Source: Halolamina pelagica (GTDB lineage: Archaea; Halobacteriota; Halobacteria; Halobacteriales; Haloferacaceae). From it: a stretch of DNA of 64,000 bases. Below are positions 1-64,000 of the stretch, piece by piece (within the stretch, counting starts at the first letter, position 1; each line of letters starts with the position of its first letter). The notes under the pieces were generated by a model. That model was given only the letters and a program-made list of their open reading frames with translations. It was not told the origin of the DNA and made no database searches. Made by a program: the position numbers and the translations under genes. The stretch lies in the NCBI RefSeq assembly GCF_900115675.1, contig NZ_FOXI01000004.1, positions 62,001-126,000 of the forward strand, given 5' to 3'.

Positions 1-189
1 TCGCAGGAACGCATCTTGCTGGCGCTCGGAGAGGGAGTCGAACGCGACAGGTTCGTACTCGGTGTCAGCAGGCTCGACCGACACCATCTCCGTCGAGCTA
101 CAGACGTACGCATCCCAGAGGAAGTAGCCGCCGACGGTAGCGAGGACGACGCCGACGGCGACGAGCAGCAGGGACCAGTGCGTTTTCAC
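1..189 (-). CDS. membrane-anchored protein, 3' end outside window
   Basis: A GTG start at 187-189 opens a frame that runs off the left edge; 63 codons are visible. Residues 4-23 form one hydrophobic helix (begins KTHWSLLLVAVGVV), followed by a polar extracytoplasmic segment with a cysteine soon after the helix. This looks like a single-span protein with an exported domain. The visible part does not identify a family and I do not assign a function. Confidence 0.6.
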   Translation of the reverse strand, partial: MKTHWSLLLVAVGVVLATVGGYFLWDAYVCSSTEMVSVEPADTEYEPVAFDSLSERQQDAFLR

Positions 190-262
190 ACTGTCCGCGG
201 ACTCTCGGTCGCCCTAAGTGCTTTCTGTCCGAAAGAGCGCCGGCGAAGCGAGTTTCGGTACC

Positions 263-1672
263 TCAGTCCTCGTCGCCGAGGATCCCGCGGTGGGTCATCT
301 TCTCCGGATCGAGCACGTCCGCGGCCTCCTCCTCGGTCAGGTAGCCTTCAGCCACAGCCACTTCCTTCACCGACTTGCCCTCGGCCAGCGCCTTCTTGGC
401 CACTTTCGACGCCTTGTCGTAGCCGATCGCGGGGTTGAGCGCCGTCGCCAGCGCCATCGAGCGCTCGACCTGGGCCTCGCAGTGCTCCTCGTTGGCCTCC
501 AGTTTCGCGACGAACTTCTCGGCGAACGTCGTCGCGCTGTTGCTCAGCAGGTCCGCAGACTCGAGGAAGTTGTGCGCGATGACGGGCTTGTAGAGGTTCA
601 GGTCGATCTGTCCCTCCGCGGCGCCCGCGGAGACGGCGGCGTCGTTGCCGACGACCTGCTTGTGGACCTGGTTCACCGCCTCGGCGACGACGGGGTTGAT
701 CTTGCCGGGCATGATGGAACTCCCGGGCTGGTTCTCGGGCTGCTCGATCTCGCCCAGGCCGTTCCGCGGCCCCGACGCCAGCAGGCGGAGGTCGTTGGCG
801 ACCTTGTTCAGGCTCCCGGCGATCACGCGCAGCGCGCCGTGGGCCTCGCTCATCGCGTCGTGGGCCGCCTGCGCCTCGAAGTGGTCGTCCGCTTCGCGGA
901 ACTCGAGGCCGGTCTCCTCGCTCATGTACTCGGCGGCAAGTTCGGGGAACTCGGGGTCGGTGTTGAGCCCCGTCCCGACCGCAGTGCCACCCAGCGCCAG
1001 TTCCGCGAGGCGCGGACGGACGCTCTCCAGTCGGTCGATCCCCTTCTCGACCTGCGTGCGGTAGCCGCCGAACTCCTGGCCGAGGCGGACGGGCGTGGCG
1101 TCCTGCAGGTGCGTGCGGCCGGTCTTGACGACGCCGTCGAACTCGCCCTCCTTCGCCGCGAGTTCGTCCCGAAGCGTCTCCAGCGCGGGGACGAGGTCCT
1201 TCTCGACGGCCTCCAGCGCGGCGACGTGCATCGCCGTCGGGATCACGTCGTTGGAGGACTGGCCGAAGTTCACGTCGTCGTTGGGGTGGACGACGCGATC
1301 GCCCACCTCGGCGCCCGCGATCTCGGCGGCGCGGTTGGCGATGACCTCGTTTGCGTTCATGTTCGAGGAGGTGCCCGAGCCGGTCTGGAACACGTCGACC
1401 GGGAACTGGTCGTCGTGCTCGCCGGCGATGACCTCGTCGGCGGCGGCGACGATGGCGTCGGCGGTCTCGGCGTCGAGGTGGCCCAGCTCGCGGTTGGCCT
1501 GCGCGGCGGCCTTCTTCACCACGCCGAGTGCGCGGACGAAGCGCCGCCCGAACACGGCGTCCGAGATCGGGAAGTTCTCGACCGCGCGCTGGGTCTGGGC
1601 GCCCCAGTAGGCGTCCGCGGGCACCTGCACTTCGCCGAGGCTGTCCTCCTCAGTTCGGTAGTCCTCGCTCAT
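263..1672 (-). CDS. fumC: fumarate hydratase, class II
   Basis: Class II fumarase of 469 aa, which interconverts fumarate and L-malate in the TCA cycle in the cytoplasm. The fumarase/aspartase superfamily signature GSSIMPGKINP lies at residues 317-327, with the GSGTSSNMN substrate loop at 98-106 and TGRTHLQDATP (catalytic-base His 188) at 184-194. Length fits the family (about 460-470 aa). Aspartase and argininosuccinate lyase share the fold, but the SS-loop and length favour fumarase. The gene is monocistronic; a BolA gene lies upstream on the same strand after a 56-nt gap. Confidence 0.95.
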   Translation of the reverse strand: MSEDYRTEEDSLGEVQVPADAYWGAQTQRAVENFPISDAVFGRRFVRALGVVKKAAAQANRELGHLDAETADAIVAAADEVIAGEHDDQFPVDVFQTGSGTSSNMNANEVIANRAAEIAGAEVGDRVVHPNDDVNFGQSSNDVIPTAMHVAALEAVEKDLVPALETLRDELAAKEGEFDGVVKTGRTHLQDATPVRLGQEFGGYRTQVEKGIDRLESVRPRLAELALGGTAVGTGLNTDPEFPELAAEYMSEETGLEFREADDHFEAQAAHDAMSEAHGALRVIAGSLNKVANDLRLLASGPRNGLGEIEQPENQPGSSIMPGKINPVVAEAVNQVHKQVVGNDAAVSAGAAEGQIDLNLYKPVIAHNFLESADLLSNSATTFAEKFVAKLEANEEHCEAQVERSMALATALNPAIGYDKASKVAKKALAEGKSVKEVAVAEGYLTEEEAADVLDPEKMTHRGILGDED

Positions 1673-1728
1673 GCGCGTTGGATCGGCCGGTGCAGCGTAA
1701 AACCCTCCGGTCGGCGGCGACCGATGCC

Positions 1729-2004
1729 TTACTCCTCGTCGGTGTTCCGCTCCGCGTACTCCTCGGGCGTGTACGTCTCGATCTCAAGTGCGTGGACGCT
1801 GTCGGTCATCTCCTCGCCCACGGCGTCGTACACCATCTGGTGTTGTGCGACCAGCGTCTCGCCCTCGAACGCCGGCGAGACGACGACCGCGGCGAAGTGG
1901 GCGTCCTGGTGGTTCCGGTCGTGGTGCGCCCGGGGGAGGTCGACCGTCGCCTCCGCGTCGGGGATCTCGGCCTCGATGATGGCTTCGAGTTCGTCGGTCT
2001 CCAT
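1729..2004 (-). CDS. BolA family protein
   Basis: A 91-aa protein starting METDELEAII. It carries the BolA core: a loop around FEGETLV, then HQMVYDAVGEEM and the C-terminal VHALEIETYTPEE typical of the family. BolA proteins partner monothiol glutaredoxins in iron-sulfur cluster handling; that role is family knowledge, not visible here. The frame stays open far upstream, but the ATG at 2002-2004 gives the expected family length. It lies directly upstream of fumC on the same strand. Fumarase class II has no Fe-S cluster, so any functional link is weak. Confidence 0.85.
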   Translation of the reverse strand: METDELEAIIEAEIPDAEATVDLPRAHHDRNHQDAHFAAVVVSPAFEGETLVAQHQMVYDAVGEEMTDSVHALEIETYTPEEYAERNTDEE

Positions 2005-2100
2005 ACTCCACTCCCGGGGTGCAACGGGGAAAAGCCGGTCGGTGGATGCAGACCGGCGGGGGCACGGAGGGTCACACTCAAGCCGGCGGCCCGTCCACCC

Positions 2101-2571
2101 GTGTCCGTGTCCGCCGCCGACCCCGCAGCCGCCGCGCGAGCGCACCTGCTCGATACGCACGCTGACACCCTCGACGCCGTGCTCGCCGCCGCCGACACGG
2201 TGGCGGCGGACTGGAACCCTCTCGACGACGGCCGGCCGGCGACCGCCGAGCGCGACCAACTGGTCGACGGGCTGCGTTCGGAACTCGCCGACGGTGGCGT
2301 GCTCGAGACGCTCCCCGAGACGCTCGTGTCGGCCGTCGACGCCGCGGGGTACGCGCTGCCAGCGACGCCGGTGCCCGCGCCGCCGTACGTCGTGCTCACC
2401 ACCACGGGCCCGGTGCTGCGCGGGACAGTCGACGACGGCCGGCTCGTCGTCAGAATCGACTGTTTCGAGATCGTCCGACAGCCCGACGGCGTCGACGCCC
2501 CCGTCGCGTACGCCCACCGGGCGGCGTCGCCGGACGCGGCGCTGTCGGTCTCGTTCGTGGCGCCGGAGTAG
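2101..2571 (+). CDS. conserved haloarchaeal protein, function unknown
   Basis: A 156-aa acidic protein starting at a GTG (2101; a second in-frame GTG lies six bases on). The N-terminal half is helical and rich in Ala/Asp (DTLDAVLAAADTVAADWNP). The C-terminal half is beta-rich with a pattern PPYVVLTTTGPVLRGTV followed by RLVVRIDCFEI. It has no membrane segment and no recognised catalytic motif. It is convergent with the FEN1 gene, whose stop lies 10 nt away. I do not recognise a characterised family. Confidence 0.7.
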   Translation: MSVSAADPAAAARAHLLDTHADTLDAVLAAADTVAADWNPLDDGRPATAERDQLVDGLRSELADGGVLETLPETLVSAVDAAGYALPATPVPAPPYVVLTTTGPVLRGTVDDGRLVVRIDCFEIVRQPDGVDAPVAYAHRAASPDAALSVSFVAPE

Positions 2572-2581
2572 GGGCCCCAGC

Positions 2582-3562
2582 CTACGTCCAGTCGTCCAGC
2601 CCGGTCTGGACCAGCGACTCCTCGATTCGCTCGAAGCCGCGCTCGACCTCGTCGGCGTCGACCTCCCACTCGTCGACGACGTACGCGCGGGCGGCGTCGA
2701 TGTCGGGGTCAACGTCCAGATCCACATCGTACTCGTCGGTGACCGGCGGGTCGAAGAACAGCTCCCGGATCCGGTCGGCGTTCTCGACGTACACGTCGTC
2801 GGCCTCCATCACGCCCCAGATGTCGCCGTGCTCCTTCACCGCTTTCACGGCGGTCTTGGGGCCGTAGCCGCTGACGCCCTCGTTGAAGTCGGTGCCCATC
2901 AGCAGCGCCACGTCGACGAGCTGTTCGTAGGTGATCCCGTGCTCGTCGAGGGTCGCCTGCAGGTCCATCAGCTCCGGGTCTCCCTTCGAGGTGAGTTGGC
3001 GCAGCGTCCGCGGTGCGCCGAAAACCATCGTGTCGTAGTCCTCGCTGCCGGCGTAGTCCACGTCGCCCCGGGCGGCCATGTGGGCACACTGGGCCTCACC
3101 CTCCGCCGGCGCCTCGATGTACGGCACGTCCAATCGGTCCAACAGCCCGCGCGTGGTCTCGTGGATGGTGTCGGTCAGGCGCTGGGTCCGGGCGTCCAGC
3201 CGTGCGGCCTCGACGCCGTCGCCGGCCGCCGCGGCTTCCTTCCGGCGTTCCTCCGCCTTCTCGCGCTGTTCGCGCCGGCGCTCCACCTCGTCGCTCTTGA
3301 GGTCGGTGACGCCGCCGTCGAAGACGAGCACCGGCGTCACGTCGTGTTCGAAGAACTTCGGCAGCCCCTGTACGACGCCGACGAGGTTCGCGACCTCCTC
3401 GCCCGATCCGGTGGTGTACACCGAGTCGGCGGTGAACTTCACCGTCGTCGTGAGGTAGCGATAGAGCCAGTTGTGCGCGTCGACGGCGACGACGCTGCCG
3501 GCGAGCGAGTCGAAGGAGACCTCCTCGATCGCGGCCACGTCGCGGAGATCCGCGTTGCCCAT
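2582..3562 (-). CDS. fen: flap endonuclease 1
   Basis: Archaeal FEN1 (326 aa), the structure-specific 5' nuclease that removes flaps during Okazaki-fragment maturation and repair. The N-terminal nuclease region has [14 protein letters not shown] near residue 25. The metal-binding acidic cluster is in [14 protein letters not shown] and [14 protein letters not shown], and the helix-3-turn-helix in [18 protein letters not shown]. The last residues QTGLDDWT resemble a degenerate PIP box for the PCNA clamp. Length matches archaeal FEN1. A short gap separates it from the GNAT gene upstream. Confidence 0.95.
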
Positions 3563-3607
3563 GGGCCGCGTAGCCGACGAGCGGGCTTGAAGGTGGAGGT
3601 TCGGCGG

Positions 3608-4258
3608 TCAGGCCTCCGGGAGGTCGGCGGCGCCGTCGTCGCGGCTCGGTACCCCCACGAGTTCCGGCGCCCCGTCGCCCTCGTGGCGGTCGAGGAACGC
3701 GCGCTCGTCGTCGCTCAGGTCGCGGTCCTCGTCGGTGCGGAACGTGTCCAGCCCGCACTGGTAGGTCGCGGCGTCGCGCTGGCCGGGGCGTTCGAGCACC
3801 AGCTCCGCGAGCCCGGTCTCCCGGCCGGTGAACACGAACCCGGCCTTGTAGAGCGCGTGGTAGGCGAAGGGGTTGTTGACCGCGATCCGGCAGCGCCGGT
3901 ACCCCCGGTCCGCGGCGCGCTCGGCGACGAACGCGGCGAGCCGGGCGCCGATCCCCTCCCCACGGCGGTCGTGGCGGGTGGTGATGTACCGGATCCACAG
4001 CACGCCCGGGTCGGTACGGTCCTCGTTGAACGCGGCGGCGGCGACCACGTCGCGCTCGAAGGGGTCGTCCTCGCTCCCCGGTTCGGGGCGCTCCACGTCA
4101 GCGTCGACGCGCGGCGGCGCTGCGCGTGGCCCCCCCGGGTCGCGGGCGACGGCTTTCCCCGTGTTGGACATGACGAACTTCCCCGCGTAGCTGAACTCCC
4201 GGAAGTCGAGCCGGAGCGTCGGCCCCGTCTCCGGCCAGCCCAGCAGCGCGAACTCCAT
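3608..4258 (-). CDS. GNAT family N-acetyltransferase
   Basis: A 216-aa protein whose central part shows the GNAT acetyl-CoA loop RRGEGIGARLAAFV, followed by RCRIAVNNPFAYHALYKAGF, the usual beta5-alpha4 segment. The N-terminal ~90 residues are a less typical region (MEFALLGWPETGPTLRLDF), and an acidic tail of ~45 residues follows the domain. The acceptor is unknown. The ATG at 4256-4258 was chosen because a TATA-like element sits 26 nt upstream and the protein then begins with a good beta strand. Confidence 0.85.
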   Translation of the reverse strand: MEFALLGWPETGPTLRLDFREFSYAGKFVMSNTGKAVARDPGGPRAAPPRVDADVERPEPGSEDDPFERDVVAAAAFNEDRTDPGVLWIRYITTRHDRRGEGIGARLAAFVAERAADRGYRRCRIAVNNPFAYHALYKAGFVFTGRETGLAELVLERPGQRDAATYQCGLDTFRTDEDRDLSDDERAFLDRHEGDGAPELVGVPSRDDGAADLPEA

Positions 4259-4280
4259 GTCCGACCGAAACGGCTGGATC

Positions 4281-4288
4281 CTTATGAG
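4281..4288 (-). promoter_or_regulatory. TATA-like element of the GNAT gene
   Basis: Read on the minus strand this is CTCATAAG, centred 26 nt upstream of the ATG at 4258, the distance expected for a leaderless haloarchaeal transcript. The divergent methyltransferase gene begins about 50 nt to the other side. Confidence 0.5.
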
Positions 4289-4336
4289 CGTTCGCTCGTC
4301 CGAGGGTTGATTCCGTCGGGGCACCAAGCCCCCGCA

Positions 4337-4930
4337 ATGACTGGCTGGCTGGGGCGGGGCGACGTGCAGTTCTTCGACCGTGTCGCACGGCTCTACGACG
4401 TGTTCATGCCGCCCTCGGGGACCGACTGGGCGACCGCGGCGTTCGACTTCGCGGATCGGCCGGTCGAGCGCGTGCTGGATCTCGCGGGCGGCACCGGTCG
4501 GGTCTCGGCGGCGCTCGCTCACGACTACGACCCCGTGGTCGCCGACGTATCCGCGGGGATGCTCACTCGAGCACACGACCGCGGGCTTCCGACCGTCCGC
4601 GCGGACGCGGGCCGCCTCCCGCTCCGTGACGACGCCGTCGACGCCGCGGTCGTCGTCGACGCCTACCACCACCTCCCCGACCGCGCGGCCGCGATCCGGG
4701 AGGCCGCACGGGTCGTCGCGCCGGGTGGCGTCGTGGTGATCCGGGACTTCGACCCCACCACGCTCCCGGGCCGGGGGATCGCGGCGAGCGAGGCGCTGTT
4801 CGGGATGGACTCGGAGTTCGTGGCCGCCGACGCCGCGGCGCAGGCCCTCACGCGGGCCGGACTACAGGCTCGCGTGCTCGACCGCGGCACCGTCTACACG
4901 GCCGTGGGCCGCGTCCCCCGGGCGGACTGA
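4337..4930 (+). CDS. class I SAM-dependent methyltransferase
   Basis: A 197-aa Methyltransf_11-type protein. SAM motif I is VLDLAGGTGRVSAAL near residue 45, motif II is around PVVADVSAGML, and the post-motif region reads VVDAYHHLPDRAAAIREAARV. It resembles the UbiE-like class acting on small molecules or lipids, but the substrate cannot be read from the sequence. The ATG at 4337 gives the usual family N-terminus (FFDRVARLYDVFMP). It is divergent from the acetyltransferase gene. Confidence 0.88.
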   Translation: MTGWLGRGDVQFFDRVARLYDVFMPPSGTDWATAAFDFADRPVERVLDLAGGTGRVSAALAHDYDPVVADVSAGMLTRAHDRGLPTVRADAGRLPLRDDAVDAAVVVDAYHHLPDRAAAIREAARVVAPGGVVVIRDFDPTTLPGRGIAASEALFGMDSEFVAADAAAQALTRAGLQARVLDRGTVYTAVGRVPRAD

Positions 4931-4979
4931 TCGGAACTGGAGCGAAGGAGTCAGTACGGAGGAGGGGAAAGCCGGGCCC

Positions 4980-5384
4980 ATGAGCGAGTCGTTCCTCTCG
5001 AAACGGGTCGACCGGTCGGCCGCGCCGCTTCTGGTCGGCGACGTGATCGCGATCGTCGCGGTGATCGCGATAGGTATGGAGTTCGGGCACAACACCCTCA
5101 CCGGACCGATCGCGCTGGCCGAGACCGCCGCGCCCTTCCTCGTCGGCTGGGCCGTGGCGAGCGTCCCGATCGGCGCCTACTCCGCCGGCGCCGCCGAGTC
5201 GGCCAAGGCCGCGGTGCCGCTGGCGCTCCGCTCGTGGGTGCCGGCAGCGGTCGTCGGTGTGTTCCTGCGCGGACTGCTGCAGACCGACCTCGATCAGGGG
5301 CTGCTGGTCTTCCTCGCCGTGATGCTGGTCACCGGCGGCGTCGCGCTGGGCGGCTGGCGCTGGGTCGCGTTCAAGCTCCGGTAG
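4980..5384 (+). CDS. DUF3054-family membrane protein
   Basis: A 134-aa protein with four predicted hydrophobic helices: around LLVGDVIAIVAVIAIG, AETAAPFLVGWAVASV, WVPAAVVGVFLRGLL and LLVFLAVMLVTGGVAL. The N-terminal arrangement and the size fit the DUF3054 family of small membrane proteins in actinobacteria and haloarchaea; function unknown. A purine-rich AGGAGGGG lies about 12-18 nt upstream of the ATG and may act as a weak ribosome site. It follows the methyltransferase gene on the same strand. Confidence 0.8.
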   Translation: MSESFLSKRVDRSAAPLLVGDVIAIVAVIAIGMEFGHNTLTGPIALAETAAPFLVGWAVASVPIGAYSAGAAESAKAAVPLALRSWVPAAVVGVFLRGLLQTDLDQGLLVFLAVMLVTGGVALGGWRWVAFKLR

Positions 5385-5547
5385 CCGGCGACGCCGTTCC
5401 CCGGCTGGTTCGTCAGTGGCACTCCGCCGGTCGACGCGCCGCGACCAGCCGGACATAAGTTACAAGAATTCATTAAGGCGGTTCGGCAGAGGTCCCGAAA
5501 AGGTCACCTGTGGCCACGATTCGGGTTACCTCGACTACCGGAGTAAC

Positions 5548-5555
5548 AATTAATA
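5548..5555 (+). promoter_or_regulatory. TATA-like element of the 76-aa membrane protein gene
   Basis: AATTAATA lies about 30 nt before the ATG at 5584 in an AT-rich island that contrasts with the surrounding GC-rich sequence. Confidence 0.5.
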
Positions 5556-5583
5556 CCGACGCTGCCAAAGGTTTCACCGGAGT

Positions 5584-5814
5584 ATGACTGGCTACTACGA
5601 CTACGTACTGGCCCTGATTCCGGCGGTGTTGATCGGAGTGACGGCAGCGCTCTCGCTCCTCGGGATCCCCTTGCGTGGGGCCCTGTTCCTCGGGGCGGGG
5701 GCGTCGACGGTCGTAGTCGGCCACGCGCTGTTCGTGCGGACCCCGGTGGCCGACGAGCGCCGGACGCCCGACGCGCCGGCCCGCTCGGAGCCGCCGGCGT
5801 CGAACGCGGACTGA
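5584..5814 (+). CDS. small two-helix membrane protein
   Basis: A 76-aa protein, MTGYYDYVLALIPAVLIGVT at the start, with two hydrophobic helices (about residues 7-26 and 30-50) and a polar Asp/Ala/Pro-rich tail facing one side. No known motif. Its own TATA-like element upstream and the sharp AT-to-GC transition support a real gene. The 199-base gap before it holds only that AT-rich promoter region. Confidence 0.7.
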   Translation: MTGYYDYVLALIPAVLIGVTAALSLLGIPLRGALFLGAGASTVVVGHALFVRTPVADERRTPDAPARSEPPASNAD

Positions 5815-5854
5815 TCGACGCGGACGCTGTTTCTCGACCGGGGTCGGCAAGTAC

Positions 5855-5862
5855 GCTTTAGA
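5855..5862 (+). promoter_or_regulatory. TATA-like element of the OCD-family gene
   Basis: GCTTTAGA is centred 28 nt before the ATG at 5886, consistent with a leaderless transcript. Confidence 0.5.
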
Positions 5863-5885
5863 CGGTCGCCGCCCACGGTTCGGGT

Positions 5886-6884
5886 ATGACCGAGACGCTG
5901 TTCCTGCGCAGTGACGAACTCGACGGCCTCGCGACGCCGGCGGAGTTCGTCGACGCCGTCCGCGAGGGGTACCGCCAGCGCGGCGAGGGCGCCGCCGCCG
6001 AACCCCGCACCAAACTCGGCAGCGAGGAGCCCCCGGGGATGCTGACCACCTACGGTGCGGTATTGCCCGATACGGGGGCCATGGGTGGCTACATGTACAG
6101 CGCCGGCTTCGCCGAGCGCGACGCGTGGTTCGCGACGCCGCTGTTCGACGCCGAGTCCGGCGAGCCGCTGGCGCTGCTCGACGGCGCGTCGATGAACCCG
6201 TTCAAGACCGGCGCGACGGGCGCCGTCGGCGTCGACGCGCTCGCCCGTGCGGACGCCAGTAGCGTCGCCGTCATCGGTTCGGGTTCCCAGGCCCGGGGCC
6301 AACTCCGCTGTACGGCCGAGGTCCGCGACCTGGAGACGGTCTGGGTTTACTCCCCGACCAAGGAGTCCCGCGAGGAGTTCGCCGGGGGGATGAACGAACG
6401 CCTCGACGCCTCCGTCGCCGCCGTGGCCTCCCCCGCCGCCGCGATCGAGGACGCCGACGTGGTGATCACCGCGACCACCGCCTCCGAGCCGGTGTTCGAC
6501 GGCGACGACCTCGCGCCCGGCACGCACGTCACCGCGATGGGGCAGTACGACCCTGACAAGCGCGAACTCGACGCGACCACCATCGAGCGCGCCACGTACG
6601 TCCCGGACCTCCGGGCCCGCGCGACGCAGGACGCCGGCTCGTTCCTCCACGCACTGGAGGCGGGCGTCGTCGACGAGGACCACGTCCACGCCGAGCTCGG
6701 CGAGGTGGTCGCCGGCGAGGCGGAGGGCCGAACCGACGAGGGGGAGATCACGGTGTTCGACTCCGGCGGTACCGGGATCGAGACGGTCGCCGGCGCGTAC
6801 CTGCTCTACGAGAAAGCCGTCGAGGCGGGACTGGGCGAGACGATCGACTTCTCGCCGGCGAGTCAGGCGCTGACCGGCGAGTGA
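5886..6884 (+). CDS. ornithine cyclodeaminase / mu-crystallin family protein
   Basis: A 332-aa member of the OCD/mu-crystallin family of NAD(P)-dependent amino or imino acid enzymes. The dinucleotide-binding loop is VAVIGSGSQARGQLRC near residues 121-136, and KTGATGAVGVDALAR precedes it as usual. Members include archaeal alanine dehydrogenase, ornithine cyclodeaminase and ketimine reductases; I cannot choose between them here. No operon partner is obvious; the next gene is a membrane protein 10 nt downstream. Confidence 0.88.
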   Translation: MTETLFLRSDELDGLATPAEFVDAVREGYRQRGEGAAAEPRTKLGSEEPPGMLTTYGAVLPDTGAMGGYMYSAGFAERDAWFATPLFDAESGEPLALLDGASMNPFKTGATGAVGVDALARADASSVAVIGSGSQARGQLRCTAEVRDLETVWVYSPTKESREEFAGGMNERLDASVAAVASPAAAIEDADVVITATTASEPVFDGDDLAPGTHVTAMGQYDPDKRELDATTIERATYVPDLRARATQDAGSFLHALEAGVVDEDHVHAELGEVVAGEAEGRTDEGEITVFDSGGTGIETVAGAYLLYEKAVEAGLGETIDFSPASQALTGE

Positions 6885-6894
6885 GCGTGGACTC

Positions 6895-7269
6895 GTGTTC
6901 GACCGGCTGTTCCCCGGCTGGACCGCGCCGGGACTTCTCGCCGCGCTGGTCGCCCTCCGGACGCTCCGTAACGTCGCGCTGACGGCGTCGATGGGTGAGG
7001 CGTCGGACTCCCCTGTCGCCGTGCTCGTTGGCGCGGCGCTGACGCTCGCCTCGTTCGTGCTCACCGTCGGCGTCCTGCGCGGGACGTTCGGACTCACCCT
7101 CAGCCACGTCGAGAGCCTCCTGCAGGTGGCGCTGCTGGTACTCGCTGCGGCCGTCGTCCGCCGCGGAGACGGGGACGGGCGGCGGCGGGCCGTCGTCGCC
7201 GGCGTCGCCGCGGTGCTGCTGTACCTGTTCTCGATCCCGCTGTTCGGCGAGGCGACGGTGGCGCCGTAG
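6895..7269 (+). CDS. four-helix membrane protein, function unknown
   Basis: A 124-aa hydrophobic protein from a GTG start at 6895, ten bases after the preceding stop, suggesting co-transcription. Hydrophobic helices lie around GLLAALVALRTLRNVAL, VAVLVGAALTLASFVL, LLQVALLVLAAAVV and VAGVAAVLLYLFSI. No catalytic or transport motif is visible. Confidence 0.65.
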   Translation: MFDRLFPGWTAPGLLAALVALRTLRNVALTASMGEASDSPVAVLVGAALTLASFVLTVGVLRGTFGLTLSHVESLLQVALLVLAAAVVRRGDGDGRRRAVVAGVAAVLLYLFSIPLFGEATVAP

Positions 7270-7422
7270 TCGACGGCCGCCGGCGGATCGCGGTCGCAGT
7301 TCGGAGGAAGAAATCGCCGCGGGAACCCGCCCGACGACAGGTATAACCCACCGTATCGCCTCGTTTCGAACGAGCGGAGCGACCGCCACACATCACCATT
7401 CAGCCCGGATCGGGCACCCACC

Positions 7423-8823
7423 ATGCAAGACACAGCCAAGTACCTCATTCACGCGAAGCTATCGGCGGACGGAGTGATCGAGCGGAGCGACGTCGTCGGC
7501 GCGGTGTTCGGCCAGACCGAGGGTCTGCTCGGCGACGAGATGGACCTGCGGGACCTGCAGGACTCCTCGAAGGTCGGCCGCATCGACGTGAGCGTCGAGA
7601 CCGAGGGGGGGCAGTCCTTCGGCGACGTGACCATCGCCTCCTCGCTCGACAAGGTCGAGACCGCGATCCTCGCGGCGTCGCTGGAGACCATCTCCCGGGT
7701 CGGCCCCTGCCAGGCCCGGATCGAAGTCACGAACATCGAGGACGTGCGCGCCGCCAAGCGCCGCATCGTCGTCCAGCGCGCCAAGGAACTGCTCGCGAAC
7801 TCCTTCGAGGAGACCGTCCTCACCAGTGACGAACTCCACGAGGAGGTCCGCGAGTCGGTCCGCGCCGGCGAGATGAACCAGTACGAGGGGCTCCCGGCCG
7901 GCCCCAACGTCGAAGACGGCGACGCCATCGTCGTCGTCGAGGGGCGAGCGGACGTGGCCCGCCTGCTCGAGTTCGGCGTGAAAAACGCCGTCGCCGTCGA
8001 GGGGACGAACGTCCCCGACGCGGTCGCCGAACTCACGGAGGAGCGAACGACCACCGCCTTCCTCGACGGCGACCGCGGCGGCCAACTCATCCTGCGCGAA
8101 CTCGGGCAGGTCGGCGACGTCGACTTCGTCGCGTTCGCGCCCGAGGGGCGATCCGTCGAGGAGCTCCCCCGCGGCGAGCTGCTCGCCGCGCTCCGGGAGA
8201 AGACGCCCTACGAGGTGTACGAGCGCGCCCGGCAGGCCGGCGACCCCGACTCCGCCCGCGAGGTCGCGACCGGCGGATCGAGCGGCGAGACGGCCGAGAC
8301 CGCGCCCGTCGTCGACGGCGAGGCGCCGCCGCTACGTGACGACGGGCGCTCGGCGCCCGCGAACCGATCGCCCGACTCCGGTGGGGGGGCCGAGTCGGAC
8401 GGTCGTCCCGGTGACGAGGCAGCCGCGTCGACGGCAGACCGCAGCTCGGCGGCGATAGCCCAACCGTCGCTCGTCGACCAGGTCGAAGACGCCGACACGA
8501 CCGACTCCCCGGACGAGAGCGCCGAGGCGTCGGCGACGCTGCGCGACCACGTCCGAGAGGTCGTTGGCGAGAACGCCGGTACGGTCCGGCTGCTCGACGA
8601 CGACTGGGAGCCGCTGACCGAGGCGCCTGCCACCGACGCCTACGAGACCGTCGACGGCGCCGAGAGCGCCCACGCGCTGGTGCTCGACGGCGAACTCGAC
8701 CAGCGCACGCTCGACGCCGCGGCCGACCGGGACCTCCAGCACGCCGTCGCCCGGACGACCGGCGAGTTCGTCAAACAGCCCGCGACCCCGCACGTGCGGC
8801 CGGTCGACGGGTTCCTCACCTGA
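7423..8823 (+). CDS. dnaG: archaeal DnaG-type primase
   Basis: A 466-aa archaeal DnaG homologue. The Toprim domain (about residues 167-245) shows IVVVEGRADVARLLEFG with the conserved Glu 173 and, later, AFLDGDRGG with the DxD-type acidic pair. The N-terminal ~165 residues match the archaeal family (start MQDTAKYLIHAKL). In archaea this protein associates with the RNA exosome and can prime; which role dominates is not visible. Residues ~280-370 form a long acidic, low-complexity linker before a conserved C-terminal segment (about 375-466). Confidence 0.95.
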   Translation: MQDTAKYLIHAKLSADGVIERSDVVGAVFGQTEGLLGDEMDLRDLQDSSKVGRIDVSVETEGGQSFGDVTIASSLDKVETAILAASLETISRVGPCQARIEVTNIEDVRAAKRRIVVQRAKELLANSFEETVLTSDELHEEVRESVRAGEMNQYEGLPAGPNVEDGDAIVVVEGRADVARLLEFGVKNAVAVEGTNVPDAVAELTEERTTTAFLDGDRGGQLILRELGQVGDVDFVAFAPEGRSVEELPRGELLAALREKTPYEVYERARQAGDPDSAREVATGGSSGETAETAPVVDGEAPPLRDDGRSAPANRSPDSGGGAESDGRPGDEAAASTADRSSAAIAQPSLVDQVEDADTTDSPDESAEASATLRDHVREVVGENAGTVRLLDDDWEPLTEAPATDAYETVDGAESAHALVLDGELDQRTLDAAADRDLQHAVARTTGEFVKQPATPHVRPVDGFLT

Positions 8824-8826
8824 TCG

Positions 8827-9300
8827 CTACCGCTCGGGACACTCCCGCAGGTGTGAGGCGATGTCCGGCACCGACTCCCCACAGAGGCTACACTCGAAGG
8901 GTTCGGTCTGTCGGCCGCCGCGGTCGGTGTAGTCCACCTCGTACCCCTTCGCGGAGAGCACTTCGCTGACCACGTCGCGTTTCTCGTGGGGTACCGACGC
9001 GCGCAGGCGTCGCCGGACCGAGTCCGGGGAGATCTCCTCGATCCGTGTCTCGTTCTCCGCGAGCCAGGCTTCGACGACCTCCGACAGCACGTGCTCCTCG
9101 CGGAGGTACGCGATCCCCGTCAGGCCGCCCGCGACGCCGGCCGTCGACCCCCCGCCACCCGGGCCGCCGGAGATGTTGAGCGTCCCGATCAGCGCCCGCA
9201 CGTTCTTCGCGAGGTTCTGCACCGGGAGGTCGTCGCGGGGGGACGGGCCGTGCTCCGCGAGGTAGCGCACCGCTCGGGAGTCGGCTGGCTTCTTCGGCAT
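8827..9300 (-). CDS. conserved zinc-finger haloarchaeal protein
   Basis: A 157-aa protein starting MPKKPADSRAVRYL (a GTG 15 bases upstream is an alternative start). The middle has a glycine-rich loop GGPGGGGSTAG. The C-terminus carries CSLCGESVPDIASHLREC, a C-x2-C-x8-H-x3-C finger, consistent with nucleic-acid or protein binding. Its stop is 3 nt from the convergent dnaG stop. I do not recognise a characterised family. Confidence 0.7.
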   Translation of the reverse strand: MPKKPADSRAVRYLAEHGPSPRDDLPVQNLAKNVRALIGTLNISGGPGGGGSTAGVAGGLTGIAYLREEHVLSEVVEAWLAENETRIEEISPDSVRRRLRASVPHEKRDVVSEVLSAKGYEVDYTDRGGRQTEPFECSLCGESVPDIASHLRECPER

Positions 9301-9348
9301 GGTCTCACACACCACTGTGCGCTCCAGAACTGTATGCGTATCGGCAGG

Positions 9349-9759
9349 TCACCCATCGCCGGCGACCGCCCGCAGCAGGTAGCCGGCGCCGTCGTCGTAG
9401 GCGTCGGGTTCGACCGCGAGGCGCTCGAAACCGAGCTCCCGGTAGAGCTCACGGGCACCCTCGTTCCCGGCGGCGACCCGGAGGACGACGGCCGTCCCGG
9501 GATCGAGTCGGTCGAACAGCGCCCGGAACAGCGCCCGGCCGCGGCCCTCCCGGCGGTGGTCGGGGTGGACGACCAGCTCGGCGGCGTGGACGGGGTCGCC
9601 CGGAAACCAGAGGAGGTAGCCGACGACCGCTCCCGACTCGGTCGAGACGAACAGCTCCCCGCCGGCGACGGGGGCGAGCAGTTCGGGGGCCGGTTCGGGG
9701 AGGAACTGCTGGAGGTTGCGGACCGCGGGGCGGTCCGCGGGGCGACCCTCGCGGATCAC
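9349..9759 (-). CDS. GNAT family N-acetyltransferase
   Basis: A 136-aa compact GNAT protein. The acetyl-CoA-binding segment is VVHPDHRREGRGRALFRALF, followed by VLRVAAGNEGARELYRELGF. This is close to the minimal family length, as in RimI-like enzymes, but nothing shows the acceptor. The start overlaps the upstream DUF92 gene by 4 nt (ATGA-type overlap), so the two are probably translationally coupled. Confidence 0.85.
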   Translation of the reverse strand: MIREGRPADRPAVRNLQQFLPEPAPELLAPVAGGELFVSTESGAVVGYLLWFPGDPVHAAELVVHPDHRREGRGRALFRALFDRLDPGTAVVLRVAAGNEGARELYRELGFERLAVEPDAYDDGAGYLLRAVAGDG

Positions 9760-11114
9760 ACCGCGAACGCGAGCAGCACGCTCGCGAGCGCCCCGGCGAG
9801 CGTCGCGAGCAGGTTCACCGTCTCGTTCTCGAGCCGGTCGCCCTCGACGGTGGCGCCGAGCACGCTGTCGGCCGTCATCCCGGCGAACCCGCCGACGGTG
9901 ACGAGCGCGACGACGGTCGTCGACCCCCGGCTGATGCTGAGCAGGACGACCGCCAGCACGCCGACCAGCGCGGCGCCGACGAGGCCGGCGAGTTCGCCCT
10001 GCCAGGTGACGGCGCCGTCGGTGCCCGGCGGGACGCGCTCGCCGGTCGTCACCAGCCGCGGGGTGTCGAACAGCCCGCCGATCTCGCTGGAGAGCGTATC
10101 ACCCGTCGCCGTCGCGAGCGAGCCGGCGAAGGCGAGCCGGAACAGGTCCGGGTCGATCGGGAACTCCCCCGCGCCGACGGCCGCGAAGCCGACGACGGCG
10201 ACGAGCGCGATCCCGGCGTTGCCGAGGACGTTCCCGAGCCCGCGGGCGCCCTCGTTCTCCTCGGCGACGCCGCGTTCGGCCTTCTCCTCGTACCGGTACT
10301 TGGTCGTGAGCGAGCCGACGCCGAAGAAGGTGAGCAGGAGGATGAACCACCCGGGGCCGCCGAAGCCGATGGTGACGAGGCTGAACACCACGCCCGCCAG
10401 CATCCCCTCGCCGGAGGCGGTGCCGGTGGCGTAGGTGAAGCCGCCGAGGAAGAGGGCGACGCCCAGCGCGAGCGCCACGTCGAGCACGTGGACCGCGGGG
10501 ACGAGCGCCCCCACGACGAGCATCGACGCGCCCACCGCGAACGTTACGGCGGCGGTGTCCCCCGGCGAGAGCATCGAGCGCGTGAGCGCGCCGACCAGCG
10601 CCGCCATCGCGGCGTGGAACGTGAACGTCGGCGCGGCCGCGAACCCGACGTCGACGCCGGCCGCGGCGAACGGCGTCGACCCCAGCGCGACGACGATCAG
10701 TTGGGCCAGCAGCGCGGCGACGAACGCGGCGGTCGCGAACGCCGCGACGACGAGGAACTGCTCGTCGAGGCGGTCGCGGACGGCTGTCGCGCCGAGGTTC
10801 CCGACGCCGACGGTGACGACGCTCGCGGCGAACGCCGGGAGCGGCATCGTGTAGGTCGCGGCTACGGGTGGCGCCGCGAGGAAGGCGAGGACGGCGGCCG
10901 CGAGCGCGAACGAGGCGAGCCCGTAGAGTCGGCCGGCCTGTCGGTCGCGCGGCCGGGCGAACAGCTCGAACAGCGGGCCGTCGTCGACGAGTAACGCCGC
11001 GGCGCCGGCGACGGCGAGAAACGGCAGCGCCGTCGCCCGCCCCAGAAGCGGCGCCGCGAGTGCGAGCAGGGAGACCGCGGCGAAGCCGGCGTCGCGCCTG
11101 AGCCTCCGGTTCAC
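9756..11114 (-). CDS. DUF92 (TMEM19/VTE6-like) membrane protein
   Basis: A 452-aa polytopic membrane protein. The DUF92 signature lies in the second half: SGDTLSSEIG-like ATGDTLSSEIGGLF, then TTGERVPPGTDGAVTWQGEL and a final MTADSVLGATVEG. The N-terminal ~200 residues are extra hydrophobic helices. Plant VTE6, a phytyl-phosphate kinase, belongs to DUF92, so a polyprenyl-phosphate kinase role is possible but unproven. The adjacent cis-prenyltransferase genes make an isoprenoid connection attractive. Confidence 0.8.
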   Translation of the reverse strand: MNRRLRRDAGFAAVSLLALAAPLLGRATALPFLAVAGAAALLVDDGPLFELFARPRDRQAGRLYGLASFALAAAVLAFLAAPPVAATYTMPLPAFAASVVTVGVGNLGATAVRDRLDEQFLVVAAFATAAFVAALLAQLIVVALGSTPFAAAGVDVGFAAAPTFTFHAAMAALVGALTRSMLSPGDTAAVTFAVGASMLVVGALVPAVHVLDVALALGVALFLGGFTYATGTASGEGMLAGVVFSLVTIGFGGPGWFILLLTFFGVGSLTTKYRYEEKAERGVAEENEGARGLGNVLGNAGIALVAVVGFAAVGAGEFPIDPDLFRLAFAGSLATATGDTLSSEIGGLFDTPRLVTTGERVPPGTDGAVTWQGELAGLVGAALVGVLAVVLLSISRGSTTVVALVTVGGFAGMTADSVLGATVEGDRLENETVNLLATLAGALASVLLAFAV

Positions 11115-11230
11115 GTCGTCGGCTACCTGCGACGCCTACTTAACGGTCCCGACACCACGCCGTCCCCGGACGGTCGCCCGTACCGGGCGCCGACGAAGGG
11201 TTTTCGAGCACGCGACCGCTACTCGGCGAT

Positions 11231-11839
11231 GTGGGAGCCTACGACGCCTATCTCGCCCTCCGTCACCGCCTCGCCGACGCCGACGGCCCCGACCACGTCG
11301 CGCTGGTGCTCACCGAGCGCGACCTGCTGGAGCAGGGAGCTTACGGGACGCTCGAAGCGACGCTGCGCTGGGCGTTCGACTACGGCGCCGAGCGCGTCAC
11401 GGTCTCGGTGTCGGTGCTCGACGAGGCGGTCGTCCCGACGCTCGTCCGGGAGCTTCGGGGGATCGAGGCACCGCGCGAGGTGGCGGTCCGCGGCCCCGAC
11501 GACGCCGAGCGCGCGGACGCGCCGATCCGGATCAACGTCGGCCTCGGCGGCCGCGGGGAGTTCGCCCGCGCTGTCCGGGAGATGGCCGAGGACGTGGCGG
11601 CCGGCGATCTCGATCCCGCGGACGTCGACGAGGAGACGGTGACCGACCACCTCGTGTTCCCGGAGGAGCCGGATCTGCTCGTCAAGACCGGTGCCGAGCG
11701 GCTCTCCGACTTCCTGATCTGGCAGTCGACCTACTCGGAGCTCTACTTCACCGACGTGAACTGGCGCGACTTCCGGAAGCGGGACTACCTCCGGGCGGTT
11801 CGGGAGTTCGAGGATCGACAGCGTCGGTTCGGGGAGTAG
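11231..11839 (+). CDS. cis-prenyltransferase paralogue lacking catalytic motifs
   Basis: A 202-aa protein from a GTG start. Its C-terminal half aligns with undecaprenyl diphosphate synthases: DLLVKTGAERLSDFLIWQ, SELYFTDVNWRDF and a terminal RRFGE containing an RxG motif. The first family motif (HVAIIxDGNRRxA) is replaced by HVALVLTERDLLEQ, losing the catalytic Asp, and RTGG is altered to KTGA. About 60 residues of the usual core are also missing or shortened. This resembles the non-catalytic NgBR/Nus1 subunit of heteromeric cis-prenyltransferases. The catalytic homologue is the convergent neighbour, 36 nt away. Confidence 0.8.
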   Translation: MGAYDAYLALRHRLADADGPDHVALVLTERDLLEQGAYGTLEATLRWAFDYGAERVTVSVSVLDEAVVPTLVRELRGIEAPREVAVRGPDDAERADAPIRINVGLGGRGEFARAVREMAEDVAAGDLDPADVDEETVTDHLVFPEEPDLLVKTGAERLSDFLIWQSTYSELYFTDVNWRDFRKRDYLRAVREFEDRQRRFGE

Positions 11840-11875
11840 TTGATCCACTGACCGGCTGCCCGCGTGCCGAGTCGC

Positions 11876-12802
11876 TCAGTCCGCCGACCCGGCGTTCGCG
11901 TCGAGTTCGGCGTCGATCTCCGGGACCGCTGTACCGGGGAGTTTCTCGCGCAGCCGGCCGGCGACCGTGCGGGCCTCCGCGAGTTCGGTCTCCGCGACGG
12001 CACGCACGATCGCCGCCGCGCGCTCGCGGCGGGTGCGCTGCCAGGACCGCTCGCGGGACTGGTAGGTCCGGATCCCCCGCAGGAAGTCGATCTTCGAGAA
12101 CTCCGGCCAGTAGGGCGCACAGAAGTAGGCCGCGGCCTCGTTGCCGTTGGCGTGCCACGGCAGGAAGTTCGAGGTCCGCTCGTCGCCGCCGGTACGGATG
12201 ATCAGGTCCACGTCCCGGACCTGGCGGCCGTAGAGGCGGTCGTCGACGAGGTCGATGTCGATCTCCGCGGGGTCGAGATCGTCGCCGTCCACGTCCTCCA
12301 GCACGTCGCGGGCGGCCCGGAGGAGTTCGTTCCGGCCGCCGTAGGCGAGTGCGACGTTGAGCCGGAAGGAGCCGTAGTCGGCGGTCCGCTCCTCGGCGTA
12401 CCGGATCGACTCCTGGACGCGCTCGGGCAGGCGGTCGGTCTCGCCGATGGCGCGGATCGCCACCTCGTTCTCGTGGATCCGGTCGTGGTCGGCGATCGAG
12501 GTGAGCTTCTCCTCGAGCAGGTCGTAGAGGTGCTCGCGCTCCTCGGGCGGACGCTTGAAGTTCTCGGTCGAGAACGCGTAGAGAGTGAGCTCCTTCACTC
12601 CGAGGTCCTGGCACCACTCGAGCACCTGCTCGGTGGTCTCGGCGCCGGCGCGGTGGCCCTCGGAGGCGTCGTCGCCCTGTTCCCGGGCGTAGCGCCGGTT
12701 GCCGTCCTGGATGATCGCGACGTGGGAGGGACCGCCGTCGCCCTCGCGACGGAGCAGCCGCTCGTAGGCCCGCGCGACCTGCTCTCGGACCCACTGCTTC
12801 AT
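11876..12802 (-). CDS. uppS: cis-prenyltransferase (undecaprenyl/dolichyl diphosphate synthase type)
   Basis: A 308-aa catalytic cis-prenyltransferase that elongates an allylic diphosphate with isopentenyl diphosphate to make the polyprenol glycan carrier. It has HVAIIQDGNRRYAR near residue 47, YAFSTENFKRP, LNVALAYGGRNEL and DLIIRTGGDERTSNFLPWH. The place where bacterial enzymes end in RERRFGG reads RERSWQRTRRER, so the RxG motif is absent here. A ~55-residue C-terminal extension follows. The archaeal product is expected to serve as lipid carrier for N-glycosylation. Confidence 0.92.
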   Translation of the reverse strand: MKQWVREQVARAYERLLRREGDGGPSHVAIIQDGNRRYAREQGDDASEGHRAGAETTEQVLEWCQDLGVKELTLYAFSTENFKRPPEEREHLYDLLEEKLTSIADHDRIHENEVAIRAIGETDRLPERVQESIRYAEERTADYGSFRLNVALAYGGRNELLRAARDVLEDVDGDDLDPAEIDIDLVDDRLYGRQVRDVDLIIRTGGDERTSNFLPWHANGNEAAAYFCAPYWPEFSKIDFLRGIRTYQSRERSWQRTRRERAAAIVRAVAETELAEARTVAGRLREKLPGTAVPEIDAELDANAGSAD

Positions 12803-12825
12803 GGGTGTCGGTGCGCCGTCGTGAG

Positions 12826-12832
12826 GTATGAG
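12826..12832 (-). promoter_or_regulatory. TATA-like element of uppS
   Basis: Read on the minus strand as CTCATAC within ACTCATACCT, centred 27 nt upstream of the uppS ATG at 12802. Confidence 0.45.
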
Positions 12833-12848
12833 TCTTGTGACGTAACGA

Positions 12849-12908
12849 GACCACGGCCCCCCACTGCCGTGGCCTCCGTGCCACGGCGGGAGAGACTAAG
12901 CCGTGGTC
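12849..12908. repeat. overlapping CCACGG/CCGTGG inverted repeats
   Basis: GACCACGGC (12849-12857) is a perfect inverted repeat of GCCGTGGTC (12900-12908). Between them lie a shorter partner GCCGTGG (12866-12872) and the palindrome CCGTGCCACGG (12877-12887), so mutually exclusive hairpins can form. The block sits in the ~250-base divergent intergenic region between uppS and the FUN14 gene; nothing else recognisable is in that region. Confidence 0.6.
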
Positions 12909-13050
12909 GTGTGTAACGAAACGGCGGCGCGCGGACACACTGTACGGTGGCGACGGAGACGACCCACAAACCGGCATCCACCAAAACCGCTGACACCGCC
13001 GGCAGTAGGCTCCCACAAACGACTTAACCGAGAGCGACGCAGTGGAGGCC

Positions 13051-13386
13051 ATGGATCCCGTCGCGCTACAGTTGGACATCGATTTCCGGCAGCTCGGCGT
13101 CGAGGCCGGCTCCGGCGCCCTCATCGGCGCCCTGATCGGCTTCGCCGCGAAGAAAGTCGCCAAGATCATCGCCGTGCTGGTCGGCATCGAACTGGCGCTG
13201 TTCAAGTTCCTCGAGTCCCGCGAGATCATCACCGTCGACTGGGACAAGCTGACGTCGGGGATGATGGGCGCCAGTCAGGACGCCGCCAGCGGGACGCCGC
13301 CGTCGTGGCTGGACACGATCCTCTCGACGGTCTCGGTCTCGGCCGGCTTCACCGGCGGCTTCTACGTCGGCTGGCGGCGCGCGTAA
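13051..13386 (+). CDS. FUN14-family membrane protein
   Basis: A 111-aa protein with the FUN14 pattern: SGALIGALIGFAAKKVAKII (Gly-zipper helix with KK pair) near the N-terminus, followed by LVGIELALFKFLESREII, and a C-terminal helix SAGFTGGFYVGWRRA. Archaeal and bacterial FUN14 proteins are small membrane proteins of unknown role; the eukaryotic ones act in mitophagy. The ATG at 13051 was preferred to a GTG nine bases upstream. Confidence 0.82.
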   Translation: MDPVALQLDIDFRQLGVEAGSGALIGALIGFAAKKVAKIIAVLVGIELALFKFLESREIITVDWDKLTSGMMGASQDAASGTPPSWLDTILSTVSVSAGFTGGFYVGWRRA

Positions 13387-13415
13387 CGATCGTTTCGAGA
13401 AGCGTCGCCAGCGCC

Positions 13416-14141
13416 TCAGCGCGTCTTGAGGTCGTCTTTCTCCTTGACGATGCTCGTCTCGGCCTCGCCGCTGGTCTCCTCGTTGACCAGGTCGTAGAAG
13501 TCGTTCTGCATCCCCGCCGGGAACGTGACGACGCCGATCCACGAGCCGTCGGCCTGCCACTCCTCGCGTTCGAGGTCGCCGTACTGCCGGATCTTCGCCT
13601 GTGCGCTGCCCGCGTAGTCCGCGGGCACGTTGACCGCGACGGTGACCTCGTCGAACCGGATCGGGATCACCGGCCGGAGCGCCTCCAGCGCGTCGTCGAC
13701 CTGAGCCTCCACGGGTTCCATCGGGTCGATGGAGAAGCCAGCCTCCTCGAGCGCCCGCTCGATGCGCTCGGGCGGGTGGGGCGCGTTGTCCATCTGGGGG
13801 TTGACCGCGTTCCGGGCGATCTTGTTGATCAGCGCGTTGTGCTTCTGCTCCTCCATCTCCTTGCGCTGCTCCGCGGTGATCTGGATCTCCCCGCGCTCGA
13901 CGACCTCCGGGATGATCTCCAGCGGGTCGGTCGTGCCGAACACTTCCTCCAGCGCGCTCTCCGCGGGCCGATCCCCTCGCGAGGCGTTCTCGAACACGTC
14001 CTCGGCGGCGATCACGTCCTCGAGGTCGCCCTCGAACTCGCCGCGTTTCATCTCCAGGGCGGCGTCGGGGTCGATGAGCACCTCGAAGCGCTCGCCGTGG
14101 GACTCGAGCCGCGCGGTGACGGCATCGTCAAGCGGAATCAT
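13416..14141 (-). CDS. SBDS-family ribosome maturation protein
   Basis: A 241-aa archaeal SBDS (Sdo1) homologue, involved in 60S/50S subunit maturation by releasing aIF6. The N-terminal FYSH domain (about 1-90) includes [13 protein letters not shown] and [14 protein letters not shown]. The middle domain shows [16 protein letters not shown] and [13 protein letters not shown]. The C-terminal ferredoxin-like domain has [19 protein letters not shown]. Length fits archaeal members. It is convergent with the FUN14 gene and shares its strand with the DUF2797 gene upstream. Confidence 0.93.
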
Positions 14142-14185
14142 GCTTCAGGGTTCCACGGCCGGGACCATAAACCGTCGCCCTCCGG

Positions 14186-14932
14186 TCAGCCGAAGGCGCC
14201 GAGGCTCGACTGCATCTCGCGCTCGCTCGTCCCCTCGCGGACCTCGTACCCCACCAGTTTCCGCATGTCGACGGCGTAGGTGCTCCCGGCCCGGTCGAGC
14301 AACAGGATCCGGCCCTTCACCCCCCGAACCGTCCCCGTGGCCATCGTCTCGGTCACCGGTCGGCCGTCGAGGTCCAGGCGGTAGTCGAAGTCGAAGGTCT
14401 CGATCGGGTCGAAGTCGGACAGGAGGGCGGCCCACGCGTCGTCGTCGACCGAGCGACCGAGGCCGTCGATCTTCGTCGGCACCCGGATCCGGTCCGGGAT
14501 GCGCTCGGCGATGCCGGCCTCGATGCGCCGGGCGGCGCGGCCGTCGTCGACGGTCCGGACGTGGGCCGCGCGGTCGGCGCCCTGCTCCAGCAGTCGCGTC
14601 TCGAGGCGCCACTCGCGGGTGACGCCGACCTTGAACGTGTCCGGGGCGAACGCCGCGAGGTACACCGCGTGGTCCTCGAAGCAGTCCATCTCGTCTTTCA
14701 GGCACTTCCCCGTGCACTTGGCACAGACCCAGACCTGGCTGTGGGCGTCGCAGTACGGCGCCGCGTCGGCGTCGCAGGCGGCGTGGCCGTCCTCCTCGAC
14801 GACGCCGGCGCAGTGGCGCTCGCCCAACTGGTAGGCGATCTCGGTGCCGGGGGGCAGGTCGACGTACTCCACGTCGCCGTCCCGGGCGAGCAACAGGCCG
14901 CCATCGCCGGCGTCGTACCCCACGAACTGCAC
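14186..14932 (-). CDS. DUF2797 family protein
   Basis: A 248-aa protein of the DUF2797 family. A cysteine-rich region at about residues 40-85 (CAGVV, YCDAHSQVWVCAKCTGKCLK) suggests one or two metal sites. It is followed by FKVGVTREWRLETRLLEQGA, which resembles the strand-helix arrangement of GIY-YIG-like folds. Enzymatic activity has not been assigned to the family as far as I know. It lies 44 nt upstream of the SBDS gene on the same strand and could be co-transcribed. Confidence 0.8.
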   Translation of the reverse strand: MQFVGYDAGDGGLLLARDGDVEYVDLPPGTEIAYQLGERHCAGVVEEDGHAACDADAAPYCDAHSQVWVCAKCTGKCLKDEMDCFEDHAVYLAAFAPDTFKVGVTREWRLETRLLEQGADRAAHVRTVDDGRAARRIEAGIAERIPDRIRVPTKIDGLGRSVDDDAWAALLSDFDPIETFDFDYRLDLDGRPVTETMATGTVRGVKGRILLLDRAGSTYAVDMRKLVGYEVREGTSEREMQSSLGAFG

Positions 14933-15109
14933 ACGCTGGCTTGGACGCCGGCCCGCATATGGCTGTCCATCCCGGCGATCGGTCGTCGGTCCGCCCGGCT
15001 AGCGACGGGAATATTTCTTTGCGTACGGGGAGAGACTATGTCCGAAGCGCGTTAGTTACAGGCAGTAGCCAATAGATTTTTCACACCTCTCTGTTAGTTC
15101 CTGACTGCC

Positions 15110-16291
15110 ATGCCAGAGGATGACTCGGGAACGAAGCGGCGAACCGTACTGAAAGCGACCAGCGGGGCCGTCGGGGCCGGGGCGTTCTCCGGACTCGCAT
15201 CGGCGGGTGATGCGACGGTCGAAGTCAACGTCGGCTACGAGAACGACCGCGGCCGCGGCGCCGCCGTCGAGGCGGCGAGCGAGGTGGTCCGGGAGTTCAA
15301 CTTCGACGCGCTCACGATGCGCGTCTCCCGGAACGCGATCGAGGGGCTAGAAAAGAACCCCGACGTCCGCTACGTCGAGGAGAACGGCACGATGGAGGCG
15401 CTGGCCCAGTCGCTCCCGTGGGGCCAGGACCGCGTCGACAGCGAGGTGGCCCACGCGAACGGCGACACCGGTGACGGCGCCGACATCGCCGTCCTGGACA
15501 CGGGGATCGACTCCGACCACCCGGACTTGACCGCCAACGTCGGTGCCGGGAAGGCGTTCGTCTCCTGTGAGACCAAAGGTGGCTGCCGGTACGGCGTCAA
15601 GCCCGCGGACAACACCTGCTACAACTCGTGGGACGACGACAACGACCACGGCTCCCACTGCGCCGGTATCGCCGACGCCGTCGACAACAGTCAGGGGGTC
15701 GTCGGCACGTCGACGACGGCGACGCTCCACGCGGTGAAGGTGCTCGACAAGTGCGGCTCCGGGTCCTTCTCCGACATCGCCGCCGGCGTCGAGTACGTCG
15801 CCGACCAGGGCTGGGACGTGGGCTCCATGAGCCTCGGCGGCTCCAGCAGCTCCTCGGCGCTCCGGGACGCCTGCCAGTACGCCCACGACAAGGGCGTGTT
15901 CCTGGTCGCCGCCGCGGGCAACTCCGGCCCCTGTACCGACTGTGTCGGCTACCCCGCGGCCTACGACACCGTGATGGCCGTCTCCGCGACCAGTTCCGAC
16001 GACAGCCTCGCCGACTTCTCCTCGACCGGACCGGAGGTCGAGATCGCGGCGCCGGGCGACACCATCAACTCCACCGTCCCCGGCGGCTACAGCGAGTTCT
16101 CGGGCACGTCGATGGCGTGTCCACACGTCGCCGGCGCCGCGGGGCAGCTGATGGCCAACGGCGCGACCAACACCGAGGTCCGCGACACGCTGAACAACAC
16201 GGCCGAGGACATCGGCCTCGGGAGCAACGAGTCCGGCAGCGGCCTCCTCGACGTGGCCGCCGCGCTGGGGTACGACTCGAGCGACAACTGA
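15110..16291 (+). CDS. Tat-exported subtilisin-like serine protease (halolysin type)
   Basis: A 393-aa S8 peptidase. The N-terminus has a twin-arginine motif (KRRTVLKATSG) for Tat export, then an inhibitor-I9-like propeptide (about 37-95) ending near VRYVEENGTMEAL. The catalytic triad is in AVLDTGIDSDHPD (Asp), DHGSHCAGIAD (His) and FSGTSMACPHVAG (Ser), with the oxyanion Asn in AAAGNSGPC. Extra cysteines (SCETKGGCRYG, NTCYNSW, CTDCVGY) suggest disulfides. It ends soon after the catalytic domain and so lacks the C-terminal extension of classic halolysins. A CAATAGATTTTT stretch upstream is the likely promoter. Confidence 0.93.
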   Translation: MPEDDSGTKRRTVLKATSGAVGAGAFSGLASAGDATVEVNVGYENDRGRGAAVEAASEVVREFNFDALTMRVSRNAIEGLEKNPDVRYVEENGTMEALAQSLPWGQDRVDSEVAHANGDTGDGADIAVLDTGIDSDHPDLTANVGAGKAFVSCETKGGCRYGVKPADNTCYNSWDDDNDHGSHCAGIADAVDNSQGVVGTSTTATLHAVKVLDKCGSGSFSDIAAGVEYVADQGWDVGSMSLGGSSSSSALRDACQYAHDKGVFLVAAAGNSGPCTDCVGYPAAYDTVMAVSATSSDDSLADFSSTGPEVEIAAPGDTINSTVPGGYSEFSGTSMACPHVAGAAGQLMANGATNTEVRDTLNNTAEDIGLGSNESGSGLLDVAAALGYDSSDN

Positions 16292-16383
16292 GTACGCGGT
16301 CCGGTCCCCGTTCCTGCCGCTGTTCGGTCCGAAAACACTGGGAGACGGCCGGCCGACCGCACCGCCCGACCGGTGACTCGGTC

Positions 16384-16569
16384 TCAGGCGTCGGACGCGT
16401 CCCGTACGTCCATCGAGCGACAGTTCGGACAGCGCACGCCGATCATCCGCGTCTTCGGGCGGTCGAACTCGGTGCCACACGACGCGCACTCGTAGGTGAA
16501 CACGTCGTCGTCGCCGTCGGACCCGCCGGAGATCGCGTCCGCGATGGAACCTAGGAGCCCAACGCTCAT
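16384..16569 (-). CDS. small zinc-ribbon protein
   Basis: A 61-aa protein with two CxxC pairs, YECASCGTEFDRP and GVRCPNCRSMDV, forming a single rubredoxin-like/FmdB-like zinc ribbon. A Ser/Gly/Asp linker precedes it. Such proteins in haloarchaea bind metal and may regulate or stabilise partners; the partner is not visible. It lies between the protease gene and an IS remnant. Confidence 0.75.
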   Translation of the reverse strand: MSVGLLGSIADAISGGSDGDDDVFTYECASCGTEFDRPKTRMIGVRCPNCRSMDVRDASDA

Positions 16570-16585
16570 TGGCTCTCCCGCGGGG

Positions 16586-16720
16586 TTGCCCCGCGATCCG
16601 CTTCAACTTGCCCTCAAGTCTGGGGTCGTGACGCCAAATGACGGATTCACCGCCTATCCGGAAGGGTCAGAGGCTGAGTCCACGGACAAGCCCCACCCTC
16701 AAAGCGCCGGAGGCGCTTAG
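16586..16720 (+). pseudogene. possible 3' remnant of an IS200/IS605-type tnpB
   Basis: An open plus-strand stretch ends in ESTDKPHPQSAGGA followed by a stop inside the hairpin at 16691-16726. Haloarchaeal tnpB frames often run into the right-end hairpin in this way. No RuvC or zinc-ribbon motif remains, so at most the extreme C-terminus survives. The assignment rests mainly on the adjoining element end and is uncertain. Confidence 0.3.
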
Positions 16721-16735
16721 GTGGGGTAGTTGACA
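16691..16735 (+). repeat. orphan IS200/IS605-type right-end hairpin
   Basis: Nested stem: CCCCACC (16691-16697) pairs with GGTGGGG (16720-16726), and inside it AAGCGCC (16702-16708) pairs with GGCGCTT (16712-16718) over a GGA loop. It is followed by TAGTTGAC. From memory, this layout (ACAAGCCCCACCC...GGTGGGGTAGTTGAC) is that of haloarchaeal TnpB element right ends, which also form the omega-RNA scaffold. No transposase gene is attached. Alternatively it serves as a terminator for the aldehyde dehydrogenase gene, which ends 20-30 nt away. Confidence 0.55.
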
Positions 16736-16755
16736 GTTGGGCCGGTTCCCGGCGC

Positions 16756-18252
16756 TTAGAACGGGTACTCCCGGTCCTCGCGCTGGATCGAGACCCACTT
16801 GGTCTCGGTGAGCTCCTGCAGGATGGTGTCGCTGTTGTAGCCGCCCATCCCGGAGGCGTTGGTCCCGCTGAAGGGGACGTGGGCCTCGTCGTTGATCGGC
16901 TGATCGTTGATGTGGACGTGGCCCGTGTCCATCGCGTCGGCGATGTCCATCGCCGTGTCGAGGTCGCCGGCGTGGACCGAGCCCGAGAGCCCGTACTCGG
17001 TGTCGTTGGCGATCTCGACCGCCTCCCCGACGTCCGAGAACGGGATCACCGGCGCGACGGGCCCGAAGTGCTCGTTGGCGGCGACGGGCATCCAGTTCTC
17101 CACGCCCGAGAGCACCGTCGGTTCGACGACCAGCGAGTCTCCCTCGTCGACACCGTCGACGGCGACCGTCCCGCCGCCGGTCTCGATCGTCGCGCCGGCG
17201 TCGACGCTCTCGTCGACGTAGCCCAGCATCTCCTCGCGCTGGGAGTCCTCGATGATCGGGCCGACGACGGTCTCGGGGTCGTGTGCGCTCCCGGTCGGCA
17301 GGTCGGCGGCCCGCTCGGCGAGTCGCTCGACGTACTCGTCGTAGACGCTCTCGTGGACGACGTGGCGGTTGATGGAGATACAGACCTGTCCCTGGTGGAC
17401 GAAGCTCCCGAACGTCGCCGCGTCGAGGGCGGCGTCGAGGTCCGCGTCGGCCGTGACGACGTGGGCGTTGTTCCCGCCGAGTTCCATCGCCTGCACCGAG
17501 AGGTTCTCGGCGGCCGTCGCGGCGACCTGCCGGCCCACCGGCGTGGAGCCGGTGAACGTCACCGCGTCGCTCTCGTCGTGGCCGGCGACGGCGTCGCCGA
17601 TGTCGCTCCCGTTGCCGGTGACGACGTTCAGCAGCCCGTCGGGTGCGCCGGCGGCCTCGAACAGCTTCGCCAGCAGCAGGCCGCCCGCGATGGGGGTGTT
17701 GCTCGCGGGCTTCAGCACGACCGCGTTCCCGAGCGCGATGGCGGGCGCGACCGCCCGCATCGCCAGGTTGACCGGGAAGTTCCACGGCGTGATGGCGGTG
17801 ACGACGCCGACGGGTTCGCGCTTGACGACGTTCTCCTTCCCCGGGACGTTCGACTGCTTGTGCTCGCCGGCCATCCGGTTGGGCAGCGTCGCCGCCTCGC
17901 GCAGGTGGTCGGCGGTGATCGCGACGGAGGTGTGGCCCATCACCGTCGTCCCGCCGGCCTCCGCGGCCAGCAGGTCGACGATCTCCGCCTCGTGGTCGTC
18001 GAGCAGGCGTGCGACCTCCTGCAGCAGTTCGGTTCGTCGGGCGGGCGGCTGCTCGGCCCACTCGGCCTGGGCGGCCGCCGCGACCTCGTACGCGTCGTCG
18101 ACGTCGTCCTCGGTCGCGGCGGGCACGCCGGCGACCGACTCGCGGGTCGAGGGGTCCTGGACGGCGATCGTGTCACCGCCCGCTGCGGGGCGCCACTCGC
18201 CGTCGATGTAGAGGTCGGTCCAGTCGCTGTCGATCGAGAGGTCGAGGCTCAT
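16756..18252 (-). CDS. aldehyde dehydrogenase family protein
   Basis: A 498-aa NAD(P)-dependent aldehyde dehydrogenase. The N-terminus is MSLDLSIDSDWTDLYIDGEW; cofactor-binding residues lie in ITPWNFPVNLAMRAV and VVLKPASNTPI; the catalytic Glu is in MELGGNNAHVV and the nucleophile Cys in FVHQGQVCISINRH. It is most like broad-specificity benzaldehyde/vanillin-type dehydrogenases, but the substrate is not determined. The ATG at 18250-18252 was chosen over an upstream in-frame start because it yields the family N-terminus. Confidence 0.92.
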   Translation of the reverse strand: MSLDLSIDSDWTDLYIDGEWRPAAGGDTIAVQDPSTRESVAGVPAATEDDVDDAYEVAAAAQAEWAEQPPARRTELLQEVARLLDDHEAEIVDLLAAEAGGTTVMGHTSVAITADHLREAATLPNRMAGEHKQSNVPGKENVVKREPVGVVTAITPWNFPVNLAMRAVAPAIALGNAVVLKPASNTPIAGGLLLAKLFEAAGAPDGLLNVVTGNGSDIGDAVAGHDESDAVTFTGSTPVGRQVAATAAENLSVQAMELGGNNAHVVTADADLDAALDAATFGSFVHQGQVCISINRHVVHESVYDEYVERLAERAADLPTGSAHDPETVVGPIIEDSQREEMLGYVDESVDAGATIETGGGTVAVDGVDEGDSLVVEPTVLSGVENWMPVAANEHFGPVAPVIPFSDVGEAVEIANDTEYGLSGSVHAGDLDTAMDIADAMDTGHVHINDQPINDEAHVPFSGTNASGMGGYNSDTILQELTETKWVSIQREDREYPF

Positions 18253-18344
18253 CGTCGACCGTAGGGGCCGGGTGTGGATCAGGGTAGCGACACCGGCGCG
18301 GACGACCACCACCGATCAGCCGTTCAGGCTCGATCGAAGGGGCG

Positions 18345-18986
18345 TCAACAGACCGATGCCGGATCCATCTCCAGCCCCCGCAACCCGTCGGCGTAGTCGT
18401 CGTAGGCGATCTGAACCGTGTACTCGGCGACGGCACGGGCGTCCGCCCAGTCGTCCTCGTTCGCACAGAGCGTCTCCAGCAGGTCGAGACCGCGCTCGGT
18501 TCCCGCCTCGGTCTCCTCGCGCAGGTCCCGGAACAGCTCGACCCGCGCGGCGGCCCCCTCGTCGACGAAAAACGAGATCACCTGCGAATGCGTGCGGTCG
18601 ACGACGAGCCCTCGGCCGACCATCCCCGCGGCGGCGCGACGGATCGCCCCGACGCGGCCGCGAAGGTACTCGTGGAGCAGGCCGCCGTCGTTCGGCTCGT
18701 ACGCTTCGTCGGCTGCCGGCAGCGCCGCCAGCACGCGCTCGCGGTGCTCCCGTTCCCGGTCGGCCACGGCCGCGAACGCCCGGCGGGCGCGCTGGTCGTC
18801 CTCGTCGTCGGCCCAGCGGGAGAACGTCGTGTGCGCGGCGTGTTCGGAGTCGGCGGCCGCTTCGAGCACGCGCCGCGCCGTGGGTTCGCCGTGGGTCAGC
18901 GCGAGCAGGAGCGGGCCCGAGCCGAGCCGGGCCAGCTCCGTCCGCTTCGCTTCGGTCACCCGCTCGCGGAAGGCGGCGCCGTCCAT
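18345..18986 (-). CDS. helical ferritin-like haloarchaeal protein
   Basis: A 213-aa, almost entirely helical, acidic protein. Carboxylate/histidine pairs recur on helices: THGEPTARR, AADSEHAAHTTF, REREHRERV and FFVDEGAAARVEL, reminiscent of the ExxH motifs of rubrerythrin-like di-iron proteins, though the pattern is not canonical. A di-iron or ferritin-like role is inferred only. The 2Fe-2S ferredoxin gene lies 12 nt upstream on the same strand, which favours a shared redox or iron context. Confidence 0.65.
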   Translation of the reverse strand: MDGAAFRERVTEAKRTELARLGSGPLLLALTHGEPTARRVLEAAADSEHAAHTTFSRWADDEDDQRARRAFAAVADREREHRERVLAALPAADEAYEPNDGGLLHEYLRGRVGAIRRAAAGMVGRGLVVDRTHSQVISFFVDEGAAARVELFRDLREETEAGTERGLDLLETLCANEDDWADARAVAEYTVQIAYDDYADGLRGLEMDPASVC

Positions 18987-18998
18987 CCCCCCGCCGGC

Positions 18999-19334
18999 TC
19001 AGTCGTCGTCGGCCGCGGCGCCGGCGGCGTCGGCCTCGGCGTCCTCGATGCTCGGCGGGTAGCTCCCGCGATCGAGTTTGAGGTCGGACTTCGGGCGGGC
19101 CATACAGGTCAGCGCGTAGTTCTCGGCCTCCTCCTCGGTGAGCGCGCGCTGCTCGACGACGGTCTGTTCGACCTCGCCCTCGACGATCTCCGCGGAACAG
19201 GCCAGGCACATCCCCACGCGGCAGGAGTACTCCTGGGCGATCCCCTCCTCCATGCAGACCTGCAGGATGGGGCGGGTCTCCGGGACCTCGATGGTCTCGC
19301 CGGTGCCGACGAACTCCACGGTGTGCTCGGTCAT
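18999..19334 (-). CDS. 2Fe-2S ferredoxin (plant type)
   Basis: A 111-aa ferredoxin. The cluster ligands are in YSCRVGMCLACSAEI (C-x4-C-x2-C) with the fourth Cys in NYALTCMARPKSD. The acidic C-terminal tail is a halophilic feature. It is shorter than the classical haloarchaeal ferredoxin, which has an N-terminal insertion, so this is a separate paralogue. It is probably co-transcribed with the downstream ferritin-like protein gene. Confidence 0.9.
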   Translation of the reverse strand: MTEHTVEFVGTGETIEVPETRPILQVCMEEGIAQEYSCRVGMCLACSAEIVEGEVEQTVVEQRALTEEEAENYALTCMARPKSDLKLDRGSYPPSIEDAEADAAGAAADDD

Positions 19335-19381
19335 ACTCCGGGGCTGGGTGGGGCGCCGAGAAAAGCGTTTCCTGATACGGC

Positions 19382-19831
19382 CTACTCTTCCTCTTCCTCG
19401 TCCTCGCCCTTGTGTCGGATCGTGAGGACGGGAACGTCGGCGGTCCGGACGACGCGCTCGGTGACGCTCCCGAGCAGGAACCGCTCGACGCCGCTGCGGC
19501 CGTGGGTGCCCATCACGACGAGGTCGATGCCCTCGCTGTCGACGTAGTCGAGGATGCGGCGGTAGGCCGTCCCGGAGACGACGTGGGTGTCGACCTCGAC
19601 GCCCGCGGCCTCGGCGGCGTCGACGACCTCCCTGACCGCGCGCTGGCCCTCCTCCTCGAGCGCGTCGATCACGAGCTCCGAGCCGGATTCGATCGAGGAG
19701 AACGCGCTGGCGTCGACGACGTACAGCGCGTGCACGGTGGCGTCGTAGGTATCGGCGAGCGAGACAGCGTGCTCGATGGCGTCGGTCGCAGCGGGGCTCC
19801 CGTCGGTGGGTACGAGTATGTCGTCGTACAT
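19382..19831 (-). CDS. universal stress protein, UspA family
   Basis: A 149-aa UspA-domain protein. It starts MYDDILVPTDGSPAATDAIE and contains the ATP-binding motif VMGTHGRSGVERFLLGSVTE (G-x2-G-x9-G-S). It ends in a KGEDEEEEE tail. Haloarchaea have many such stress-linked nucleotide-binding proteins, and the specific role is not evident. Confidence 0.9.
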   Translation of the reverse strand: MYDDILVPTDGSPAATDAIEHAVSLADTYDATVHALYVVDASAFSSIESGSELVIDALEEEGQRAVREVVDAAEAAGVEVDTHVVSGTAYRRILDYVDSEGIDLVVMGTHGRSGVERFLLGSVTERVVRTADVPVLTIRHKGEDEEEEE

Positions 19832-19873
19832 CTCGTTCCGTAAGGTGGGCCGGCAGGGATTAGAAACCCCGGT

Positions 19874-20149
19874 TCAGTCCAGCGCCTCCCGCACGGCCGA
19901 CTCACACGCCCGCATACCCTCGTAGCGCTCGTTCTCGCCGTCGCCCAGGGACACCGTCGCCACGACGCGCCATCCCGCGTCCTCGTGGGCCAGCCCCTTC
20001 ACCCAGTCCTCGGTGGCGATGATCACGCCGCCGACGCCGTCGTCGAACTCGTCGACTTCGACGGCGATCTCGATCGCGTCCGACCGGTTGAACGAGGCCA
20101 GTTCGGCGTCGGTTATCGGGCGGTCCGGGAGGGAGTCGAGTACGCTCAT
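19874..20149 (-). CDS. conserved small haloarchaeal protein
   Basis: A 91-aa acidic protein starting MSVLDSLPDRPITDAELASF. The remainder alternates strands and helices (IEIAVEVDEFDDG, GVIIATEDWVKGL, GWRVVATVSLGDGEN). No known motif. The ATG at 20147-20149 was preferred to one 27 bases upstream because it gives a more conserved-looking N-terminus. Confidence 0.65.
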   Translation of the reverse strand: MSVLDSLPDRPITDAELASFNRSDAIEIAVEVDEFDDGVGGVIIATEDWVKGLAHEDAGWRVVATVSLGDGENERYEGMRACESAVREALD

Positions 20150-20250
20150 ACGCCGGGGGTCGGCCGGCCGCGCCAAAGGCGCTTCCGAACGTTCCCTCGC
20201 GGCGATGCCGCTTCCGAACCTTCTTGCTACAGGGCGCGACAGGGACGCCC

Positions 20251-21903
20251 ATGCGCCGACTCGACCGGGTCGAGCGAGCCGTCGTCGCAGTCACGGCGAT
20301 CGCACTCGTGGTCCGGCTTGTCGGCCTCGGCGCGCGCCCGTTCCACTGGGACGAGGCCCGCGTCGGCTACTGGACGCTGCGCTCGCTCGAGACCGGCGCC
20401 TACGAGTACCGCCCGGTCGCGGGCGGGCCGTTCCTCTACGTCGTCGGGCGCCGGCTGTTCGCGCTCGGGCTGACCGGCGACGCCGCCGCGCGTCTCCCCG
20501 TCGCGCTGATCGGCGGGCTGCTCCCCCTAGCGGCGCTGCTGTTCCGGCGAGTCCGGGACCGCGCGTCCCGTTCGGGGCTCTCGGACACCGAAACCGTCGC
20601 GCTCGCGCTCCTACTCGCGCTCGCGCCGCCGCTGCTGTACTACTCGCGGGTGCTGCGCGGCGACCTCCCGCTGGCCGCGTTCTCGCTCGTCGCCGTCGGG
20701 TTCGCGTGGCGCGCACGCCGCCGGGAGCGCCGTCGCGCGCTGTACGCCGGCGCCGCCGCGTTCGGCCTCGCGCTCGCCACATCGGGGTTCGCGCCCGCCG
20801 TGGTCGGCTGCTGGCTCGTCGCCGGCCTCCTCACCATTGACGAGGGACGCGTTCGGGGTGCGGACCCGACGGCCATCCGGGCGCGGGTCCGCGCGGGCCT
20901 CGACGCCGTCGCCGACCGGTCCGTCGCCCTGCTCCGCGCGGTCGTCGTCACCGTCGCCGTCGCGATCGCGTTCTACCTCCCGCGCGGGCGGGTCGACCTG
21001 GCCGAGCCCGCGTCGCTGTTGGCAGCCCTCGAAGCCGGCACGACCGGCGCCGGCCGGCGGTTCCTCGCGGTGCGCGTGCTCGGCCGGCACGCGCCGCCGA
21101 CGTACACGAACGACCACGCGCTGCTCCCCTTCGTCGCCGGGACCACGGACGTGCTGCTGGCGGCGGCGCTCCCGGTCGTCGGCCTCGCCGTCTGGGGGTT
21201 CTTCCGGGCGCGCTACGCCGGCCGGTCGCGACCGCTGGTGAACTTCGCCGCCTACTGGGCCGGCGCCGGACTGCTCCTCTTCCCGATGGCGACGGAGGTG
21301 AACCAGCCGTGGGTCGCCGTGCACGTGCTCGCGCCGGCGACCGTGCCCGCGGCCGTCGGCCTCGGGGCGCTCTGGAACGCCGCGCGTGAGAGTCTCGCCG
21401 ACGACCGGGCCGCCCGACTCGCCGCGGCGCTGTTGCTGCTCTCGGCCGCTGGGGTCCACACCGGTGCGGTCGTCGCCGGGGAGGTGTACGACGCGCCCGA
21501 GGCCGGCGACGCGCTGCCGGGGTACGCCCAGCCCGGCTCGGAGTTCCGGGCGCCCGTGGCGGCGATCGAACGCGCAGTCACGGACGGCGAGGGCATCGAC
21601 GTGCTCTACGTCGGCGCCGACCTCGCGGTCGCGGACGAGTCGGCGCTCGACCGTCCGCCGGTCCCCGAGTCCGCGCGGGACGCGTTCTCGGCGCGGTTGC
21701 CGCTCGCGTGGTACGTCGAGCGCACCGGGGCCGAGACCGCGAGCGTCGACGCACCGAGTGCGGTGGGCGAGTCGCCGCCGTCAGTCGTCGTTACGACGCC
21801 GGAACACAGACGCGCGGTGGGCGACCGACTGTCGGGCTACGAACGCTACGAGGTCGAACAGGGCCTGACGAACCGGCGGCTGGTGGTGTTCGTGGCGTCC
21901 TGA
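20251..21903 (+). CDS. Agl23-like membrane glycosyltransferase-family protein
   Basis: A 550-aa polytopic membrane protein of the GT-C/GT39-like family annotated in haloarchaea as flippase activity-associated protein Agl23 (TIGR03663). The N-terminal signature FHWDEARVGYWTLRSL carries the acidic loop after the first helix, as in dolichyl-phosphate-sugar-dependent transferases. About ten hydrophobic helices precede a soluble C-terminal domain (from about residue 425). It would act in N-glycosylation at the membrane and so depend on the dolichol made by the cis-prenyltransferases encoded at 11-12.8 kb. Confidence 0.78.
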   Translation: MRRLDRVERAVVAVTAIALVVRLVGLGARPFHWDEARVGYWTLRSLETGAYEYRPVAGGPFLYVVGRRLFALGLTGDAAARLPVALIGGLLPLAALLFRRVRDRASRSGLSDTETVALALLLALAPPLLYYSRVLRGDLPLAAFSLVAVGFAWRARRRERRRALYAGAAAFGLALATSGFAPAVVGCWLVAGLLTIDEGRVRGADPTAIRARVRAGLDAVADRSVALLRAVVVTVAVAIAFYLPRGRVDLAEPASLLAALEAGTTGAGRRFLAVRVLGRHAPPTYTNDHALLPFVAGTTDVLLAAALPVVGLAVWGFFRARYAGRSRPLVNFAAYWAGAGLLLFPMATEVNQPWVAVHVLAPATVPAAVGLGALWNAARESLADDRAARLAAALLLLSAAGVHTGAVVAGEVYDAPEAGDALPGYAQPGSEFRAPVAAIERAVTDGEGIDVLYVGADLAVADESALDRPPVPESARDAFSARLPLAWYVERTGAETASVDAPSAVGESPPSVVVTTPEHRRAVGDRLSGYERYEVEQGLTNRRLVVFVAS

Positions 21904-21934
21904 GAACGGAAGCGGGTCGGTCGCGGGCGCTGGA

Positions 21935-22891
21935 CTACCGGAAGCCCATCGCTTCGATCTGTTCCTGGTACCGGTTCCGGATGGTGACCTCGGTGACCTG
22001 GGCCACGTCGGCGACCTCGCGCTGGGTCTTCTTCTCGTTACAGAGCAGCGACGCCGCGTAGATCGCGGCGGCCGCGAAGCCCGTCGGCGACTTCCCCGAG
22101 AGCAGGCCCTGCTCGGCGGAGACGTCGATGATCTCGGTCGCCTTCGACTGGACCTCCTCGCTCAGGCCGAGTTCGGAGGCGAAGCGCGGCACGAACTGCT
22201 TGGGGTCGACCGGCTTGAGTTCGAGGCCGAGCTCCTGGGAGATGTACCGATAGGTGCGACCGATCTCCTTCTGGGGCACGCGTGAGACCTCGGCGACCTC
22301 GTCGAGGCTCCGGGGGATCCCCTCCTGTCGGCAGGCGGCGTAGAGCGCGGCGGTCGCGACCCCCTCGATCGAGCGCCCGCGGATGAGGTCCTCGTTGAGC
22401 GCGCGCCGGTAGATCACCGACGCGACCTCGCGCACCGAGCGCGGCACGCCCAGCGCGGAGGCCATCCGGTCGACCTCCGAGAGCGCGAACTGGAGGTTCC
22501 GCTCGCCGGCGTCCTTCGTCCGGATGCGCTCCTGCCACTTGCGCAGGCGGTGCATCTGGCTGCGCTTCTCCGAGGAGAGTGATCGACCGTAGGCGTCCTT
22601 GTCCTTCCAGTCGATCGTCGTCGTCAGCCCGCGATCGTGCATCGTCTCGGTGATCGGCGCGCCGACCCGAGACTTGCTCTGGCGCTCGGAGTGGTTGAAC
22701 GCCCGCCACTCCGGGCCGCGGTCGATCTGGCGCTCGTCGAGCACCAGTCCGCAGTCGTCACAGACGAGTTCGCCCTGGTCGTCGTCGGTGACGACTTCGT
22801 CTGACCCACACTCCGGGCAGGTGAGGACTTCATCCGCCGACTCGTCCTCGTCCTCGGACTCCCGCTGTCGCTCCCGGCTCGGACGTTCCAT
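21935..22891 (-). CDS. tfb: transcription initiation factor IIB (TFB)
   Basis: A 318-aa archaeal TFB, which bridges TBP-bound TATA/BRE and RNA polymerase. The N-terminal zinc ribbon is [11 protein letters not shown]...LVCDDCGLV (Cys 25, 28, 44, 47), then the B-finger region [13 protein letters not shown], and two cyclin repeats (about 110-205 and 210-305). The second repeat carries the BRE-recognising helix [11 protein letters not shown]. The frame extends upstream, but the ATG at 22889-22891 fits the family and has a TATA element at the right distance. Haloarchaea encode several TFBs. Confidence 0.95.
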
Positions 22892-22916
22892 TAAAAGGTT
22901 TCTGGTGACCCCGACA

Positions 22917-22924
22917 GATAAGGC
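22917..22924 (-). promoter_or_regulatory. TATA-like element of tfb
   Basis: Minus-strand GCCTTATC, preceded by AAAA, is centred 29 nt upstream of the tfb ATG; this predicts a leaderless tfb transcript. Confidence 0.5.
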
Positions 22925-23089
22925 TTTTTCCGTCCTCGGTCGGGACACAGAACTAATCGCCCGACTGAGTCTTGGCGCTGGGGTTCCTGTCAGATCCCAC
23001 CAACGGCCGCGCCGCCCCGTTGTCGTCGGCGTGTGATTACTATTGCGAATTAAGAAAGACTTTTGCATAACCAGCAGCTATGCGTGTGT

Positions 23090-23485
23090 ATGAGCACGAG
23101 CCCCACGCGCATCGAGTCCGCGGTGTCGTCCTGTCGCCCGTCGAACGTCGAACCGGTCGAGCTCTCGGCGTCGTCGCTGTCGACGACTGCGCCGGAGTAC
23201 CTGCGGGAGCTGAAAGCCGAACTCGCGGCCGAGGGCTACCAGCCCGCCGAGCTCACGGTGGCCGCCAGCTTCTCGGAGGACTGTTCGCTCGCGACCCAGC
23301 AGGAGGCCGACCGCCTCCGGGACGTGGTCCGCGCGGGCGCATTCCTGGGCGTCGGCGTCGTCCGCGTCGAGATCGACGCCGTCAGCGACCCCGAGAAGGT
23401 CCGACCGGCGCTCGAAGCGCTCGAGGAACGCGCCCGCCGCGAAGGCGTCACCCTTTCGGTCGACGGCCTCGACGTGACGGCCTGA
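23090..23485 (+). CDS. conserved haloarchaeal protein upstream of the METTL5-like gene
   Basis: A 131-aa protein starting MSTSPTRIESAVSSC. A Ser/Thr-rich N-terminus precedes an alpha/beta domain (PAELTVAASFSEDCSLATQQ, VGVVRVEIDAVSDPEKVRP). An AT-rich promoter (TTGCATAA about 24 nt upstream) serves it. Its stop codon is immediately followed by the ATG of the methylase gene, so both are one transcriptional unit and probably functionally linked. Family not recognised. Confidence 0.7.
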   Translation: MSTSPTRIESAVSSCRPSNVEPVELSASSLSTTAPEYLRELKAELAAEGYQPAELTVAASFSEDCSLATQQEADRLRDVVRAGAFLGVGVVRVEIDAVSDPEKVRPALEALEERARREGVTLSVDGLDVTA

Positions 23486-24106
23486 ATGGGCAAACGGGCG
23501 CTGGCCGAACGTCTCCACGGGCTCGCTGGGTTTCCGGACCCGGACCTCCGCCTCGAACAGTACCTGACACCGCCGGATCTCGCGGCACACGTTCTCCACC
23601 TCGCCGATCTTCAGGGCGACATCGCCGACAAGCGAGTCCTCGACCTCGGCACCGGCACGGGCGTGCTCGCGCTCGCGGCCGCCTGTCGCGACCCCGCCCG
23701 CGTGCTCGGCCTCGAACGCGACGCCGACGCACTCACAGTCGCGCGCGAGAACGAGCGGACGGTCGTCCCGGAAACGCCGGTCGACTGGATCCGCGGCGAC
23801 GCGACGCGCGCGCCGCTGGCGCCGAACTCGGTCGAGACGGTGGTTATGAACCCGCCGTTCGGTGCGCAGTCCGGCAACGAGGGCGCCGACCGCGCGTTCC
23901 TGACGACGGCGGTGTCGGTCGCCGGCGTCTCCTACTCGATCCACAACGCCGGCAGCCGGGAGTTCGTCGAGTCCTTCGCCGCAGACGAGGGCGGGACGGT
24001 CACCCACGCGTTCGCCGCGGAGTTCGACGTGCCGCGGCTCTACGACCACCACGAGCGCGAGCGGGGGACCATCGAGGTCGAGGTTTTCCGCATCGAGTGG
24101 GGCTAG
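23486..24106 (+). CDS. METTL5-type RNA/protein methyltransferase
   Basis: A 206-aa class I methyltransferase. The SAM motif is VLDLGTGTGVLALAAA and the target-amine motif is NPPFGAQ (N-P-P-F), which defines N6-adenine and glutamine methylases. The N-terminus LEQYLTPPDLAAHVLHLA matches the METTL5 family, whose eukaryotic member methylates a small-subunit rRNA adenine. An rRNA target is therefore the best inference. Its TAG overlaps the convergent neighbour's stop within a shared CTAG. Confidence 0.87.
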   Translation: MGKRALAERLHGLAGFPDPDLRLEQYLTPPDLAAHVLHLADLQGDIADKRVLDLGTGTGVLALAAACRDPARVLGLERDADALTVARENERTVVPETPVDWIRGDATRAPLAPNSVETVVMNPPFGAQSGNEGADRAFLTTAVSVAGVSYSIHNAGSREFVESFAADEGGTVTHAFAAEFDVPRLYDHHERERGTIEVEVFRIEWG

Positions 24107-24585
24107 TCGGAGCGCCCGGAGCCCGGCAAGCGGCGCGGGCCCGAAACGGATAACTCGTCGGCCACGAGCCACAGCCCGGCCGAAAGCAGCGCGTAGCCGA
24201 GCACCAGCAGCGCCCCGTTGATGAACGTCACACAGCCGTCGGCGGCGATCCCGATGCGGACACCGCTCCGAAACACCCCGGGGTTCCCCGTCCTGACGCC
24301 GCAGCCGCCGCCGAACGCGGTGATCGGCGCGGCGACGATCAGCGCCACTCCCGAGACCGCGAACGTGGCGCCGCCCTCCGTTCGCCGCCACACGGCGACT
24401 GCCAGCCCCGTCGCGGCAACGCTGACGGCCACGACGGGGAGGGACGACGCCGGCACGGCGCCGTCGACGCCGGCCGCCGTGAGCCGGACCGAGAGCGAGA
24501 GCGCGAGGAGCTCGGCGACCACGATCACGGTCGCCCCAGCGAGCGCGACCCCGATCCGCGCCGGCAGCCGTCCGCTCCGGAACAC
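24103..24585 (-). CDS. membrane protein, function unknown
   Basis: A roughly 160-aa protein with four hydrophobic helices (around IGVALAGATVIVVAELL, SLPVVAVSVAATGLAVAV, FAVSGVALIVAAPITAF and LLVLGYALLSAGLWLVA). A cysteine pair (GGGCGVRTG, ADGCVTF) lies in the loop before the last helix and could form a disulfide. The start is uncertain: a GTG at 24583-24585 was chosen because earlier in-frame starts would overlap the carbonic anhydrase promoter. Confidence 0.6.
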   Translation of the reverse strand: MFRSGRLPARIGVALAGATVIVVAELLALSLSVRLTAAGVDGAVPASSLPVVAVSVAATGLAVAVWRRTEGGATFAVSGVALIVAAPITAFGGGCGVRTGNPGVFRSGVRIGIAADGCVTFINGALLVLGYALLSAGLWLVADELSVSGPRRLPGSGRSD

Positions 24586-24670
24586 GTTATCCAGTTGTCC
24601 GGTCAACGACCTAACTGTTTCGTCGCGCAGGATCGTCGGAGCTATGGCCCGACCGGACGGGTGCTCGGGC

Positions 24671-25351
24671 ATGGACGAGACGTTCCTCGACATGCTGGAC
24701 CGGAACGACGACCACGCCGAGACGTTCGACGCGCGGTTCGACGGGCTCCAGCACGAACAACACCCGGACGCGGTCACGGTCTGCTGTTCGGACTCCCGAG
24801 TGCTACAGGACCACATCTGGGGGAACGACGAGCCCGGCCACCTGTTCTCCTGTGGCAACATCGGCAACCGCGTCGTCCAGCGCACCGACGCCGGCCCGCG
24901 CGTCTCCGGCGACGTGCTCTACCCGCTGGCCCACACCGACACCGACGTGGCCGTCGTCGTCGGCCACACGGGCTGTGGCGCCGTCACCGCGACGTACGAC
25001 AAGCTCACGGACGGCAGCGCGGAGCCGCCGGGCATCGAACACTGCCTCGACCTGCTCGCGCCGGGACTGGAACCGGGCGTCGAGCTGCTGCCTGACGGAC
25101 TGGCCCGCGAGGACGCCGTGAACCATCTCGTGGAGTACAACGTCGACCGGCAGGTCGAGTTCCTCCTCGACAGCGACGACGTACCCGAGTCGGTGCAGGT
25201 CGTCGGCGCCGTCTACGACTTCCAGGACGCCTACGACGGGAAGCGCGGCGAGGTGCACGTGATCAACGTCGACGGCGAGATCGATCCCGACCGACTGCGG
25301 GCGACCCACCCCGGGATCGACTCGCGGGTCCAGCGTCGCTGGACGTACTGA
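24671..25351 (+). CDS. beta-class carbonic anhydrase
   Basis: A 226-aa protein (235 aa if the in-frame ATG at 24644 is used) that interconverts CO2 and bicarbonate. Zinc ligands and the Asp/Arg dyad are in TVCCSDSRV (C39-x-D41-x-R43) and VVGHTGCGAV (H99-x2-C102). The length and the spacing are standard for the beta class. It stands alone, divergent from a membrane protein. It may supply bicarbonate to carboxylases, such as the one encoded near 62 kb, but nothing here shows that. Confidence 0.92.
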   Translation: MDETFLDMLDRNDDHAETFDARFDGLQHEQHPDAVTVCCSDSRVLQDHIWGNDEPGHLFSCGNIGNRVVQRTDAGPRVSGDVLYPLAHTDTDVAVVVGHTGCGAVTATYDKLTDGSAEPPGIEHCLDLLAPGLEPGVELLPDGLAREDAVNHLVEYNVDRQVEFLLDSDDVPESVQVVGAVYDFQDAYDGKRGEVHVINVDGEIDPDRLRATHPGIDSRVQRRWTY

Positions 25352-25384
25352 TCGGCGGAAGAACCGCCGACCGTCCGGCCGGAC

Positions 25385-26245
25385 TCAGAGGTCGACGCGG
25401 TCGCCGATCTCGACCAGCTCCAGCCGGCGCGGATGCTCGAAGGAGTCGACGTGGTCCTGGAGCGCGGTCGGATCGGCGGTGAGCCCCTTCCACATGTCCC
25501 AGTGGCTCGGCAGCAGCCGGTCGGCCTGCAGCGCGCTCGCGGCCTCGACGGCCTCGCCCTCGTCGTTGTACCACTTGGTGTACGTCGGCTCCCGCGTCTG
25601 CTTGTCCGGGATCATCCCCGCGGTGCCGAAGGCGACGATGCCGAGGTCGATGTCGAACTCCTCCCCGAGCGCAACGAACCACTCGGCCGGCCGGGAGTCG
25701 CCGGGGTGGAACACCGTCCCGGCGTCGTGCTCGAACACGTAGCCGACGGGGTGCTCGGCGTCGGGGTCGTTCACCTCGACGACGTGGACGGTGAACTCGC
25801 CGACCTCCACCACGTCGCCCTCGACGACCTCCTGGAACTGATCGTCGGTCAGGTCCCAGCGGTCCTCCCAGGACTGGTCCTCGCGGGCGGCCGCCATCGA
25901 CGCGTCGGGCGCGACGAACGGCGCGCCAGTGCGCTCGAGGATCGGCGCCTGGGACTCGCCGTGGACGTGGTCGCTGTGCTCGTGGGTCGCGAACACCGCG
26001 TCGGCGTCGCCGACGTCGGTCGGGTCGAAGGGGACCGGGATCATCCGGACGGTTCGAGGGGGGTCGCCCGTGCCGAGGTAGGGGTCGACGAACAGCGTCG
26101 TCCCCTCGCTGCCCTTCAGTACGAACCCGTTGCAGCCGAGGTACCACACCGCCACGCCGTCGGGGTCGGCCGCCTCGATCGCCCGCGGGAGCCAGTCGCC
26201 CCAGTCGCTCGTGGTCATGGGTTCCGTTCCGGTCGGGCCGCCCAT
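25385..26245 (-). CDS. MBL-fold metallo-hydrolase
   Basis: A 286-aa metallo-beta-lactamase-fold protein. The metal motif is FATHEHSDHVHG (H-x-H-x-D-H); further ligands are probably the His in FHPGDSRPAEW and in LLPSHWDMWKG. It resembles UlaG/UPF0173-like lactonase or phosphodiesterase members. The ATG at 26245 has a strong Shine-Dalgarno GGAGGTG 11 nt upstream, favouring it over the ATG at 26218. Confidence 0.83.
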   Translation of the reverse strand: MGGPTGTEPMTTSDWGDWLPRAIEAADPDGVAVWYLGCNGFVLKGSEGTTLFVDPYLGTGDPPRTVRMIPVPFDPTDVGDADAVFATHEHSDHVHGESQAPILERTGAPFVAPDASMAAAREDQSWEDRWDLTDDQFQEVVEGDVVEVGEFTVHVVEVNDPDAEHPVGYVFEHDAGTVFHPGDSRPAEWFVALGEEFDIDLGIVAFGTAGMIPDKQTREPTYTKWYNDEGEAVEAASALQADRLLPSHWDMWKGLTADPTALQDHVDSFEHPRRLELVEIGDRVDL

Positions 26246-26256
26246 AGCCGTTGTGA

Positions 26257-26263
26257 CACCTCC
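26257..26263 (-). promoter_or_regulatory. Shine-Dalgarno sequence of the MBL-fold gene
   Basis: Minus-strand GGAGGTG lies 11 nt upstream of the ATG at 26245. It is one of only two strong Shine-Dalgarno sequences I saw, and it decides the start. Confidence 0.5.
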
Positions 26264-26300
26264 CGAAGATACTCAAGGGTCGGTCGTGTCAGTACGTCGC

Positions 26301-26411
26301 ATGAACTCCTCCACCCGCGACACTGCCGCGTTCGTACAGATGGCCGAGGCGATGGCGGCCACCGCCGGCGACGCCGCTGCCGCCGCGGACACGCTCCCGA
26401 AGCGGGTCTGA
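26301..26411 (+). CDS. possible 36-aa small protein
   Basis: The ATG at 26301 opens 37 codons starting MNSSTRDTAAFVQMAEAMAA, Ala-rich and helical. It falls in a ~290-base gap, with the AT-richer GATACTCAAGGG 20-30 nt upstream as a possible promoter. No family recognised; small size makes chance occurrence plausible. Confidence 0.35.
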   Translation: MNSSTRDTAAFVQMAEAMAATAGDAAAAADTLPKRV

Positions 26412-26427
26412 GCGGTTCGGACTTCGC

Positions 26428-26492
26428 CCAGTCACGGCATGGACTCGGTGGTCGCGACACGGAGGTCGCGACCGCTCGTGTGCCGTGACTGG
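26428..26492. repeat. nested hairpin upstream of the Ogg-type gene
   Basis: A perfect 12-bp outer stem (26428-26439 with 26481-26492, CCAGTCACGGCA/TGCCGTGACTGG) encloses an inner 9-bp stem (26450-26458 with 26465-26473, GGTCGCGAC/GTCGCGACC). The element lies 17 nt after the 36-aa frame and 45 nt before the glycosylase ATG. It may be a terminator, a leader structure or a small RNA. Confidence 0.65.
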
Positions 26493-26537
26493 TACGGACC
26501 GAAACCCGGAAACCCGCCCCCGGCCCACTCCCGCGTA

Positions 26538-27608
26538 ATGGAGTCGGGTCGCATCGACGTCTCCTCGCTCGACGGACCGTTCGACCTGCAGTCGACGCTC
26601 GAGAGCGGACAGACGTACCTCTGGGAGCGCGCCGACGGCGACGACTACGTGGATTCGGCCGCGTACGGCGGCGACGCGTGGTACGAGACCGTGCTGCCGC
26701 CGACGCCGGAGCTCACCGACCGGCCGACGGTCGTCCGCGCCCGCCAACGCGGCGGCGTCGACGAGCGACGCTCGTCTGCCGATCGGACGCAGTCCGATCA
26801 CGTCGACGACGGCACGATCGAGTGGGAGGCCGGCGCGGTCCCCGCCGACGCGGGCGCCGCCGACGCTCCCGCGGCACCCACCGAACCCGTCGACGGCGAG
26901 GCGATCCTCACGCACCTGCTCCGACTCGACGACGACCTCGCGGCGATCTACGACGCGCTCGACGACCTGTCGCTGCTCTCGCGGGCGTTCGACCGCTACC
27001 GCGGGATGCGCCTGATCCGCGACCCGCCGTTCCCCTGCCTGATCTCCTTCATCTGCTCGGCGCAGATGCGGGTGAGTCGGATCTTCGGGATGCAGCACGC
27101 GCTCCGGGAGCACTACGGTACGCCCGTCGATCTCGACGGCCGGACGCTGTACGCCTATCCGACGCCCGAGGCGCTGGCCGCCCGGACCGAGGACGAACTC
27201 CGCGAGCTGAGCCTGGGCTACCGCGCGCCCTACGTCCAGCGCACCGCCGAGATGGTCGCCGACGGCGAAGCACGCCCGGAGGACGCCCGCGGCCTGCCCT
27301 ACGAGGAGGCCCGCGATGCGGCGACCCAGTTCGTCGGCGTCGGCGACAAGGTGGCCGACTGCGTCCTGCTGTTCTCGCTCGGCTACCTGCAGGCGATCCC
27401 GCTGGATACGTGGATCCAAACGGCCATCGGCGACTACTTCCCGGACTGCGACGGCGGCAACTACGCCGAGACCTCGCGGGCGATCCGGGAGCGACTCGGC
27501 GCCGACCTGCCGGAGCGCGAGGAGGTGTTCGGCGAGAGCGGCGCCGACGCCTACGCGGGCTACGCCCAGACGTACGTGTTCCACCACCTCCGGACCGACG
27601 GCGACTGA
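26538..27608 (+). CDS. Ogg1-type DNA glycosylase/AP lyase
   Basis: A 356-aa HhH-GPD DNA glycosylase. The helix-hairpin-helix is FVGVGDKVADC with catalytic Lys 271, and the catalytic Asp 290 is in AIPLDTWI, the same arrangement as in 8-oxoguanine glycosylase OGG1. The N-terminal OGG-like domain (1-60) contains LESGQTYLWERADG. Residues about 62-118 form an acidic, Ala-rich insertion. It probably excises oxidised guanine; an AlkA-like specificity cannot be excluded. Confidence 0.88.
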   Translation: MESGRIDVSSLDGPFDLQSTLESGQTYLWERADGDDYVDSAAYGGDAWYETVLPPTPELTDRPTVVRARQRGGVDERRSSADRTQSDHVDDGTIEWEAGAVPADAGAADAPAAPTEPVDGEAILTHLLRLDDDLAAIYDALDDLSLLSRAFDRYRGMRLIRDPPFPCLISFICSAQMRVSRIFGMQHALREHYGTPVDLDGRTLYAYPTPEALAARTEDELRELSLGYRAPYVQRTAEMVADGEARPEDARGLPYEEARDAATQFVGVGDKVADCVLLFSLGYLQAIPLDTWIQTAIGDYFPDCDGGNYAETSRAIRERLGADLPEREEVFGESGADAYAGYAQTYVFHHLRTDGD

Positions 27609-27675
27609 GCCCGCCGAATCGGCGACACCGTCGTCCACCCGAACTGACAAGCCGCCGCCTCCCCAAGCCGTGGCT

Positions 27676-29667
27676 ATGTCTACCACCCCCTACGGCGAGT
27701 GGGAGTCCCCCGTCTCCGCGGCCGACGTGGCCGCCGACACGCTCCGCTTCGGCCCCGTCGAAGCGGACGACGGGAGCGTCTACTGGCTGGAACGGCGCCC
27801 CGACGAGGAGGGCCGCGGCGTCGTCGTCCGCGCCGACGGGGCCGCCCCCGACGAGCCGGTCGAGGTCACCCCCGAAGACGCCGACGTGCGCACGCTGGTC
27901 CACGAGTACGGCGGCGGCGACTTCGCGGTTCAGGCGGGGACCGTGTTCTACGCCGACTTCGACGACCAGCGGCTCTATCGCGTCGACGGCGGTCGCGGCG
28001 CGGAACCGACGCCGATCACGCCCGAACCCGAGACCGAACACGGCCTGCGCTACGCCGATATGGAGGTCTCGCCGGACGGTGAGCGCCTCTACGCGGTTCG
28101 CGAGCGCCACGAGGGCGAGGACGCGGAGGACGAGGCGGTCAACGAACTCGTCACCCTCCCGGCCGACGGGAGCGAGCCGCCCGCTGTCGTCGCCGCGGGC
28201 CACGACTTCTACGCGTTCCCGCGGCTCTCGCCCGACGGCGACCGGCTCGCGTGGACGACGTGGGACCACCCGCGGATGCCCTGGGACGGCACCGAACTCC
28301 ACGTCGCCGACGTCGGCGACGGCGGCACGCTCGCCGCGGAGCGCGTGGTGATGGGCGGGCCCGAGGAGTCGGTGTTCCAGCCCGGCTGGAGCCCGGACGG
28401 CGAACTCCACGCGGTGTCGGACCGGACCGGCTGGTGGAACCTCTACGAAGTCGACGCCGACGGCGACGACGAGCCGCGGAACCGAACGCCGGAGGACGCG
28501 GAGTTCGGCGTCCCGCAGTGGTCGTTCGGGCTCGCGACCTACGCGTTCCTCGACGACGGCCGCGTGGCAGTCCTGCGGAACCGCGACGGCGAGTGGTCGC
28601 TCTGCCTGCTCGACGACGCGGACGAACTCACAGAGACCGACCTCCCGTTCTCGGCGTACCCCCACGCGCGGCTGGCGACCGACGGCGAGACGCTCGCGTT
28701 CGTCGGCGGCGGGCCGACCACGCCGGAGACCGTCGCTCGCTGGACGCCGGACGAGGGCGGCGAGCCGACCCACCTCCGGCAGTCCTTCTCGCTCGACCTG
28801 CCCGACGGGATGGTCTCGGAGCCGGAACACGTCGACGTGCCGACCCGCGACGGCGGGACCACCCACGCGTACTACTACCCGCCGACGAACGCCGACGAGC
28901 GCGCGCCCGAGGGCGAGGACCCGCCACTGGTGACGATGGTCCACGGCGGCCCGACGAGTCAGACGCTCCCGGTCGCGAAGCTCGCGGTCCAGTTCTTCAC
29001 CACCCGCGGGTTCGCCGTCGCCGACGTGAACTACCGTGGCTCGACGGGTTACGGCCGCGACTACCGCGACGCGCTACAGGGCGAGTGGGGCGTGCTCGAC
29101 ACGGCCGACTGCGTGGACACCGCGGAGTACCTCGCGGAGATCGGCCGTGCGGACCCGGACCGGCTCGCGATCACCGGCGGGAGCGCCGGCGGCTACGCGG
29201 TGCTCTGTGCGCTGGCGTTCCACGGCACGTTCGACGCCGGCGCGAGCCACTACGGCGTCGCCGACCTGGAGGCGCTCGCGACGGGCACCCACAAGTTCGA
29301 GTCCCGGTACCTCGACGGCCTCGTCGGCCCGCTGCCCGAGGCCCGGGAGACCTACGAGGAGCGGTCGCCCGCGTTCCACGCCGAGGCCATCGACGCCCCG
29401 CTGCTCCTGCTCCAGGGCGGCGAGGACCGCGTCGTCCCCCAGGAGCAGGCCGAGGACATGGTCGACGCGCTGGTCGCGACCGAGACGCCCTACGCCTACG
29501 CGCTGTTCCCCGCCGAGCGCCACGGCTTCCGGACCGCCGACGCGACTCGCCGGGCCCTGGAGCTGGAACTCGCGTTCTACGGCGAGACGTTCGGCTTCGA
29601 GCCCGCCGACGAGATCGACGAAATCAAACTCCACGAGGGCCAGCGCTCGGTCCGGCGCGTGGAGTAG
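27676..29667 (+). CDS. S9 family prolyl oligopeptidase-like peptidase
   Basis: A 663-aa two-domain serine peptidase: an N-terminal beta-propeller (about 1-390, with WD40-like MEVSPDGERLYAV repeats) and a C-terminal alpha/beta hydrolase domain. The nucleophile Ser 503 is in GGSAGGYAVL, Asp 584 in LQGGEDRVVP and His 616 in ERHGF. It has no signal peptide, so it is cytoplasmic and likely trims peptides (acylaminoacyl or dipeptidyl type). It is preceded by a separate glycosylase gene. Confidence 0.92.
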   Translation: MSTTPYGEWESPVSAADVAADTLRFGPVEADDGSVYWLERRPDEEGRGVVVRADGAAPDEPVEVTPEDADVRTLVHEYGGGDFAVQAGTVFYADFDDQRLYRVDGGRGAEPTPITPEPETEHGLRYADMEVSPDGERLYAVRERHEGEDAEDEAVNELVTLPADGSEPPAVVAAGHDFYAFPRLSPDGDRLAWTTWDHPRMPWDGTELHVADVGDGGTLAAERVVMGGPEESVFQPGWSPDGELHAVSDRTGWWNLYEVDADGDDEPRNRTPEDAEFGVPQWSFGLATYAFLDDGRVAVLRNRDGEWSLCLLDDADELTETDLPFSAYPHARLATDGETLAFVGGGPTTPETVARWTPDEGGEPTHLRQSFSLDLPDGMVSEPEHVDVPTRDGGTTHAYYYPPTNADERAPEGEDPPLVTMVHGGPTSQTLPVAKLAVQFFTTRGFAVADVNYRGSTGYGRDYRDALQGEWGVLDTADCVDTAEYLAEIGRADPDRLAITGGSAGGYAVLCALAFHGTFDAGASHYGVADLEALATGTHKFESRYLDGLVGPLPEARETYEERSPAFHAEAIDAPLLLLQGGEDRVVPQEQAEDMVDALVATETPYAYALFPAERHGFRTADATRRALELELAFYGETFGFEPADEIDEIKLHEGQRSVRRVE

Positions 29668-29689
29668 TAACCGACGGCTGACGAACTGC

Positions 29690-30760
29690 TCAGAGCGTGA
29701 GCGTCGCCTCGGGCATGTTCCGGAACGCGGTCTCGTACCCCTCGTGTCTGGAGACCTGCGGCGGCGAGTCGACGGCGATCGTGAGTTCGTCGCCGCTCCC
29801 GACGCCGTCGACGACTGCGCCGTAGTGGATGCCGAGGTCGGGATCGAGCCACTCGTTCAGGTAGCCGTCGAAGGCCGTCTCGCCGTCCCGTGACAGCGTC
29901 CCCGACAGCGACATCAGCGGCAGCGGGTAGCGGTTGTACGGCGTGCGCGCCGAGACGGCGAGGTACGCCTGATCCGCGTCGCCGCCGAACGGCGTCGCGT
30001 CGTCGAGGCTCCGCACCGCGAACACCGCGTCGCCGCTCCCGGTCGTGCCGTGGGCCGTCCCCGGGAGGTCGTCGACCGGCGGCGCCTGCGTGGTCGGGAC
30101 CATCTCCATCCGCATCGGTTCCACGGCGCCCAGCGTCCCCTGCCGGGCCTCGGCGATGTCCTCGAACGGGAGGTCGCGCAGCTCCGAGCGCTGGTAGTCG
30201 AGCGTGAACTCGAACTCGGCGGCCGCTGTCTCGGTCAGCGAGCCGGTGCGGCGATCGCCGCCCGCGCCCACCGAGACGGTCACGGTGTACTCGCCCTGCT
30301 CGGGGAGTTCGACGTTGTCGCCGAAGTGAAACCCCATCCGCTGGGCGAGCATCGGCCACGGGTTCAGCCCGTCGACGACCGACTCGCCGTCCCGGGTCAC
30401 GTCGACGCTGGGGTTCACGTCCGAGGGCACGACTCCCGACTCGCTGTGCCAGACGATCGGCATCAGGTGGAGCGCGTCGTTCCCGCCGACCTCGACCTGC
30501 GTGGTGTCGTCGCCGGTGACCGTCCAGAACCGATGGGGGTAGCTGTACGTCAGCGCACAGCTGTAGCCGCCGTCGCTGACCATCCCCGCCATCGCCATCC
30601 CCTCGGTGTGCGTGGGGCGGTAGACGGCGTCGGGGCGGTTCGCCACCAGCGGCGGCTCCCGGCTGCCCGACTCGAGTTCGAAGCCGAGACAGTCCGCGAG
30701 GCCGCCGACGCCGGTGGCGCCGACGCCCGCGAGGAACGCCCGACGGGAGGGGTTACGCAT
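29690..30760 (-). CDS. Tat-exported iron-transport-type lipoprotein (P19-like)
   Basis: A 356-aa protein with a Tat signal plus lipobox (PSRRAFLAGVGATGVGG, then LADC). The N-terminal beta domain reads PDAVYRPTHTEGMAM, resembling the periplasmic P19/Tpd iron-binding family, with several His/Met. Haloarchaeal relatives are annotated as iron transporters. It starts 8 nt inside the end of the DyP-peroxidase gene, so the two are translationally coupled. The pair resembles the EfeO/EfeB part of an iron or heme uptake system; no EfeU permease is seen next to it. Confidence 0.72.
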   Translation of the reverse strand: MRNPSRRAFLAGVGATGVGGLADCLGFELESGSREPPLVANRPDAVYRPTHTEGMAMAGMVSDGGYSCALTYSYPHRFWTVTGDDTTQVEVGGNDALHLMPIVWHSESGVVPSDVNPSVDVTRDGESVVDGLNPWPMLAQRMGFHFGDNVELPEQGEYTVTVSVGAGGDRRTGSLTETAAAEFEFTLDYQRSELRDLPFEDIAEARQGTLGAVEPMRMEMVPTTQAPPVDDLPGTAHGTTGSGDAVFAVRSLDDATPFGGDADQAYLAVSARTPYNRYPLPLMSLSGTLSRDGETAFDGYLNEWLDPDLGIHYGAVVDGVGSGDELTIAVDSPPQVSRHEGYETAFRNMPEATLTL

Positions 30761-32072
30761 CGACCACCTCCGCGTTCTCGGCGACTTCGGCGACGTCCGC
30801 GTCGGGATTGGCGGGGGGGAGCGCCCGCAGCGAGCGCGGCGGCACGAGGAAGTTCCCCCGCCGGACGGTGTTGATGTACTGCAGGATCCCGTTGTTCGTG
30901 CGCTGGCCGACCGCGGAGTCGCTGTCGATCTCCTCGCCGTTCATCGCTTCCCGGGTGGTGACGAAGTCCGAGATCGTCCGCTGGAGCGACAGGAAGTGGA
31001 CGCCGGCGCGGTCCCCATCGGTCGAGTCGAAGTCCCGCCGGAGGATGATCGGCTTGTCGTTTTCCCGCACGTCGACCATCTTCTGGCTGTGGCCGACGAC
31101 GCCCTCGTTGCGGGCGGTCTCGATGGGCTCGCCGCAGTCGTCCATCCGCGGGTCGGTGCCGAGGTTCTCGCCGGCGTCCTCGACGAGCTCGTTCTCGGCG
31201 TGGTGGGGACAGAACATCTTGGAGACGCGCTGCTCGCGGGTGTCCTGCTCGTACCACTGGGTCAGGTTCAGCGTCAGCGTCGAGAGCTGCTGGGTCGTGC
31301 CGCCGGCGAAGGGCCCGTCCCGGATCGTCACGCGGTCCTCGGTGGGCTGGTTCCCTTTGAACGCCGACTCGAAGCCCATGTACAGCGGCGCGTCCTCCGG
31401 CACCGGGCCGTCGTCGGGCACGCCCGACACGTCCTGGTTCTCGGCCGGGAGGCCGTCGCCGATGAAGCCGGTCCGGCGCTCGCGGACCGAGAACACGTCC
31501 GTCAGCGCGGCGTCGGGCTGGGCGACGCCGTTGAGTTCGTCGAGGTCGCCCTTCAGCGCCTCCTCGGCGCCCATCACCACCTCGCCGTGGTCGCTGGCGA
31601 GGTGGACGATCGCGTCGGCGTCGTCGGCGTCGGGGTCCTCGAAGGCGGAGAGCGCTCGCGGTTCCGGCAGGTCGACGCTCCCGGGCAGGTCGTCGTCGAA
31701 CCGGTCGAAGTAGGACGGCGAGTAGCTGACTGTCAGTAGGAGTCCCGCGGCCGAGCGCTCGTAGGCGCGCTCGACGCCCGCGAGGGCGGCCTCGACGGTC
31801 TCGCGCTCGTCGTCGGCCGGCGTCCCGTCGCCGTAGTCGAGCGCGAGCAGCACGCGGTGGCGCGGGTGGTGGTTGTTCCCGGCGTCGGTCGTCGGGAGCG
31901 CGGCGTTCCAGGCGTGTTGACGCTCGGGAAACTCGGCGGACGGGGTCTCGGGCCCACGGGGCACGTCGACATCGGCACCGCGGTTCAGGCACGCCGACAG
32001 CGCCGCCGCGCCGCCGATGGCGACGGCGGACTTCACGAACGCGCGGCGGTCGATGCCGTTGGGGTCGCTCAT
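30753..32072 (-). CDS. Tat-exported DyP-type peroxidase (EfeB-like)
   Basis: A 439-aa protein with Tat motif DRRAFVKSAVA and lipobox-like SAC. It shows DyP features: a GxxDG-related loop TGFIGDG (residues 201-207), a probable proximal heme His 328 in VVGHSQKMV and the catalytic-Arg segment IILRRDFD (about 343-349), then GVHFLSLQRTISDF. The loop has one extra residue relative to the canonical motif, so redox potential may differ. It probably works outside the membrane with the coupled iron-binding protein. Confidence 0.78.
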   Translation of the reverse strand: MSDPNGIDRRAFVKSAVAIGGAAALSACLNRGADVDVPRGPETPSAEFPERQHAWNAALPTTDAGNNHHPRHRVLLALDYGDGTPADDERETVEAALAGVERAYERSAAGLLLTVSYSPSYFDRFDDDLPGSVDLPEPRALSAFEDPDADDADAIVHLASDHGEVVMGAEEALKGDLDELNGVAQPDAALTDVFSVRERRTGFIGDGLPAENQDVSGVPDDGPVPEDAPLYMGFESAFKGNQPTEDRVTIRDGPFAGGTTQQLSTLTLNLTQWYEQDTREQRVSKMFCPHHAENELVEDAGENLGTDPRMDDCGEPIETARNEGVVGHSQKMVDVRENDKPIILRRDFDSTDGDRAGVHFLSLQRTISDFVTTREAMNGEEIDSDSAVGQRTNNGILQYINTVRRGNFLVPPRSLRALPPANPDADVAEVAENAEVVDA

Positions 32073-32127
32073 ACGCGCGGTAGCACAGGGACGGGAAAGT
32101 GGGTTCTGGTGCGCCTCTCGAAACGGG

Positions 32128-32637
32128 CTACCCCTCGAGGAGCCCGTCGACCAGTCGGGTGAACCGATCGACGAGGCGGTCGCCCATCTCGGGTTCGACC
32201 GTCGAGAGGAGCGACCGGGTCGCCTCGGGGTCCGACAGCGAGAGGTGGACCCGGCCCCGGTCGTCCCGGCGCTCGTCGACGAGGCCGGCGTCGACGAGCC
32301 GGTCGACGTGGTAGGAGAGGGTGCTCCGGGCCACGTCGAGTCGGTCGGCGAGGTCGGCCGCCGAGGTCTCGCCCCCCAGCAGCGCCACGAGGACGGCGCG
32401 GGCCGTCTCCCGGCGCGCGAGCGCGATCCGCTCCCGTTCGTGTTCGTCGTAGCCCGGCGGGAAGTAGTGGGTGCGGCCGTACCGGTCGTCGGCGACGACC
32501 CGGCCCGCCCGGCGAAGCCGCCGCAGGTGGTACTGGAGCTGGCCGGTCGCGAGGTCCAGTTCCCGGCCGAGCGCGCTGGCGTGGCGGCCGGGGTGGTCGC
32601 GGACGTGCGCCAGCAGGCGCTCACGGGTGTCGCTCAT
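32128..32637 (-). CDS. transcriptional regulator with two winged helices
   Basis: A 169-aa protein with two tandem winged-helix domains: residues 1-60 (LLAHVRDHPGRHASALGREL, recognition helix near LQYHLRRLRRAG) and 75-140 (TSAADLADRLDVARSTLSYH). This double arrangement is common in haloarchaeal regulators. It overlaps the membrane protein gene upstream by 4 nt and lies just upstream of the DyP/iron protein pair on the same strand, so it is a candidate regulator of that pair. Confidence 0.82.
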   Translation of the reverse strand: MSDTRERLLAHVRDHPGRHASALGRELDLATGQLQYHLRRLRRAGRVVADDRYGRTHYFPPGYDEHERERIALARRETARAVLVALLGGETSAADLADRLDVARSTLSYHVDRLVDAGLVDERRDDRGRVHLSLSDPEATRSLLSTVEPEMGDRLVDRFTRLVDGLLEG

Positions 32638-33026
32638 CGCTCCCGATCACCCCGGGACTCCGCTCCGTCGTCGAAGTCGCCGCCGTCGGCTCGGGCCGCC
32701 CCGGCGGCCGGCCTGCCGACCAGGTAGACGGCGGCGATCACCAGCGCCGCCATCGCCACGTCGAGGCCGTGCTCGAGCGTGTGGTGGATCCCCGGTCCGA
32801 CAGCGCCGAGGTAGGCCGCCAGCCCGACGGCGCTCCGGGCGAGTAGCGTCGACAGCGCCAGCGCCACCAGCAGGTAGCGCCGTGAGCGCCGTCGGACGAA
32901 CGCCGCGACGGCGATGCCGGCGACGACGGCAGTCAGTATCGCTGCGAGACTCAACAGGACGAAAACCGCCGGATCCTCCCCGTGGACCCCGGCCGCGAGC
33001 AGGCTCCCGGTCGCGAATCCGCTCAT
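32634..33026 (-). CDS. three-helix membrane protein linked to the regulator
   Basis: A 130-aa protein starting MSGFATGSLLAAGVHGEDPA, with helices around VLLSLAAILTAVVAGIAVAAF, YLLVALALSTLLARSAVGLA and AMAALVIAAVYLVG, and a charged tail. It overlaps the winged-helix regulator by 4 nt, suggesting a membrane partner or sensor for it. His residues (GIHHTLEHG) could bind metal. Not a characterised family to my knowledge. Confidence 0.68.
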   Translation of the reverse strand: MSGFATGSLLAAGVHGEDPAVFVLLSLAAILTAVVAGIAVAAFVRRRSRRYLLVALALSTLLARSAVGLAAYLGAVGPGIHHTLEHGLDVAMAALVIAAVYLVGRPAAGAARADGGDFDDGAESRGDRER

Positions 33027-33149
33027 TATCGACGCTTGGCACTCGAGGAGGATACGCCTCTCGATGCGGTCGCCTCGGGGCGAAACGGGCGCCGGCAATC
33101 GTCGTCGCCCGCACCAACCAATATGGGGCCACGGCGCGAGCCGGTACGT

Positions 33150-33734
33150 ATGTCCGAACACGAGATCGCGGCGACCGTCGACGGCGCGACCGAGACGGCG
33201 ACGGTCGAGGCCAGACGGCTGCTGGTCCACGCGCTCCGGGAGAACTGGGGCTACACCCAGCCCACCGTCGGCTGCGAGTCCGGCAAGTGTGGCGCCTGCA
33301 CCGTCGAGATGGACGGCGAGGTCGTCAAGTCCTGCTGCGTGCTCGCGGTGCAGGCCGACGGGAGCGAGATCACGACCGTGGGCGGGATCGAGGGCGCGCC
33401 CGACGGGCTCGCCGAGGTCGGCGGCGACGACGTCGCCGCGGCCGACGACGACGGGTTCGGCCCGGTCCAGCGCAGCTTCCACGAGGAGCACGGGCTCCAG
33501 TGTGGCTACTGCACGCCCGGGATGATCCTCCGGAGCCGGGACCTGCTCGCGGCCAACCCCGACCCCTCCCGCGAGGAAATCCGGGAGGGGCTGAAGGGGA
33601 ACGTCTGTCGCTGCACGGGGTACGAGAACGTCGTCGACGCCGTCGAGGCCGCGGCGAGGAAGCTCGAACCGATCGAGACCGACGGCGGCGCGCCGGAGGA
33701 CGCAGTCGACGCCGCCGACGGGGGTGCGGACTGA
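33150..33734 (+). CDS. molybdenum hydroxylase, 2Fe-2S small subunit
   Basis: A 194-aa CoxS/XdhC-type iron-sulfur subunit. The plant-type cluster is bound by GCESGKCGACTVEMDGEVV...SC and the second cluster by QCGYCTPGM and CRCTGYENVV. It transfers electrons from the Mo site to the FAD of the medium subunit. An acidic C-terminal tail (about 30 residues) is unusual. Its stop overlaps the next ATG, so the three subunits form one operon. Confidence 0.93.
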   Translation: MSEHEIAATVDGATETATVEARRLLVHALRENWGYTQPTVGCESGKCGACTVEMDGEVVKSCCVLAVQADGSEITTVGGIEGAPDGLAEVGGDDVAAADDDGFGPVQRSFHEEHGLQCGYCTPGMILRSRDLLAANPDPSREEIREGLKGNVCRCTGYENVVDAVEAAARKLEPIETDGGAPEDAVDAADGGAD

Positions 33735-34627
33735 TGTTCCCGCCGCAGTTCGACTACGAGCGCCCGGACTCCCTCGACGCGGCGCTCGACGCGCTCGCGG
33801 ACGAGGACGCCGTGCCGCTCGCGGGCGGGCACGACCTCGTCCCGATGCTCAAAGCCCGCGAGCGGACCCCCGGGACGGTGGTCGACCTCGGCGGGCTCGC
33901 GGCACTCCGCGGTGTCGAGCGCGTGGTCGCGGACGGGACCGAACGGCTCTCGATCGGCGCGCTCACGACCGACGCCGCCCTCCTCGACGCCGACCCGGCG
34001 GGCGTCGACGCCCTGCTCGACGCGACGAGCGAGGTCGGCGACGCACAGATACGGAACCGGGGCACGGTCGGCGGCAATCTCGCGGCCGCTCATCCCGCGA
34101 GCGACATCCCGGCGGCGACGCTCGCGGCCGGCGCGACGCTCCACCTCGTCGGCCCCGACGGCGACCGGACGGTGCCGGCCGGCGAGTTCGCGACCGGCGA
34201 TCACGAGACGGTCTGTACCGACGACGAACTGGTGACGCGCGTCTCTGTTCCGCTCGATCCTGACGCCGGCGGCGCGTACGCGCGCAAGACCCACCCCTCC
34301 ACGGGCTACGCCGCGGTCGGCGTCGCCGCGCGGCTGCGGGTCGTCGACGGCGCAGTCGCCGACCCGCGGGTCGCGGCGGTCGGCCTGCTCGACGTTCCCA
34401 CGCGCCTGCCCGCGGTCGAGGGCGCACTCGTGGGCGTGGACGCCGGTTCGCCGGTGGACGCGGTCGCTGGCGCGGCCGAGCGCGCGACCGAGGGGATCGA
34501 CGGCGCCGTCCGGGAGGACCACGTCGTCTCCGCCGGCCAGCGCTGCGCCGTCCTGCCCGAGTACACCGAGCGGGCAGTCTCCGCGGCGTTGGCTCGCGCC
34601 GTCGGGCGCGAGGGGGTGGTCGCATGA
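33734..34627 (+). CDS. molybdenum hydroxylase, FAD-binding medium subunit
   Basis: A 297-aa CoxM-type subunit with the FAD motifs PLAGGHDLVPMLKAR near residue 27 and RNRGTVGGNLAAAHPASD around 98-116. A C-terminal CO dehydrogenase flavoprotein-like domain completes it. It passes electrons from the Fe-S subunit to the acceptor. Start and stop overlap the neighbouring genes by 1 and 4 nt, indicating coupled translation. Confidence 0.93.
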   Translation: MFPPQFDYERPDSLDAALDALADEDAVPLAGGHDLVPMLKARERTPGTVVDLGGLAALRGVERVVADGTERLSIGALTTDAALLDADPAGVDALLDATSEVGDAQIRNRGTVGGNLAAAHPASDIPAATLAAGATLHLVGPDGDRTVPAGEFATGDHETVCTDDELVTRVSVPLDPDAGGAYARKTHPSTGYAAVGVAARLRVVDGAVADPRVAAVGLLDVPTRLPAVEGALVGVDAGSPVDAVAGAAERATEGIDGAVREDHVVSAGQRCAVLPEYTERAVSAALARAVGREGVVA

Positions 34628-36987
34628 GCGGCGAGGAGAGCGTCATCGAGGCCGAGGGCGCGGTGCCGACGACCGCCGACGAGGGGGCGGCCGCGGGCGG
34701 CGAATCGGTCGGCGACAGCCCGCTCCGCCGCGAGGACGCACGCGCGCTCCGGGGCGAGACAACCTACACCGACGACTTCGGGCAGGAGGCCGCCGCGCTG
34801 GCGTTCGTCCGGAGCCCGCACGCCCACGCCGAGGTAGCGGGCATCGACACCGAGGCCGCCGAAGCGATCGACGGCGTCGTCGCCGTCTACACGTGGGGGG
34901 ATCTGGCCGAGAGCGATGCACCGATGCGGCTCCCGGTCCGGACGGGCCCGCTCGACTGCGAGGTGCCGGGCCACCCCGTGCTCGCCGCCGATCGCGTGCG
35001 CTACGACGGCCAGCCGGTCGCGGCGGTGGTCGCGAAGGACCGCTACGTCGCCGCGGACGGCGTCGAGGCCGTCGAAGTCGAGTACGACCCACTCCCGGTC
35101 GAGACCGACCCCGAGGCCGCCGCGAGCGAGGACGCGCCGACGCTGTTCGAGGACGCGCCGGACAACGTCGCCGCCGTGGGCGAGCTCGGCGACCGGGAGG
35201 CGACCGATCGCGCGTTCGCGGCGGCCGAGGAGGTCGTCAGCGTCGAACTGGAGAACAACCGCCTGATCCCCAGCGCGCTCGAACCCCGGGCGGCGCTTGC
35301 GGAGCACGACCGCACGGAGGGGTTCACGGTCACGATGACCAGCCAGTCGCCCCACGGCCACCGACGGAAGCTCTCGCACACCCTCGGCGTGCCGGAGCGA
35401 CAGATCCGCGTGATCTCGCCGGACGTCGGCGGCGGGTTCGGACACAAGGGCCACCACCACCCCGGCGAGGCGATGGCGGCGTGGGCCGCCCGTGAGCTGG
35501 GCGAGTCGGTGAAGTGGACCGCGACGCGCTCGGCCAACTACCGGGAAGGCGCCCACGGCCGGGACCACCGGACGACCGCCGAGTTGGCACTCGACGCCGA
35601 CGGCCGGTTCCGCGGCCTCCGGGTCGACACGCACGCCGGCATCGGCGGCTACGCGCTCGGGGGCGGCGGCGCGATGCCCGGCTGGTACGGCCGCCTGCTC
35701 GCCAGCCAGTACGAGATCCCGGCGATCTACTGCCGCTCGCGGTGCGTGTTCACCACGACGGCGCCGGTCCACTCCTACCGCGGCGCGGGCCGGCCGGAGG
35801 CGATCTACGTCACCGAGCGACTGGTCGACGTGGCCGCCGAGGAACTCGGCGCCGACCCGGTGGAACTCCGGCGGCGGAACTTCCTCGACCCGGACGGGTT
35901 CCCCCACGAGACGGCGGTGGGCGCGACCTACGACAGCGGGAACTACGAACCCACGCTCGAGTCGGCCGTCGACGCCGTCTCGGGGCTCCCGCGAGGCGGC
36001 GAGCGCGACGACGACGGCCGCCTGCGCGGCGTGGGGATCGCCAGCTACGTCGAGAGCACCGGCGGCGGCTTCGAGAGCGGCGTCGTCCGGGTCCATCCCG
36101 ACGGCGGCGTGACGGTCTCGGCGGGCACCCACGACCACGGGCAGGGTCACGGGACCATCTACGCCCAGATCGTCGCCGACGAACACCCGGTCGCCCCCGA
36201 GGAGATCGAGGTCGTGGAGGGTGACACCGACAAGATCCCCACGGGGACGGGGACGTTCGGCTCCCGGAGCACCGTCGTCGGCGGCAACGCCGTCGCCGAA
36301 AGTGCACAGGAAGTGTTCGGGAAAGCTCGAGAGATCGCGGCCCACGAACTCGACGCCGACCCCGGCGCGGTCGAGACGACCGACTCGGGGTTCCGGGTCG
36401 CCGACGGCGCGGGCGAGGGCAGCGACGCGGGGGATCAGCGTGTCTCGTTCGCCGAGGTGGCGGACCGGGCGTACGGCCGGGGGCTCCCTGAGGGGCTCTC
36501 GCCGGGGCTCGAGGCGACGACGTTCTACGAACTCGACAACACCGCCTACACGTTCGGTACCCACGCGGTCGCGGTGGCCGTCGATCCCGAGACCGGGGAG
36601 TACGAGGTCGAGCGCTACGTCGCCGTCGACGACTGTGGGGTCCGGGTCAACCCCCGGATCGTCGAGGGGCAGGTCCACGGCGGCGTCGCCCAGGGACTCG
36701 GACAGGCTCGCTCCGAGCGCGCGACCTACGGCGCTGACGGCGCGCTGGCGGCGTCGACGATGCTCGACTACGCGCTGCCGCGGGCGAGTGACTTGCCGGA
36801 CATCGAGACGCGGGCCCAGGAGACGCCCAGCCCGGACAACGAACTCGGCGTGAAAGGGATCGGCGAGGGCGGCACGGTCGCGGCGCCGCCGGCGCTGGTG
36901 AACGCGGTCGTCGACGCGGTTCCCGGCGTCGATCACCTCGACATGCCGGTTACCGCAGAACGGGTTCGAACGGCGATCGAGGACTGA
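34624..36987 (+). CDS. molybdenum hydroxylase, large (molybdopterin) subunit
   Basis: A 787-aa CoxL/XdhA-type subunit binding the Mo-cytosine/pterin cofactor. It contains VSPDVGGGFGHKGH-like pattern near residues 263-275, the active-site loop SYRGAGRPEAI and the catalytic Glu in GIGEGGTVAAPPALVNAV. The loop is not the AYXCSFR motif of true CO dehydrogenase, so this is a xanthine/aldehyde-oxidase-type hydroxylase; the substrate is unknown. A ~30-residue acidic N-terminal leader precedes the domain. Confidence 0.93.
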   Translation: MSGEESVIEAEGAVPTTADEGAAAGGESVGDSPLRREDARALRGETTYTDDFGQEAAALAFVRSPHAHAEVAGIDTEAAEAIDGVVAVYTWGDLAESDAPMRLPVRTGPLDCEVPGHPVLAADRVRYDGQPVAAVVAKDRYVAADGVEAVEVEYDPLPVETDPEAAASEDAPTLFEDAPDNVAAVGELGDREATDRAFAAAEEVVSVELENNRLIPSALEPRAALAEHDRTEGFTVTMTSQSPHGHRRKLSHTLGVPERQIRVISPDVGGGFGHKGHHHPGEAMAAWAARELGESVKWTATRSANYREGAHGRDHRTTAELALDADGRFRGLRVDTHAGIGGYALGGGGAMPGWYGRLLASQYEIPAIYCRSRCVFTTTAPVHSYRGAGRPEAIYVTERLVDVAAEELGADPVELRRRNFLDPDGFPHETAVGATYDSGNYEPTLESAVDAVSGLPRGGERDDDGRLRGVGIASYVESTGGGFESGVVRVHPDGGVTVSAGTHDHGQGHGTIYAQIVADEHPVAPEEIEVVEGDTDKIPTGTGTFGSRSTVVGGNAVAESAQEVFGKAREIAAHELDADPGAVETTDSGFRVADGAGEGSDAGDQRVSFAEVADRAYGRGLPEGLSPGLEATTFYELDNTAYTFGTHAVAVAVDPETGEYEVERYVAVDDCGVRVNPRIVEGQVHGGVAQGLGQARSERATYGADGALAASTMLDYALPRASDLPDIETRAQETPSPDNELGVKGIGEGGTVAAPPALVNAVVDAVPGVDHLDMPVTAERVRTAIED

Positions 36988-37032
36988 GCGGGCGGCTCAG
37001 TCGTCGAACTGCGCGGCTGACAGCGTGCCGTC

Positions 37033-37084
37033 ACCAGAAATCGGAGATTTCTGGTTGGCGAACGAGAGAGCGTCGCTCTCTCGT
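37033..37084. repeat. tandem perfect hairpins between convergent operons
   Basis: Two adjacent 10-bp perfect stems with 3-nt loops: ACCAGAAATC/GATTTCTGGT (37033-37042, 37046-37055, loop GGA) and ACGAGAGAGC/GCTCTCTCGT (37062-37071, 37075-37084, loop GTC). They lie between the convergent hydroxylase and Opp operons. They may be a bidirectional terminator or a REP-like intergenic repeat. Confidence 0.7.
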
Positions 37085-37090
37085 AAACGC

Positions 37091-38434
37091 TCAGTCGTCG
37101 GCCAGCGGCGCGCCGTGTTCGGTCTCGGGCTTGTTCCGCAGACAGGCCGAGAGGTGGCCGTTGCCGTGGTCGGTCTCCTGTGGCTCCTCCTCCTCGCAGG
37201 GGGTCGTGAACGCCGAGAGGCGGTCGTTCGCGTCCTCGATCCGGCCCTCGGCGAGCGCGTCGAGCGCGTCCTGGAGGACCGACTCCGCCTCGGGGTCGGA
37301 GAGCTCCTCGGCGAGGTCGAACTCCGTTCTGAGCTCGTCTTTGACCGTCTGGTTGTCGACGTTCGACAGGTCGTCGGCATCGAACGCGAGCGCCTCGCGG
37401 ACGCTCTCGGGGTCGATCTCGCCGCTCCGGACCCTGTCACGGAACGTCAGCACTGCGCGCCAGCGCTCCTGTTCGAGGTCGTACTCGTCGGACTGGATCA
37501 CCATGTGACATCGCGTGTGGAACCGGCAGCCCGACGGGGGGTTAGTGGGGCTCGGAACGGTCCCCTTGAGCTCGATGTTCTCCCGCTGTGCCGACGGGTC
37601 GGGACGGGGGATCGCCGACAGCAGCGCCTCCGTGTAGGGGTGCTGCGGGTTCCGGAACACCTCGTCGGTGTCGCCGATCTCGACGATCTCGCCCAGGTAC
37701 ATCACCGCGACCCGGTCACAGACCTCCCGAACCACGCTCATGTCGTGGCTGATGAACAGCATCGAGAGGCCGAACTCCTCCTGGATGTCGTTCAGCAGCG
37801 AGAGGATCTCCGCGCGGATCGACACGTCGAGCGCGGAGACCGGCTCGTCGGCGACGATGAACTCGGGGTTGAGCACGAGCGCGCGGGCCAGCGCGATCCG
37901 CTGTTTCTGCCCGCCGGAGAACTCGTGGGGGTAGCGGTCGTAGTAGTCCGCCTCCAGCCCCACCCGTTCGAGCAGGTCCTCGACGATCTCGCGGCGGCGC
38001 TCCTTGTCGGTCATCCCGTGGACCAGCAGGAGTTCGGCGACCGAACTCCCGACGGTCATCCGCGGGTCCAGGCTGGAGGAGGGGTCCTGGAAGATCATCT
38101 GGGCGTCCCGCCGGAACGCCTTCAGCTCCCCGTCGTCGAACTTGGTAACGTCGTTGGGGTGGGTGCCGTCCTCGTTGCGGGTACGGCCGCCCCGGCCGCC
38201 GCCGTTGAAGATGACCTCGCCGTCGGTGGCCTCCTCGAGCCGGATGATCGACGAGGCGGCGGTTGACTTCCCGCAGCCGGACTCGCCGACCAGGCCGAGC
38301 GTCTCCCCCTCGGCGATGTCGAAGCTGATGCCGTCGACGGCCTTTGCGGCGCCGACCTGCCGGGAGAGGATCCCCTCGGTGATCGGGTAGTGCTTCTTGA
38401 GGTTCCGGACCGAGAGGATGGGGTCCTCAGTCAC
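37091..38434 (-). CDS. oligopeptide-type ABC transporter, ATP-binding subunit (OppF-like)
   Basis: A 447-aa ATPase of the Opp/Dpp/Nik importer type. Walker A is [12 protein letters not shown]-loop in [10 protein letters not shown], signature [16 protein letters not shown], Walker [12 protein letters not shown]. Its C-terminal cysteine region begins [10 protein letters not shown] and ends at [10 protein letters not shown]...LSACLR, but ~95 acidic residues are inserted between these halves. The GTG at 38432-38434 was chosen because GGAGGTG lies 6 nt upstream; it overlaps the OppD gene by 8 nt. Confidence 0.92.
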
Positions 38435-39470
38435 CGGAAACACCTCCGGTTACCGTGCCGTCCTCCTGCGTGAACTCGGTTTTCACCGTGGACGGGTCGT
38501 ACCCCTGCTGGTAGTGGACACACGAGACGGCGTGGGTGTCCGTCAGCGGCTCCTCGGGCGGCTGGTCGCCGGCGGTGCACTCCTCGACCGCGTAGTCACA
38601 CCGCGGCGCGAACCGGCAGCCGTCCGGCGGGTCGATCGGCGACGGGAGCGTTCCCGGGATCCCCTCGGCCGAGCGCGCCTGTCCGGGCAGACACTCGAGC
38701 AGCGCGCGGGTGTAGGGGTGGGAGGGGTCGTCGAAGATCTCCTCGACGGTGCCCCGCTCCATCACCTTCCCGGCGTACATCACGACCACGTGGTCGGCGA
38801 TCTGGGCGACGACCCCGAGGTCGTGGGTGACGAAGAGGATGCTCATGCTGTACTCCTCCTGGAGCTCCTCGAGCAGGTTCAGGATCTGGGCCTGCACCGT
38901 CACGTCCAGCGCCGTCGTGGGCTCGTCGGCGATCAGGAGGTCCGGGTTGGTGACCAGCGCCATCGCGATCATGACGCGCTGTTTCTGCCCGCCGGAGAAC
39001 TCGTGGGGGTAGTCGTCCAGCCGCGCGGCGGCGTTGGCGACACCCACGTCGTTGAGGAGTTCGATCGCCCGCTCGCGGGCCTCCTCCTCGGACGTGTCCG
39101 GCTCGTGGGTCTGGACCGCCTCGACGATCTGCCAGCCCACCGTGTAGCAGTGGTTGAGCGCGTCCTGCGGGTTCTGGAACACGTGGGCGATCCGGCCCCC
39201 GCGGATCTCCCGGAGCTCGGACTCGCTCAGGGACGTGATCTCCTGCCCGTCGAACCTGACGCTGCCCGTCACCTCGCCGGGCGGCGTGGGGACGATCCGC
39301 GTGATCGACTCGCTGGCGACGGTCTTCCCCGACCCGGACTCGCCGACGAGACAGACCGTCTCGCCCCTGGGTATCTCGAAGTCGATGCCGTCGACCGCGG
39401 TCAGTACGCCGTTGTCGGTATCGAACTCCGTCGTGAGTCCTTCCACCGAGAGTAGTGGTTCGTCAGTCAT
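38427..39470 (-). CDS. oligopeptide-type ABC transporter, ATP-binding subunit (OppD-like)
   Basis: A 347-aa ATPase. Walker A is [13 protein letters not shown], signature [16 protein letters not shown], Walker [13 protein letters not shown], and the C-terminal oligopeptide motif [15 protein letters not shown]...VSCVHY carries the conserved cysteines. It pairs with the OppF-like subunit as a heterodimer. Start and stop overlap neighbouring genes by a few nt, so the operon is tightly coupled. Confidence 0.93.
38441..38447 (-). promoter_or_regulatory. Shine-Dalgarno sequence of the OppF-like gene
   Basis: Minus-strand GGAGGTG, 6 nt upstream of the GTG at 38434, inside the end of the OppD-like gene. 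It decides the start over an in-frame GTG overlapping it at 38443. Confidence 0.6.
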
Positions 39471-40690
39471 TGTTCTGCCTCCGCGTCGGCTTCGGGGTTC
39501 AGTGCGTCGAGGAGCGCGTCCCCGAGGAAGTTGAACGCCAGGATGGTGAAGAACAGGAACAGCCCGGGGATCAGCGTGATCCACGGCGCGAACGCCAGGT
39601 CCGAGCGCCCCTGTGCGATCAGCACACCCCAGGAGGGGATCGTCGAGTCACCCAGCCCGAGGAACGCGAACTGCGCCTCGAAGAGGATGAACGACGGGAT
39701 CAGCAGCGTGATGTCGGTGACGATGCTGCTCGCGCTGTTGGGCATGATGTGCGAGCGGATCACCCGATACGTGCTCGCGCCGCTGAGCTGGACCGCCTTG
39801 ATGTACTCCTCCTCCGTTTTGGCCAGCGCGTTGCTCCGCACGTAGCGTGCGGTCCCCTCCCACGAGAACAGCGAGAAGAGGACGATGAACAGGAACAGGC
39901 TGGCCCCGTAGATGTAGAGGATCAGCAGGTAGAGGATGAACGTCGGGAACGACTGCTGGATGTCGACCCAGCGCATCAGGACCTCGTCGACGAGGCCGCC
40001 GGCGTACGCCGCGACCGTGCCGACGATGCTCCCGATCGTGACGACGAACAGCGTCGCGATGAAGCCGATCTTCATGCTGATCTGCATGCCGTAGACGATG
40101 ATCCGGAAGATGTCCTTCCCGTCACCGGTCGTCCCGAGCGGGTGCTCGAGCGACCCGTGACAGTCGCCCCCGGCGACCTCGCCGACACAGTTGATCGGGT
40201 ACACGTTGTTGATCTCCAGGAACATCGGGGGCTGGTACTTCGTCATCAGGTCGACCGTCGGCGCCTGGATGATCGCCGGGCCGATGACGCCGATGACGAA
40301 GATGAACAGCAGCCACCCGAGACTCGCCATCGCCGGGCGGTTGCGCTTCATGTCCCGCCAGTAGTACTTCGTCATCCGCGGGTTCTGGTAGAGCGGGAGG
40401 ATCATGTACGCCCCGAACAGGACGAGGGAGAACGCGAACAGCCAGTCGAGCTGAGTCACGTCGTACCCCCAGCCGATGACCTCGAACGTCGGAGTGTACT
40501 GGTTCCCGAAGTCCATCCCGATCGCGGCGTCCCACGTTCCCGTGACGAAGAAGTAGTCGAACGCCCAGACCGCGCCCATCAGCGCCGTTCCGATCGCGAC
40601 GATGATGAAGTTCGGCGAAATCTCGCGTTCGGACTCCTCGTCGATCTGGCCCCAGTCGATCTCGTCGAAGGATTGTCTATCCGTCGCCAT
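39467..40690 (-). CDS. oligopeptide-type ABC transporter permease (OppC-like)
   Basis: A 407-aa permease. The N-terminal part has hydrophobic helices near residues 29-47 and 85-105, followed by a family-typical extracytoplasmic loop. The C-terminal BPD_transp_1 domain shows the EAA-type cytoplasmic loop around EEEYIKAVQLSGASTYRVIR. The longer N-terminus fits OppC of haloarchaea. It overlaps the OppB gene by 1 nt and the OppD gene by 4 nt. Confidence 0.92.
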   Translation of the reverse strand: MATDRQSFDEIDWGQIDEESEREISPNFIIVAIGTALMGAVWAFDYFFVTGTWDAAIGMDFGNQYTPTFEVIGWGYDVTQLDWLFAFSLVLFGAYMILPLYQNPRMTKYYWRDMKRNRPAMASLGWLLFIFVIGVIGPAIIQAPTVDLMTKYQPPMFLEINNVYPINCVGEVAGGDCHGSLEHPLGTTGDGKDIFRIIVYGMQISMKIGFIATLFVVTIGSIVGTVAAYAGGLVDEVLMRWVDIQQSFPTFILYLLILYIYGASLFLFIVLFSLFSWEGTARYVRSNALAKTEEEYIKAVQLSGASTYRVIRSHIMPNSASSIVTDITLLIPSFILFEAQFAFLGLGDSTIPSWGVLIAQGRSDLAFAPWITLIPGLFLFFTILAFNFLGDALLDALNPEADAEAEQ

Positions 40691-41664
40691 TATCGGTCCT
40701 CGAAGCTGATCCGCGGGTCAAGCACTGTGTACACCAGGTCCTGGAGCAGGTTCCCGATGGTCGCCACGAAGGTGAAGAACAGGGTCGAACCCAGCACGAG
40801 GTTCGTGTCCTGTGCGACCACCGCGTCGTAGAGCGTCCGTCCCAGTCCCGGGATGCCGAACACCACCTCGACCAGCAGCGACGAGCCCGTGAAGATGGCC
40901 AGGAGGTAGCCCACCATCGTCGTCGACAGCGGGACCATCGTCGGCCGGATGACGTGTCGTGCGTAGATCCGGTAGGTCGAGACCCCCTTGGCCTTGGCCG
41001 TCTTGACGAAGTCCGCGTTCGCGTACTCCGCGGCCTCGTTGCGCGAGACGCGCATGATGGCGCCGATCGAGCCGGTGACGAGCACGAATATCGGTATCGT
41101 GAGCTGTATCACGTTCTGGACGCTGAACACCGGGACGCCCGTCTGGTAGACGATGGGGATCCATTCCAACTGGACCCCGAATATCAACAGCAGTATGATC
41201 CCGAAGAAGAAGTTCGGGATCGCGTAACCGAAGAACGCCACTCCGGTCGCTGCGTGGTCCCGCCAGCTGTACTGGTTAGCCGCGGAGTACACCCCCACGA
41301 TCGGCCCGATCAACACGGTCAGTATCGTCCACGGTACCGAGTACTGGACGGTGTAGTAGAGTGCGCTGACCAGCGCGGCCGTCACCGGCTGGTTGCGGGT
41401 GTTCGACCACCCCCACTCGAGCGTGTAGACGCCGACGACGTAGTCCATGAACCGGACGTGGAGCGGGCGATCGAGCTGGAGCTGTGCCTCCATTCGCTCC
41501 TCGGCCTCCGCGGGGTTCTCCCCGTCCATCGCTGCCTGTGTGACAGCCTGCTGGACCTGCGGGTTCGGCGCCGCCGTCATCAGTCCCCAGGTGATCGTCA
41601 CGATGATGAACGTCACGATGGCCGCCCACGCGACCCGTCGGACGATGTACCATTCCATTCCCAT
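40690..41664 (-). CDS. oligopeptide-type ABC transporter permease (OppB-like)
   Basis: A 324-aa permease with six predicted membrane helices; the EAA loop is near FVKTAKAKGVSTYRIYARHV. It forms the channel with the OppC-like subunit. The 196-base gap between this gene and the upstream binding-protein gene (43771-41861) contains no gene; it may carry a separate promoter or a processing site giving more binding protein than permease. Confidence 0.93.
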   Translation of the reverse strand: MGMEWYIVRRVAWAAIVTFIIVTITWGLMTAAPNPQVQQAVTQAAMDGENPAEAEERMEAQLQLDRPLHVRFMDYVVGVYTLEWGWSNTRNQPVTAALVSALYYTVQYSVPWTILTVLIGPIVGVYSAANQYSWRDHAATGVAFFGYAIPNFFFGIILLLIFGVQLEWIPIVYQTGVPVFSVQNVIQLTIPIFVLVTGSIGAIMRVSRNEAAEYANADFVKTAKAKGVSTYRIYARHVIRPTMVPLSTTMVGYLLAIFTGSSLLVEVVFGIPGLGRTLYDAVVAQDTNLVLGSTLFFTFVATIGNLLQDLVYTVLDPRISFEDR

Positions 41665-41860
41665 TGGTTATAACGACCTCATGTGTGTATCTCTGAAAGC
41701 TTCGACCGTCGTTTCGGCTGTATATCCATAATCCCCATCCGCGTGTGTACGTGTCGCAACCGTCGAACCGGTGTGTCCCGGTACGACATGATTACCACAT
41801 GTGTGTTTCGATGGATAGCTCGCTCGGGCGCTCAAAAAACGCCGAAGGCCCGCCGTGTCG

Positions 41861-43771
41861 TTACTCCTCTCGGTACCAGGCGGGGAAGTCCCAGCCGCTG
41901 AAGAAGTTCTCCTGCGGCCCGACGATGTCGGACGCGTACCCGGCACGGCTGCTCGGGAACGCGAGCATCCCCATGGGCTGGTCCTCGGCGATCTTGACGA
42001 AGATCTCGCTGAGGGTCTCGTTCAGTTCCTCGGTGGACTCGGCGCTGTTGGCCTCCTCCCACAGCGACGGGGCGTCCCAGGACGGGTAGTAGCCGTACGG
42101 GTTGTAGAAGGAGTCCTTGGCGAAGAACACCTCGGCCGTGAGCGGGTTGAGCGGGTAGGTGTTGAGCCCGTAGACGACGGTCATGTCCCACGGGTTCTTA
42201 CTCGTGGCCACGTCACGCGGACCGGCGTTGTAGGACCCGTTGGACCACTCGAGCTCGTCGGCGTTCTCGGGGATCTCCTGCTGCCAGTACTGGTTGGAGA
42301 ACTGCGAGCCCTGGATCGCGTTGACCTCGACGACGATCCCGGCGTTCTGCTCGAACTCCTGGGCGATGAACTCCGCCATCGAGCGCTCGGTGTTCTGGCC
42401 GGCGCTGTGGTAGAGCGTGATCGTACACTGGTCGCCCTCGGGGTTCAGGAGGCGGCCCTGGCCGTCGTAGCTGTAGTCGTACTCGACGTTGTCGATCGCC
42501 TCCTGGATCCGGCTCTGAGCGGCATCCTGGCCGTAGAGGTCGCCGGTCCCGTACTCCGGCACGTCGGCGTCGCTGGGGTACCACTTGGACCAGCGGGGCT
42601 GCCACGTGTACTCGACGTTGGCGTAGCCACGGAACACGCCCTCGACGAGCGTCTGCTTGTCGACGGCGCAGCCGAGCCCCTGGCGGAACTTCTTCTCGCG
42701 GAAGAGGTTGCCCGGGCCGGCGTTCCATCCGTTCTCACGCATGTTGTAAACGCAGACCTCGTTGTACGGCTGGGGCTGGAGGTACACGTTGACGTTGTCC
42801 AGGCCGTCGAACTCTTCGACGCGCTCGGGGGGGATCGAGGCGTAGTCGGTCTCCCCGGTCTCGAGCGCACCGAGGCGGGAGGCCTGCTCCTGCACGACCC
42901 GACTCTCGAGGGTCTCGAAGTAGGGCGCGTTCTCGAAGAGCTGGTTGATGTCGGTCGCCTCCTGCATGTAGTAGTCCTCGTTGCGGCTGTACGTCTGGCC
43001 GCTGGACCGGTTCCACTCATCGAGGGTGTAGGCGCCGAGGTTCCCGGCGAACTCGAGTTCGAGCAGTTCCTGGTCCTCCTGGAGGCCCTGGGAGTCCTCT
43101 TCGGCGACGTAGGGCTCAAGCAGATCCTTCGGGATCGGGTACATCAGCGGGTCGTACGTCGCCGGGTACAGCAGGTTCGCGCTCTCGAGCTCGATCTGGA
43201 ACTCGAACTCGCCCGTCTGCGTGATCGTGGTCGTCTCGGGCCAGGAACTGGAGGCCGACGTCGCTGCCCAGTCGGACTTGTGGACCTCCTGCACCAGGTA
43301 GACGAAGTCCTCGGCGGTGACCTGTCCGTAGTCGCCGCCGAACTGGAGGTTCTCCCGAACCTTCCCGGTCCACACCTTCCCACCGTCGTCGGTGGTCAGC
43401 TCGTAGAGCTGCGGGATCTGTTCGTTACCCGGACCGAACGTGTACCCCATGTCGAGGGCGTAGCCGATCAGCGTACCGGCGCCGGCCTCGGTGTTGTAGA
43501 GCGGGTTGAGGGTGTCGACCGGACTGGAGGTGACGGTGTTGAACGTGCCGCCGACCTCGGGGATCTCGACCTCGCCCTCGGGCGTGGGCGTGTCTTCGCC
43601 CATCGCGTCGCCCTCGGTGTCGGTCGGTGAGTCCGTCGCCGTGTCGGTGCCGTCGCCGCCCGTACAGCCGGCCATCCCGGCTGCACCGGCGACGCCGATG
43701 GCCTGCAGCCACCGACGACGGTTGATTCCTGGGTTGCTGTCGTCACCACGTCGTCCGTGAGGGTCAGACAT
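41861..43771 (-). CDS. Tat-exported substrate-binding lipoprotein of the Opp-type importer
   Basis: A 636-aa family-5 extracellular solute-binding protein. The signal NRRRWLQAIGVAGAAGMAGC combines a twin-arginine motif with a lipobox, after which a Thr/Asp linker anchors it to the outer face. Family-5 proteins bind peptides, nickel or other ligands. Its ligand is not evident. Strong position next to the molybdenum-hydroxylase genes hints at import of a substrate for that enzyme. A TATA-like element lies ~31 nt upstream of the start. Confidence 0.93.
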   Translation of the reverse strand: MSDPHGRRGDDSNPGINRRRWLQAIGVAGAAGMAGCTGGDGTDTATDSPTDTEGDAMGEDTPTPEGEVEIPEVGGTFNTVTSSPVDTLNPLYNTEAGAGTLIGYALDMGYTFGPGNEQIPQLYELTTDDGGKVWTGKVRENLQFGGDYGQVTAEDFVYLVQEVHKSDWAATSASSSWPETTTITQTGEFEFQIELESANLLYPATYDPLMYPIPKDLLEPYVAEEDSQGLQEDQELLELEFAGNLGAYTLDEWNRSSGQTYSRNEDYYMQEATDINQLFENAPYFETLESRVVQEQASRLGALETGETDYASIPPERVEEFDGLDNVNVYLQPQPYNEVCVYNMRENGWNAGPGNLFREKKFRQGLGCAVDKQTLVEGVFRGYANVEYTWQPRWSKWYPSDADVPEYGTGDLYGQDAAQSRIQEAIDNVEYDYSYDGQGRLLNPEGDQCTITLYHSAGQNTERSMAEFIAQEFEQNAGIVVEVNAIQGSQFSNQYWQQEIPENADELEWSNGSYNAGPRDVATSKNPWDMTVVYGLNTYPLNPLTAEVFFAKDSFYNPYGYYPSWDAPSLWEEANSAESTEELNETLSEIFVKIAEDQPMGMLAFPSSRAGYASDIVGPQENFFSGWDFPAWYREE

Positions 43772-43797
43772 GTGGTACTTCTGTTATCAGATATAGC

Positions 43798-43806
43798 AGA
43801 TAAAAC
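43798..43806 (-). promoter_or_regulatory. TATA-like element of the Opp operon
   Basis: Minus-strand GTTTTATCT centred 31 nt upstream of the ATG at 43771, in an AT-rich island; a repeated TATCTG motif lies between the element and the start. Confidence 0.5.
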
Positions 43807-44027
43807 TGTCGTTTGGTACCATGGGCCTTTCACCCACGGTTCACAGCGGTGCTTAGCTGGGCTACACGAGTCCGTTCGTTCACGCTGATCCCGTTTCGTA
43901 CAGGCTTCCTAACGACAGACCCGGCCCGTCGAACCGTGAGGACTAACCGCAGTACCTCCCCACCACGGAGTATGGAACCGCTAGTGGCGCAGGTGGGCGA
44001 CCAAGGAGATGGGGCCCGCCGGCGACG

Positions 44028-44642
44028 ATGAGCGAGCCCGCGCTGCTCGGCCTCATCACTGCGGCGGGGAAGTCCACCCGGATGGGCGGGTTCCCCAAGC
44101 CGCTGCTGACCGTCGACCGCCAGCGGTTCGTTGAGCGACTGATCGAGCAGTACCGCGAGGCCGGCGTCGACGACGTGGTCGTCGTACTCGGCTACGAGGC
44201 CGACGAGGTGCGATCGCGTGCCGACCTCTCGGGGGCGAGGGTCGTCGAGAACGAGCGCTACGAGGAGGGTATGCTCTCTTCCGTGCGCGCGGGCGTCCGC
44301 GAAGCGCAGGCGCTGGACGCCGACGGCCTACTGCTCTCGCCGGTTGACTACCCCGTCATCCCTGCCGCCGTGATCCGCACGGTGGTCGGCGCGTTCGCGG
44401 CCGACCGGACCGCCGACGTGATTCAGCCGACGACCGACGGCGAGCGGGGGCACCCGCCGCTGTTCGCCGCGTCGACGTTCGACGCGCTGTTGCACGATCC
44501 CGCCACCGAGGAGGAGGGCGCGCGGGCGGTGGTCTACGCCGACCAGACTGACACCCGCGAGGTACCGGTCGACGACGCGCGGATCTTCGTCGACGTCGAT
44601 ACGCCCGCGGCGTACTGGGAGGCAGTCAAGAAATACACCTGA
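44028..44642 (+). CDS. MocA-like molybdopterin cytidylyltransferase family protein
   Basis: A 204-aa nucleotidyltransferase. The nucleotide-binding motif LITAAGKSTRMGGFPKPLL is at the N-terminus, VVVVLGYEADEV follows and a metal-binding acidic residue is in LLSPVDYPVIP. MocA transfers CMP to molybdopterin, giving the MCD cofactor used by CoxL/xanthine-oxidase-type enzymes. Its nearness to the hydroxylase subunits supports this assignment; MobA (GMP) and other sugar nucleotidyltransferases are alternatives. Confidence 0.85.
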   Translation: MSEPALLGLITAAGKSTRMGGFPKPLLTVDRQRFVERLIEQYREAGVDDVVVVLGYEADEVRSRADLSGARVVENERYEEGMLSSVRAGVREAQALDADGLLLSPVDYPVIPAAVIRTVVGAFAADRTADVIQPTTDGERGHPPLFAASTFDALLHDPATEEEGARAVVYADQTDTREVPVDDARIFVDVDTPAAYWEAVKKYT

Positions 44643-44649
44643 GTTCGGG

Positions 44650-45438
44650 CTACTCGTCGCCGTGCTGTCCCGTTTCGGGGAGCCCGTGACGGACACGGTT
44701 GAGCTGTGCGAGGATCGAGAGCGCCACGTCCTCGGGGGCGCCGCCGCCCACCTCGATCCCCACCGGCGCGTGGAGTCGTTCCATCGCCTCGTCGTCGATG
44801 CCCTCCTCGCGGAGCCCCTCGCGGACGTGTTCGGCCTTCGTCTCCGAGGCGACCAGTCCCACGTAGTACGCGCCGCGCCGGAGCGCCGCCGCGGCGGCGA
44901 TGCGGTCGAACGTGCCGGACCGGCTGGCGACGGCGACGGCGGTGTTCGAGCCGACGCCGAACTCGGCGATCCCCTCGTCGTAGTCGCCGGTGTACACCTC
45001 GGCCTCGGGGAAGCGCTCGGGGTCGGCGTACCCCTCGCGGTCGTCGACGACGAACACGTCGTAGCCCATCTCGTCGGCCATCCGGGAGAGCGGGACGGCG
45101 ATGTGGCCCGCGCCGGCGACGACGAGTTCGGGCGCGCCGACGAGCACGTTGATGAACACGGCCATCTCGCCGCCACAGACCATCCCCGTGTTCCCGTCGC
45201 GCGTGAGCTCCCAGCGCTCGGTCCGGGGCTCGCGCTCCTCGATCGCCTCGAGTGCCGCCTCCTGCGTGAGCGCCTCGACGGTCCCGCCGCCGATGGTGCC
45301 CTCGGTGTCGCCGTTCTCCCGGACGAGCATCGTCGCCCCGGGCTCGCGCGGGGCGCTCCCCTCGACCTCGGTCACCGTGGCGATCGCGACCGTCTCGCCC
45401 GCGTCCGTGAGTTCGGCCGCGCGTCGGTGGACTCCCAT
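44650..45438 (-). CDS. XdhC/CoxI-family molybdenum-cofactor maturation protein
   Basis: A 262-aa XdhC/CoxI protein. The N-terminal XdhC domain (1-90) shows GSAPREPGATMLV and TIGGGTVEALTQ, with the conserved CGG in MVCGGEM near residue 91. The C-terminal Rossmann-like half contains LVVAGAGHIAVPLS. XdhC binds the sulfurated Mo cofactor and inserts it into the large subunit. It is convergent with the MocA-like gene, 7 nt apart. The ATG at 45438 fits the family start. Confidence 0.9.
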   Translation of the reverse strand: MGVHRRAAELTDAGETVAIATVTEVEGSAPREPGATMLVRENGDTEGTIGGGTVEALTQEAALEAIEEREPRTERWELTRDGNTGMVCGGEMAVFINVLVGAPELVVAGAGHIAVPLSRMADEMGYDVFVVDDREGYADPERFPEAEVYTGDYDEGIAEFGVGSNTAVAVASRSGTFDRIAAAAALRRGAYYVGLVASETKAEHVREGLREEGIDDEAMERLHAPVGIEVGGGAPEDVALSILAQLNRVRHGLPETGQHGDE

Positions 45439-45588
45439 CGATCGCCTTCGCCACTCTCCGGACTTAGGGATGTCGCACGCGGTGACCCTCGTCGAACGGC
45501 TGTCGGCTATCCGCGACCGCCGAACTACCGACCCCGTATAGCGTGGGGAGTTTATCAGTCGGATGGGCGGTACAGCGCCTCTGTGTAG

Positions 45589-45605
45589 CAATTTCTAAGA
45601 AATTG
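45589..45605. promoter_or_regulatory. perfect palindrome upstream of nirK
   Basis: CAATTTCT and AGAAATTG flank a single central A: a 17-bp dyad. It lies about 20 nt upstream of the TATA-like element and 50 nt upstream of the nirK ATG, a normal activator position. A role as operator for an oxygen- or nitrogen-oxide-responsive regulator is inferred. Confidence 0.55.
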
Positions 45606-45622
45606 AGAATCGGCATCCCCCC

Positions 45623-45628
45623 ATATAC
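45623..45628 (+). promoter_or_regulatory. TATA-like element of nirK
   Basis: ATATAC within CCATATACCC is centred 29 nt before the ATG at 45655, suggesting a leaderless transcript. Confidence 0.5.
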
Positions 45629-45654
45629 CCGTTCGGTGCCATGGTCCAGACGTG

Positions 45655-47106
45655 ATGACCTCAGTACCCACGACGACCCGACGGCGCGTGTTGCAGAGCA
45701 TGGGTGCGGCCGGCGCGACGGCAGTCGCGGGCTGCATCTCCGCCCCGCCAGCTGAGGAGGAGGCAGCAGAATCCACGCCGCAGCCCCCGAGCATGAACGA
45801 ATCTCCCTCGCTCGACACCCAGCGCATCGCCGGGAACCCGACCGCGGTGCCGCAGCCGATCGACCGCGACAGCCCGAAGACCGTCAGCGTGGAGATGACC
45901 ACGCACGAGCAGGTCGCCGAGGTCGAACCCGGCGTCACCTACACGTACATGAGCTTCGACGGCCGGATCCCCGGGCCGATGATCCGGGCCCGCGTCGGCG
46001 ACCACGTCGAGATGACGATCACGAACGACGAGTCGAACTCGATGCCGCACAACATCGACCTGCATGCAGTGCGGGGTCCGGGCGGCGGCGCCGAGGCGTC
46101 GATGGTCGCCCCCGGGGAGACGAAGACGTTCACGTTCAAGGCGACCTACCCCGGCCTGTTCACCTACCACTGCGCCGTCCCGAACCTGGACTACCACATC
46201 TCCAGCGGGATGTTCGGCGCCATCCTGATCGAACCAGAGGCGGGGCTGCCCGAGGTCGACCACGAGTTCTACCTCGGCCAGCACGAGCTCTACACGACCG
46301 GCGACGCCGGCGAGGAGGGCCACCACGACTTCGACTTCGAGGCGATGAAGGACGAGGAGCCGACGTACGTCCTCATCAACGGCGAGAAGTACGCCATCGG
46401 CCCCAACGGCTACAACGAGATGCAGATCGAGACCGGCGAGAGCGCCCGCGTCTACTACGTCTCCGGCGGGCCGAACCTCTCCAGTTCGCTCCACCCCATC
46501 GGCTCGGTCTGGGACGAGGTGCACCCGCAGGGCGGCATCGGGAGCGACGTCCACCGCAACATCCAGACGACGCCGGTGCCCCCGGGATCGGCGGTCATCG
46601 CGGAGCTGCACTCGCCCGTTCCGGGCCCGATCAAGATCGTCGACCACGCGCTCACCCGGGTCGGCCGGAAGGGGGCGCTTGCCGTCGTCGACGTGCAGGG
46701 CGACCCGAACCCGGACGTGTTCGACCCCGGCCAGGAGTCGAGCAGCGGGGGCGGGGGCCCCGCCGAGTTCGACGGCTGGTTCGACAACGTCGACAACTAC
46801 GACGGCGTCGTCGACCGGACCGGCGAGGACGAGATCACCGTCCAGGTGGGCTCGCAGGCCAACGGCGGCGGCTTCGGGTTCGCGCCCGCGGCCGTCGCGG
46901 TCTCGCCCGGGACGACCGTCACCTGGGAGTGGACCGGGAAGGGTGGTAGCCACGACGTGCAGGCCGACGACGGCTCGTTCGCGAGCGAGCTGTCGGGCGA
47001 GGCCGGCCACACGTTCAGCCAGACCTTCGACGACACGGGAACGACGAAGTACTACTGCATGCCCCACAAGACGATGGGCATGAAGGGCGCCATCGTGGTC
47101 GAGTAA
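45655..47106 (+). CDS. nirK: copper nitrite reductase fused to a halocyanin-like domain
   Basis: A 483-aa Tat-exported lipoprotein (TRRRVLQSMGAAG, lipobox Cys 27) reducing nitrite to NO on the outer membrane face. The type 1 copper ligands fit H132, C173, H181 and M186; the type 2 ligands fit H137, H172 and H331; catalytic Asp 135 and His 280 are present. After residue ~350 an acidic/Gly linker leads to a second cupredoxin domain (about 390-483) with H433, C468, H471 and M476, a halocyanin-type copper site. Usual NirK ends near residue 350, so this is a fusion supplying its own electron donor. Confidence 0.9.
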   Translation: MTSVPTTTRRRVLQSMGAAGATAVAGCISAPPAEEEAAESTPQPPSMNESPSLDTQRIAGNPTAVPQPIDRDSPKTVSVEMTTHEQVAEVEPGVTYTYMSFDGRIPGPMIRARVGDHVEMTITNDESNSMPHNIDLHAVRGPGGGAEASMVAPGETKTFTFKATYPGLFTYHCAVPNLDYHISSGMFGAILIEPEAGLPEVDHEFYLGQHELYTTGDAGEEGHHDFDFEAMKDEEPTYVLINGEKYAIGPNGYNEMQIETGESARVYYVSGGPNLSSSLHPIGSVWDEVHPQGGIGSDVHRNIQTTPVPPGSAVIAELHSPVPGPIKIVDHALTRVGRKGALAVVDVQGDPNPDVFDPGQESSSGGGGPAEFDGWFDNVDNYDGVVDRTGEDEITVQVGSQANGGGFGFAPAAVAVSPGTTVTWEWTGKGGSHDVQADDGSFASELSGEAGHTFSQTFDDTGTTKYYCMPHKTMGMKGAIVVE

Positions 47107-47130
47107 CCGAACCCTGCCCCGCCGAACACG

Positions 47131-47135
47131 TTTTT
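47131..47135 (+). terminator. possible T-run terminator of nirK
   Basis: TTTTT follows the nirK stop by 25 nt after GCCGAACACG; archaeal transcription can end at such short T-runs. No hairpin is required. Confidence 0.3.
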
Positions 47136-47262
47136 CGCGTCGTCGCGTTCTCCGGGATCGACCCTTCGGGGCTCACTGCCCCCCGGCGATAGCTATCACC
47201 GCGAGAGAATTACCGCGGCAGCAGTAACATTCAGGATGCGCGAAACCGTACGGGCGGACGTA

Positions 47263-47985
47263 ATGACCTTCGACCTCACCTGGTACGGCCACTCGACCTG
47301 GGGCGTCACCGTCGACGACACCGAGTTCCTGATCGACCCGTTCTTCGACACACCGTTCACCGACACCGATCCGGCGGAGCTGGACCCGGACCACGTCCTG
47401 ATTACCCACGGCCACGCCGACCACATCGGCGACGCCGACCGGTTCGGGGGAGCCCACTTCGTCTCAACCCCGGAGATCACGAGCTACCTCGCCGACAACT
47501 ACGGTGTCGAGCACTCGACGGGGATGAACCTCGGCGGCACCGTCGAACTCGGCGACGCGTTCGTCACGATGGTGCGGGCCGACCACTCCAACGGCCCCGA
47601 CACCGACTACGCCGCCTCCGGCGGCATGCCCGCGGGCTACGTGATCAGCGACACGAAGCCCACGCAGGAGTCGGACGCCGACTCGACCGCGTTCTACCAC
47701 GCCGGCGACACCTCGCTGCACTCCGAGATGAAGGACGTGATCGCGCCCTTCCTCGAACCCGACGCCGCCGCGGTCCCGGCCGGCGACCACTTCACGATGG
47801 GGCCGGCACAGGCCGCCGTCGCGGTCGACTGGCTCGACGTGGAGGTGGCGTTCCCGATGCACTACGACACGTTCCCGCCGATCGAGATCGACACCGACGA
47901 GTTCGTCCGCGAGGTCAAAGCGACGGGCAGCGACACCGAGGTCGTCGTCCTCGACGGCGACGAGTCCTACACGCTGGCCGAGTAG
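47263..47985 (+). CDS. UPF0173-type MBL-fold metal-dependent hydrolase
   Basis: A 240-aa metallo-hydrolase. It begins [15 protein letters not shown] and has the metal motif [13 protein letters not shown], a ligand Asp in [13 protein letters not shown] and a final His in FPMHYDTFP. This is the UPF0173 pattern. Substrate unknown. The ATG at 47263 was chosen over an in-frame upstream start because it yields the usual family N-terminus. Confidence 0.88.
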
Positions 47986-48047
47986 CCCGTCCGCCCTCGG
48001 CCGGGGCAGCAAGATTTAGGCCGCGACCACCCCAACTTCGGGTCGCG

Positions 48048-48443
48048 ATGAGCAAACAAGTCACCACAGTCTCCGAGGACGGCTACGCGTCGACGACCGA
48101 GGTCCGCGATTTCTCCGTCGACATCGACCCGGGCGGCGAGTCGGCACCCGACACGCTGGAGTCGCTACTCGCTTCCTACGGCGCCTGCTACGTGCCGGCG
48201 CTCCGCGTCGGCGCGAAACAGCGCGACGTGGGCGAACTCGGGAAGATCGAACTCTCCATCACCGGCGAACTCAACGACGACGACAAGCTCGAGAGCGTCC
48301 ACTTCGACGTCGCCGTCGAGAACGACGTGAGCGAGGCCGACGGGGCGGAAGCGATCGACCGCGCGTTCGACCTCTGTAAGGTCCACGACGCGCTCAAGAG
48401 CGAACTCCACGCGGAGACGACGTTCGAGGGCGACGCCTTCTGA
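48048..48443 (+). CDS. OsmC family protein
   Basis: A 131-aa OsmC/Ohr-like protein. The two redox cysteines are in ASYGACYVPAL and FDLCKVHDALK, the typical spacing for thiol-dependent hydroperoxide reduction. The N-terminal segment and acidic composition are normal for haloarchaea. It lies in a same-strand run after the MBL gene, 62 nt downstream, with GATTTAGG upstream as a possible TATA element. Confidence 0.88.
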   Translation: MSKQVTTVSEDGYASTTEVRDFSVDIDPGGESAPDTLESLLASYGACYVPALRVGAKQRDVGELGKIELSITGELNDDDKLESVHFDVAVENDVSEADGAEAIDRAFDLCKVHDALKSELHAETTFEGDAF

Positions 48444-48464
48444 GCCGGCGACCCGCCGAGCGAC

Positions 48465-48650
48465 TCAGCGTTCGATTTTTGCGACCCGTTCGCGCTCCCC
48501 CGTGGACGCGTCCCGTTCGCGCCGGTACTCCCCGTAGGTCATCACCTCGCCGTCGCAGATGACGAGGTCGGTGCCGACGGGCGACAGGTCCGGACCGCGA
48601 TCGCGCGGCGGCGAGTCGCGGACGACGGGTGGTGTGCTACTGGTACCCAT
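48465..48650 (-). CDS. small haloarchaeal protein, function unknown
   Basis: A 61-aa protein starting MGTSSTPPVVRDSPPRDRG, with the short core VICDGEVMTYGEYRRER and a charged C-terminus. It has no membrane segment and no metal motif. The ATG at 48648-48650 has an AT-rich upstream region (GACTTATGCG, minus strand). I do not recognise the family. Confidence 0.6.
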   Translation of the reverse strand: MGTSSTPPVVRDSPPRDRGPDLSPVGTDLVICDGEVMTYGEYRRERDASTGERERVAKIER

Positions 48651-48777
48651 AGTTCGAACTACGAGGGAGATCGCATAAGTCTTTGCCCGGAACCCCCCGG
48701 AGCGGACGTTTATCGACGGTTTTCCGGACCGACCATTCGGGTGAAGCTTTTTGCCCACGGGGGTGCGACCGCCACCC

Positions 48778-49317
48778 GTGCCGGCGCTCTCAGTCCACCT
48801 CAACCGGGACCGCCCTCGCGACATCGACGCGCCGGCGTCGTACGTGGCCGACGAGCCCTTCGACGTGGCGCTCCAGAACCACGGCCAGGGCTCGCACGTC
48901 CACGTCCGACTCGACGAGTCGCTCTCGCGGGCGGCGCGGCTCCGCGACGACAGCCGGTACGTCGAGGCCGACACGACGGCCCGTATCGGCGTCGACACCC
49001 AACCGCTGTCGGAACCGGTCACCGGTCGACTGACGGTCTCCGCAGGCTACGGTGCGGAGACGGAGACGGTCGAACTCCGGATCGAGCCGTCCCGCGCCGG
49101 CGGCTACGGGATCGACGTGGACGAGGAGCTCGCACAGCCACAGACCGAGGCGCGGGAGCCGTTCGACGCGGAGACGGTCGGCCTACTGGTGCTCGCGGTG
49201 CTGACGCTGGTCGCGGCCGTCGCCGTCGCCGTTCTCGTCCAGAGCGCCGTGGTCGTCGCGGCCGCGGCGTTCGTGGCGCTGGTCACCGTCGTCGGCGTCG
49301 TCCTCGCGTTGACGTGA
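48778..49317 (+). CDS. haloarchaeal protein with C-terminal membrane helices
   Basis: A 179-aa protein from a GTG start (an AAGCTTTTTG element lies ~25-33 nt upstream). Residues 1-115 form a beta-rich domain (VDVALQNHG-type pattern FDVALQNHGQGSHVHVRLDE), similar in style to a CARDB-like adhesion or envelope domain. Residues about 123-179 are two hydrophobic helices separated by a short loop. It is probably membrane-anchored with the N-terminal domain outside or inside; topology is not settled. Function unknown. Confidence 0.65.
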   Translation: MPALSVHLNRDRPRDIDAPASYVADEPFDVALQNHGQGSHVHVRLDESLSRAARLRDDSRYVEADTTARIGVDTQPLSEPVTGRLTVSAGYGAETETVELRIEPSRAGGYGIDVDEELAQPQTEAREPFDAETVGLLVLAVLTLVAAVAVAVLVQSAVVVAAAAFVALVTVVGVVLALT

Positions 49318-49393
49318 ACCGCGCACCGGAACCGCGCTCCCCCGATGCCCGCGGGTGGATGGACTTTTGCCGCCGCCGGCGTCACGCCCGTGT

Positions 49394-49888
49394 ATGTCCA
49401 CCGCAGAAGCGACCCGCGAGGCCGTCCGCGAGCGCCCGTTCCTCCTGCTGGCGCTCCGCGCCGGCGTCCTCAACTACACCGCGACGGCCGAGTTCCTCGA
49501 CGCCGGCGAGACCGAGCCCGTCGCGACCGCGCTCCGCCGGTTCGCCGACGATCTCCCGACGCTCGCGCCCCGCGACGCGGAGGCCCGAGTCCGGATGGAG
49601 AGCGGCGTCGGCCTCGTCGACGCGACGGACGGGGCTCCGACCGGCACCCTCCTCGCGGTCGGTGGGGTCGAAGTCGTCCCAGACGCGGGCTCGCTGACGG
49701 CCGTGATCGCGACGGGCGACGTGGGACCGAGCGCGCTGGGGGCCGTCTGTGCCCGCCTCGACGCCGAGGACATCGACGCGGAGGCCGCCGCGGTCGCCGA
49801 CGGGACGCTGCTGGTCGTCGTCGGTCGCCGGGCGGGCGTCACCGCGCTCCGGGCGGTCGAGGACGCGCTGTCGCGCGTTCCACAGTGA
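49394..49888 (+). CDS. haloarchaeal protein with ACT-like C-terminal half
   Basis: A 164-aa protein starting MSTAEATREAVRERPFLLLA. The C-terminal half (SLTAVIATGDVGPSALGAV, then DGTLLVVVGRRAGVTALRAV) has the beta-alpha-beta pattern of a small ligand-binding ACT-like domain; this is inferred from pattern alone. It lies 76 nt after the preceding membrane protein gene and 74 nt before cysS, all on the same strand. Confidence 0.65.
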   Translation: MSTAEATREAVRERPFLLLALRAGVLNYTATAEFLDAGETEPVATALRRFADDLPTLAPRDAEARVRMESGVGLVDATDGAPTGTLLAVGGVEVVPDAGSLTAVIATGDVGPSALGAVCARLDAEDIDAEAAAVADGTLLVVVGRRAGVTALRAVEDALSRVPQ

Positions 49889-49962
49889 GCGGCTAGCCGG
49901 CTGACGCCAGCCGGAGCCCCGTTTCCGACGGCTTCAAACCGCCGGCTGGAGAAGCCTCCCGC

Positions 49963-51441
49963 ATGACTCTATCGCTGACCGACACCCTGTCGGGCGAGCG
50001 CGAGCCGTTCGAGGCGAGCGGGGATTCGGTGCTGCTCTACGTCTGCGGGCTGACGGTCTCCGACGACCCGCACCTCGGCCACGCCCGCCTCTGGGCGCAG
50101 GCGGACATCCTCCACCGCTGGCTGGCCCACGAGGGGTACGACGTGCGCCACGTCGAGAACGTCACCGACGTGAACGAGAAGATCACGGCCCGCGTCGGCG
50201 AACGCGAGGAGTGGGAGACCGAGGCCGACGTGGCCCGCCACTACACCAACGAGGTGCTCGATCAGATGCGGAACCTGAACCTCCTCCGGGCCGAGGTCTA
50301 CCCCCGCGTCTCCGAGCACGTCCCGGAGATCGTCGACCTCGTCGAGACGCTGATCGAGCAGGGCCACGCCTACGAGTCCAACGGCTCGGTCTACTTCGAC
50401 GTGACATCCTTCGAGGAGTACGGCAAGCTCTCGAACCAGGAGATCGAGGCCGTCGAGGAGCAGGGCGACCCCGACGAGCGCAGCGAGAAGCGCAACCCCG
50501 CCGACTTCGCGCTCTGGAAGGCCGGCGGCGTCGACGCCGACGCGGTCGAGGAACACCGCAAGCACGAACACGACGGGCCGCTCCCGGAGGGCCAGACCTG
50601 GGAGTCGCCGTGGGGCGAGGGCCGTCCCGGCTGGCACATCGAGTGCTCCGCCATGTCGATGACCCACCTCGGGGAGACTCTGGACATCCACATGGGCGGC
50701 CAGGATCTCGTGTTCCCCCACCACGAGAACGAGATCGCCCAGAGCGAGGCCGCGACGGGGCAGCGCTTCGCCAACCACTGGCTCCACGTCGGCTTCATGC
50801 AGGCCGGCAGCGAGAAGATGTCCTCCTCGCTGGGCAACTACTTCACCGTCGCCGACGCCGTCCGGGAGTTCGGCGTGAACGTCCTCCGAACGTTCTACGC
50901 CTCCGCGGAGTATCGCTCCCAGCAGGCCTACACCGAGGAGACCATCGAGGAGGCGCGCCGCCGCTGGGAGCGACTCGAACGCGCCTACGAGACCGCCGTC
51001 GAGCACGCCGACGGCGCCGACGCGCTCACCAAGACGGAGGACGGCGAGTTCCGCGACGGCCTGGCCGCGGCCCGCGCCGGGTTCGAGGCGGCGATGAACG
51101 ACGACCTCAACGCCCGCGAGGCGATGGCCGAGTTGCTCGAGGTCGCCACCGCGGTCAACCGCCACGTCGAGGCCGGCGCGCCCTACGACTACCAAGCACT
51201 TCGGGAGTCGATCGAGTTCTTCGAGGAGTACGGCGGGGACGTGCTCGGCCTCCAGTTCGGCGACGTGACCGCGGGCGAGGCCGAGATCGCGGAGAGCCTC
51301 GTGGAACTGGTGCTCGACGTGCGCGAGGCGGAGCGCGACGCGGGCAACTACGAGCGCGCCGACGACCTCCGTGACCGACTGGAGGCACTCGGCGTCGAGG
51401 TGGAGGACGGCGACGACGGGCCGACCTACCGGTTCGACTGA
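49963..51441 (+). CDS. cysS: cysteinyl-tRNA synthetase
   Basis: A 492-aa class I aminoacyl-tRNA synthetase. The first zinc ligand and HIGH motif occur in VCGLTVSDDPHLGHARLW, the later zinc ligands in HIECSAMSM and FPHHENEIAQSE, and the KMSKS equivalent is EKMSSSLGN. The DALR-type C-terminal domain is rich in acidic residues. Length fits the family. It carries no in-frame oddity and is probably independently transcribed. Confidence 0.96.
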   Translation: MTLSLTDTLSGEREPFEASGDSVLLYVCGLTVSDDPHLGHARLWAQADILHRWLAHEGYDVRHVENVTDVNEKITARVGEREEWETEADVARHYTNEVLDQMRNLNLLRAEVYPRVSEHVPEIVDLVETLIEQGHAYESNGSVYFDVTSFEEYGKLSNQEIEAVEEQGDPDERSEKRNPADFALWKAGGVDADAVEEHRKHEHDGPLPEGQTWESPWGEGRPGWHIECSAMSMTHLGETLDIHMGGQDLVFPHHENEIAQSEAATGQRFANHWLHVGFMQAGSEKMSSSLGNYFTVADAVREFGVNVLRTFYASAEYRSQQAYTEETIEEARRRWERLERAYETAVEHADGADALTKTEDGEFRDGLAAARAGFEAAMNDDLNAREAMAELLEVATAVNRHVEAGAPYDYQALRESIEFFEEYGGDVLGLQFGDVTAGEAEIAESLVELVLDVREAERDAGNYERADDLRDRLEALGVEVEDGDDGPTYRFD

Positions 51442-51478
51442 CGGGCGTCGACGGCTCGGCTACTCGCCGCCGCCGCGA

Positions 51479-51778
51479 CTACGCCTCGCCGGCGTCGGTC
51501 GTGAACAGTTCCGTGTCTTCGGGGATCTCGAACAGCCCGAACCGCACGCCGGCGTCGAGCCAACCGTAGCCGTAGGAGAACGACGCCAGCGCGTTCACGG
51601 GGTCGTCGGCCTCGCGGAAGTGCCGCCCGTCGTCGAGGTACGACTCGGCCATCTCGTACGTTTCGGCGGCGGCCTCGCCCAGCGGCGTGCCCGGCGGCGC
51701 CGCCGGCTCGGCGGCGTCGAGCGCGTCGGCGAGCATCCGGCCGTACCGGTCGGTCTTCTCCTCCAGATCGGCGGCCAT
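51479..51778 (-). CDS. DUF357 family protein
   Basis: A 99-aa helical protein of the archaeal DUF357 family. The core is ETYEMAESYLDDGRHFREADDPVNALASFSYGYGWLDAGV-like; in it SYLDDGRHF and NALASFSYGYGWLDAG are the conserved parts. This small helical-hairpin family is of unknown function. The ATG at 51776-51778 gives the typical length. It is convergent with cysS and divergent from the thioredoxin reductase gene. Confidence 0.82.
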   Translation of the reverse strand: MAADLEEKTDRYGRMLADALDAAEPAAPPGTPLGEAAAETYEMAESYLDDGRHFREADDPVNALASFSYGYGWLDAGVRFGLFEIPEDTELFTTDAGEA

Positions 51779-51894
51779 GGTCGAGCGTCCGGCGCTCGGG
51801 CGGTAAGGCTGTCGGAGGCGTCGCCGGGGGCGGTCTTGCACGGACAGCAACCGACAGCATAACCTACATACCCGACACCGCCGTAGCGGCGGCC

Positions 51895-52992
51895 ATGAGC
51901 GAGCACGTCGAGGAGGCGGTCGAGCACCGTCGCCTGATCATCGCCGGAACGGGGATCGCCGGGCTGACCGCGGCCATCTACGCCGGCCGGTCGAACAACG
52001 AACCCCTCGTGTTCGAGGGCGACGAACCGGGCGGCCAGCTCACCCTCACGACCGAGGTCGACAACTACCCCGGCTTCCCCGAGGGCATCTCCGGGCCGGA
52101 CCTCGTGAACAACATGAAGGAGCAGGCCGAGCGCTTCGGCGCCGAACTCGACCACGGGATCGTCGTCGACGTGACGGGCCTCGGCGAGAGCGACGACGGC
52201 ACCGACGCGCCGCCGTTCCGCGTGGAGATGCGCGACGGCGACGTGTACACCTGCGACGCGTTCATCGCCGCCTCCGGCGCCTCCGCGCGCACGCTGGGCG
52301 TCCCCGGCGAGGAGGAACTCATGGGCTACGGGCTCTCGACGTGTGCCACGTGCGACGGCGCGTTCTTCCGCGACGAGGACATGCTCGTGATCGGCGGCGG
52401 CGATGCCGCGATGGAGGAGGCGAACTTCCTCACCAAGTTCGCCGACACGGTCTACATCGCCCACCGCCGCGACGAGTTCCGCGCCGAGGACTACTGGGTC
52501 GACCGCATCATGGAGAAGGTCGACGAGGGCGACGTGGAGATCCTCTGGAACACCGAACTCACGGAGATCCACGGCACCCCCGACGACGGCATCGACCACG
52601 CCTCGCTCGTCCGCCACCCCGAGGGCCACCCCAAGGAGAAGTTCGAGGCCGGGAACGACGACGTCGAGGCGTTCGAGATGGACGTGGGCGCGGTGTTCTA
52701 TGCCATCGGCCACACGCCGAACGCGGGCTACCTCGAAGGGACCGGCGTCGAACTCGACGAGGAGGGCTACGTCGTCACGCAGGGCGGCCGCGACGGCGGG
52801 CAGACCGCGACCGACGTGCCGGGTATCTTCGGCGCCGGCGACGTGGTCGACCACCACTACCAGCAGGCGGTCACCGCCGCCGGGATGGGGAGCGAGGCCG
52901 CACTCGACGCCGACGACTGGCTCGAGGAGCGCGAGCGTGCGGGCGAGCTCGGCGTCGACGCCGTGGCCGAAGCCGCGGCCGGCGACGACTGA
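51895..52992 (+). CDS. thioredoxin reductase-like FAD/NAD(P) oxidoreductase
   Basis: A 365-aa TrxB-type flavoprotein. The FAD motif is IIAGTGIAGLTAAIYAGR, the redox pair Cys-x2-Cys is in STCATCDGAFF, the NAD(P) motif is VIGGGDAAMEEANFL and the C-terminal FAD contact is IFGAGDVVDHHYQQAVTAAG. It reduces thioredoxin-type disulfide partners. The C-terminal ~30 residues extend beyond bacterial TrxB. Nothing here identifies the acceptor. Confidence 0.93.
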   Translation: MSEHVEEAVEHRRLIIAGTGIAGLTAAIYAGRSNNEPLVFEGDEPGGQLTLTTEVDNYPGFPEGISGPDLVNNMKEQAERFGAELDHGIVVDVTGLGESDDGTDAPPFRVEMRDGDVYTCDAFIAASGASARTLGVPGEEELMGYGLSTCATCDGAFFRDEDMLVIGGGDAAMEEANFLTKFADTVYIAHRRDEFRAEDYWVDRIMEKVDEGDVEILWNTELTEIHGTPDDGIDHASLVRHPEGHPKEKFEAGNDDVEAFEMDVGAVFYAIGHTPNAGYLEGTGVELDEEGYVVTQGGRDGGQTATDVPGIFGAGDVVDHHYQQAVTAAGMGSEAALDADDWLEERERAGELGVDAVAEAAAGDD

Positions 52993-53084
52993 GGGCGTTG
53001 CCGCCACGGACGGTCGGCGAGGGCTGACCCCCTCCCGCCGTCCGAGACCCACAGAACCTTACGTCCGACCCACGATCCTCGCGT

Positions 53085-53369
53085 ATGGCTGATACGGAGA
53101 CGTTCACCATCGAAGGCCCCGAGGGCGAAACTGACACCGTCGAGCTGCCGCCCGTCATGCTGGAACTGATGCGTGACGGCGACGAGCCGGACGCCCAGAT
53201 CATCGCCGACATCGTGCTGCAGGCGTTCGCCCAGCAGGCCCACGCCCGCGTCCACCACGCCGAGGGCGGCGTGAGCAACGAGGTCGAGTCGGCAAACGAC
53301 ACGCTCGAGGAGCTGTTCGAGGACCGCTTCGGCATCTCGCTGTCCGAAGCGATGGGCCACCAGCACTGA
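53085..53369 (+). CDS. conserved small haloarchaeal protein
   Basis: A 94-aa acidic protein starting MADTETFTIEGPEGETDTVE, helical in the middle (AQIIADIVLQAFAQQAHARV) with a His-rich end (MGHQH). No recognised motif. It lies 93 nt after the thioredoxin-reductase gene on the same strand. The 249-base gap that follows contains no gene or repeat that I can see. Confidence 0.65.
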   Translation: MADTETFTIEGPEGETDTVELPPVMLELMRDGDEPDAQIIADIVLQAFAQQAHARVHHAEGGVSNEVESANDTLEELFEDRFGISLSEAMGHQH

Positions 53370-53618
53370 GGCGGCGGTTCGCACCACTTCTTCGCCGTTC
53401 GACCGTGGTCGCGCTAGCGCCGCTGCTGCCGAGCGCTTATGAGCGATGACGGGACCAGCCTCCCCGTGCGGTGAACACGGCCGCGGGTCGACCGAGGCGG
53501 GAGCGCGATCCACCGACCCGCGGTACTTCCGGGTCGCCTGTCCGTCAACGCCGGGTCGACAGCCCCGGGCTCACCGATCGGCCGGAGGAGTTTCCCTGCT
53601 GGGCGGGCGACTCCCGGT

Positions 53619-53825
53619 ATGGAGTACGAGAACTTCCTCCGCGACTGGTTGCTCGGACTGATCGCCGCACTGCTGGCGGCGATCGCGCTGTCGACGACGC
53701 CCGCGGGCGAGTCGTACCTCGGCGTACTGGAACCGCTAGTGGTCGTGCTCGCCCTCGTCACGTTCCTCGCGTTCGTGCTGATCACCGGCGCGTTCCTCGT
53801 CTACACCGCGAGTTTCCGGGACTAA
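53619..53825 (+). CDS. small two-helix membrane protein
   Basis: A 68-aa protein starting MEYENFLRDWLLGLIAALLA. Two hydrophobic helices lie at about 9-27 and 41-62 with a short polar loop (TTPAGESYLGV). No known family. It is followed 62 nt later by the aldo/keto reductase gene. Confidence 0.62.
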   Translation: MEYENFLRDWLLGLIAALLAAIALSTTPAGESYLGVLEPLVVVLALVTFLAFVLITGAFLVYTASFRD

Positions 53826-53887
53826 CCCGGTCGTCGCAGGTCCGCCGGCGTGCGTGGCTTTTTGCCGCCACAGTGCGACCGGCCCCC

Positions 53888-54865
53888 ATGGAGTACACCA
53901 CGCTCGGTGACACCGGGATCGAGGTCTCGCGCATCGCGCTCGGCTGTATGAGCTTCGGCGACCCCGACTGGCGCGACTGGGTCCTCGGCGAGGAGGCGGG
54001 GAGAGAACTGATCGACCGCGCGGTGGAGCTGGGGATCAACTTCTTCGACACCGCGAACATGTACTCCGAGGGCGAGTCCGAGCGCATCCTCGGCGATGCG
54101 CTCGCGGAGTACGACCGCGACGAGATGGTGGTCGCGACCAAGGGGTACTTCCAGATGCGCGAGGGTGACCCCAACTCGGGCGGCCTCTCCCGGAAGGCGA
54201 TCGAGCAGGAACTCGACGCCTCGCTCGACCGCCTCGGCATGGACACCGTCGACCTGTACCAGACCCACCGCTGGGACGACGACACCCCGATCGAGACGAC
54301 GATGCGCGCGCTCGACGACGCCGTCCGCCGCGGGAAGACGCGCCACGTCGGGGCGTCGTCGATGTGGGCTCACCAGTTCGCCGACGCGCTCCACACCAGC
54401 GACCGCGAGGGACTCGAACGCTACGCGACGATGCAGAACCACTACAACCTCCTCTACCGGGAGGAGGAACGCGAGATGCTGCCGCTCTGTGAGCGGGAGA
54501 ACGTCGGCGTGATCCCGTGGTCGCCGCTGGCCCGCGGGTTCCTCGCACGCCCCCACGAGGAGCTCGAAGCGACGACCCGCGGCCGGAGCGAGTCCGACGC
54601 GGCCCGGCACCCGTACCTCGAGAACGGCGGCCGCGAGGTGAACGAGCGCGTCGAGGAACTCGCCGCCGAGAAGGACCTGCAGATGGCCCAGATCGCGCTG
54701 GCGTGGCTGCTGCACAAGGACGCCGTCGACGCCCCCATCGTCGGCACGACCAGCGTCGAGCACCTCGAGGACGCCGTCGAGGCGCTCTCGGTGTCGCTCA
54801 GTTCCTCGGAGATCGAGTACCTGGAGGAGCCTTACCGGCCGGTCGAGGTCTCCGGGCACGATTGA
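53888..54865 (+). CDS. aldo/keto reductase family oxidoreductase
   Basis: A 325-aa (beta/alpha)8 NADPH-dependent reductase. The catalytic tetrad is visible: Asp and Tyr in FFDTANMYSEGESE, Lys in VVATKGYF, and His in LYQTHRWDDD. The NADP-binding end is VGTTSVEHLEDAVEAL. It resembles AKR11/12-type bacterial general-stress reductases such as YhdN. A GCTTTTTG element lies 25-30 nt upstream of the ATG. The TnpB element begins directly after its TGA. Confidence 0.92.
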   Translation: MEYTTLGDTGIEVSRIALGCMSFGDPDWRDWVLGEEAGRELIDRAVELGINFFDTANMYSEGESERILGDALAEYDRDEMVVATKGYFQMREGDPNSGGLSRKAIEQELDASLDRLGMDTVDLYQTHRWDDDTPIETTMRALDDAVRRGKTRHVGASSMWAHQFADALHTSDREGLERYATMQNHYNLLYREEEREMLPLCERENVGVIPWSPLARGFLARPHEELEATTRGRSESDAARHPYLENGGREVNERVEELAAEKDLQMAQIALAWLLHKDAVDAPIVGTTSVEHLEDAVEALSVSLSSSEIEYLEEPYRPVEVSGHD

Positions 54866-54868
54866 CAT

Positions 54869-54891
54869 CCTCCCCGCCCTGAAGGGCGAGG
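54869..54891 (-). repeat. right-end hairpin of the TnpB element
   Basis: GCCC (54876-54879) pairs with GGGC (54884-54887) over a TGAA loop, flanked by CCTC/GAGG. It is the 3' end of the transcript downstream of tnpB and probably the scaffold of the omega-RNA. Confidence 0.6.
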
Positions 54892-54919
54892 ATTCCCGAC
54901 CGCGTTGGGATATTGTGGT

Positions 54920-56200
54920 TTACGGCGTGGTCTGTTCTCGCGGTGCGAAGCATCCGCTCTCTGAATCGAACAGGTACGTCGAAGGCTGTGCCAACCAGCC
55001 GTTACTCCTATTCACCGAAAGACTCGGTGAACTCGGAGATACTTTCTGCCGAATGTTCTCAGCACCGTTCACGTCAGCGTTCGCCACCGTACCACAATCA
55101 TCACAGACGTACAGACCGCGCTCAACGCGGTTCGCGTCACGCTTACGACCACAGCACGAACACGACTTCGACGTATCACGCTCGGATACTTGCTCAACTG
55201 TGATGCCTTCCATCTCGGCTTTGTACTCAATCATCGAGGTGAAGCGGTCGAACGCCCACGAGTGCAGGTCAAGGTTGCCGTGCTTGCCCCAGTTTTTCGA
55301 CCCGCTGTTCTCCTCATCCTCGCGGATGCCGGAGAGGTTGCCAACCACAATCGTTCTAACACCTTCGTCTACGCACCGCTGGACGATGTGCTTGGAGAGG
55401 GAGTGGAAGTAGTGGGTGCGGCGAGCCGACTTCTTTTGGTTCAACCGCGTGGCCTGCTCAGAATCGGAGTCATCACAGCGGGCAATCTGCTTGCTGAAGT
55501 AGTAGTCATCCTGCTTCAAGCAGTTCAACGGGTACAGTTCGCTGTGACCGTCCTCGTAGGCGAGTGCGGCGAAGTTGTTGATACCGAGGTCAACACCAAC
55601 AGTCTTCTCACCGGGTGCGTCAGAAACCTCGATTTCGACCTTGCACACGAAGTGCAATTCCCACTCGTCACCAGTCCAAACGGCTCTGACTTGTTGGGCA
55701 CTCTCCACGGTGGAGAGGTCAACGTCAGGCCGGGTGTGATACTCGCAGAGGATGAAGTCCGACCAATACTCCTTGAGGTTCGAGCCTTTTGAAAGTCGGA
55801 CTCTCTCGTACTCGGTGTCGAGTTTGAAGCCAGCGGCTTTGAACGTGACCGTACTTCGCGGGTGGTCGTCGCCGTGTTTGCGGTACTTCGGCGGGTTCGC
55901 TCGTGTGTCTCCGTGGCGTCGTTTGGCGTACCAGCCGTTGAACGCCTCAGCGAGTTCTTGCAAAACTCGCTGACTTGACTGAGAATGTAGGTCATCGTAG
56001 CGTTCGTGCGACTTGAGGTACGAGGTGAGTTCGTTGCGACCGGGGACATGGCCGATTTCGCTCCACACGCGGTCGCAGACCCACCGTCCGACGTTCCAGA
56101 GTTTCGATGCGGCGAACCCGAGCGAATCGAGGTCGTCAGACACCTGTGTCTGGTTCCGTATGGAAGCAGTATAGGTGCGGGTGACGACCTGTTTCGCCAT
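54920..56200 (-). CDS. tnpB: TnpB RNA-guided endonuclease family protein
   Basis: A 426-aa TnpB. RuvC-I has Asp 204 in VGVDLGINNFAAL; the zinc ribbon cysteines 347, 350, 366 and 369 lie in SCSCCGRKRD and YVCDDCG; RuvC-III has Asp 376 in NADVNGAENI. The RuvC-II segment reads TIVVGNLSGIREDEE, with Gly 287 where TnpB normally has the catalytic Glu. Active TnpB cuts DNA guided by an omega-RNA from the element end. This copy may be inactive or may use a shifted acidic residue (Glu 294/296). Confidence 0.92.
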   Translation of the reverse strand: MAKQVVTRTYTASIRNQTQVSDDLDSLGFAASKLWNVGRWVCDRVWSEIGHVPGRNELTSYLKSHERYDDLHSQSSQRVLQELAEAFNGWYAKRRHGDTRANPPKYRKHGDDHPRSTVTFKAAGFKLDTEYERVRLSKGSNLKEYWSDFILCEYHTRPDVDLSTVESAQQVRAVWTGDEWELHFVCKVEIEVSDAPGEKTVGVDLGINNFAALAYEDGHSELYPLNCLKQDDYYFSKQIARCDDSDSEQATRLNQKKSARRTHYFHSLSKHIVQRCVDEGVRTIVVGNLSGIREDEENSGSKNWGKHGNLDLHSWAFDRFTSMIEYKAEMEGITVEQVSERDTSKSCSCCGRKRDANRVERGLYVCDDCGTVANADVNGAENIRQKVSPSSPSLSVNRSNGWLAQPSTYLFDSESGCFAPREQTTP

Positions 56201-56303
56201 ACGTAACCTATGTAGTCAAATTTACTTGAAGGTATGGATTCGAGAGTGGAATATCCTGCCGTGCAATCGAACGGTGGATTGCGTAGTCGGTTGTCGGATT
56301 CAT

Positions 56304-56323
56304 CCCCGCCCTTCAGGGCGGGG
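56304..56323 (-). repeat. left-end hairpin of the TnpB element
   Basis: A perfect 8-bp stem CCCCGCCC/GGGCGGGG with a TTCA loop, about 100 nt upstream of the tnpB ATG. It is nearly complementary in sequence to the opposite end hairpin, as in related elements. Confidence 0.6.
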
Positions 56324-56387
56324 CTTTCTCCTCGTACTTCCGTAAGCTGTAGAAACGCGTTTCGACTGGCTGGGACGGGACGACCGA

Positions 56388-57545
56388 CTAGAGCAGCCCT
56401 TCCGCGGCCAGCCGCTCGAACCCCTCCTTCAGCCGTTCCTCGCCGGCGGCGTAGGAGATGCGGGCGTAGCCAGGGGCGTTGAACGCGCTGCCGGGAACGG
56501 TGGCGACGTGGGCGTCCTCGATGGCGGCGTCGGTCCACGCCATATCGTCGCCCGCGGTCGGGATCATCGCGTAGAACGCGCCCTCCGGCCGCGGGATCGA
56601 CTTGCCGTGCTCCTCCAGCAGATCGACGACCAGGTTCCGCCGCTGCTCGAACGCCTTCACCATCGTCGCGACGTCGGATTCGACGCTACGGATCGCCTCG
56701 ACGCCGGCGCGCTGGACGAAGTTGGGCGCGCAGGTGACCGAGTGGCTGTGGATCTTCGACACCTGGTCCACGAGCGGTTCGGGCGCGGCGAGGTAGCCCA
56801 GCCGCCAGCCCGTCATCGCGTAGGACTTCGAGAACCCGTTGACCGTCACCGTCCGGTCGGCCATCCCGTCGAAGGAGGCCAGCGAGGTCGGGTCGGCGTC
56901 GTAGGTGATCCGGTCGTAGATCTCGTCGGCGACGACCGTCACGTCGTGGTCGACCGCGAGATCCCGGACGCCCGCGAGCGCCTCGTCGGAGAACACCGCG
57001 CCCGTCGGGTTCGAGGGGGAGTTGACCAGCAGCAGCGCCGTCTCGTCCGACATCGCGGCGGCCAGATCGTCGAGCGCGGGTTCGAGTTCGAACTCGTGCT
57101 CGCCCAGGTCGACCCGCGTGAGGTCGCCGCCGGCGAGTTTCACCATCGCCTCGTAGGAGACCCAGGCCGGGTCGAGCAGGATCACCTCGTCGCCCTCGTC
57201 GACCAGCGCGTGGACCGTCTCGAACAGCGCCTGCTTCGCGCCGGGGGTGACGACGACGTTGTCGGGTTCGGCGGGGACGTTCTTCGCCTTCAGATCCGTC
57301 GAGATCGCCTCCCGCAGTTCGGTGATCCCGTTTGAGGACGTGTAGCCCGTGTGGCCGTCGGCGATGGCCTGCCGGCCGGCCTCCCGGATGCGTTCGGGCG
57401 TCGGGAAGTCGGGCTCGCCGACGGAGAGGTCGACGACGTCGACGCCCTCCTCCTCGAGCGCGCTGGCTTTGTTGCCCACGGCGACGGTCGCCGACGGTTC
57501 GACGCGGCCGACGCGCTCGGCGAAGTCCCACTGGTGCTCGCTCAT
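56388..57545 (-). CDS. PLP-dependent aspartate-type aminotransferase
   Basis: A 385-aa class I/II aminotransferase. The PLP-binding Lys is in GFSKSYAMTGWRLGYL, with the Asn/Tyr/Asp contacts in NSPSNPTGAVF and VADEIYDRI. It transfers amino groups between aspartate (or another amino acid) and 2-oxoglutarate. Its start overlaps the lumazine synthase gene by 4 nt, so they are co-transcribed. Confidence 0.92.
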   Translation of the reverse strand: MSEHQWDFAERVGRVEPSATVAVGNKASALEEEGVDVVDLSVGEPDFPTPERIREAGRQAIADGHTGYTSSNGITELREAISTDLKAKNVPAEPDNVVVTPGAKQALFETVHALVDEGDEVILLDPAWVSYEAMVKLAGGDLTRVDLGEHEFELEPALDDLAAAMSDETALLLVNSPSNPTGAVFSDEALAGVRDLAVDHDVTVVADEIYDRITYDADPTSLASFDGMADRTVTVNGFSKSYAMTGWRLGYLAAPEPLVDQVSKIHSHSVTCAPNFVQRAGVEAIRSVESDVATMVKAFEQRRNLVVDLLEEHGKSIPRPEGAFYAMIPTAGDDMAWTDAAIEDAHVATVPGSAFNAPGYARISYAAGEERLKEGFERLAAEGLL

Positions 57546-57946
57546 GCCAGCACCTCCACCATGTCGACCGCGGCGTCGACGGCCGCCGCACCTTTCTCGA
57601 CGCGCTCGCGCGCCTCGGCGCCGCTCTGGCCCGGCCCGGTGATGCCGAAGGTCACCGGCGTGTCCCGGTCCAGCCCCACGGACTGGAGCGACGAGGCGGT
57701 CGCGTCGCTGATCACCTGGTCGTGGTCGGTGTCGCCGGTGACGACCGCACCGACGACGGCGACGGCGTCGATGTCGTCCTGGCGTGCGAGCCGGTCCGCC
57801 GCGAGCGGGCTATCGTACACGCCCGGCACGCGGACGGTCGCTTCGATGCCGACGCCCCGATCCGCGGCGGCGTCTTCGGCGGCCGCCGCCATCTCCTCGG
57901 TGACGGAAGCGTTGAACTCCGCCACCACGAGTCCGAGATTCACCAT
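57542..57946 (-). CDS. ribH: 6,7-dimethyl-8-ribityllumazine synthase
   Basis: A 134-aa lumazine synthase, the penultimate riboflavin step. It has LGLVVAEFNASVTEEM, the substrate loop VPGVYDSPLAADRLA and AVAVVGAVVTGDTDHDQVIS containing the catalytic His. It is shorter than bacterial RibH (about 155 aa), as is common for archaea. Its coupling with an aminotransferase gene is unusual for riboflavin synthesis. Confidence 0.92.
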   Translation of the reverse strand: MVNLGLVVAEFNASVTEEMAAAAEDAAADRGVGIEATVRVPGVYDSPLAADRLARQDDIDAVAVVGAVVTGDTDHDQVISDATASSLQSVGLDRDTPVTFGITGPGQSGAEARERVEKGAAAVDAAVDMVEVLA

Positions 57947-58069
57947 ACCCTCACCTTGCCGTGGGCGAAGAAAGAACTACCGAAGCGGGCGACGCGTGCG
58001 ACGCTTCCGGGTGGTGAGACGCCGGGGCGGTGAGACGGCAGCGGACGGCGAGGAGTTCGGGACCCGGGA

Positions 58070-59323
58070 TCAGGGCCAGTTGCCGTTGTCCATGAACGCG
58101 TCGACGACGCGCTGGATCGCGACGACGTAGGCGGCGGTGCGGAAGTTGGGCACGTCGAACGCCTCGTAGGCGTCGGTGAGGTTGTCGAAGGCGTCGGTGA
58201 TGATGACCTCGAGCTCCTCGTTGACCCGCTCCTCGCTCCAGTAGAAGCGCTGGCGGTTCTGGACCCACTCGAAGTAGGAGACGGTCACGCCGCCGGCGTT
58301 GGCGAGGATGTCCGGGAACACGTGGACGTCCTTCTCGGTCAGCACGTCGTCGGCGTCGGGGGTCAGCGGCCCGTTTGCGGCCTCGACGATCACGTCGGCC
58401 TGCACGTCGGCGGCGAGGTCGCCGTCGATGGCGTTCTCGAGCGCCGCGGGGACCAGCAGGTCCACGTCCATCGTGAGCAGGTCCTCGTTGCTGCGTTCCT
58501 CGACGCCCTCGTAGCCGCTGACGGAGCCGGTCTCGCGCTTGAACTCCTTGACTGCGACGGGGTCGAGCCCGTCGGGGTCGTGGATGGCGCCCGAGGAGTC
58601 CGAGACGGCGACGATGTCGGCGCCGAGTTCGTCGATGAGTTTGGTGGCGATCCAGCCCGCGTTGCCGTAGCCCTGGACGGCGACGGAGGCGCCCTCGATC
58701 TCCTTGCCGAGGTAGTCGAACGCCTCGCGGGCGGTGAGCATCGTGGAGCGACCGGTCGCCTCGACCCGGCCCGCGCTCCCGCCGGCCTCGATGGACTTGC
58801 CGGTGACGACGCCGGGTTCGGTCGTGTTCTCCAGGGTCTCGTAGGTGTCCTTGATCCAGTTCATCTCCCGCTGGCCCGTGTTCACGTCGGGGGCGGGGAT
58901 GTCCGTGTCCTCGCCGATGAACGGGCGCAGTTCCTCGGCGAACGAGCGCGTGAGCCGTTCGAGTTCCGCCGCGGAGTAGTCGGCGGGGTCGACGACGATC
59001 CCGCCCTTCCCGCCGCCGTAGGGGATGTCGACGACGGCGCACTTGTACACCATCCAGCCCGAGAGCGCCTTGACCTCGTCGCGGCTGACGCCCGGGTGGT
59101 AGCGGATCCCGCCCTTGTAGGGGCCCCGGTCGCCGTTGAACTCCGACCGGAACGCCTGGAACCGCTCGATGGACCCGTCGTCCATATCCACGGAGAGATT
59201 CGTCTCTAGGACCCGCTCGGGGTACTTGAGCCGGTGAATGACGTCGTCGTCGACGTCGAGGTACGCGGCCGCGTCGTCGATTTGTTCCTGCAGGCTCTCG
59301 AACGGGTTAGCCTCGTCAGACAT
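58070..59323 (-). CDS. glutamate dehydrogenase
   Basis: A 417-aa Glu/Leu/Phe/Val dehydrogenase. The catalytic Lys is in [11 protein letters not shown] after [16 protein letters not shown], and the dinucleotide fold is [16 protein letters not shown]. It interconverts 2-oxoglutarate and glutamate. Haloarchaea have several paralogues; coenzyme choice is not obvious here. A TATA-like element sits 31 nt upstream of its ATG. The 123-base gap to ribH holds no gene. Confidence 0.95.
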
Positions 59324-59349
59324 TTCGACGTGGAATTCGCCCGTAGCTC

Positions 59350-59357
59350 GAATAAGC
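59350..59357 (-). promoter_or_regulatory. TATA-like element of the glutamate dehydrogenase gene
   Basis: Minus-strand GCTTATTC, centred 31 nt upstream of the ATG at 59323. Confidence 0.45.
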
Positions 59358-59391
59358 CTGCCGAAGTCCTGATGGAAACGTTCGTGAACGA

Positions 59392-60240
59392 TTATCGACT
59401 GTCGCCCGCGGCCGTCCGTTCGAGCACCCGCTCGGCCTGCGCGATCAGCGGCGCGTCGATCATCTCGCCGTCGACGCTGAACACCCCTCGCCCCTCAGCC
59501 TCGGCCTCGTCGCGCGCGTCGAGCACCCGCTCGGCCCACTCCACCTGCTCGGGTGACGGGGTGAACGCGTCGTTGATGACCGGCACCTGCGCGGGGTGGA
59601 TCGCGAGCTTGCCGTCGTACCCCAACTGGAGCGCGAACTCGGTCGCCTCGCGCAGTCCGGACTCGTCCTCGTAGTCGGTGTGGACCGTGTCGATGGCGTC
59701 GACGCCCGCCGCGCTCGCGGCCAGCACCACCTGTTCGCGGGCGTGGAGCACTTCCGTCCCCTCGTCGGTCCGGGTCGCGCCGATGTCCGCGGCGAGGTCC
59801 TCGGCGCCGAACACCAGCGCGTCGGTCGCGGGCGCGTCGGCGATCGCCTCGGCGCGCAGCACCCCGCGGGCGGTTTCGACCAGCGCCAGCAGCGCGGGCT
59901 CGGCGTCGTGTTCGTCAAGCAGGTCGGCGATCCACTGCACGTCGGCGGGCTCGGCGACTTTGGGCACCATCACGCCGTCGAGGCGGACCGACTCGGCGTC
60001 GTCGAACAGCGCGTCGACGTCGGCCGCGGCGTCGACGCTCACGCGCACGGTCACTTCACAGTCCGGATCGAACCCCGGATCCGTGAGCACCTCGCGGACC
60101 GCCGACCGGGCCGCGTCGCGCCGGGCGGGGGCGACGGCGTCCTCGAGGTCGAAACAGACGGTGTCCGCGCCGGCAGCGGGCGCCTTGCGCATCAGTTCCG
60201 GGCGGTCGCCCGGGGAGAACAGGAGGCTTCTGCGTGCCAT
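59392..60240 (-). CDS. CitE-type (HpcH/HpaI) CoA-ester lyase
   Basis: A 282-aa member of the citrate lyase beta/malyl-CoA lyase family. The metal-binding motif is [20 protein letters not shown] and [13 protein letters not shown]; a C-terminal [13 protein letters not shown] contains conserved residues. Malyl-CoA and beta-methylmalyl-CoA lyases belong here. It is divergent from a MaoC-type hydratase, the partner activity in the haloarchaeal methylaspartate cycle, and is flanked by glutamate dehydrogenase, so a role there is inferred. Confidence 0.85.
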
Positions 60241-60331
60241 ACTCCCGCCTCGAACGGCCCGGAGTTAACTGGTCGGGATCGTGTCGCCCCGAGTCGGCAG
60301 CGTTTTGCGCCGACCGGCCGAGGGAGACGGT

Positions 60332-60811
60332 ATGACGGGCCGCTACTACGAGGAGTTCGAGGTCGGCGAGACCATCGAGCACGAGAAGCGCCGAACCGTC
60401 TCGGAGTCGGACAACCAGACGTTCTGCGACATGACGATGAACCAGCAGCCCCTCCACTTGGACGCCGACTTCGCCGCGGACACGGGGTTCGGCGACCGAC
60501 TCGTCAACGGGCTCTACACCATGTCGCTGGCGGTCGGGCTGACGATCCCCGACACCACCGACGGCACCATCGTCGCCAACCTCTCCTACGACAGCGTCGA
60601 GCACCCCAACCCCGTGTTCCACGGCGACACCGTCTACGCGCAGACGACGGTGACGGAGAAACGCGAGACCAGCGACGGCGAGCGCGGGATCGTGGAGATG
60701 CACGTGGAGGCGTTCAAGGTCGACGAAGGGGGGAATGGCCCCGACGGCGACACCCTCGTCTGCGAGTTCGACCGCACCGCGCTCAGCCTGAAGCGCGAGC
60801 ACGCCGAGTGA
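60332..60811 (+). CDS. MaoC-type (R)-hydratase family protein
   Basis: A 159-aa hot-dog-fold MaoC dehydratase. It begins MTGRYYEEFEVGETIEHEK, has the hydratase Asp/His region NQQPLHLDADFAADTGFGD and RLVNGLYTMSL, and shorter C-terminal strands. The mesaconyl-CoA hydratase of the methylaspartate cycle is larger, so the specificity is uncertain; it could also hydrate an enoyl-CoA of another pathway. It shares a divergent promoter region (AGTTAACT near 60264) with the lyase gene. Confidence 0.83.
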   Translation: MTGRYYEEFEVGETIEHEKRRTVSESDNQTFCDMTMNQQPLHLDADFAADTGFGDRLVNGLYTMSLAVGLTIPDTTDGTIVANLSYDSVEHPNPVFHGDTVYAQTTVTEKRETSDGERGIVEMHVEAFKVDEGGNGPDGDTLVCEFDRTALSLKREHAE

Positions 60812-60814
60812 GGA

Positions 60815-61015
60815 CTAGATCACCACGGGGATCGTCGCCGCGTTGACCGCGACGGCCGCCCACGACGGTAACGCCACGTCGAGCACCATCGCGATCACGG
60901 CGACCAGCCAGAGCGTTCCCGGCCGCGCGAGCGTCGGCCCAGCGCGTGCGGGCGCGCCGCGACCCGTGACCGCTGCGCTGGCGTCGGGGATCGTCGACCA
61001 GCATCGGTCGACCAA
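60815..61015 (-). CDS. possible small membrane protein
   Basis: A 66-codon frame from a TTG at 61013-61015 ends 4 nt from the convergent MaoC stop. Residues about 30-60 are hydrophobic (TLWLVAVIAMVLDVALPSWA). The N-terminal part is basic and unconvincing and no upstream RBS is visible. It could be a degenerate remnant; I list it for completeness. The ~60 bases up to the carboxylase stop hold nothing else. Confidence 0.35.
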   Translation of the reverse strand: MVDRCWSTIPDASAAVTGRGAPARAGPTLARPGTLWLVAVIAMVLDVALPSWAAVAVNAATIPVVI

Positions 61016-61076
61016 TCGGGAAAAGGGTCCGAGAGTCCCCTCGGGCTCCCCGCGATTACCCGCCGAACGGCCGGCG

Positions 61077-62870
61077 CTACAGCACCGTACCGTGTTTCTT
61101 GTCGGGCAGGTCCTTGTCGACATCCTCGTAGAACGCGAAGCGGTTGACCAGCTCCCCCCGCAGCGTCGACGGCGGCACCACGTCGTCGATCACGACCTCG
61201 CTGGCCATCCGGTGGGCGTCGATGTCCTGGCGGTACTCCTCGCGGAGCTCCTGCTCGCGCTGTTTGCGCTCCTCGGGGTCGTCGATGGCGTCGAGCTTGT
61301 TGGCGTACACCGCGTTGATCGCCGCCTCGGGGCCCATGATCGCGATCTCGCCGGAGGGGAGGCCGAGCACGCTCTCGGGGTCGTAGGCGGGGCCGCCCAT
61401 CGCGTAGATCCCGGCGCCGTAGGCCTTCCGCACGACGACGGTCTGTTTCGGCACCGTCGCCGAGGAGGTGGCGTAGATGAACTTCTTCCCCTTCTCGAGG
61501 ATGGCGTCCTTCTCCACGTCGGAGCCGGCCATGAAGCCGGGCGTGTCACAGAGGTAGAGGAGGGGGATCTCGTAGGCGTCGCAGGTCCAGATGAACTCCG
61601 CGGCCTTCTCGGCGGCGTCCGGGAAGATCGCGCCCGAGCGGTGGTTGGGCTGGTTGGCGACGACGCCGACCGGCCGGCCGTCGATCCGGGCGAACGCGGT
61701 GACGATCTCCTCGCCGTACTCCGGCTGCATCTCGAAGACGGACTCGGCGTCGCAGATCCGGTCGAGCAGATCGTGGACGTCGTAGGCCTTGTTCGGCTCG
61801 CTCGGGATCACCTCGTCGATCCCCTCGGGGGAGAACTTGGGGTTCTCGGGCTCCGAGCGCGGCGGTTTCTCGCCCGCCTTGTCGGGGAGGTACGTCATCA
61901 GCTTCGCCGCCATCGCGCGGGCTTCCTGCTCGTCTTTCGCGACGAGGTCGGCGCTCCCGGAGTGTTTGGCGTGGACCGCCGGGCCGCCGAGGTCCTGCAT
62001 GTCGATCTCCTCGCCGGTCACCATCTTCACCATCCGCGGGGAGGCGATCGCCATCGCGCTCATCCCCTCGACCATGATCGTGAAGTCCGCGAAGACGGGC
62101 GTGTAGGCCGCGCCGGCGATACAGGGCCCGTAGAGCACGCAGATCTGCGGGACGTAGCCCGAGAGCATCGAGTGGTTGTAGTAGTACTTCCCGATGCCCT
62201 CGCGGTTGGCGAAGAAGCCGGTCTGCTGGTCGATCCGGCCGCCCGAGGAGTCCATCAGGTAGAGCACGGGGTTCCCGGACTTGAGCGCGCGCTGCTGCAT
62301 CCGGAGGAACTTCTCGACGCCGCGGCCGGCCATCGACCCCGCCTTGACGGTGAAGTCGTTGGCCATCCAGTGGACGTCACGGCCCTCGAACGTCGCCGCG
62401 CCGGTGAGCAGGCCGTCGCCGGGCAGCCGGTTCCCCTCGTCGTACTCCTCGACCTCGGGGGAGTCGGGGTGCCACTCGTCGAAGGCGGCGAACTTCCCGT
62501 CCTCGAACTGGATCCCGTCGGCGCCGCCCTCGCGGTCGGCGTCGCCGGGCCCGCCGTCGCCGTCGTCGCCGAACCAGAGGTCCAGTCGATCGCGGACGAA
62601 CAGTTTGCCCTGGTCGGGCAGGCGCTCTTTGTACTTCTCGGGCCCGCCGTCGAGGATCTCCTCGATCTCCTCGCGGAGTTTCCCCTCGCGCTCGGTCGGT
62701 CCGAGGTCGTCGTCGAGCGGGTACTCCGTCTCGGGCGGTGTGGCCGTCGCCGCCGGTTCGTCGGCGTCGCCGACCAGCACCTCGATCTCCGCGCCGAGAT
62801 GTTCGGCCAGCGCCGCGGCGACCGCCGACGCTTCCTCGTCGGTCGCACCCTCGCCGATGCGCACGTGCAT
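61077..62870 (-). CDS. acyl-CoA (propionyl-CoA type) carboxylase carboxyltransferase subunit
   Basis: A 597-aa carboxyltransferase (AccD/PccB family). Carboxybiotin and acyl-CoA binding lie in the crotonase-like halves with GRGVEKFLRMQQRALKSG, SGGRIDQQTGFFANREG, GPCIAGAAYTPVFADF and LCDTPGFMAGSDVEK. The first ~45 residues (HVRIGEGATDEEASAVAAAL) are not part of the usual subunit and resemble the small epsilon/PccX-type subunit. It is annotated as propionyl-CoA type by best fit; the biotin carboxylase subunit is not in this window. Confidence 0.88.
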   Translation of the reverse strand: MHVRIGEGATDEEASAVAAALAEHLGAEIEVLVGDADEPAATATPPETEYPLDDDLGPTEREGKLREEIEEILDGGPEKYKERLPDQGKLFVRDRLDLWFGDDGDGGPGDADREGGADGIQFEDGKFAAFDEWHPDSPEVEEYDEGNRLPGDGLLTGAATFEGRDVHWMANDFTVKAGSMAGRGVEKFLRMQQRALKSGNPVLYLMDSSGGRIDQQTGFFANREGIGKYYYNHSMLSGYVPQICVLYGPCIAGAAYTPVFADFTIMVEGMSAMAIASPRMVKMVTGEEIDMQDLGGPAVHAKHSGSADLVAKDEQEARAMAAKLMTYLPDKAGEKPPRSEPENPKFSPEGIDEVIPSEPNKAYDVHDLLDRICDAESVFEMQPEYGEEIVTAFARIDGRPVGVVANQPNHRSGAIFPDAAEKAAEFIWTCDAYEIPLLYLCDTPGFMAGSDVEKDAILEKGKKFIYATSSATVPKQTVVVRKAYGAGIYAMGGPAYDPESVLGLPSGEIAIMGPEAAINAVYANKLDAIDDPEERKQREQELREEYRQDIDAHRMASEVVIDDVVPPSTLRGELVNRFAFYEDVDKDLPDKKHGTVL

Positions 62871-62948
62871 AGGGGGGTGGTCGGCCGAGCGGGGCAAAAA
62901 GGGTCCGAAGCGCGATCGGTCGCGTGGGCCGCCGCCCGCCGCCGTCGG

Positions 62949-63815
62949 CTACTCGTCGCCGTACTCGTAGAAGCCGCGGCCGGTCTTCTTCCCGAGGTCG
63001 CCGGCCTCGACCTTCCGCTTCAGCAGGTACGCCGGCGTGTACCGGTCGCCCAGTTCCTCGTGGAGCGTCTCGGTGGCGTGCAGACACACGTCGAGGCCGA
63101 TGTGGTCAGCGAGTTCCAGCGGACCCATGGGGACGTTCGTGCCCAGGGTCATCCCGCGGTCGATGTCCTCCTTCTCGGCGACGCCCTCGTCGAACGCGCG
63201 GATCCCCTCGTTGATCCAGGGCATCAGGATGCGGTTGGTGACGAACCCCGGCTTGTCGTCGGACTCCCAGGTCTCCTTCCCCAGGTCCTCGGCGAACGCG
63301 TGCGCGAGGTCCGTCGCCCCGTCGCTCGTTCGCTCGCCGGTGACGACCTCGACGCCGTCCATGATCGGGACGGGGTTCATGAAGTGGAGGCCGACCACGG
63401 CGTCGGCGCGCTCGGTCGCGCTCGCGATCGTGGTGATCGAGAGCGTCGACGTGTTGGTCGCGAGCAGCGCCTCGTCGTGGAGGGTCTCGTCAAGATCCGC
63501 GAAGATCGACTGCTTGAGCTCCATCTCCTCGGGCGCGGCCTCGACGACGATCTCGGCGCCCGCGAGGTCGTCGAGCTCGGTCGTCCCCGTGATGCGGTCT
63601 TTCGCGGCCGCAGCCTCCTCCTCCGAGAGCGCGTCCCGGTCGACCAGCCGCGAGAGCGAGCCGTCGATGGTGTCGAACCCGCTGTCGAGGAACGACTGCT
63701 TGATGTCCCGCATCACCACGTCGTAGCCCGCCGTCGCGGCGACCTGTGCGATGCCTGCGCCCATCGTACCCGCGCCGACGACGCCCACCGTCTCCACGTC
63801 CTCCAGTGCGTACAT
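62949..63815 (-). CDS. 3-hydroxyacyl-CoA dehydrogenase
   Basis: A 288-aa 3-hydroxybutyryl/acyl-CoA dehydrogenase. The NAD fold is VGVVGAGTMGAGIAQVA, the substrate/active-site segment is GLHFMNPVPIMDGVEVV and the C-terminal domain includes KPGFVTNRILMPWINEG and KTGRGFYEYG. It oxidises 3-hydroxyacyl-CoA in beta-oxidation or reduces acetoacetyl-CoA. It lies upstream of the carboxylase on the same strand, 78 nt away, so they may be co-transcribed. Confidence 0.94.
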   Translation of the reverse strand: MYALEDVETVGVVGAGTMGAGIAQVAATAGYDVVMRDIKQSFLDSGFDTIDGSLSRLVDRDALSEEEAAAAKDRITGTTELDDLAGAEIVVEAAPEEMELKQSIFADLDETLHDEALLATNTSTLSITTIASATERADAVVGLHFMNPVPIMDGVEVVTGERTSDGATDLAHAFAEDLGKETWESDDKPGFVTNRILMPWINEGIRAFDEGVAEKEDIDRGMTLGTNVPMGPLELADHIGLDVCLHATETLHEELGDRYTPAYLLKRKVEAGDLGKKTGRGFYEYGDE

Positions 63816-63951
63816 GGACGGCGTTCGGCCCGGGACCACCGTAAGCGTAGCGACAACCGCCGGACGACGGCGACACCCCGGTGAACGGCCAAAAACCGAA
63901 CGCTCAGCCACTCTACGTCCGTGTGATCACCATCGTTTCGCACAAACCTTG

Positions 63952-63959
63952 AAGTATCT
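63952..63959 (+). promoter_or_regulatory. TATA-like element of a gene leaving the window
   Basis: AAGTATCT in TTGAAGTATCTT is centred about 26 nt before the GTG at 63982, in a locally AT-richer region. Confidence 0.4.
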
Positions 63960-63981
63960 TTGGTTCGCAGAACAGGGTAAC

Positions 63982-64000
63982 GTGACCCGCCTGTTGGAGC
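63982..64000 (+). CDS. start of a gene running off the right edge
   Basis: GTG ACC CGC CTG TTG GAG at the end of the window, placed 26 nt after a TATA-like element. Only six codons are visible, so no product can be named. Confidence 0.35.

Follow-up and report, generated by a model that had tools for sequence, protein, structure and literature searches.

A convergent gene pair in Halolamina pelagica and the case for a two-subunit cis-prenyltransferase in the Halobacteriota

The best-known heteromeric cis-prenyltransferases (cPTs) are those of eukaryotes, where mutation of either subunit leads to disease, and that of one methanogen. The DNA analyzed here (the window), a 64,000-nucleotide stretch of the haloarchaeon Halolamina pelagica, carries two convergent genes for cPT homologues of 308 and 202 amino acids (aa), which raises the question of whether their products act together as a single enzyme. 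An earlier note on this DNA had proposed a haloarchaeal two-subunit dolichol synthase, and the analyses reported below support that proposal. The two proteins are very probably the subunits of one heteromeric cPT, the committed enzyme for the dolichyl-phosphate precursor. The direct basis for this reading comprises the sequences themselves, the complementary loss of motifs, the co-occurrence of the two genes across the phylum, the clades formed by each subunit, and an orthology with a Methanosarcina mazei pair reached by elimination. That the proteins bind each other, that activity requires both of them, how long the product is, and what the enzyme does in H. pelagica are inferred. The pair is thus a known kind of enzyme rather than a new system; no description of a haloarchaeal cPT pair was found in the literature searched. 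The last stages of dolichyl phosphate formation in archaea are still to be identified (PMC5088576, PMC5898192).

Complementary motif loss in the two proteins

ORF and motif reading confirmed the gene positions, the convergent layout, and the motif descriptions previously given for both proteins (Table 1). The PF01255 match of the 308-aa protein spans the whole domain, and that of the 202-aa protein covers its C-terminal half alone (aa 97-201, 3e-26); both lie above the gathering score. The two are paralogues, with 39% identity across aligned positions; the shorter one lacks the DGN loop, the adjoining downstream stretch, and other parts of the N-terminal half. A whole-genome PF01255 search of the 99%-complete H. 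pelagica genome returned exactly these two loci and no single-chain cPT carrying both motifs, as a homodimer-type enzyme would. Among viral contigs, no relatives of either protein were found.

Table 1. Features of the cPT gene pair and its surroundings (positions are those of the window)
Feature	Position	Strand	Basis or remark
DUF92/COG1836 membrane protein, 452 aa, divergent from the NgBR-like gene	9756..11114	-	PF01940, E 6e-57
Gene for the 202-aa cPT homologue (putative non-catalytic, NgBR-like subunit)	11231..11839	+	GTG start; ORF, PF01255 over C-terminal half
T28-E29-R30 in place of D-G-N (202-aa protein)	11312..11320	+	Alignment; TERDL in 52/95 partners, DGN in 0/95
KTGAERLSDF replacing RTGGDERTSNF (202-aa protein)	11684..11713	+	Alignment
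C-terminal R-R-F-G-E, i.e., RxG and a single further residue; predicted contribution to the active site of the catalytic subunit, which it would complete	11822..11836	+	94/95 partners alike
Interval of 36 bp separating the stop codons of the convergent genes	11840..11875	.	ORF ends
Gene for the putative 308-aa catalytic cPT subunit	11876..12802	-	ATG start; PF01255 E 6e-72, TIGR00055 E 5e-73
RERSWQRT (other cPTs, RERRFGG), then C-terminal extension, aa 250-308, predicted mainly helical	11879..12055	-	Alignment and low-confidence model
R203-T-G-G-D-E-R209 motif (308-aa protein)	12176..12196	-	Alignment
D33-G34-N35-R36-R37 catalytic/diphosphate motif (308-aa protein)	12692..12706	-	All five invariant in 52 aligned catalytic subunits
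FUN14-family small membrane protein	13042..13386	+	
SBDS-family ribosome-maturation gene	13416..14141	-	
"Agl23-like" protein	20224..21903	+	PMT_2, below cut-off

The larger protein keeps the DGN and RTGG motifs and has lost the RxG motif, and the smaller one shows the reverse. Described at first for these two proteins, this pattern proved general in an alignment of 193 proteins from the Halobacteriota, 98 of the catalytic type and 95 of the partner type. DGNRR was present in 95 of the 98 catalytic proteins, the other three being gapped at that place, and in none of the partners. Conversely, R-x-G followed by exactly one residue formed the terminus of 94/95 partners (the lone exception reads KFGK); a C-terminal RxG was missing from 97/98 catalytic proteins, and none of the 98 ended in RxG plus exactly one residue. 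Complementary loss on this scale is far above chance. From the RERSWQRT column to the C terminus, the catalytic proteins run for a median of 59 residues. About a quarter of them have only a short tail beyond the lost RxG, so that a DHDDS-type C-terminal extension is not general.

Some individual sequences depart from the common form. One catalytic protein from an Archaeoglobi-type family (L067 of genome G391, family f15) has RRFG near its C terminus, followed by GQKYK; this RRFG is perhaps a relic of an undivided ancestor. Two divergent partners from family f20 (L340 of G308 and L341 of G300) have open frames of 164-168 aa and terminate in RRFG plus one residue. In genus g2 (L137 of G006, L138 of G013, and other genomes), what looks like an insertion, located around residues 90-97 in G006 and G011, splits or lengthens the NgBR-like match; the G013 match measures 624 versus 600 bases.

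The human enzyme suggests how the two halves might fit together. The human NgBR terminus is R290-L291-G292-K293, with the backbone of L291 and G292 binding phosphate and the terminal carboxylate meeting DHDDS residues R37 and R85 (PMC7573591). Read from the alignment, window residues R36, E80, N81, and R84 match the DHDDS contacts to the NgBR tail (R37, E81, N82, and R85), and none of the four varies among 52 aligned catalytic subunits. In the proposed mechanism, the 308-aa subunit would use DGNRR and the RTGG-ER region to bind Mg2+ and the allylic primer and, by analogy with DHDDS/NgBR and the M. mazei heteromer, elongate the allylic diphosphate with IPP, its own RxG tail having been lost. 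The 202-aa subunit would retain the dimer half of a cPT and the tail, without the catalytic loop, and its RRFG plus one residue would cross the interface to organize the catalytic diphosphate/Mg2+ site, as in DHDDS/NgBR. The product would be a C50-60 polyprenyl diphosphate, converted to dolichyl phosphate, the glycan carrier in archaeal N-glycosylation. Genes of the STT3/AglB family are present in the window's genome and would use such a dolichol-type carrier. The more specific suggestion that the pair feeds the "Agl23-like" protein at 20-22 kb held up poorly, the PMT_2 score of that protein (21.5 bits) lying under the 26.1-bit cut-off.

Occurrence, gene order, and the DUF92 neighbor

The two-gene cPT arrangement is the rule throughout the phylum Halobacteriota. 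The earlier note would have taken its proposal as refuted if most haloarchaea carried only one of the two genes. They do not: at least two cPT genes were found in 291/292 genomes of Halobacteria, the exception being a fragmented assembly (G072) in which the partner alone was detected. A partner orthologue was present at an E value of 1e-37 or below in 290 of the 292, and the remaining genomes (G217 and G235) also have partner-like C-terminal matches. Sampled phylum-wide, 145 of 147 genomes had at least two cPTs plus a partner-type match. No cPT was detectable in G298 and G306 (genus g83, family f18), which are fragmented and 91% complete and in which DUF92 is present. Catalytic proteins form one clade and partners another, with SH-aLRT support of 98 and 100, respectively.

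These data bear on whether the 202-aa gene could simply be a decaying, functionless cPT duplicate, as the missing catalytic DGN loop and missing parts of the N-terminal half might suggest. That reading is barely credible for a gene that is retained across the phylum with an almost invariant C terminus and whose haloarchaeal copies, where aligned, share 69-97% identity with the protein of the window.

The earlier note had also invoked a heteromeric precedent in Methanosarcina, and the precedent is real: as PMC8131916 relays the work of Emi et al. (2019), MM_0618 and MM_1083 of M. mazei constitute a heteromeric cPT with C45-50 products. A third protein, MM_0014, is active without an RxG motif (PMC8131916). 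Methanosarcina 2.H.T.1A.6 (G442) has three cPTs: a catalytic-type protein, a partner-type protein, and a third with a TLGG end. A G401 protein of this last type aligns along its entire length with the solved structures of the MM_0014 type. Proteins from the family that holds the MM_0014-type genes fall within the same catalytic and partner clades. Methanosarcina thus has the pair plus the MM_0014 type, so the heteromer that is not MM_0014, i.e., MM_0618/MM_1083 as described in that source, would correspond to the window pair. Reached by elimination with other Methanosarcina proteins, this makes the window genes putative orthologues of MM_0618 and MM_1083.

It could still be argued that the 308-aa protein is active alone as a homodimer, with the 202-aa protein as a dispensable modulator of, for example, chain length or membrane association. 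The catalytic subunit does retain all the canonical active-site motifs, human DHDDS homodimerizes if expressed on its own (PMC7573591), and MM_0014 itself functions without RxG. We nevertheless regard this as unlikely, because the partner accompanies the catalytic gene phylum-wide almost without exception, the RxG tail of the partner hardly varies, and the account cited above describes the M. mazei pair as heteromeric. A two-subunit enzyme remains the preferred reading.

Gene order was compared in 86 haloarchaeal and 115 non-haloarchaeal genomes for which both gene positions were available. The catalytic and partner genes were unlinked in 22/86 and 79/115 of these, respectively. Of the 100 pairs no more than 12 kb apart, 99 were convergent and one was co-directional. 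Convergent order was found in the haloarchaea plus ten other families, implying that the order is old. Among 56 linked pairs the stop-codon gap ranged upward from -27 bp, with 23 gaps of at most 60 bp and two overlaps. The lack of linkage in many members counts against the pairing, as does the fact that convergent genes are not co-transcribed. In the window, the region directly upstream of the catalytic gene holds a FUN14-family gene beside one of the SBDS family.

The other conserved neighbor is DUF92, which divergently adjoins the partner gene in 56/95 genomes examined (e.g., L092, L097, L098, L109, and L123). DUF92 is single-copy in 100/100 Halobacteriota genomes, which places this adjacency far beyond chance. 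In the fetched Archaeoglobi-type (f15) genomes, it adjoins the partner while the catalytic gene sits elsewhere, and in several families it is nowhere adjacent to the partner gene. The DUF92 family includes plant VTE6. VTE6 is a phytyl phosphate kinase (PMC5694494), and Makarova et al. listed uppS as the sole conserved neighbor of arCOG02245/DUF92, predicting a kinase-type isoprenoid step (PMC5898192). To that clue we can add that the conserved cPT neighbor of DUF92 is the non-catalytic subunit. The DUF92 protein is a candidate polyprenol or polyprenyl-phosphate kinase in the dolichyl phosphate pathway.

Such frequent adjacency, including in Archaeoglobi-type genomes with the catalytic gene elsewhere, might mean that the 202-aa protein chiefly serves the divergent DUF92 enzyme, e.g., by recruiting a polyprenyl phosphate kinase, its cPT link being secondary. 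This is highly improbable: it leaves unexplained both the retained RxG tail with the matching RxG loss in the catalytic subunit and the M. mazei heteromer as reported in the source cited above, and the adjacency is absent from several families. The 202-aa protein is better read as the second cPT subunit.

Origin of the division of labor

In a survey of 44 named archaeal genomes, those of the Halobacteriota had two or three cPTs each (among them Haladaptatus, Haloferax gibbonsii, Natribaculum, Methanoculleus, Methanosarcina, Archaeoglobales, ANME-1, Methanoperedens, and Methanothrix), and nearly all the others had one or none. In all 26 cPTs read from these other archaea with a single cPT, DGN occurred together with a terminal RxG followed by one residue. 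In Asgard archaea (the phylum of a named Lokiarchaeote), a cPT was found in 137/148 genomes, nearly always as a single gene; all 30 Asgard proteins read carry both motifs in one chain, and no clear partner-type protein was seen among the 148 genomes. The whole-phylum rule in the Halobacteriota thus contrasts cleanly with the single-chain enzyme of the remaining archaea, Asgard included.

Two genomes outside the Halobacteriota had two cPTs, one of Methanomassiliicoccus (G428) and one of the Thermoplasmatota (G431). The second Methanomassiliicoccus copy gave a weak match (3.7e-36) and may be of the MM_0014 kind.

The trees, which were built without NgBR/NUS1, bear on the relationship to the eukaryotic catalytic subunit. 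Human DHDDS was placed among the single-chain archaeal enzymes in a quick tree. In a careful tree without the partners, the Halobacteriota catalytic subunits formed one clade excluding DHDDS (100/99), with DHDDS itself unplaced. On a thinned set, the AU test rejected neither a grouping of DHDDS with the catalytic clade nor the catalytic and partner proteins as one clade. Median scores of human DHDDS were 190 bits for Asgard proteins, 176 for other single-chain archaeal enzymes, and 165 for Halobacteriota catalytic subunits.

The simplest history is that a single-chain ancestor was duplicated at the base of the Halobacteriota and that each copy then lost the half kept by the other. An independent split in the Halobacteriota and in eukaryotes is likely, mainly on the evidence of distribution rather than of the tree, no clear partner having been seen in the 148 genomes of Asgard archaea. 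In its full form, the scenario that we consider reasonably probable is that a two-subunit synthase arose twice, at the base of the Halobacteriota and in eukaryotes, each time by duplication of an archaeal single-chain enzyme and division of the active-site halves between the copies; the Asgard enzyme would have stayed undivided, and the Halobacteriota event would have fixed the divergent order of DUF92 and partner and the convergent order of partner and catalytic gene.

The phylum-wide arrangement provides a test case for the repeated evolution of one division of labor. It also offers a model of the human-type enzyme that has no anchor, as well as a large set of aligned natural sequences from which the interface of the two subunits could be mapped, and it sharpens the earlier neighborhood clue that placed the DUF92 membrane enzyme in the same pathway.

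Comparison with known cis-prenyltransferases

The closest counterpart is MM_0618/MM_1083 of M. mazei, which, as described in PMC8131916, shares with the window pair the phylum, the two protein types, and the synthesis of a glycosyl carrier lipid. The genes of the pair are unlinked in the Methanosarcinaceae-type family, whereas those of the window are convergent neighbors. The MM_0014-type cPT resembles the window catalytic subunit in being archaeal and without RxG, but it belongs to a distant branch, ends in TLGG, works alone, and occurs in addition to the pair. Bacterial UppS, which works as a homodimer, and the single-gene archaeal cPTs belong to the same family and have the C-terminal RRFG that the archaeal partner retains; they differ in carrying DGN and RxG in one protein.

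The earlier note had held that DHDDS/NgBR and yeast Rer2/Nus1 divide the motifs in exactly this way. For the human pair the geometry is indeed the same, but for yeast the claim must be relaxed. Rer2/Nus1 is likewise a pair of a catalytic and a non-catalytic cPT, yet Nus1 is without a canonical RxG (PMC7573591), in contrast to the archaeal partners, which retain it. Assignment of the 202-aa protein to the NgBR/Nus1 family itself was rejected. The partner profile scored 49 bits against NUS1 versus 127 bits against bacterial UppS, and the 202-aa protein has no N-terminal membrane anchor, its cPT alignment beginning at the first residues.

Among all solved chains, the catalytic family profile gave its top score to human DHDDS. 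Structure prediction from an alignment of just the window's two proteins gave poor models (mean pLDDT, 40 and 59). The low-confidence 308-aa model has helices at 237-287 and 294-307; in Foldseek it ranked DHDDS first, a result of little weight at an rmsd near 19 A.

Human DHDDS, like the haloarchaeal catalytic subunit, has DGN, is without RxG, and bears a C-terminal extension, and NgBR, like the archaeal partner, is a pseudo-enzyme without DGN that ends in RxG plus one residue. The archaeal proteins differ in that the partner is anchor-less and, in sequence, far nearer to ordinary cPTs, and in that the archaeal catalytic clade leaves DHDDS out.
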